A DNA stretch of 23,690 nt, taken from the IMG/VR virus record IMGVR_UViG_3300042988_002313, positions 1 to 23,690 of that record; one strand, written 5' to 3'. Source of the stretch: a virus. The notes under the pieces were generated by a model. That model did not search any database. It was not told where the DNA came from and saw only the letters and a program-made list of their open reading frames with translations. Shown piece after piece: positions 1-23,690 of this stretch (positions within the stretch are counted from its first letter, which is position 1; each line of letters starts with the position of its first letter). The position numbers and the translations under genes were made by a program.

Positions 1-1
1 T

Positions 2-892
2 ACAGGAATTGCTGAAAAAATAGTATCTGCAAGGGAAAGAACTTTAAGCGGAAAACTTCAAAAATTAAAAGCTACTGGCACCACTTTGGCCAAATCTTTT
101 GGTGAGGCATTATTACCAGTGATTTCCCCTTTGGCAGATCTATTCGGAAAATTGGCCAACAAATTAAATAATTTGAGCCCACAAACGAAAACATTCATTG
201 CTATTATCGGGGGTATTGTTGCCGCTGTGGGGCCGTTGCTGGTCGCTTTAGGCGGAATTATGACATTTATGGCGCCAATTATGGCACAAATTACAGCAGC
301 AGGAGGAGTGCTGGCACTACTTAGCAACCCAATAGGTTGGATCATCGCAGGAATTGGGGCTTTAGTGGCCATCATCACCTATATGAGCACACATGTCAAC
401 TCTAAATTGACCAAAACTATGGCATTGTTTTTTCCTTTCGCAGGGGTAGTGACTTGGGTGATAAGTAGGTGGCAACGTTTATTACCCTTCTTTAAATTGT
501 TATTTTTAGTTTTAGGGGCAATGTTCAAAACATTCGGAGCTATTTTGACCCCTATTCTGACCCCAATTATAGATCTGCTATCGTTTTTGGGGGATTTAAT
601 TTTCAAAACGTTGGACGCTGCTTTAGGAGGGCTGGAGAAATTGGCCAGTTTAGCTCTCCCAACTTGGCTGAAAGATAAAATCGGGTTGCTTCCTTCAGCG
701 CAGGGGGCCGGGGGTTCGACACCTACAGCTGGAGCACTTAGGGATGGCGCTGTAAATGTTAATAATAGAAATGAAAATAAAACTACTATCGTAATTGATA
801 ACAAAGCAGGGGCTAAAATACGCACCCAAACTGACAAAGGTGCCGTGGATCTTCAGACCTATTCTGGTCAACTTTTACCTATGGGAGGATAA
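2..892 (+). CDS. Phage tail tape measure protein, C-terminal part (5' end outside window)
   Basis: The frame is open from the first bases of the window, so the gene starts upstream; 296 C-terminal residues are visible. The text around 60-300 (TLSGKLQKLKATGTTLAKSF, then LLPVISPLADLFGKLANKLN) matches the end of the conserved domain of TP901-type tape measure proteins. It is followed by several long hydrophobic stretches (IIGGIVAAVGPLLVALGGIM and others), which are typical of tape measures and of their proposed role in passing DNA through the host membrane. The C-terminal ~80 residues are polar and Asn/Gly rich. The protein sets tail length and fills the tail tube before ejection. It lies just upstream of virion and Mu-type baseplate genes, as expected. 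An internal TTG at 86 is not a real start because the frame continues upstream. Confidence 0.88.
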   Translation, partial: TGIAEKIVSARERTLSGKLQKLKATGTTLAKSFGEALLPVISPLADLFGKLANKLNNLSPQTKTFIAIIGGIVAAVGPLLVALGGIMTFMAPIMAQITAAGGVLALLSNPIGWIIAGIGALVAIITYMSTHVNSKLTKTMALFFPFAGVVTWVISRWQRLLPFFKLLFLVLGAMFKTFGAILTPILTPIIDLLSFLGDLIFKTLDAALGGLEKLASLALPTWLKDKIGLLPSAQGAGGSTPTAGALRDGAVNVNNRNENKTTIVIDNKAGAKIRTQTDKGAVDLQTYSGQLLPMGG

Positions 893-895
893 GAA

Positions 896-1195
896 ATGAA
901 TAACAATGAAGTAGTAAATACCCGAATGATGATGCAACCTTCAAAATCATTGGTGCAATCAGATTGGGGTGATGCGGTAGGTAATGTATATACTTTACCT
1001 AATATTTGTAAGGGAGCTGAGTTGGCTGCTGCAGGAACAACGGGAGTGCTGGAAGTTCATCTGATTGAAGATCCAGCTACAAAATGGTATTTAATGCCGT
1101 TGACTTCTGGGAACCGAAATGGCGGTATTTTCGATAAGATACGCACTACAAATTCCACTGTGACTTTAAGCGCAGTTACTTGTTTCTCAGTATAA
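896..1195 (+). CDS. Small virion-associated protein, function unknown
   Basis: A 99-residue protein beginning 3 bases after the tape measure stop; the GGGAGG of the preceding gene's last codons serves as ribosome binding site. I do not recognise a family. It looks beta-rich, with short alternating hydrophobic stretches (GVLEVHLIED, KWYLMPLTSG) and a Thr-rich end (TTNSTVTLSAVTCF). This weakly recalls small phage spike-base or decoration proteins that end in a 'TGTTAT.I.AL' beta strand, but I cannot support that assignment. Its position between tape measure and baseplate genes points to a late structural role. Confidence 0.72.
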   Translation: MNNNEVVNTRMMMQPSKSLVQSDWGDAVGNVYTLPNICKGAELAAAGTTGVLEVHLIEDPATKWYLMPLTSGNRNGGIFDKIRTTNSTVTLSAVTCFSV

Positions 1196-1250
1196 AATTA
1201 TGCGGTGATATAAACAAATTTTTTTTACAATTATTTAACAGGAGGTTACT

Positions 1251-1616
1251 ATGCCAGTATATACCATTAAGGAAGGTATAAATTTTGATAAGGAAGTTGC
1301 ATTAACAAGTGGTGTAACATACATGGAACTAAGATCTGAAGCATTGATCAAAGCTTCTTGCAACATAACAAGCAGGACAGTCACTACTACCTCAATCAAC
1401 TCCCCTTTCGCAGATAAAGGTATTTCAGATAATGAATTATGGCAAGCGGGTTTTCGTGTACAAAGAGGAAGTTATAAAGAAAACATTCTTCCTATGATGA
1501 AATATTCAATAAGATGGGCAGCTGATCCAAATACAGTGACTGAAGCTACTTTACTTAATATAGCTTATGATGCCATACTTGATATAGCTCTGGGTATTCA
1601 TAATAATCAATTATAA
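1251..1616 (+). CDS. Hypothetical late protein, 121 aa
   Basis: Starts at an ATG 6 bases after a strong AGGAGG site (ACAGGAGGTTACT). No family recognised. The N-terminal half is beta-like and Thr/Ser-rich (SRTVTTTSINSPF). The C-terminal part is predicted helical (EATLLNIAYDAILDIALGIH). There is no signal peptide or membrane segment. It lies in a 55-base-spaced cluster of three genes between the tape measure and the DNA-circularisation gene, a place where Mu-like phages usually have none. An accessory virion component is plausible by context only. Confidence 0.7.
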   Translation: MPVYTIKEGINFDKEVALTSGVTYMELRSEALIKASCNITSRTVTTTSINSPFADKGISDNELWQAGFRVQRGSYKENILPMMKYSIRWAADPNTVTEATLLNIAYDAILDIALGIHNNQL

Positions 1617-1629
1617 CTAAGGGTACATA

Positions 1630-2685
1630 ATGGGAATTCCTGCTGGAACAATTAAAATATTTGCAATGTCCATAGCTGGTAATGCAAGTTACCCAACTAC
1701 TACTAATAATTGTATCAATTTTGATCTGTCAAAATGCAATGCCGCGTGGTGGAGTGCTGTTACTGCTCTGGGGGACATTGTTACATACGATCCTGTAGCA
1801 GATCTTGTATTGCCAAGATACATTTGTCCATTGACAAGTACTGTAACAAAAACTGGTTGGGGAACTTTTGACAGCTCAATGACTCCAGCAGGTAAAACTA
1901 TTTTATTATGTGTAGTACCCGGAGCTGGGGTTGTTAATAATGTCACTGCACATACTAATAGTGGGTGCTATACCTCATATGGTTATGATGTAGCGAGTGG
2001 AAATATTCCTGACAAAACGGGGGCTTATACCGGATCAGCAGGCAATCTATCGTACGGTGAAACTGGAGTTATTTGCAAATCAGCATCTTTTAACGGTAAT
2101 AATTCTCAAGTATCTATGGGGATAATCCCACAGTTAGATAGTGCAGCTGCGCATACTTTTCAATTTTTGTTTAGCCAGAGAGATCTGAGTCAAACAGATA
2201 TTTTGATGCGTTTGGGTGGTTCATCGAGTTATGTCATGGTGTATACTAACTCAGGTAATTTTATTTTTCTTGTCCAGACAAGCGGAACTGGAGCAAGTGG
2301 AAGGTTTGTTTCAAGCACTCAATTAACTGCAAATCAGTTAGAGCTGATGACACTTGTGTTTAAAGGTAACGGTGCTGATAATGCGGCTAAAATGCAAATC
2401 TATGTTGGTGCGAGTAGTACACCTGTGCCGTTAACGTTCACAGGAACACTTCCAGCAACACTCCCAATTTTAAATGATTCAGGAGTACGAGCCATAGGAT
2501 ACAATTCCAGTTCGCTTGACGGTTTGATTGATGAGAGTAAATTTTACAGCCGAGGTTTATCAGCGCAAGAACATTTCTTTATGCGTAAAAATTTGCTTGA
2601 CCACACTAATTTTGCAACGTATACTTCATACACATTATCAACTAAGAGTAACCGATTTCGTTTTGGACAGGGAGAAGGGTTCTAA
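1630..2685 (+). CDS. LamG/concanavalin A-like domain protein, probable tail adhesin
   Basis: A 351-residue protein. Residues ~1-130 are Thr/Asn-rich and unassigned. Residues ~135-325 read as a LamG-like jelly-roll: an early SASFNGNNSQVSMG strand, a middle section of alternating beta strands, and the family's closing signature at the end (GLIDESKFYSRGLSAQE, compare 'IDEVRIYNRALSAEE'). Such domains usually bind glycans or other surface ligands, so a receptor-binding or decorative role on the tail is likely. The gene starts 13 bases after the previous stop and ends 2 bases before the next ATG. Its location between tape measure and Mu-N homologue is unusual for an adhesin, since fibres normally sit after gp48. 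Several Cys residues (28, 36, 66, 94, 113, 149) lie in the N-terminal half. Confidence 0.78.
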   Translation: MGIPAGTIKIFAMSIAGNASYPTTTNNCINFDLSKCNAAWWSAVTALGDIVTYDPVADLVLPRYICPLTSTVTKTGWGTFDSSMTPAGKTILLCVVPGAGVVNNVTAHTNSGCYTSYGYDVASGNIPDKTGAYTGSAGNLSYGETGVICKSASFNGNNSQVSMGIIPQLDSAAAHTFQFLFSQRDLSQTDILMRLGGSSSYVMVYTNSGNFIFLVQTSGTGASGRFVSSTQLTANQLELMTLVFKGNGADNAAKMQIYVGASSTPVPLTFTGTLPATLPILNDSGVRAIGYNSSSLDGLIDESKFYSRGLSAQEHFFMRKNLLDHTNFATYTSYTLSTKSNRFRFGQGEGF

Positions 2686-2687
2686 TC

Positions 2688-3869
2688 ATGAGCTGGATAG
2701 ATAGATATAGAGAAGCTTCATTCAGGAACGTTAAATTTTTTGTTTCTTCCCATGAAAAATCTGGAGGCAGAAGGGGAGTTGTTCATGAATTTCCAAATCA
2801 GGATGACCCCACGGTTGAAGATATGGGAAGGAGAGCCCGAAAATTTAACATTGATGCCTATGTCTTAGGGGATGACTATGACTTATTACGCAACGAGCTA
2901 TTGGAAGCCATAGAACAAAGAGGTGCTGGCACTTTAGTTCACCCTTATTTGGGGACAATGCAAGTGGTCTGTCTGGGGTATAATCTCCGGGAAACCTCCG
3001 GAGAGACCAGAGTTGCCCGGTTTGATCTTCAATTTGTACAAACTGCGGAAAAGGTTGCCTCCCCTTCCTCCATAGTAGATACCACTGGGCAAGCCCTAAG
3101 AAGTAGAGAGCTGGGGTTGAAGGCTGCCCAAACCGCGTTGATTAATGCCTATAGTTTAGATCAGAAACCATTTAGCATCACTCAAAATGTAGTTAAATCG
3201 GTTGAAGCAGCTATTAAAACTATTGAAAAACAAAAAAATATCTCCAGACAACTGACTGAATTTAGTCGCAACCTGATTAATATTCAGGGTAAAATATTAG
3301 AATTGGTATACTCAGCGGAAGAGTTGGCTGAAGCATTGGTGGATCTGATAGCCTTTGGAACTGATCTGATCAACATGATTCCGGACACTGCTGAAATTCA
3401 ATTCGAAGAGGTCATGAATTTATATCAGGAATTATCTGCACAACTCCCGGAACCCAAATCAGTGGATGATCCTTCTATTCTGGTGTTGCATTTAACTCAA
3501 CAAGCTGCCATTATCTGTGCCGCAGGTCTGGCTGTACAACTGGAATATGATAGTGGGGCAAGCGCAAAACAATTTCAGGATAGAGTATTTGAAGGGTTGG
3601 ATGCCCTAATTCAAACCACCACTGATGATGATTTATATTCTGCTTTGATAAATTTGCGTAGAGATACTGCCAATGATCTGGATCAACGTGCGGTATCTCT
3701 TCCGAATTTAGTGGAATATACCCCAAACTATACCACTACAGTATTAACACTATCCCATCTACTCTATGGCAATATAGACTCTGCTGACGAAATAGCCGCA
3801 CGCAACGGAGTGCAGCACCCCGGAGTAGTCATGGGAGGGAGAACACTGGAGATATTGCGCAATGTCTGA
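2688..3869 (+). CDS. Mu gpN-like DNA circularisation / tail protein
   Basis: A 393-residue protein, close to the length of Mu gpN relatives. Residues ~1-115 carry the DNA-circularisation N-terminal domain pattern: W-x-D-x-Y-R-E-A-S-F-R, then RRGVVHEFPNQD, then RARKFNIDAYVLGDDYD and GTLVHPYLG with the closing FDLQF. The remainder is mostly helical (residues ~150-260) and less conserved. In Mu this family was named for a role in circularising or protecting the incoming DNA, but it is also a tail/baseplate component, and its position directly before the hub gene supports the structural role. The ATG follows the previous stop by 2 bases. Its stop overlaps the next start by 8 bases, suggesting translational coupling. 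Confidence 0.87.
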   Translation: MSWIDRYREASFRNVKFFVSSHEKSGGRRGVVHEFPNQDDPTVEDMGRRARKFNIDAYVLGDDYDLLRNELLEAIEQRGAGTLVHPYLGTMQVVCLGYNLRETSGETRVARFDLQFVQTAEKVASPSSIVDTTGQALRSRELGLKAAQTALINAYSLDQKPFSITQNVVKSVEAAIKTIEKQKNISRQLTEFSRNLINIQGKILELVYSAEELAEALVDLIAFGTDLINMIPDTAEIQFEEVMNLYQELSAQLPEPKSVDDPSILVLHLTQQAAIICAAGLAVQLEYDSGASAKQFQDRVFEGLDALIQTTTDDDLYSALINLRRDTANDLDQRAVSLPNLVEYTPNYTTTVLTLSHLLYGNIDSADEIAARNGVQHPGVVMGGRTLEILRNV

Positions 3870-4917
3870 AATTGTATATGTTACTTTAGATGGTAAAAAA
3901 TACACTGGGTGGGAAGATATCAGCGTCAAACGTTCTATTGAAGCATTGGCTTCCTCTTTCGATATTTCTGTCACGGATAAAAATTTTGATTTCATATTTA
4001 AGCCGGGGATGTCCTGCACTATTTCAGCGGGAGTGGATACCCTATTGACCGGATATGTGAATGTAGTTTCTCCCAGCGTGGATGGGGAAACTCATCAGGT
4101 AAAAATTTCAGGCAGATGTAAATCTCAAGATTTAGTGGATTGCTCTGCTATGAACAAACCGGGGCATTGGTCACAACCGATTGGATTGCAAAAACTGATC
4201 TATGAGTTGGTCAAACCCTTCGGAATACGGGTGGGAAATGATGCTGGTAATTTAGGGGAGAATGTACGCAATTTTGGGTTGAATTCTGGGGAGTCTCCTT
4301 TTGAAGCAATGCAACGTGAGCTCAGCAAAAGATCTTTAATCGTAATTGCTAATGAGGAGGGGGATCTGGTTATAACTCCTGTGGGCAAAGTGCGATCCAC
4401 AGACAATTTAGTGTACGGTATTAATATTTTAAAAGCATCAGGTAGTTTTAGTGATTCAGACCGTTATTCACTATACGCTGTCAAAGGATCTGCCACATCT
4501 GAAGGGGATGGATGGGGAGCAACTAATGTTGAAGTGTACGGTGAAGCAACTGATCCTGCTGTAAATAGGTATAGACCTAAATTAATCTCAGCAGAAGGGC
4601 AGGCCAATATAAATTCTGCCAAGATCAGAGCTGCTTGGGAAGCGCAAACAAGAGCGGGCAAATCCGGAGAACTGACGGTGACAGTGCAAGGATGGCGGCA
4701 AACCAATGGAAGTCTATGGAAAGAAAATTTAATTGTCAATCTGGACATACTCCCCTTAAGAGTTTCTAAAATGGATATGGTAGTGGGAGAGATTGAATAT
4801 GCCCAATCTGCTGAAGGGGGTACGCTGTGCACAATGACGCTGCGCAGACCAGAGACATATGAGTATAATCCACCGAAATCAGTGAAAAAACCTAAAAAAC
4901 CAGTAGTATGGGAATGA
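3862..4917 (+). CDS. Baseplate hub protein, Mu gp44 (P) / late control D-like
   Basis: A 351-residue protein. It has the features of the Mu gp44 / P2 gpD hub family: an N-terminal beta domain with the W-E-D-I-S-V-x-R-S-I-E segment (residues ~17-30) and FDISV. A repeat-like beta section follows (GYVNVVSPSVDGETHQVKIS, then GRCKSQDLVDCSA), with SPFEAMQRELSKR in the middle and LPLRV near the end. These proteins form the trimeric hub at the tip of the tail tube on which the spike sits. It overlaps the gene before (8 bases) and the gene after (10 bases) and is followed by the spike homologue, exactly the Mu gene order. Confidence 0.87.
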   Translation: MSEIVYVTLDGKKYTGWEDISVKRSIEALASSFDISVTDKNFDFIFKPGMSCTISAGVDTLLTGYVNVVSPSVDGETHQVKISGRCKSQDLVDCSAMNKPGHWSQPIGLQKLIYELVKPFGIRVGNDAGNLGENVRNFGLNSGESPFEAMQRELSKRSLIVIANEEGDLVITPVGKVRSTDNLVYGINILKASGSFSDSDRYSLYAVKGSATSEGDGWGATNVEVYGEATDPAVNRYRPKLISAEGQANINSAKIRAAWEAQTRAGKSGELTVTVQGWRQTNGSLWKENLIVNLDILPLRVSKMDMVVGEIEYAQSAEGGTLCTMTLRRPETYEYNPPKSVKKPKKPVVWE

Positions 4918-5438
4918 ATATGGATTTGGCTAGTCAGATACAACGTTTGTTTGTTCCTATTAAAAGGAAGTTATCTCTGCTACTTCAGCGGGCTTTAGTT
5001 CAAGCAGTGAATGACAGTAAAAATTTACAATTGATTAAGATTAAGCTGGGCGCAAACGATATTAAAGATATGATGGAAAGAATACAACCCTATGGACTCA
5101 CTAGTGTTCCTGCGGAAGGTTCCGAAGCATTGGTGGGATTTATTGGGGGCAATCGGGATAATGGAGTGATTATCTGTATTGATGACTCTAAAAACCGGAA
5201 AAAAGGGCTTGAAACCGGGGATGTATGCCTTTATAGAGCGGGAGGAGATTACATTCACATGACCACCGAAGGAATAGAAATCTACAGCAACGATAAAGTA
5301 GTGGTGAATTCTCCCAGCGTAATCTTGGGAGGAGAGACTTTGCCCGCAACCGCTGGAGTAGTTACCGGAGAATGTATATGCGCGTTCACCGGAGTACCTC
5401 ACGCGGATAAATCCAGTAAAGTAAAGGCAGGTAAATAA
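4908..5438 (+). CDS. Baseplate spike / assembly protein V, Mu gp45-like
   Basis: A 176-residue protein with the layout of Mu gp45. An N-terminal helix comes first. An OB-fold follows at ~residues 42-92 (RIQPYGLTSVPAEGSEALVG, then FIGGNRDNGVII), and a repetitive beta-helix-like stretch (~115-140, HMTTEGIEIYSNDKVVVNS) comes next. The apex segment TGVPHADKSSKVKAGK resembles spike tips that use His residues. The protein forms the trimeric membrane-piercing spike. Three in-frame ATGs (4908, 4914, 4920) lie close together inside the end of the hub gene; I kept the first, but any could be used. The stop overlaps the next start by one base. Confidence 0.86.
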   Translation: MGMNMDLASQIQRLFVPIKRKLSLLLQRALVQAVNDSKNLQLIKIKLGANDIKDMMERIQPYGLTSVPAEGSEALVGFIGGNRDNGVIICIDDSKNRKKGLETGDVCLYRAGGDYIHMTTEGIEIYSNDKVVVNSPSVILGGETLPATAGVVTGECICAFTGVPHADKSSKVKAGK

Positions 5439-5689
5439 TGCCATTGAGTGGAAATATTCTTTCTACAGCTATCAAAGCCCGGTTAGATGCCGAATTGGGG
5501 ATGGATTTATCAAACTCATATAATAAAGTAAGTGAGTTTGTAGATATTCTAAGCACAGAGATCATCAACCACATCAAGCTAAATGCTGTGGTGTCCAGCT
5601 CTGTCGCAGTATTGAGCGTTGCTGGAGTAACTACGGGGCCGGGCATATCAGGGCCGGGAACAGGTACAGCAACCGGAACTATACAATAA
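5438..5689 (+). CDS. Small tail-module protein, 83 aa, function unknown
   Basis: Starts at the TAATG overlap with the spike gene, so it is probably translationally coupled. Residues 1-50 are helical (IKARLDAELGMDLSNSY, FVDILSTEIINHI). The C-terminal 30 residues are Ser/Thr/Gly-rich (VTTGPGISGPGTGTATGTIQ), a type of Gly-rich tail often seen in small phage tail proteins. I do not recognise a named family. It lies between gp45 and gp46 homologues where Mu has no gene. Confidence 0.75.
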   Translation: MPLSGNILSTAIKARLDAELGMDLSNSYNKVSEFVDILSTEIINHIKLNAVVSSSVAVLSVAGVTTGPGISGPGTGTATGTIQ

Positions 5690-5707
5690 AAATAAAGGGG
5701 AGTATAT

Positions 5708-7210
5708 ATGCCAATGAAACGTGAGCAGGGAACTTGCACCGGAAGAGGTTTTTCAGATACTGATGCCGAAGGGTGGTGCGCTAAATTTAAAGCGTGGGTG
5801 GTGAAAACTCCTGCAAATGGTGGGCCGGGGTGGTACATTATTGCAGACAAATCTACTCAACCTGTGGCCAAAAATGTGACTGGAGTGGATACTACTACTG
5901 AAGTGATCACCGTACCGGGGCATGGATTCTCACACGGTGAACCTATCCGATTTGCTACTACAGGTACTCAAATATCAGGAATAACTACTGGCACCAAATA
6001 TTATGCTTGGGTAATTGACGCTGATTCATTTAAAATATGTACTTCTTGGCAAACATGGATGTCGGGAACATTTGTGAATCTCAGCTCTGCAGGTTCAAGT
6101 GTCACTGTGATTATGTTTGGGCCTTATATTGTAGTATCCGATAAAGCAAACCCTTCCGGACAAGACAATGCTAAAATTTTAAAGGTGGGGTATGAATCCA
6201 CTATATCAGGGTATATCACTTGTCAATCCTTTATGAGTAAAGGGGTGGGGAGTAATAGTCACCCAGCCGGAGTGTGGTCAGGTTATTTTACCAAAACGGT
6301 GGATGCTGGCCCATTCACTTATGATTTCAGGGGGAACTCCGAATTTTTACTGCTACAAACACGTATTCCAGCGGAAGCCAAATGGTATCGTTTTCTTATA
6401 GATGAATGGGCCCCTTTAGTCGAATTTTGTGAAGATGATGCCTTAGTCAACGGAGTAGTAGCCAATGACGTTGCTTATACTGCAGGGGCAGATGTAATAT
6501 TGACGCTTCAGAACTCCTCCCAAGTTAGCGCATTGACTAAAGGTCAAGGGTACTTCGTTTATTTTGCCGGAGCAGATACCAATGGCAATGAGGTAGTGAA
6601 GTGCCACTATGGAGTAATTGATCAAAAAGGAACCGCTGATGGATTGTTGGATACTCAGATCAGATTGGTGAAAGTAGGTGCTTGCAGCGGGACATCTACA
6701 GTGATGGCGGGTTCCAGAATTTCCCCTTATTGGCACAGAACGTATACTACAGCGCGCTATGAATCTTCAATTGATAGACAACTTCAGGACTTCAGCTATG
6801 CTTATTCATCCACTCAGTACAAAGTGGAACAGCCGTACTATAGCTATTCAGGGGCAGCCAGCTTTGGTGTTATGCATCAACAATCAAGTTATATACGTTC
6901 AGAGTCAAAATTGAGTGCTGAAATTGATCTAGTGAATAAACCTGCTCAAGATAATGGATTGTATATAGTTCAAAAACCTGCTATACACGAAGTTCAAACC
7001 TCCAATGCAATATATTCAACTAACATCAACCGTGTATGGGGAGAATGCAAAAATCTATTCCTCACTAATCAAACGGGAATGACAGACATGGAGACTGGCA
7101 GAACCATCAATGCTAAAGATTATGTGTCAATTGGGGCTGGCATAGATTTATATGAAGGAAGTACTTCCAATATACACGTGCTCATTCAACACACTGAAAG
7201 TGAGAGCTGA
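5708..7210 (+). CDS. Large virion/baseplate-associated protein with an E1-FCCH-like beta module
   Basis: A 500-residue protein read from an ATG 6-7 bases downstream of GGGGAG. Residues ~65-135 contain a module of the type 'HGFSxGEPIRFxTTGT..GITTGTKYY.W..DADSFKI', resembling the beta-barrel FCCH-like repeats common in phage tail proteins ('HGLxxGDxVxF'). The rest is beta-rich, aromatic (many Y, W) and Ser/Thr-rich, with no membrane segment or enzyme motif visible. The C-terminal part ends IGAGIDLYEGSTSNIHVLI, a strand-rich segment. Ten or more Cys residues are spread along it. A structural or receptor-contacting baseplate protein is the best inference from content and context (after spike, before gp46). 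Confidence 0.75.
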   Translation: MPMKREQGTCTGRGFSDTDAEGWCAKFKAWVVKTPANGGPGWYIIADKSTQPVAKNVTGVDTTTEVITVPGHGFSHGEPIRFATTGTQISGITTGTKYYAWVIDADSFKICTSWQTWMSGTFVNLSSAGSSVTVIMFGPYIVVSDKANPSGQDNAKILKVGYESTISGYITCQSFMSKGVGSNSHPAGVWSGYFTKTVDAGPFTYDFRGNSEFLLLQTRIPAEAKWYRFLIDEWAPLVEFCEDDALVNGVVANDVAYTAGADVILTLQNSSQVSALTKGQGYFVYFAGADTNGNEVVKCHYGVIDQKGTADGLLDTQIRLVKVGACSGTSTVMAGSRISPYWHRTYTTARYESSIDRQLQDFSYAYSSTQYKVEQPYYSYSGAASFGVMHQQSSYIRSESKLSAEIDLVNKPAQDNGLYIVQKPAIHEVQTSNAIYSTNINRVWGECKNLFLTNQTGMTDMETGRTINAKDYVSIGAGIDLYEGSTSNIHVLIQHTESES

Positions 7211-7215
7211 TTTCA

Positions 7216-8283
7216 ATGTCTATTGAGCTTCTCAGGCGTACTCATTCAACCTCATCAGCAGTGGGGGTTTCTGTTCCCCCTCCTGCTCCAGTATTTGATC
7301 CAATATACACTACGTATGCCTTGCCCCGGAGAGAGGTGGCATTGGCCTCTGCTGCTAAAACTATTCAAATATTGATTTTTATAATTCCACCCTCATTTAC
7401 CACTAAAGCAACAATATTTGAGCACAGAGGAATTAATTGGACCCCAAACCCTATTGCGGTACTTCCTCCAGCGCCTTCATTTCAAACCGGAGCCATAGAA
7501 CTCTACCGATTGGCCATTGCTAAACTACACGATGATGACACTGCACAATTGTTGGTTCGGGGGAACACCTTTTGGGTAGATTTTTATGCTGTGCCTTCCT
7601 CTGGTGTCAGGCCATTAAGCGTTAAATTTTATAATAAATCAATTTCTCCCGTAAATGTTTTTGTATGGGATTTCGGGGATGGGTTCACCTCTTCGGAAAA
7701 AGAGCCCATTCACACTTATAAGTATAAAGGCAGGTACACGGTAATTTTAACCGTGGGAGATAGTGAACATGGGAGAAAATCTTTAACAAAATTCGAGTAT
7801 ATTGTAGTGGGGGAGCCTATGACTGGAGATATACAATTGACCTATGATCCAGCGAAAGGATATGGTGAAATTGCAGTAGTTGAACGAGACCTGATGCGAG
7901 ATCCGGGAGTTGAAACAGCTATTTTTATCTGTCTATTCACGGATCAACGCGCAAATACTGATGACCCATTATCTGATAATTCAGGAGATCTTAAAGGCTG
8001 GTGGGGTGATGCTTTAAATACTGATGGTAGTTCTGACGGCAGTAAATTATGGCTACTGCTCAGAATGCCATTAACTACTGAGCTAATCAGCCGTATGAAT
8101 GAAGCTATCAAGGCAGCGCTTCAATGGTTAATTGTGGATAAAATTATGGATAGTGTTTCAGTATCTGTTCAAAAAAGTGGAGCATCAAGCGTTAAAATAG
8201 AAATTGGATTGAAACGTGGAAGTGATGAAACTTCATACCGATATTATTATAATTTTAAAGATCAGTTGATTGGAAGGGAGTAA
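7216..8283 (+). CDS. PKD-domain + Mu gp46-like baseplate protein fusion
   Basis: A 355-residue protein, more than twice the usual ~140-150 residues of gp46. Residues ~203-355 are the gp46 part: DIQLTYDPAKGYGEIAVVER, TAIFICLFTDQRA, the family's GWWGDAL (residues 261-267), and a C-terminal strand-rich half. In Mu, gp46 is a baseplate wedge component (gp25/gpW-like role). Residues ~130-198 are a PKD-type immunoglobulin-like domain with the typical VFVWDFGDGFTSSEKEPIHT and YKGRYTVILTV. Residues 1-120 are Pro-rich and beta-like. PKD domains commonly mediate binding to proteins or sugars at surfaces. The ATG at 7216 follows the previous stop by 5 bases without a strong Shine-Dalgarno. An internal ATG at 7819, preceded by GGGGGAG, could yield a free gp46 domain. 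Confidence 0.85.
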   Translation: MSIELLRRTHSTSSAVGVSVPPPAPVFDPIYTTYALPRREVALASAAKTIQILIFIIPPSFTTKATIFEHRGINWTPNPIAVLPPAPSFQTGAIELYRLAIAKLHDDDTAQLLVRGNTFWVDFYAVPSSGVRPLSVKFYNKSISPVNVFVWDFGDGFTSSEKEPIHTYKYKGRYTVILTVGDSEHGRKSLTKFEYIVVGEPMTGDIQLTYDPAKGYGEIAVVERDLMRDPGVETAIFICLFTDQRANTDDPLSDNSGDLKGWWGDALNTDGSSDGSKLWLLLRMPLTTELISRMNEAIKAALQWLIVDKIMDSVSVSVQKSGASSVKIEIGLKRGSDETSYRYYYNFKDQLIGRE

Positions 8284-8286
8284 ATC

Positions 8287-9435
8287 ATGCCATGGACAAG
8301 ACCAGCTTTGAATGATATATACCAAAGGATCATTACCGGGATTGAATCAAGGTTGACCGGAGGAGTAGCCATATTGCGCTATGCCGTGTTAAGAATAATG
8401 GCCAAGGTGTTCGCTGGAGAAATACACTTAAATTACGGATATAGCGCCTTCATGTCCAAACAATTGTTCATAGATACCTCTGAAAATACCTATCTGGATA
8501 GATGGGCATATATGTGGGGGGTGCAACGCAAAACCGGGGCTTTCTCCAGTGGTGAGGCAACTTTTACCGGAGCAAATACCACCGTAATAGCTAAAGGTAC
8601 TCAGGTACAAACTGCGGAAGGGGTGGTGTATGAGACTATTGCTGAGACCACTATCAGCTCAGGAAGTGCTACCACTACCATACAATGTATTGAAGTTGGT
8701 GCTATAGGGAACTTTGTGGGAGGTAATATTCAACTTATTTCTCCCATCGAATTTGTAGACAGTACTGTAGTGGCTGGAGAATTGACTGGCGGTCAGGATA
8801 TTGAAAGTGATGTAGACTTGCGTAAAAGAATATTACAACGTATTCAGACACCTCCTATGGGGGGAGCCAAACATGATTATGTCCGGTGGGCTTTAGAAGC
8901 TACAGATGTTGATGGGGTTTCGTTGGGGTGTGACGGTGCTTGGTGCTTTTCTCCTGAAGATTCACCAGTTGTTAATGGTGGGATAGTTAGGGTTGTTTTT
9001 CGGGTAGCTGGAAATAATCCTGTCCCCATGTCTCCAGTTTTTATTGATAATGGCAGCGGGTATGACGGCAGAAATAATCCAAATGGCAATGGAGATATGT
9101 ATGACTATTTGGCCGAAAGAAAACCAGTCACCGCAGATCTTCAGGTATTTCCGATAGATAAACAGGATGTCGATATGGAGATTGAAATTTTACCCTATAC
9201 CTCAGCGTTGGCACAGTCTGTTCAAGATAAGCTTCAGGAGCTATTTGACAATGTTGCCGCTCCGGGGAGCACCTTATTAATTGCTCAAATAAGGGATGCG
9301 ATAATGAGTGCCGGAGTGACTAATTATTCAATATCCAGTATAGATGTTGAAAGTACTCCTCAAGCTATTGGGGATATTATTATGACGGGTTTTCAATACC
9401 CGGTTATGGGTACAATTACGATATCTTCAATATAA
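8287..9435 (+). CDS. Baseplate J / Mu gp47-like protein
   Basis: A 382-residue protein. The N-terminal part fits the family (MPWTRPALNDIYQRI..DIESRLTGG-like, LDRWAYMWGVQRK at ~residues 68-80). The central section shows the baseplate-J pattern GVVYETIAETTI, GAIGNFVGG, GGQDIESDVDLRKRILQRIQ and TPPMGGAKHDYVRWALEATD. The C-terminus includes the IRDAIMSAGVTNYSI segment. The protein links wedge components around the hub and controls sheath contraction. It starts 3 bases after gp46 and is followed by gp48, the Mu order. Confidence 0.9.
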   Translation: MPWTRPALNDIYQRIITGIESRLTGGVAILRYAVLRIMAKVFAGEIHLNYGYSAFMSKQLFIDTSENTYLDRWAYMWGVQRKTGAFSSGEATFTGANTTVIAKGTQVQTAEGVVYETIAETTISSGSATTTIQCIEVGAIGNFVGGNIQLISPIEFVDSTVVAGELTGGQDIESDVDLRKRILQRIQTPPMGGAKHDYVRWALEATDVDGVSLGCDGAWCFSPEDSPVVNGGIVRVVFRVAGNNPVPMSPVFIDNGSGYDGRNNPNGNGDMYDYLAERKPVTADLQVFPIDKQDVDMEIEILPYTSALAQSVQDKLQELFDNVAAPGSTLLIAQIRDAIMSAGVTNYSISSIDVESTPQAIGDIIMTGFQYPVMGTITISSI

Positions 9436-9447
9436 GGATTATCAACT

Positions 9448-10062
9448 ATGGATTTGAACCCTTTAAATTATATTAAAAAATACGGTGCTGTATCTGTAGT
9501 GCGACAAATGGTGGATCTGATGCCTAAAGGAGCAATATGGAATATCCCATACACTCCCTCTTCTTTGTGGGGAGCTCTTCTATATGCTTTCGCTGATGAA
9601 GTAGCTATCTGGGAAACTGACATGACCAACCTCTTGATTGAGGCGGTTCCGGGCTTGAGCACTAAATTAATCAGTGATTGGGAAAGGGTGTTGGGGCTTC
9701 CTGACGAAACTTATCCAGAAAATCCGACATTAGAGCAGCGCAGAGCTCTTGTTCACGCTAAATACACTGCTAAATATTCTGGATTAAGCATACAATTTTA
9801 TTTAGATTTAGCCGAAACTTTTGGAGTGACCACCCTCATTATCAATGAGGAGCCCGGAGGTGGTGAACCTTTTCGGGTGGATAAAAATAGAGTAGATAGA
9901 ACACCTGCTGAAGATATTAATGGCGCCAGATTGAACTCCCTATACTTACTGAATACTTGGACAGCTACTATTTCCAGCGCTGAGGTAAACAAGGATATTT
10001 TACATGGTTTATTCTTAAAATACAAACCAGCACACACCACACTGATTTGGATCGAAACATAA
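9448..10062 (+). CDS. Mu gp48-like tail protein (DUF2313/YmfQ type)
   Basis: A 204-residue protein, the normal length for the family. Hallmarks: an N-terminal LMPKGAIWNIP (compare 'LLPPGRAW'), LLYAFADEVAIWETD, LIEAVPGLSTKLISDWERVL-GLP, and EQRRALVHAKYTAK. A C-terminal section ends in the conserved 'KPAHTTLIW' strand. It is a baseplate component that completes the wedge and helps attach fibres. The ATG lies ~9 bases after AAGGA (TATAAGGATTATCAACT). Confidence 0.88.
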   Translation: MDLNPLNYIKKYGAVSVVRQMVDLMPKGAIWNIPYTPSSLWGALLYAFADEVAIWETDMTNLLIEAVPGLSTKLISDWERVLGLPDETYPENPTLEQRRALVHAKYTAKYSGLSIQFYLDLAETFGVTTLIINEEPGGGEPFRVDKNRVDRTPAEDINGARLNSLYLLNTWTATISSAEVNKDILHGLFLKYKPAHTTLIWIET

Positions 10063-10072
10063 GGAGGCAACT

Positions 10073-11068
10073 ATGCACAGAATTGATGGTGATGGATATA
10101 TTGAAAGTGCCGGCAAACGTTTATTTGCTGATGAAGATCTACCCACGAGATATGCCACTCAGGTAACTCATCAATGGGCCAATGCCGTTCAGGAAGAGTT
10201 GGCGCAAGCAGTGGAGTGTTATGATCAGACTTTACGCGCAAGCGGTGCCGCAGAAGCAACGGCAGAGTATAAGGGAGCACTAGTGAATGGGATACTCCCC
10301 AGAGGGTATCTATTTGGGTGGCCGGGCATTGTTTATTATGGCACCCCACCTACTGATTACGTCATTTCTCAGGGTACCACCTTGGGTTCTGGTAAAAGCT
10401 ATTTTGCTAAGGATGCCACAGGGTTGGGGGTGATCAGGGCCAAAATGAATAATGCGTGGTCTAAATCTATTGTCAACTCTTGGGTACTTGGCAGCGGCAA
10501 TGGTGGGAGAGCATATGCCGTCAGTGCTATCACCGCCAATAAATGGTATGGATTCTTTGTACTGGGGAAAGCTGATGGCACTTTTGATTTTGGATTTGAT
10601 GATCCAGATCTTGATGGCTATGCTGGAGAAAATCTTTTAGCAGATTCGGGCTTTGATTGGGCGCGCAGAATAGCTTGGGTGCGAGCAAACGCTGACGGGG
10701 ATGGCTTGGCTTATACTGCGGGCTTGGGGGTATCTCTTTACAAATATTTTAATTTTTTAAGCCCATTAAAAATTTATGACGCTGCGACACCTCCCAGTAC
10801 CCCTACGGTTATGGCTTTGAATTTACCTTTAAATTGCAGGGGTAAATTTTTAATGGAATTTTACGGAGCTGATACCAGTGATTGGGAAGTGAATTTAAGG
10901 ACAGCGTATTCAGTAGGTGTTGACCCTATAAGTATCAAAGGAAAAAGTGGCCAGTACAATACATTTACTTTCGAATGCGATGGATTATATTGGGATAGAG
11001 TAACAGCAAATGTCCGGGCTAATATTTATTTATTAGGTTGGTATGACGATTTTTCTGACGTAAACTGA
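10073..11068 (+). CDS. Short tail fibre/collar-like protein
   Basis: A 331-residue protein starting 5 bases after AGGAGG. Its first ~65 residues match the N-terminus often seen in proteins that follow gp48: RIDGDGYIES, then TRYATQVTHQWANAVQEELA, the segment that anchors fibres to the baseplate. The rest is beta-rich with repeated WxRA/N motifs (RRIAWVRANADGDGLAY) and a C-terminal domain with several Trp/Tyr. It is short for a fibre, and no tail-fibre assembly chaperone gene follows. A host-receptor binding role is inferred from position and the N-terminal anchor. Confidence 0.75.
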   Translation: MHRIDGDGYIESAGKRLFADEDLPTRYATQVTHQWANAVQEELAQAVECYDQTLRASGAAEATAEYKGALVNGILPRGYLFGWPGIVYYGTPPTDYVISQGTTLGSGKSYFAKDATGLGVIRAKMNNAWSKSIVNSWVLGSGNGGRAYAVSAITANKWYGFFVLGKADGTFDFGFDDPDLDGYAGENLLADSGFDWARRIAWVRANADGDGLAYTAGLGVSLYKYFNFLSPLKIYDAATPPSTPTVMALNLPLNCRGKFLMEFYGADTSDWEVNLRTAYSVGVDPISIKGKSGQYNTFTFECDGLYWDRVTANVRANIYLLGWYDDFSDVN

Positions 11069-11083
11069 AAGGAGAGGATTAAA

Positions 11084-11383
11084 ATGCTTGAAAAAGTATT
11101 AATTGCTGTTATTGCCGGGGCTTTCTGCTCAATGCTGACCACCATTATTTCTATTCTGATGGCACCTAAAATTTTTAAAGTTATGATTGCGGAAGCTGTC
11201 AAACAGCACACGGATATATGGCATCAGGATTCAATGTATAAGTATGTAGAGACCGCAGTGGGGAAACATGAAGAAAGTTGTTTAGCAAATAATTCAATCG
11301 AAGAGATACGCATGGCCGTAATATGGTTAGTTGAAAAGCAAGGGGGAGATATCTACAAAGTCATGCCCAAGCCTAAGAAGTAA
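11084..11383 (+). CDS. Small single-helix membrane protein in lysis region
   Basis: A 99-residue protein with good GGAGAGG site. Residues ~4-30 form one hydrophobic helix (VLIAVIAGAFCSMLTTIISI, LMAPKIF). The rest is soluble, mildly charged and helical, ending in KVMPKPKK. It stands directly before the endolysin and could be a lysis accessory protein (for example a spanin-like or holin-like component), but I see no lipobox and no second transmembrane helix. Function unknown. Confidence 0.7.
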   Translation: MLEKVLIAVIAGAFCSMLTTIISILMAPKIFKVMIAEAVKQHTDIWHQDSMYKYVETAVGKHEESCLANNSIEEIRMAVIWLVEKQGGDIYKVMPKPKK

Positions 11384-11390
11384 CAAAATC

Positions 11391-11405
11391 CAGCCATCAG
11401 GGCTG
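11391..11405 (+). other. Small hairpin upstream of the terminator
   Basis: CAGCC (11391-11395) and GGCTG (11401-11405) form a 5-bp stem with a 5-base loop, 8 bases upstream of the larger hairpin at 11413-11449. Alone it is weak; it may stabilise the 3' end of the late transcript. Confidence 0.35.
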
Positions 11406-11412
11406 TCTCCAG

Positions 11413-11456
11413 AGGAGTAGGAAGGATTGCCCCAGTACTTTCTACTCCTTATTTTA
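11413..11456 (+). terminator. Probable Rho-independent terminator before endolysin
   Basis: A 12-bp stem (AGGAGTAGGAAG at 11413-11424 with CTTTCTACTCCT at 11438-11449, one G-U pair) closes a 13-base loop. TATTTTAT follows, a broken U tract. It lies in the 97-base gap between the small membrane protein and the endolysin. Because the endolysin has no obvious promoter after it, partial read-through is likely. Confidence 0.6.
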
Positions 11457-11480
11457 TATCCTTGAACGAAAGGAAAAGAT

Positions 11481-11930
11481 ATGAAAGAGCTCACCACCTT
11501 GTACCCCAGAATAATTCCAATAGCAGAAAACATGGTAATTCAATGCGAGCGTGCAGGGGTTCCCATCGTCATATTCTGCACCCGGAGAAATTTTGAGGAG
11601 CAGAAAAAAATTTACCCGAATAATCCCACCCGATTTAGTCACCACTTATGGGGAGGGGCTATTGATGTTTATCCAGCGGAGTACCGAACATGGGGGAAAG
11701 AATTTCAGAAAAAGTTTGACGGGTGGAAACACTGGAAGAAAGTAAGAGATATTGGGACAGCTTGCGGGTTTGACCCTCCTCAGAAGTTTAATGATTCGGA
11801 TCAGCCGCACTTTCAAAAATTATTCGGTATGCCTGTGGAGTTAATCAAGACTTATTGGAACAATACTAAGGGGGGAGAGGAAGAAAAGTTGAGGTCAGTA
11901 TGGCACTATTTGGATGCACACAATAAATAA
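11481..11930 (+). CDS. Endolysin, M15 (VanY/Ply118-like) peptidase
   Basis: A 149-residue protein with the zinc peptidase M15 pattern: CTRRNFEEQ at 33-41 and SHHLWGGAID at 53-62 (S-x-H-x-x-G-x-A-x-D, with H55 and D62 as likely zinc ligands). DQPHFQ at 107-112 supplies the third ligand H110. Members cleave peptidoglycan stem peptides, often at the L-Ala-D-Glu or D-Ala bond. There is no signal peptide, so release would need a holin. The ATG lies 7 bases after AAAGGAAAAG. The C-terminal ~30 residues (EEEKLRSVWHYLDAHNK) are a short charged extension rather than a cell-wall binding domain. Confidence 0.87.
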   Translation: MKELTTLYPRIIPIAENMVIQCERAGVPIVIFCTRRNFEEQKKIYPNNPTRFSHHLWGGAIDVYPAEYRTWGKEFQKKFDGWKHWKKVRDIGTACGFDPPQKFNDSDQPHFQKLFGMPVELIKTYWNNTKGGEEEKLRSVWHYLDAHNK

Positions 11931-11943
11931 AAAGGAGATGTCT

Positions 11944-12198
11944 ATGTCAAATGATCCTAAGATAATGACACAAAAAGGTAAAGAAGGGACCATTGATGGT
12001 GCTGTAGGAGCCATAGTGGGGATAGCTGCAGCGGCAGTTACCAGTGTAATAATGAGCAAGCTTCCTTCAGAAATTAGGGCTCAAATACCTGCAGCTGAGA
12101 TCACTTCTATGGTGAGTATGGCCATAGGAGGAGCTGTTGCCGCAGTTACTACCGGAGCCGCACGAATGTGGCGAAACTGGAAAAAACATAGAAAATAG
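11944..12198 (+). CDS. Candidate holin (two-helix membrane protein)
   Basis: I chose the ATG at 11944 (84 residues) because AAAGGAG at 11931-11937 is 6 bases upstream; in-frame ATGs at 11914 and 11938 are less well placed. The protein has two hydrophobic segments, DGAVGAIVGIAAAAVTSVI and MVSMAIGGAVAAVTTGAA, separated by a polar loop. It ends in a strongly basic tail (RMWRNWKKHRK). Size, topology and position directly after the endolysin fit a class II-type holin. The two-helix Ala/Gly-rich pattern is not unique, so this remains an inference. Confidence 0.68.
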   Translation: MSNDPKIMTQKGKEGTIDGAVGAIVGIAAAAVTSVIMSKLPSEIRAQIPAAEITSMVSMAIGGAVAAVTTGAARMWRNWKKHRK

Positions 12199-12206
12199 CC
12201 ACTTTT

Positions 12207-12244
12207 ACCCGGTTAGTACTCACTGCCGGGTTCCCTTCCTTTTG
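12207..12244 (+). terminator. Rho-independent terminator-like hairpin ending the late region
   Basis: ACCCGG (12207-12212) pairs with CCGGGT (12226-12231) around a 13-base loop, followed by a pyrimidine run TTCCCTTCCTTTTG. It begins 8 bases after the holin candidate's stop and separates the late genes from the early region. Confidence 0.6.
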
Positions 12245-12275
12245 TCAATCTTCCCTTAATAGTAGGTATACCCCT

Positions 12276-12312
12276 TATAATAATATTATACTTATACTAT
12301 AATAATATTATA
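12276..12312. repeat. Two perfect copies of TATAATAATATTATA, 7 bases apart
   Basis: Identical 15-base units at 12276-12290 and 12298-12312, spaced so that they recur every 22 bp (two DNA turns). Each contains the palindrome ATAATATTAT. This is the arrangement expected of a tandem protein-binding site on one face of the helix. It could also be simple AT-rich low complexity. Confidence 0.6.
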
Positions 12313-12422
12313 ATACCATAGAGCTATAAAGCGGGAAAACTTATTTATCTTTAAAAATTTTACTTTTAATAATAGAAAAAATTTTTAATATTTTATTTAA
12401 TGGTGGATATTATGGAGCGAAA

Positions 12423-12527
12423 ATGTACTTGAACCTTTTAATTAATTATTTTATAGTTGTAGCGATAATTGTTTTCAATCCATATTATATGGGTTTATCC
12501 AATATTGATCATGGGTTGACTTTTTAA
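12423..12527 (+). CDS. Possible 34-residue hydrophobic peptide
   Basis: ATG at 12423 is preceded by GGAG at 12414-12417 (5-base spacing). The peptide is a single hydrophobic helix (LINYFIVVAIIVF) with a short polar end. Its stop (TAA 12525-12527) overlaps the -35 region of the early promoter. Good start signals and composition argue for translation, but AT-rich DNA readily yields such frames, so it is tentative. Confidence 0.35.
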   Translation: MYLNLLINYFIVVAIIVFNPYYMGLSNIDHGLTF

Positions 12528-12544
12528 AAAAATTATAGTATATT
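12516..12544 (+). promoter_or_regulatory. Sigma70-like early promoter P1
   Basis: TTGACT (12516-12521) and TATATT (12539-12544) with a 17-base spacer, close to consensus. It would start transcription near 12551, giving a ~40-base leader before the first early gene at 12591. A TATTAT overlapping at 12541 is a weaker alternative -10. Confidence 0.72.
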
Positions 12545-12561
12545 ATAAATAGATACACCAC

Positions 12562-12584
12562 ATCAACCAAACTTGACACTGGAG
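12562..12584 (+). repeat. Shared leader element, copy 1 (degenerate)
   Basis: ATCAACCAAACTTGACAC followed by TGGAG. It matches the leader copy at 14467-14489 at 21 of 23 positions and lies the same way before a start codon. The last bases are the Shine-Dalgarno of the gene at 12591. TTGAC (12573-12577) and GTCAA (12584-12588) form a short inverted repeat with the GGA of the ribosome site in its loop. Confidence 0.65.
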
Positions 12585-12590
12585 TCAAAT

Positions 12591-12788
12591 ATGTTTATCA
12601 AACACATCACCACCAATAACGCTGTAATTTGTAGTGATCCAGATATTACCGGAGTAAACTGCGGACGTAAGGTTGCGAATGCTTTCACTGATTGTGTTAT
12701 TTGCACTAAGTGGAATGGAGGGTGTAAAGCTCAGAAGGAAGTTACAATTGAAGTTGTAGTTTCCGAAATAAATAAAAATAATTCTTGA
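12591..12788 (+). CDS. Small Cys-rich early protein, 65 aa
   Basis: The ATG at 12591 has GGAG at 12581-12584 (6-base spacing); an in-frame TTG at 12573 lacks a site and lies within the repeated leader. The 65-residue product has five Cys (14, 24, 35, 38, 45) in a pattern C-x9-C-x10-C-x2-C-x6-C, suggesting metal binding. I do not recognise the family. The last 8 residues (SEINKNNS) are encoded by the 85-bp repeat and are identical to the end of the protein encoded up to 14425. First gene behind promoter P1, hence likely among the earliest expressed. Confidence 0.68.
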   Translation: MFIKHITTNNAVICSDPDITGVNCGRKVANAFTDCVICTKWNGGCKAQKEVTIEVVVSEINKNNS

Positions 12789-12844
12789 TTATCTTCAACT
12801 GACAGTAGTATAATTTAAGTATAAAGTAAATCAACCAAACCTGA
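12760..12844 (+). repeat. 85-bp perfect direct repeat, copy A (gene end + promoter + leader)
   Basis: Identical, base for base as I read it, to 14397-14481 (offset 1637). It contains the final codons and stop of the upstream gene, a complete -35/-10 promoter and the first 15 bases of the leader. After 12844, copy A carries 16 extra bases (TCAACCAAATCTTTAA, a near-duplicate of the leader's start) before CACGGGAG resumes the match. Confidence 0.9.
12785..12814 (+). promoter_or_regulatory. Early promoter P2 (inside repeat copy A)
   Basis: TTGATT (12785-12790) and TATAAT (12809-12814), 18-base spacer. The -35 overlaps the stop codon TGA (12786-12788) of the preceding gene. Transcription would start near 12821 and give a ~55-base leader to the DUF932-type gene at 12876. 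Confidence 0.65.
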
Positions 12845-12875
12845 TCAACCAAATCTTTAACACGGGAGAAGTATC

Positions 12876-13652
12876 ATGGCAAACTTAACTCAAAAGTACA
12901 CCAATCCTTTCGCTGACGTAGAAATCAGCCCTGTTCAAATCGGGGGGCAGGACATTAGTAGTAAAATAGCTGTGCGGGTAAAAGATGATGACGGCAATTG
13001 GAGTATCACTCCAGCTATTCTTTCCAGCGACTACAAGTTGATTCAAAATAGCATAGCAAAAGATGTATCTGCGGATATTATGAGCCGTAGTGGATTACAG
13101 TGGTCAGAATTGAAAACTTTATGGGATGGTAAGAAGTTCTGCCAGTACCATATCACTAATGATCCGATTGTTGAGATTAATGGTGGTAATGAATCCAGCC
13201 ATCCTATAAAGGTTGGTTTAATGGTTCGCAACTCTTATGATGGTTCAGGGGTATTCGGTTTGGAGGTTTTTGCTTGTAATGTAGTTTGTGCCAATCAGTA
13301 TCATGATCGCAATAGGTTCGGGTATTTCGCTATCAGACACGATAATATGAAAGAATTTGAGCTTCAGGATGCACTGCAAAATCTATCTACCGGGGTGCAG
13401 AACGTAATTGCAGCAGCTCCTATTTTTAACCGAATGAGAGAAACTCCACTCACGGTTGAGCACCTCATTGAAACTAAAAAGAAAACCACCATACCAAAAA
13501 GTATGTGGTGTGACGTGATAGAGCAATTGGCCTTGGAATCCCGTACGGTATTCGGGTTGTACCAAGCCCTGACATTTGTCGCTTCTCACAATGTTCAGGG
13601 TTTCAATGCAATCGGAGTTGGTGAAAGCATCAGCAAAGTGCTACTGAAATAA
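12876..13652 (+). CDS. DUF932-type (phage/plasmid-like) protein
   Basis: A 258-residue protein with GGGAG 7 bases upstream of the ATG. It resembles the DUF932 family found in phages and plasmids: the central KVGLMVRNSYDGSGVFGLEV, then FACNVVCANQYHDRNRFGYF and AIRHDNM, corresponds to the family's 'RVVCaN' core. It is shorter than many members (usually ~300 or more). The biochemical function of the family is not established to my knowledge. It has its own promoter (P2), is followed by a hairpin, and may therefore be a single-gene transcript. Confidence 0.72.
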   Translation: MANLTQKYTNPFADVEISPVQIGGQDISSKIAVRVKDDDGNWSITPAILSSDYKLIQNSIAKDVSADIMSRSGLQWSELKTLWDGKKFCQYHITNDPIVEINGGNESSHPIKVGLMVRNSYDGSGVFGLEVFACNVVCANQYHDRNRFGYFAIRHDNMKEFELQDALQNLSTGVQNVIAAAPIFNRMRETPLTVEHLIETKKKTTIPKSMWCDVIEQLALESRTVFGLYQALTFVASHNVQGFNAIGVGESISKVLLK

Positions 13653-13665
13653 GAAAGCTGCCATT

Positions 13666-13690
13666 GCACAGGGCGCAAATTCTGTGCTTT
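13666..13690 (+). terminator. Hairpin, possible weak terminator
   Basis: GCACAG (13666-13671) and CTGTGC (13682-13687) form a perfect 6-bp stem with a 10-base loop, followed by TTTC and a T-rich stretch (ACTTATTTCTATTTC). It lies 13 bases after the DUF932-type gene's stop. Confidence 0.45.
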
Positions 13691-13727
13691 CACTTATTTC
13701 TATTTCTCTATTTCAAGGAATTTTCTC

Positions 13728-14162
13728 ATGTCACGCAATAGCATCAAATCTCTTTCTTTCTTTTCTGGTGGCAATGCTATCTTCACAGTGAGCAATCCTT
13801 CAGGAAAGCACTACACATACCGGATACGAAAACCGGAACCCCAATCACCATTTTTTATCCAGTTGCTAAAAGGGCCAGATAACACCAATGATTTTACTTA
13901 TTTAGGCGTGTATATGCCTAAAGAGAATAAGGTGCTGCTGACCAGAAATAGCAAGATGAATGAGAACTCCCTACCTGTCAAAGTATTGAAGTGGGCTCTC
14001 CAGTGCATAGCTGCTGGTGAAGGTATCCCGGAGGGGTACACTATTCAACATGAAGGTAAATGTTGTAAATGTGGGAGACCATTGACAGTTCCGGAGAGCA
14101 TCGAAAATGGTATTGGCCCCGAATGTGCTGGAACTCCAAAAAAAAACAGCAAAATAGTATAA
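13728..14162 (+). CDS. DUF6011-type zinc-binding protein
   Basis: A 144-residue protein. Its C-terminal segment KCCKCGRPLTVPESIENGIG-PECA (residues 111-134) is the typical DUF6011 signature, with Cys112/113, Cys115 and Cys133 as metal ligands. Residues 1-100 are a beta-rich domain (FFSGGNAIFTVSNPSGKHYT, YLGVYMPKENKVLLTR) that often accompanies it. ATG preceded by AAGGA. The last codons contain nine consecutive A (14138-14146). A -1 slip there would bypass the stop at 14160-14162 and enter the frame ending at 14425, giving a ~232-residue product. Confidence 0.8.
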   Translation: MSRNSIKSLSFFSGGNAIFTVSNPSGKHYTYRIRKPEPQSPFFIQLLKGPDNTNDFTYLGVYMPKENKVLLTRNSKMNENSLPVKVLKWALQCIAAGEGIPEGYTIQHEGKCCKCGRPLTVPESIENGIGPECAGTPKKNSKIV

Positions 14163-14230
14163 TATCAGGTGATAATGGTGTCGATGAATTTCAATTTGAA
14201 CCTGAAGTGCGTGAAGCACTGGAGAAGTTA

Positions 14231-14425
14231 ATGATGAATTTAGAAACTTACGCAAAAAAATTTTCGCATTTGAGAGCTCTTCCTTTATTCTCAGGCAGAC
14301 CGATCCGGGAGACTCCAATTGATAATGATGACATTACCAATATTAAAATTGAGCTGGGAAGATGTGAGGATGTCTTGGTGTTTATTGACTCCTTAATTTC
14401 CGAAATAAATAAAAATAATTCTTGA
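14231..14425 (+). CDS. Small early protein or frameshift extension of the DUF6011 gene
   Basis: The frame is open from well upstream (through 14147) to the TGA at 14423-14425. If translated independently, the best start is ATG 14231, with GGAG at 14221-14224 and 6-base spacing (64 residues). The upstream in-frame text 14183-14230 (DEFQFEPEVREALEKL) looks like real protein but has no ATG/GTG with a ribosome site. That suggests fusion to the DUF6011 protein by -1 frameshift at the A9 run. The product is helical (MNLETYAKKFSHLRALPLF, RCEDVLVFIDSLI) and ends in SEINKNNS, encoded by repeat copy B. No family recognised. Confidence 0.55.
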   Translation: MMNLETYAKKFSHLRALPLFSGRPIRETPIDNDDITNIKIELGRCEDVLVFIDSLISEINKNNS

Positions 14426-14481
14426 TTATCTTCAACTGACAGTAGTATAATTTAAGTATAAAGTAAATCAACCAAACCTGA
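14397..14481 (+). repeat. 85-bp perfect direct repeat, copy B (gene end + promoter + leader)
   Basis: Identical to 12760-12844 throughout 85 bases. In both places the first part is read in the same codon phase, giving SEINKNNS-stop to two otherwise unrelated proteins, and the rest holds a promoter and leader. Beyond 14481 the leader continues directly into CACGGGAG without the 16-base insertion of copy A. Confidence 0.9.
14422..14451 (+). promoter_or_regulatory. Early promoter P3 (inside repeat copy B)
   Basis: TTGATT (14422-14427) and TATAAT (14446-14451), 18-base spacer, the same sequence as P2. The -35 overlaps the TGA of the preceding gene. It would drive the small gene at 14497 and probably the replication genes behind it, as no other clear promoter lies between here and the end of the window. 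Confidence 0.65.
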
Positions 14482-14489
14482 CACGGGAG
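14467..14489 (+). repeat. Shared leader element, copy 3 (uninterrupted)
   Basis: ATCAACCAAACCTGACAC followed by GGGAG, the reference form of the leader. Its end is the ribosome binding site of the gene at 14497 (7-base spacing). It is related to 12562-12584 (2 differences) and to the leader in copy A (12830-12868, split by a 16-base insertion). Confidence 0.7.
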
Positions 14490-14496
14490 ACTTAAA

Positions 14497-14646
14497 ATGA
14501 ACGCTACTACTAAAACAACCACTGATGAAGAAGCATTGATCAACCTTTTGAACGAATGTGATGATGAAGAAATGTTGATCTTAGATGTCAAGAATTATGC
14601 TTGGGTAAATGCTTCTGAATTCAAAATCAATAGCAGCAAGAACTAA
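14497..14646 (+). CDS. Small acidic early protein, 49 aa
   Basis: ATG at 14497 with GGGAG at 14485-14489; stop TAA at 14644-14646. The protein is acidic in the middle (DEEALINLLNECDDEEMLIL) with a Thr-rich start and polar end (KINSSKN). It stands first behind promoter P3 and is followed 12 bases later by the next gene, whose GGAG overlaps its end. Small acidic early proteins are often host-takeover or anti-defence factors, but nothing in this sequence identifies a function. Confidence 0.65.
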   Translation: MNATTKTTTDEEALINLLNECDDEEMLILDVKNYAWVNASEFKINSSKN

Positions 14647-14658
14647 GGAGAAACCAAA

Positions 14659-15048
14659 ATGAGCACAACAAATTACTTATATTACCGTGGTAGATATTCG
14701 GAGCACAATATGGTTTATCGGGTGTCTATTGCTTATGAAAATAAATTATACTATACTATAGGTAAAGGGCTGCGAATTTACAAAAGCAAAATGTGCTGTG
14801 GGGAACGTTGGAGCTTAGTTTATTATATGGTAGAGACTCCAGAACTTCTGCAGGAGTTCCAAGAAACCCAATTAAAGTTGAAGTTCCGCCACACTTTAGC
14901 AGATCTGAAAAATTGCACTGATTTAAAATTAATGCATGATATTATTGAACGTGTGGCTTTGTGCTCCCGTGCAGAGCCCACGCAAGAGGGTACCCCGGAG
15001 GTTGACCGGGGTGCTCTCCCTATTTCCAGCGACAGTGAATCAAAATAA
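14659..15048 (+). CDS. Hypothetical early protein, 129 aa
   Basis: ATG 8 bases after GGAG. The N-terminal ~60 residues are Tyr-rich and beta-like (NYLYYRGRYSEHNMVYRVSI, KLYYTIGKGLRIYKSKMCCG). Residues 60-103 are helical (PELLQEFQETQLKLKF, LMHDIIERVALC). The last ~25 residues are a disordered polar tail encoded across a strong hairpin (14986-15018). No family recognised. Confidence 0.7.
   Translation: MSTTNYLYYRGRYSEHNMVYRVSIAYENKLYYTIGKGLRIYKSKMCCGERWSLVYYMVETPELLQEFQETQLKLKFRHTLADLKNCTDLKLMHDIIERVALCSRAEPTQEGTPEVDRGALPISSDSESK
14986..15018 (+). other. Very stable hairpin inside the 3' end of a gene
   Basis: GAGGGTACCCCGG (14986-14998) pairs with CCGGGGTGCTCTC (15006-15018) along 13 positions, two of them G-U, with a 7-base loop AGGTTGA. 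There is no U tract after it (CCTATTTCC), so it is not a classical terminator. It could slow RNA decay, act as a processing site or attenuate expression of the replication genes that start at 15080. Confidence 0.6.
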
Positions 15049-15079
15049 AAAAAAACCAATAAATCAAAGGAGAGTCAGA

Positions 15080-15568
15080 ATGGCAGTGCGCAAATTGAAG
15101 AACACAGAACCCGAACAGATCACAGAACTACCCAAAGCAAAGGCCAAAGCAATACCGGAGCCCAAAGAGGAGAAAATGGCCAAGGTGGTTAAGAAGGTGG
15201 CGCCAGTGACCAAGCCCACTAAAAAAGCCAAAGATAAAAGCAAAGTGAAAAAAGAGCAGACACCTACGGGGTATACTCAGGATTTATTGTTGCAGCTTAA
15301 ATTCACTGATGAGCAGATCCATAAAAAAGTTATGGATAAATTTGGAGATATGGGGGCCAAAACCAGCTTCAGTAATGTATCACTGGTAAGATCAGATATT
15401 AATCACGGGCTACAGGCTAAAAAGAAAGTGTTGGAGCTGGGTATTGATCTACCCATTCCACGTTACCTCAAAACTGATAAAGGGGTAGTTGGAGTCACCG
15501 TGGTGAAACCTGTTAAGAAATCTAAAGCAGCTCCAATGATCAATGATGAAGAGTCTGATGAAGCGTAA
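15080..15568 (+). CDS. Lys/Ala/Pro-rich protein preceding the helicase
   Basis: Start chosen at ATG 15080 with AAAGGAG at 15066-15072 (7-base spacing); the frame is open further upstream (from 14936) but that part overlaps the previous gene without a ribosome site. The 162-residue protein has a disordered, strongly basic N-terminal third (KKVAPVTKPTKKAKDKSKVK). A compact helical section follows at ~63-130 (YTQDLLLQLKFTDEQIHKKV, SLVRSDINHGLQAKKKVLEL), then a basic/acidic tail (DEESDEA). It may bind nucleic acid by charge; no family recognised. It overlaps the helicase start by 26 bases. Confidence 0.72.
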   Translation: MAVRKLKNTEPEQITELPKAKAKAIPEPKEEKMAKVVKKVAPVTKPTKKAKDKSKVKKEQTPTGYTQDLLLQLKFTDEQIHKKVMDKFGDMGAKTSFSNVSLVRSDINHGLQAKKKVLELGIDLPIPRYLKTDKGVVGVTVVKPVKKSKAAPMINDEESDEA

Positions 15569-16943
15569 ACTGAGAAGTCATCAACAAAAAGGGCTGGCAT
15601 GGGCGTTGAAAGTTCAACACCCTGCTTTGTTCTGGAAAATGCGCCTTGGAAAAACTCTGGTGGTGATTCGGGCGGTGAAAGTCTATCATCAGTGTAAGTT
15701 GATATTGGTAGTGGCACCATTTGCTCCATTAGGGGGGTGGATGGAAGAGCTGGAGTTGGAAGGGGAAAAATTTATGTTAATATCTGGCACCAAAGCACAA
15801 CGTATAAAAAAGCTGGATATTGCTTTGAACTCAAGTACCCGGATATGGTGCTTGATCAATAAAGAAGGGCATAGAGTTCTCCCTGAAATTGCCAACAAAG
15901 CGTGGGATGTCGTAGTATTGGATGAATCCCACTTCATTAAGAATCCACCAGCCTCAAAGATGAAACGTAAGATTAAGAAAGCTGCGACAGGTACTCAGAT
16001 CACCCGATTTTTTATTGACAATTTTAGAAACGTAAAGCATAGATGGTTGTTGACCGGGACACCAGCACCTGAATCTCCTATGGATTACTTTTGTCAGCTA
16101 TTATTTCTTAATCCTACGCTTTTGAGCACCAGAAACTTCTGGCATTTTAGGATGAAGTACTTTGAAGCTAAAGGGTATGATTGGAAAATTACGCATGAAG
16201 GTAAAAAATACTTGACATGGATGCTATCGAAATGTGCTCATTTTCTGACCAGAGATGATGTCAAGATGGGGGGAGTTATTGTCAGGGAGAAACGGTTGAT
16301 TGAGCTTCCTCCAGTGGTTCGAAAGATCTATAAAACTTTAGAAAAAGAATTTTTATTGGAGACTGCTGGGAAAACTTTATTAAAAACCATGCACGCTGGA
16401 CAAAAATATCAGTGGCTGAAATCTTTATGTTCAGGATTCTACAATGATCAATATTGTTTCTCACATAAAGTTGACGAATTGTTTTCACTTCTTTCCGGAG
16501 AGCTAAAAGGAGAGCAGACAGTAATTTGGTGTCAACGGATTCAAGAAGTAGAATTGATACAGGAACTCATGGATGAGCATAGATACCTTAGCAGGGCTAT
16601 ATGGGGAAAAGTGAAGCCAGTAAATCGGGAAATCTACCGGAGAGAATTTCAATCCAATAAAGTTCAACATTTAGTGGTACAACCGGAGACGATGAAGGAA
16701 GGGACCAAATTGACCGCTGCGGGAGCCTTGATATATTTTAATTCTCCTGAAGCTTCCGTGACGCGGGAACAGACCGAATCCAGACATGTCGATGTCGCTG
16801 TTCAGGACAATTCTTTGGTTATTGACATTGCGTGCATAAATACTGTTGAGGAGGATATTTTGGAAGCACAGGCGTGGAAAGAAAGTGAATCTGAAATGTT
16901 AGCCCGTATTCAAAGGGGTATCCGGAGGAGAAATGAAAAATAA
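15543..16943 (+). CDS. SNF2/DEAD-like superfamily 2 helicase
   Basis: A 466-residue protein with the SF2 motifs: LRSHQQKGLAW (motif Q-like, 10-20), FWKMRLGKTLV (Walker A, K37/T38), LVVAPFAPLGGW (Ia), VVVLDESHFIKN (Walker B, D127-H130) and WLLTGTPAPES (III, ~169-178). A C-terminal RecA domain has VQPETMKEGTKLTAAGALIY (V), followed by an S-x-E-A-S-V-T-R-E-Q-T-E-S-R-H-V-D section (VI, R414). The Walker A is KMRLGKT instead of the common DMGLGKT. Such phage enzymes remodel or unwind DNA or displace proteins during replication/recombination. ATGs at 15543, 15546 and 15558 are all possible; the start lies inside the preceding gene. Confidence 0.87.
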   Translation: MMKSLMKRKLRSHQQKGLAWALKVQHPALFWKMRLGKTLVVIRAVKVYHQCKLILVVAPFAPLGGWMEELELEGEKFMLISGTKAQRIKKLDIALNSSTRIWCLINKEGHRVLPEIANKAWDVVVLDESHFIKNPPASKMKRKIKKAATGTQITRFFIDNFRNVKHRWLLTGTPAPESPMDYFCQLLFLNPTLLSTRNFWHFRMKYFEAKGYDWKITHEGKKYLTWMLSKCAHFLTRDDVKMGGVIVREKRLIELPPVVRKIYKTLEKEFLLETAGKTLLKTMHAGQKYQWLKSLCSGFYNDQYCFSHKVDELFSLLSGELKGEQTVIWCQRIQEVELIQELMDEHRYLSRAIWGKVKPVNREIYRREFQSNKVQHLVVQPETMKEGTKLTAAGALIYFNSPEASVTREQTESRHVDVAVQDNSLVIDIACINTVEEDILEAQAWKESESEMLARIQRGIRRRNEK

Positions 16944-17427
16944 TTTTCAAAATCTGGAAGGAGTATACACGGTAGATCCGGGGATGAACACAGCTATGGT
17001 GTACTGGGTAGATGGGATGAACTATCCTCCAGTGATTAAGACTTTTGGTTGTACTTCTAAAGCCAAAACAAGGGTGGAAAAAATTTCCGATTTATCTATG
17101 AAGTTCTCAAAACAACTGGACACTCATGTAATACCTTTGGAGAAGATCTATATTGAAGGAGTAGAATTTTGGGAACATAATCTCACTTCACGCACTGCAA
17201 CTGTTCGTGGGGACACTATATTGCTATCATATATAGTTGGAGCGTATATTGAGGTATGCCGCAGTAAAAGTGTTCCTTGTGAGATATTGGAAGCCAGAAT
17301 GTGGAAAGGTCAAATGGACAAGTCTGCGGTTAAGGCTCGTGTAGATAGAGTGTTCACTACCAACTTTGGGACATCTCATGCGTATGACGCTGTAGGCATA
17401 GGATTGTCTTTGATGGGGCTATTATGA
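16933..17427 (+). CDS. RuvC-like Holliday junction resolvase / RNase H-fold nuclease
   Basis: A 164-residue protein. Acidic residues of the RuvC fold are visible: D15 in TVDPGMNTAM, E75 in KIYIEGVEFW, and H149/D152 in SHAYDAVGIGLSL. WKGQMDK at 124-130 corresponds to the conserved 'W-K-G-x-x-x-K' of phage RuvC-like proteins. The enzyme would resolve branched DNA or trim intermediates before packaging. It overlaps the helicase end by 11 bases, with GGAGGAG just before the ATG. It also overlaps the glycosylase start as ATGA, so the three are likely coupled. Confidence 0.85.
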   Translation: MKNNFQNLEGVYTVDPGMNTAMVYWVDGMNYPPVIKTFGCTSKAKTRVEKISDLSMKFSKQLDTHVIPLEKIYIEGVEFWEHNLTSRTATVRGDTILLSYIVGAYIEVCRSKSVPCEILEARMWKGQMDKSAVKARVDRVFTTNFGTSHAYDAVGIGLSLMGLL

Positions 17428-17951
17428 ACACCACAGTTAAATACAGGCATATTCTTTCCTGTCAGAATTGCTTATTGTGCAAAACTCGCAGATCTGTTGT
17501 TTTAGGTAGGGGAACAACGCCAGCACGAATTTTGATAATCGGGGAGACTCCCGGAAGGTCAGAAGATGTTCTGGGTACCCCATTTATGGGGGAGAGCGGG
17601 AGACTACTTGACTTTATGCTGAAGAAGGTTGGAGTGGATCCAAAAGAATGTTTCTTCACCAACACAATACTCTGTCACCCCACGGATAGAAAGGGAGGGG
17701 AGACAAGACCACCCGCAACGAACGAAGTGGCAGCGTGTATGGAGAATGTGTTATTTTTAGTAGATCAATGCTCAGCAGAGTTGACTATACTGGCGGGAGA
17801 TCTTCCAAAGAAATATTTTAGCAAATTAATCCCAACAGCAGTTAAAATTAGTCACCCTACACTGCTGTTAAAATCGGGAGGAGCAAAATCACCTTTTTAT
17901 ATCCGAAATTTAAATATTTTGGAGGAAGCTGCAGGAAAAATCAATGGCTAA
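17424..17951 (+). CDS. Uracil-DNA glycosylase, family 4-type
   Basis: A 175-residue protein of the UDG superfamily. Motif 1 is GETPGRSEDVLGTPFMGESG (40-59), where family 4 usually has GEAPGxxED. The HPT at 144-146 stands for motif 2 (HPS/HPA). Cys13, Cys16, Cys84 and Cys105 fit the 4Fe-4S cluster pattern (CxxC ... C ... C), with an extra Cys19. FFTNTILCHPTDRKGG is the usual region after motif 1. It would remove uracil from phage DNA or aid replication. Coupled to both neighbours (ATGA overlap before, 8-base overlap after). Confidence 0.87.
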   Translation: MNTTVKYRHILSCQNCLLCKTRRSVVLGRGTTPARILIIGETPGRSEDVLGTPFMGESGRLLDFMLKKVGVDPKECFFTNTILCHPTDRKGGETRPPATNEVAACMENVLFLVDQCSAELTILAGDLPKKYFSKLIPTAVKISHPTLLLKSGGAKSPFYIRNLNILEEAAGKING

Positions 17952-19041
17952 ACTACTACATCCAAAAATGGTGGAGGTATCTTCAATTCAACTTCCTACA
18001 GGGTACTTTCCTATGACTGATGGGATCACGCAGTCATTACTGGGGACATGGCAATGTTGTAAACGAAAATTTTTGCTGAATGTTAACCGATGGGAACATA
18101 GCAACAGCTATAAATCTACTGGTTATGGTACTTTGGTACACGAAGTATTGGACAAAATATATACCGGGTTCTACGATAAAGATTTCACGTACAAAGATCT
18201 TCCTGACGTCATTGAAACAAATTTGAATGAGTTCAAGTTTTCCCCAGTGTTCAGGATCGAAGAGCAGGAGCGCATGAAAGCTATAGGTCAGGCAGTACTG
18301 GAGAACTATATTGTCTGGTACAAAAAAGATTTTGTTGAGATGAGGTTCGAAGAGGTTGAGAGCAAATTCGATGTACGGTGGGAAGGTTTCAGGCTCCGGG
18401 GTAAAAAAGATGGCAGATTTCGCACCAAAGATAACAGTGTTTGGCACATAGAGCATAAAAACTATGGGCGCATAAATGAAGAGTCAATGGTATTAAAATT
18501 GGCGTTTGATCTGCAAAATCTGATGTACCTATTGGCAGATCATGTTGAATTTGATCGTATACTGAAGGGGGTGCTATATAATGTACTCCGGAGACCAGAT
18601 GTAAAAAAAGCTATGTCAATTCATGAAATTTATAAGTATCTAAAAGATCTTATAAAAAAAGATCCACAACATTATTTCCTCCGGTTTGAAATTCCGTACA
18701 CCAAAGTGGATTTGACTATATTCAAGGGGGAGTTATTAACGAAATTAACCCAACTTCAAACTGAATGTGAATTAGCCCATGACAGCCCTGAGAATACCCC
18801 TAAAATTTTCTATAAAAATGAATTTGCATGTGAGATGCCGTATAAATGCGATTTTTTAAATGCATGTTCATCAGGTCAATTAATAGGATATTGCAAAAAG
18901 AGTAAACTATTTAGTGAATTGGAGGATGATGTCAACAACAAAACCAGAGCCGTTGAGCCCAAGTTACCCAGCAGCAGACCAATCCCAAAGAGTGTTAAGA
19001 CACCGATTGAAAGCAAACGGGTTTATCCAGCGAAACGATAA
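17944..19041 (+). CDS. Cas4/AddB-like PD-(D/E)XK nuclease
   Basis: A 365-residue protein. Motifs: ITQSLLGTWQCCKRKF (28-43), GTLVHEVLD with H66, KKDGRF with D156, WHIEHKN with E170 and K172, and DLQNLMYL carrying Q191-x3-Y195 (the QxxxY motif). Cys38/39 with Cys296, Cys302 and Cys308 near the C-terminus could hold a 4Fe-4S cluster, as in Cas4 and AddB. It is probably the exonuclease that resects ends for the Sak4-like protein encoded next. The C-terminal ~35 residues are basic and disordered (SRPIPKSVKTPIESKRVYPA). Confidence 0.86.
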   Translation: MAKLLHPKMVEVSSIQLPTGYFPMTDGITQSLLGTWQCCKRKFLLNVNRWEHSNSYKSTGYGTLVHEVLDKIYTGFYDKDFTYKDLPDVIETNLNEFKFSPVFRIEEQERMKAIGQAVLENYIVWYKKDFVEMRFEEVESKFDVRWEGFRLRGKKDGRFRTKDNSVWHIEHKNYGRINEESMVLKLAFDLQNLMYLLADHVEFDRILKGVLYNVLRRPDVKKAMSIHEIYKYLKDLIKKDPQHYFLRFEIPYTKVDLTIFKGELLTKLTQLQTECELAHDSPENTPKIFYKNEFACEMPYKCDFLNACSSGQLIGYCKKSKLFSELEDDVNNKTRAVEPKLPSSRPIPKSVKTPIESKRVYPAKR

Positions 19042-19094
19042 AGGTGAAATGAAAATAGGTATAAGAGCCATAATCAATAAGGGAGGAAAAACCA

Positions 19095-20048
19095 ATGGCA
19101 GTGATAATGAATAAAAAGCCCGCAGCCCCTGCACCAGCTAAACCAATACCACGGGAAACGGCACCACGGGCGGTTGCCCCACGTACCATCGCAACTCCGG
19201 GGAACGGATTGAATGCGTTGACTCTTCCAAAAGAGCCCACAAGTACCACTGGAGGTATTGAAACCACTAGCTGGCTAATTTATGGAAAAAAACGTATTGG
19301 CAAGTCAAGTTTGGCTGCGCAATTTCCCGGAGCTCTGGTGTTTGCGTTTGAGGCTGCCAGTAATAGGGTAAAAGCTATGCGTGTGGTGTGCGATAGTTGG
19401 GATAAATTCCTTGGGTATATTGCATTGATCAAGAAAACTCCCAATCATGGCTATAAAGTGGCAGTGATTGATACTGGGTTTGAGGCATACGGACGTTGTA
19501 AAGAATATGTATGCCGTAAAAATGGGGTGGAGTATACCAGTGACGCAAAGGATCACGGAGGTATTTGGGACAAAGTATCAACCGAATTCAGGAAAGCTCA
19601 AATTGAGCTCCAATCATTAGGGCTTCAATTGGTAGTAGTATGTCATGAACAATTGGTGGAGCAGGAAACGAGAGCGGGACAGAAGTTTGATATGGTTGCT
19701 CCAAAATTGAGCAAACAAGCTGATGACTACTATCGTGCCGCAATCGAAAATGTGATCTATTATCATCATAGAGATCGGCAGCACTGGATCACTCTACGGG
19801 GTTCTGACTATGTGTTTGCAGGAGTAGTTGGGGATGAGGATGACCCAGTGTTTATGACTCCGGAGGGGGAGAAAGTGTATGCGGTTTATGCTGGAACCAG
19901 CCCACAGGAAGCATTCACCAATCTTCAATTAGCATTTAGTTGTGAACAAAATGAAACCAATTCGGACGAAACATTGAAATATGAAGAGTCTGAAATGGTC
20001 AAATCAATGCGTAAAAAAGCCATTATGGCTGCGAAAAATAAAAAATAA
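19095..20048 (+). CDS. Sak4-like RecA-fold ATPase (single-strand annealing / recombination)
   Basis: A 317-residue protein with GGGAGG before the ATG. Residues ~1-50 are an Ala/Pro/Lys-rich linker (KKPAAPAPAKPIPRETAPRA). Then follow Walker A GKKRIGKSS (64-72) and Walker B KVAVIDTG (D126). LVVVCHEQ at ~184-191 is the sensor strand. The core matches phage AAA_24/Sak4-type recombination ATPases, which act with the phage SSB. The C-terminus is basic (MRKKAIMAAKNKK). The gene lies between a Cas4-like nuclease and the SSB-like gene, supporting a recombination role. Confidence 0.84.
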   Translation: MAVIMNKKPAAPAPAKPIPRETAPRAVAPRTIATPGNGLNALTLPKEPTSTTGGIETTSWLIYGKKRIGKSSLAAQFPGALVFAFEAASNRVKAMRVVCDSWDKFLGYIALIKKTPNHGYKVAVIDTGFEAYGRCKEYVCRKNGVEYTSDAKDHGGIWDKVSTEFRKAQIELQSLGLQLVVVCHEQLVEQETRAGQKFDMVAPKLSKQADDYYRAAIENVIYYHHRDRQHWITLRGSDYVFAGVVGDEDDPVFMTPEGEKVYAVYAGTSPQEAFTNLQLAFSCEQNETNSDETLKYEESEMVKSMRKKAIMAAKNKK

Positions 20049-20084
20049 TAAAAGCCATTCAACAAACAATTAAAGGAGCGAATT

Positions 20085-21221
20085 ATGGCAGACAGCAAAG
20101 TAAACTTGTTCAGTGACAGACTTCGGGGCATGCAGAATAAAGCAGCTCAGATTATGGAAGGGTATACACCCGGAGGCATACAGGTTCCTGAATCGGTTTA
20201 TATCGGTAAAGAACAGTGCGAAATTGGGGAAACTTCAGAGAAAGGGTATTTGAAAATAACACGTCAATTCACTATCTCTGAAGGAGAGTACACTGGATTG
20301 AACGCATATGATGGCTTTGTCCTTGAGGGCAATGATTTCGGGCTTCAGAGCGCCAGACGTTGGATTGAGCAGCACGGTTGCCATTGGCCTGAAGATGATC
20401 TGGGCAAACTGGAATCCATTGTAAATCGTATCAATGATATTGCCCCCACCGTAAAGTTCCGGGTAAAGTACAAACAGGACAAAAATGATGCTGAAACTAA
20501 ATGGTGCAACATTTCCGTACTTCAGTTGATCGAAGGGGATCTGGATTTCAGTGACATTCTCAATGGAGATCCTGCTGGGCAAGATTATGCTGCGGTTCAG
20601 GAAGCCATGGCTGAAGAGGAAGCTGCTGAGGAAACTGAAGAAACTACTCAGGATGAGTTTGACGGAATGAATCGGAAACAACTCAAAGAGTTTATTGCTT
20701 CAAATGATCTTGAAATCAGAGTCACCACCAAGTTCACTGATGATGATATTCGGGCAGCTATTCGTGAGTTGGTAGTTACTGAAGAGGAAGCTGCTGAAGA
20801 AGCTGAAGAAGTTGCTGAAGAAGTTGCTGAAGAGACTGTGGACACGGCAGAGCTCCTTGCTTTCTGTGCTTCACAGGATGTTGAAGGAGTAGATGACACT
20901 ATGACTACTGAAGAAATTGTTCAGGTGATGGTCAACTACGGATTCGATAAAGCAACACTGACTGATGATGAAGTGAATATGTTGGTTGCTTTAGGCCTTC
21001 AGGAAAATATTCAGGAACCGGAACCAGTAAAGAAAACCCCGGTCAAAAAAGCTGCTGCACCTGCTCCAGCTAAAAAAGCGCCAGTTGCTCCTCCTAAAAA
21101 AGTTGAAGCACCTGCTCCCGTAAAGAAAGCCCCGGTGACTGCACCCGCTAAGAAAGCACCTGCTCCAGCTCCATCAAAAGTGGCTGCTCCAGCGCCTGCT
21201 AAAAAAGTGATCAAACGCTAA
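20085..21221 (+). CDS. SSB-like protein with acidic, helical and AKP-rich C-terminal extension
   Basis: A 378-residue protein, AAAGGAG 8-9 bases upstream. Residues ~1-155 look like the single-strand DNA-binding core commonly found beside Sak4 (IMEGYTPGGIQVPESVYIGK, GYLKITRQFTISEGEYTGLN, WCNISVLQLIEGD). The remainder is unusual: an acidic run (~174-192) and an HeH/SAP-like segment (MNRKQLKEFIASNDLEIRVT, 195-214, continuing to ~230). A second acidic run of EEAAEEAEEVAEEVAEE (233-250), a second helical segment (253-306) and a Lys/Ala/Pro repeat tail (314-378) follow. Typical SSBs end in a short acidic tip instead. Which gene family the core belongs to (DUF669-like or other) is not certain. Confidence 0.72.
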   Translation: MADSKVNLFSDRLRGMQNKAAQIMEGYTPGGIQVPESVYIGKEQCEIGETSEKGYLKITRQFTISEGEYTGLNAYDGFVLEGNDFGLQSARRWIEQHGCHWPEDDLGKLESIVNRINDIAPTVKFRVKYKQDKNDAETKWCNISVLQLIEGDLDFSDILNGDPAGQDYAAVQEAMAEEEAAEETEETTQDEFDGMNRKQLKEFIASNDLEIRVTTKFTDDDIRAAIRELVVTEEEAAEEAEEVAEEVAEETVDTAELLAFCASQDVEGVDDTMTTEEIVQVMVNYGFDKATLTDDEVNMLVALGLQENIQEPEPVKKTPVKKAAAPAPAKKAPVAPPKKVEAPAPVKKAPVTAPAKKAPAPAPSKVAAPAPAKKVIKR

Positions 21222-21242
21222 ATAGTTAAAAGTTACTAAACT

Positions 21243-21268
21243 GAAAGGAGTCAATAATGGCTCCTTTC
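21243..21268 (+). promoter_or_regulatory. Hairpin over the polymerase ribosome binding site
   Basis: GAAAGGAGTC (21243-21252) pairs with GGCTCCTTTC (21259-21268), 10 bp with one T-G pair, around the loop AATAAT (21253-21258). The Shine-Dalgarno AAAGGAG lies wholly in the stem and the ATG at 21257 is in the loop and the stem base. It would block initiation at 21257 unless opened, so it may be a translational operator, or a terminator/attenuator with true start at 21293. Confidence 0.65.
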
Positions 21269-23239
21269 CTTCTTTCAACTTCCGGATATATCATGACAAC
21301 ATCCATTAAAAACAATTACACTTTAATAGACAAGTTAAGTCAAGCAACATCCAATGAAGCGTATGATATAGAAACTACAGGCAAAGATCCGTACAAAGGG
21401 GCCCGCACATTCGCTTATGCTATTTGTGATAATGCAGGTCAGGTTGAAGTACTCAGGTTTGACCACCCAACTAAAACAGAAATTAACAAAGCCAAACATC
21501 AGGCTTATTTGAATAATACTAAAATTGCTAAAGTTTGTCATAATTTTCATTTTGAAATGGCAGTGGCGCTGGAAGAGGGTTTCACTATTCCTGATGAAGC
21601 TGTCTGGCACGATACTATGCTTTTGAGTCAACTTTGGGATAATTTGGCCGAAAGTCATGCGCTTGATGCCGTGGCAGATAGATTATGTGATGATCCAGTG
21701 ACACGAAAATATTGGCGTGAAATAGATAAAGAGATTGACCGGGCTAAATCCATATATGGAAATTATCAACTATTTCCTAAATCGTTAATGCATGAGTATC
21801 AAACTAATGACGTGGTGAGAACCATGCTGGTTTTTGAAACCTTGTACCCCTTAGTAAAACAAGATGAATTGATGTATCTTGACTACTTAAACGAGATAGA
21901 GTTGGTCAAGACCACGATTAAGTTTGAGCGCAGAGGAGTTATGCTGGCAAGGAGTGAAGCAGATAAATTAATGAACTGGATGACTGAAGAGATAAGTCAG
22001 GTTGATCGGGATTCTCTCCGGTTGTTAGGAAGGGCCGTGAATTTCAAAAGCCCTATTCAGTTAAGAGATTTATTGTACAAACAATTGAGATTGCCCCTGC
22101 AGTTCAAAAGTTCAGGGGCCAGTCTGGGGAAAGTGACTGCGGATAAAGAGGCAATTGAGGCTTTAAGAGAACAAGCACCTGATGAGTATGTAGGATCAAT
22201 TCTGGATCTTATTTTAAAACAGCGCAGCTACTCCAAAGGCATTGCGATGGTCCAAAGTTATCTGGATGCTTCCAATTCTGATGATATTATTCACCCACAC
22301 ATTAATACCAATAGAGCTCAGACAGGTCGGGAAAGTTCTGAGAACCCAAATATGCAGAATATAAGCAAAGATGCCGCGTTGAAGACAAGGTTTCCTGTCC
22401 CAGCTCGAAAATGTTTCAGGGCCAGACCCCATTATGTTCTTTTCCTTGTCGATTATTCGGGGATTGAGATGAGGTTGATAATTGAGCACACCAAAGAACA
22501 GGAACTTTTAGAGTTGGTGCACCGCAACGGAGATCCACACGATTTGGCAGCCAGTTTATTCTATGGTAAACTATACACCGATCATATTGCAGCGTGTAAA
22601 CACATTGCTAGCACTGACAAGGAGTTCAAAAGGAAGTGGCACAAGTTACTTCCAGAACTGGGGATTGAAGGCGCTGTTCAAGCTATGTGGCCAAAGGCCA
22701 AAAAGATCTTCCGGAGTGCCGCAAAAAATGCTCAATTTGCCTTAGCATACGGAGCCCGGTTGCCTAAAATAGCTGAAACACTAATGATGTCGATTGAGAT
22801 GGCCTCACCGGGGTACTATGCATATTGCAAAAGATTTCCGAAAATTGCCGGATTCACTAACAATATGAAGTCTCAAATACAAACCAAGGGCTTTGTGGTG
22901 ACTTCCTTTGGGAGAAAGTTATATGTGCGAAAAGATAAGCCCTATAGTGCATCAAACTACATTATTCAGGGGACAGCTGCAGGTATTCTTAAACGGGCTC
23001 AAATTCGTGTTAGTGAATACCTTAAAGATATGGATATTCACGTGCTGTTACCAATTCATGATGAATTAATTATCGAATACCCCAGATCTTTGCTACCTCA
23101 AGCTTCAATTATTTTACCTGAGATTGAAAGACTTATGACCGACATGAGTGAAATACAAGTACCCTTAGCAGTGGAGTGGAAAATGACAACATACACATGG
23201 GATAGAGCCAAGGAGTTCAAATATGCGCAGACCGAATAG
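21257..23239 (+). CDS. Family A DNA polymerase with 3'-5' exonuclease domain
   Basis: 660 residues from ATG 21257, or 648 from ATG 21293 (weaker ribosome site but unhindered). Exonuclease motifs: exo I AYDIETTG (D37, E39), exo II CHNFHFEM (N96; E100 where most family members have D) and exo III YQTND (Y181, D185). Polymerase motifs: A FLVDYSGIEMRLI (D399), B RSAAKNAQFALAYG (R486, K490), C LPIHDELIIE (H601-E603), with RAQTGRESSENPNMQNI before motif A. No 5'-3' exonuclease domain, as usual for phage replicative polymerases. It is the core of the replisome, with the primase encoded just downstream. Confidence 0.92.
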   Translation: MAPFLLSTSGYIMTTSIKNNYTLIDKLSQATSNEAYDIETTGKDPYKGARTFAYAICDNAGQVEVLRFDHPTKTEINKAKHQAYLNNTKIAKVCHNFHFEMAVALEEGFTIPDEAVWHDTMLLSQLWDNLAESHALDAVADRLCDDPVTRKYWREIDKEIDRAKSIYGNYQLFPKSLMHEYQTNDVVRTMLVFETLYPLVKQDELMYLDYLNEIELVKTTIKFERRGVMLARSEADKLMNWMTEEISQVDRDSLRLLGRAVNFKSPIQLRDLLYKQLRLPLQFKSSGASLGKVTADKEAIEALREQAPDEYVGSILDLILKQRSYSKGIAMVQSYLDASNSDDIIHPHINTNRAQTGRESSENPNMQNISKDAALKTRFPVPARKCFRARPHYVLFLVDYSGIEMRLIIEHTKEQELLELVHRNGDPHDLAASLFYGKLYTDHIAACKHIASTDKEFKRKWHKLLPELGIEGAVQAMWPKAKKIFRSAAKNAQFALAYGARLPKIAETLMMSIEMASPGYYAYCKRFPKIAGFTNNMKSQIQTKGFVVTSFGRKLYVRKDKPYSASNYIIQGTAAGILKRAQIRVSEYLKDMDIHVLLPIHDELIIEYPRSLLPQASIILPEIERLMTDMSEIQVPLAVEWKMTTYTWDRAKEFKYAQTE

Positions 23240-23423
23240 AGTTGAGTTGTATAAACGAATATGTAAAAAAATAGGGATAAAGCCCACATCACCTTTGGGG
23301 TATTTTTCCAGACAGCAAATGATCGAAATTGATCTTTACCTCCAGCGGGTAAAAGCTGAAACTGAAAAACTCACTAAACAAAAGGACGCTGTGCCGCTAT
23401 GTCAACAAGTAAAGATGGATTGA
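23223..23423 (+). CDS. Small basic protein between polymerase and primase
   Basis: A 66-residue protein with AAGGAG at 23210-23215 before its ATG, overlapping the polymerase end by 17 bases and the next gene by 25. Basic N-terminus (MRRPNRVELYKRICKKIGIK) followed by a helical middle (QQMIEIDLYLQRVKAETEKL). No family recognised. Its overlap on both sides makes it part of the polymerase-primase translational unit. Confidence 0.62.
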   Translation: MRRPNRVELYKRICKKIGIKPTSPLGYFSRQQMIEIDLYLQRVKAETEKLTKQKDAVPLCQQVKMD

Positions 23424-23690
23424 CTATATTCAGCCAATTCGGTTGGAAGGAACACAGCCGAAGTGGTGACCACGTTATGGGGAAATGTCCTTTTTGTACT
23501 AAAGAAGGTCACTTTTTCATCAATGCAACTTCAGCCAATAAAACATGGGATTGTAAGAAGTGCGGCAAATCTGGAGGATTTCAAAAATTTCTGGAAGATA
23601 TAGTTGAGCACTGTTCAAAGCAATTTACCGGAACCGTAGCCAAAGCACTATCCGATAACCGGGGCATATCGGTAGAAACATTCAAAAAAG
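23399..23690 (+). CDS. Primase(-helicase) N-terminal zinc-binding domain, truncated by window end
   Basis: 97 codons are visible from ATG 23399. MGKCPFCTKEGHFFINATSA and the following TWDCKKCGKSGG form a zinc ribbon of the C-x2-C ... C-x2-C type found at the N-terminus of phage primases/primase-helicases (CHC2- or T7 gp4-like). The remaining text (SDNRGISVETFKK) fits the short 'YLxxRGIs' linker that leads into the primase core. The TOPRIM/helicase parts are outside the window, so whether it has a helicase half is unknown. The ribosome site is weak (AGGA, 12 bases away). Confidence 0.75.
   Translation, partial: MSTSKDGLTIFSQFGWKEHSRSGDHVMGKCPFCTKEGHFFINATSANKTWDCKKCGKSGGFQKFLEDIVEHCSKQFTGTVAKALSDNRGISVETFKK

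Follow-up and report, generated by a model that had tools for sequence, protein, structure and literature searches.

A repeated cassette with a predicted early promoter and leader in a phage genome record

In the early region of a phage, three unrelated genes begin behind what appears to be the same short leader, and two of these leaders start within an 85-bp piece of DNA that is identical at both places. Does this point to a common regulator or RNA partner, or did the phage copy an expression signal within its own genome?

Layout of the early region

The window, i.e., the whole stretch of DNA analysed, is the complete virus record IMGVR_UViG_3300042988_002313 (23,690 bases). The record has no completeness estimate and is probably a fragment. 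It includes a tail module with Baseplate J and a gene for an M15-type peptidase. A 360-bp AT-rich intergenic stretch, across which the strand is unchanged, separates the peptidase gene from an early/replication module. The module encodes, in order, ORF_A, a DUF932 protein, a DUF6011 protein, ORF_B, three small ORFs, an SNF2 helicase, a short protein, a uracil-DNA glycosylase, a PD-(D/E)XK exonuclease, a Sak4-like annealing protein, an acidic protein in the place of the single-strand-binding protein, and DNA polymerase A. Behind the last late gene (12206-12345), a GC stem (CCCGG/CCGGG) is followed by a T/C-rich tail, and AT-rich repeats of TATAATAATATTATA lie between this tail and the first predicted promoter. 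The features discussed below are as follows.

12516..12544, plus strand: P1, predicted sigma70-type promoter TTGACT-17-TATATT (consensus scan), 17 nt 5' of the leader
12562..12584, plus strand: leader copy 1, ATCAACCAAACTTGACACTGGAG, with the Shine-Dalgarno GGAG at its end (exact motif match; pair score exceeds all shuffles)
12591..12788, plus strand: ORF_A, 65 aa, ATG at 12591, C-terminus ...SEINKNNS (ORF list)
12760..12844, plus strand: cassette copy A, with 8 codons and the stop of ORF_A, an A/T-rich upstream region, P2 and the leader start (exact repeat)
12785..12814, plus strand: P2, predicted promoter TTGATT-18-TATAAT (consensus scan)
12830..12868, plus strand: tandem leader of the DUF932 gene, made up of the cassette leader (12830-12843) and, behind it, an older diverged unit with GGGAG (12844-12868) (sequence and alignment)
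12876..13652, plus strand: DUF932 protein gene, putatively served by P2 (Pfam PF06067, 1.7e-13; syntenic DUF932 in the relative L022)
13728..14162, plus strand: DUF6011 protein gene, flanked by the two cassettes (PF19474, 3.6e-14; phrog_20259, 3.1e-32)
14231..14425, plus strand: ORF_B, C-terminus ...SEINKNNS (ORF list)
14397..14481, plus strand: cassette copy C, with 8 codons and the stop of ORF_B, an A/T-rich upstream region, P3 and the leader start (exact repeat)
14422..14451, plus strand: P3, predicted promoter TTGATT-18-TATAAT (consensus scan)
14467..14489, plus strand: leader copy 3, ATCAACCAAACCTGACACGGGAG (exact motif match)
14497..14646, plus strand: 49-aa ORF, putatively served by P3 (ORF list; no PHROG or Pfam family match)

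ORF_A has no PHROG or Pfam match and no convincing match in phages. ORF_B likely starts at ATG 14231, behind GGAGAAG; alternatively, it extends the DUF6011 gene by a frameshift. Nine consecutive A directly precede the stop of the DUF6011 gene (14138-14162), and within 14069-14425 protein-like sequence in the -1 frame leads into ORF_B before its first good ATG (14231). The nine-A run and the -1 frame of ORF_B possibly reflect programmed -1 slippage or a homopolymer error.

The cassette, the leader and the probable direction of copying

The initial annotation described an 85-bp perfect repeat, took it to suggest recent duplication or gene conversion, and noted that the two upstream genes end alike. 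The repeat is real: 12760-12844 and 14397-14481 are identical over 85 bp (88 bp if one mismatch is allowed). No other exact repeat in the window is as long, and 100 first-order Markov sequences of the same composition gave none above 18 bp. Both copies have the contents described, namely TCCGAAATAAATAAAAATAATTCTTGA (read in frame in each as SEINKNNS and a stop), TTGATT-18-TATAAT, and the leader as far as CCTGA. The stop TGA overlaps the -35, and the DNA 5' of the -35 is nearly pure A/T. Recent duplication or gene conversion is well supported: copies A and C are also identical in the -35/-10 spacer and at wobble positions, and among the phage's own genes are those for a Sak4-like annealing protein and an exonuclease. 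Misassembly may have affected the repeat, but L022 has the genes in the same order as the window (small ORF - DUF932 - helicase). If transcription starts 7 nt past the -10, the cassette would cover about -61 to +24. Such a span is close to the footprint of RNA polymerase plus an upstream element. Because the upstream region of the promoter overlaps the 3' end of the preceding gene, the upstream ORF would gain the SEINKNNS tail together with the promoter. The tail therefore appears to be a by-product of copying and not a common protein function.

The leader ATCAACCAAACYTGACACKGGAG is also present behind the first promoter (12562), as annotated, and its occurrence there is beyond chance. A 23-nt form with two ambiguity positions, ATCAACCAAAC(C/T)TGACAC(G/T)GGAG, matches exactly at 12562 and 14467, and an ungapped scan of the window found nothing else under 6 mismatches; such a scan cannot show copy A, which is split by a 16-nt insertion. 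When the 40-nt stretches 5' of 30 starts were compared (435 pairs), the P1-P3 leader pair scored 36, while 300 shuffles gave a best score of 33 and a 95th percentile of 28. Between P1 and P3, 21/23 leader bases are kept, whereas the -35 spacer and the upstream DNA have diverged. All three leaders end 6-7 nt 5' of an ATG, in front of unrelated genes, and the element begins 15-17 nt past each -10.

P1 had been called unrelated-looking, a description that does not stand. Allowing gaps, its similarity to P3 extends over the whole distance between the -10 and the start codon, and it reads as a diverged relative of P3 rather than an unrelated promoter. Three of the top five plus-strand promoter-like sites sit just 5' of the leaders. 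In the window as a whole, 40 promoter-like sites were counted versus 32.8 +/- 6.2 expected, no clear excess, with a consensus that is borrowed from enteric bacteria and may not fit the host of this phage. We infer three early transcripts with 5' ends at P1, P2 and P3.

The annotated 16-base near-duplication in copy A is likewise present. Relative to copy C, copy A carries a 16-nt insertion. We read the sequence there as ATCAACCAAACCTG with another, diverged unit, ATCAACCAAATCTTTAACACGGGAG, behind it, so that the DUF932 gene has a tandem pair of leaders. On sequence grounds, this is best read as the cassette of copy C joined onto a leader that the DUF932 gene already had. The second unit diverges more than P1 does from P3, so the simplest view is that the DUF932 gene had this leader originally. 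A single copying event from C to A would explain the exact repeat as well as the tandem leader, while copying from A to C would need an extra, separate tandem duplication.

Relatives and comparable systems

Neither megablast nor blastn found a nucleotide relative in the phage collection, and the DUF932 protein and the helicase, each used as a single query, recovered no kin. DNA polymerase and its alignments recovered L003, L022, L071 and L072. In two of these, the genes from helicase to polymerase stand in a matching order; they are distant kin, with polymerases that are 44% (L022) and 37% (L003) identical. MW202483, considered as a relative through its DUF6011 match, was rejected as an unrelated podovirus. 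The L022 contig (IMGVR_UViG_3300013101_000105 = QMNH01000001.1) is binned in a Candidatus Falkowbacteria MAG, which may indicate the host or a binning error.

The leader of the window is absent from both L022 and L003, which share the replication gene block, and its pattern had no match in the viral contigs. A relaxed pattern gave 42 single matches, approximately the number expected by chance, mostly at unrelated places and none in the kin of this phage. L022 has a repeated leader of its own. Its DUF932 gene is preceded by a small ORF, and a 46-nt leader stands at both starts, the two being 80% identical to each other. These are the positions of P1 and P2 in the window. The similarity between the leaders of the window and of L022 is not above that of shuffles, and the L022 leader pattern matches only in its own contig. 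This suggests that what persists before DUF932 is the position of a repeated leader and not its sequence.

In L022, moreover, two early control regions share an exact 40-nt inverted repeat (1283-1322 / 17277-17316) and are likely the operator arrays of two early units. GTATACCCC/CGCATG-type motifs flank this repeat. GTATACCCC also occurs in the window at about 12263, but as a shared signal it was discarded, being no commoner than chance. In L003, two control regions share a 49-nt repeat at 84% (2113-2161 / 19340-19388). Repeated ACGCATGA / TTGCGTTTT elements, oppositely oriented, lie next to it; together these form a candidate repressor operator system. The window, L022 and L003 each have their own duplicated control DNA. 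Duplicated control DNA is therefore usual here, and its sequence is genome-specific. Two other phage loci (L011 and L014) also have repeated leaders, of other sequence, and thus a repeated leader as such is ordinary.

Two known systems invite comparison. T4-like phages have promoter early stem-loops (PeSLs), described as mobile regulatory cassettes (Arbiol 2010, Comeau 2014, via PMC4503421). According to PMC4503421, these are small cassettes with an early promoter that recur in the genome and are linked to recombination between genes, and the exact repeat here likewise holds a predicted early promoter, TTGATT-18-TATAAT. Our cassette differs in that neither copy has a terminator-like site and no stem-loop was found (folding z 1.38), and in that it includes coding bases and a leader and has just two exact copies. 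The start-associated sequences (SAS/ESAS) of Cluster K mycobacteriophages (PMC3203893) are short repeated sequences just 5' of the start codons of unrelated genes, as are our three leaders, and the inverted-repeat consensus of ESAS varies between subclusters. However, GGGATAGGAGCCC is absent from the window even with up to 2 mismatches, there are no 17-bp inverted repeats and only three sites, and the leader follows a predicted promoter. The cassette is of the general kind of repeated early control cassettes of phages, and belongs to neither the PeSL nor the SAS family.

Possible function of the leader

Folding of the three leaders is no better than that of shuffles (z 0.36, 0.38 and 0.60). 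What they share is ACAC(G/T)GGAG, in 3/3 leaders, with CA/AC steps immediately 5' of the Shine-Dalgarno. Few upstream regions of the window are as CA-rich as these three taken jointly (permutation p 0.0015, by a post hoc metric and with copies A and C not independent). The two repeated leaders of L022 are likewise CA-rich (permutation p 0.011, by a metric picked after seeing the sequence). In Salmonella, translation is raised by ACA motifs located 5' of the Shine-Dalgarno (PMC3879156), a rule from enteric bacteria that may not hold in the host of this phage. The leaders resemble such enhancers, having an unstructured CA-rich stretch with ACA directly 5' of the Shine-Dalgarno, and may enhance translation likewise.

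We consider it probable that the cassette is a portable early promoter for host RNA polymerase with an unstructured, CA-rich, ribosome-loading leader, recently copied by phage recombination. An older duplication would have placed related promoter-leaders before ORF_A, the DUF932 gene and the 49-aa gene. Recombination encoded by the phage would then have recently copied the 85-bp piece, most simply from C to A. The joint would have fallen within the old leader of the DUF932 gene, leaving the tandem leader, and the gene upstream of the copied promoter would have acquired a new SEINKNNS tail. The A/T-rich upstream region, the promoter and the short leader would act as one early module, in which the CA-rich leader loads ribosomes just 5' of the Shine-Dalgarno. 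Against this, the shared leader could reflect simple common descent without function.

The main rival, which we regard as unlikely, is that the leader is a DNA operator, with ATCAACCAAAC(C/T)TGA at about +10 to +24 as the binding site of a repressor or activator of the phage that jointly controls the three units. The start of the element 15-17 nt past each -10 and a weak dyad (TCA...TGA) would fit such a site, as would the repeated regulatory DNA that L022 and L003 have at their own early control regions, and the subcluster differences of ESAS in Cluster K indicate that such sites can vary between related phages (PMC3203893). However, P3 has no good dyad, the window has no copies outside the three leaders, no regulator gene was recognised among the scanned window proteins, and the motif runs into the Shine-Dalgarno, which better fits an RNA role. 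Passive duplication comes next and is also rather doubtful: the leaders would be alike only through copied promoter-leader pieces, with no function beyond holding the Shine-Dalgarno. While the lack of structure, the absence of the sequence from kin and the other repeated leaders in L011 and L014 agree with this reading, it sits poorly with the retention of 21 of the 23 bases between P1 and P3 amid diverged surroundings, and with a repeated leader at the same two gene positions in L022.

The initial annotation suggested a common regulator or RNA partner from the conservation of the leader. Copying alone can explain this conservation within one genome. Neither a common regulator nor a dedicated RNA or protein partner finds support: the leader is unstructured, has no Rfam family match, is absent from the searched viral and phage records and is replaced in L022. 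It seems highly improbable that the phage or its host has an RNA-binding protein or small RNA dedicated to recognising the leader RNA, even though the three mRNAs would share an accessible CA-rich stretch adjoining the Shine-Dalgarno, the type of site used by GcvB-like small RNAs (PMC3879156). A lineage-specific start-site code, in which each lineage has its own leader kept uniform across early genes by recombination, strikes us as improbable. If true, a co-evolving phage factor would read the leader, and early mRNAs would be translated or repressed as a set.

Overall, an expression signal seems to have been duplicated within the genome in an ordinary way, which is no evidence for a new regulator, and the copied cassette alone reveals no new mechanism. 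It offers a clear view of how a phage duplicates an entire promoter-plus-leader unit inside its genome, joint included. Together with L022, where a repeated leader of another sequence seems to occupy the same place before DUF932, it points to a possible concerted evolution of early control signals.
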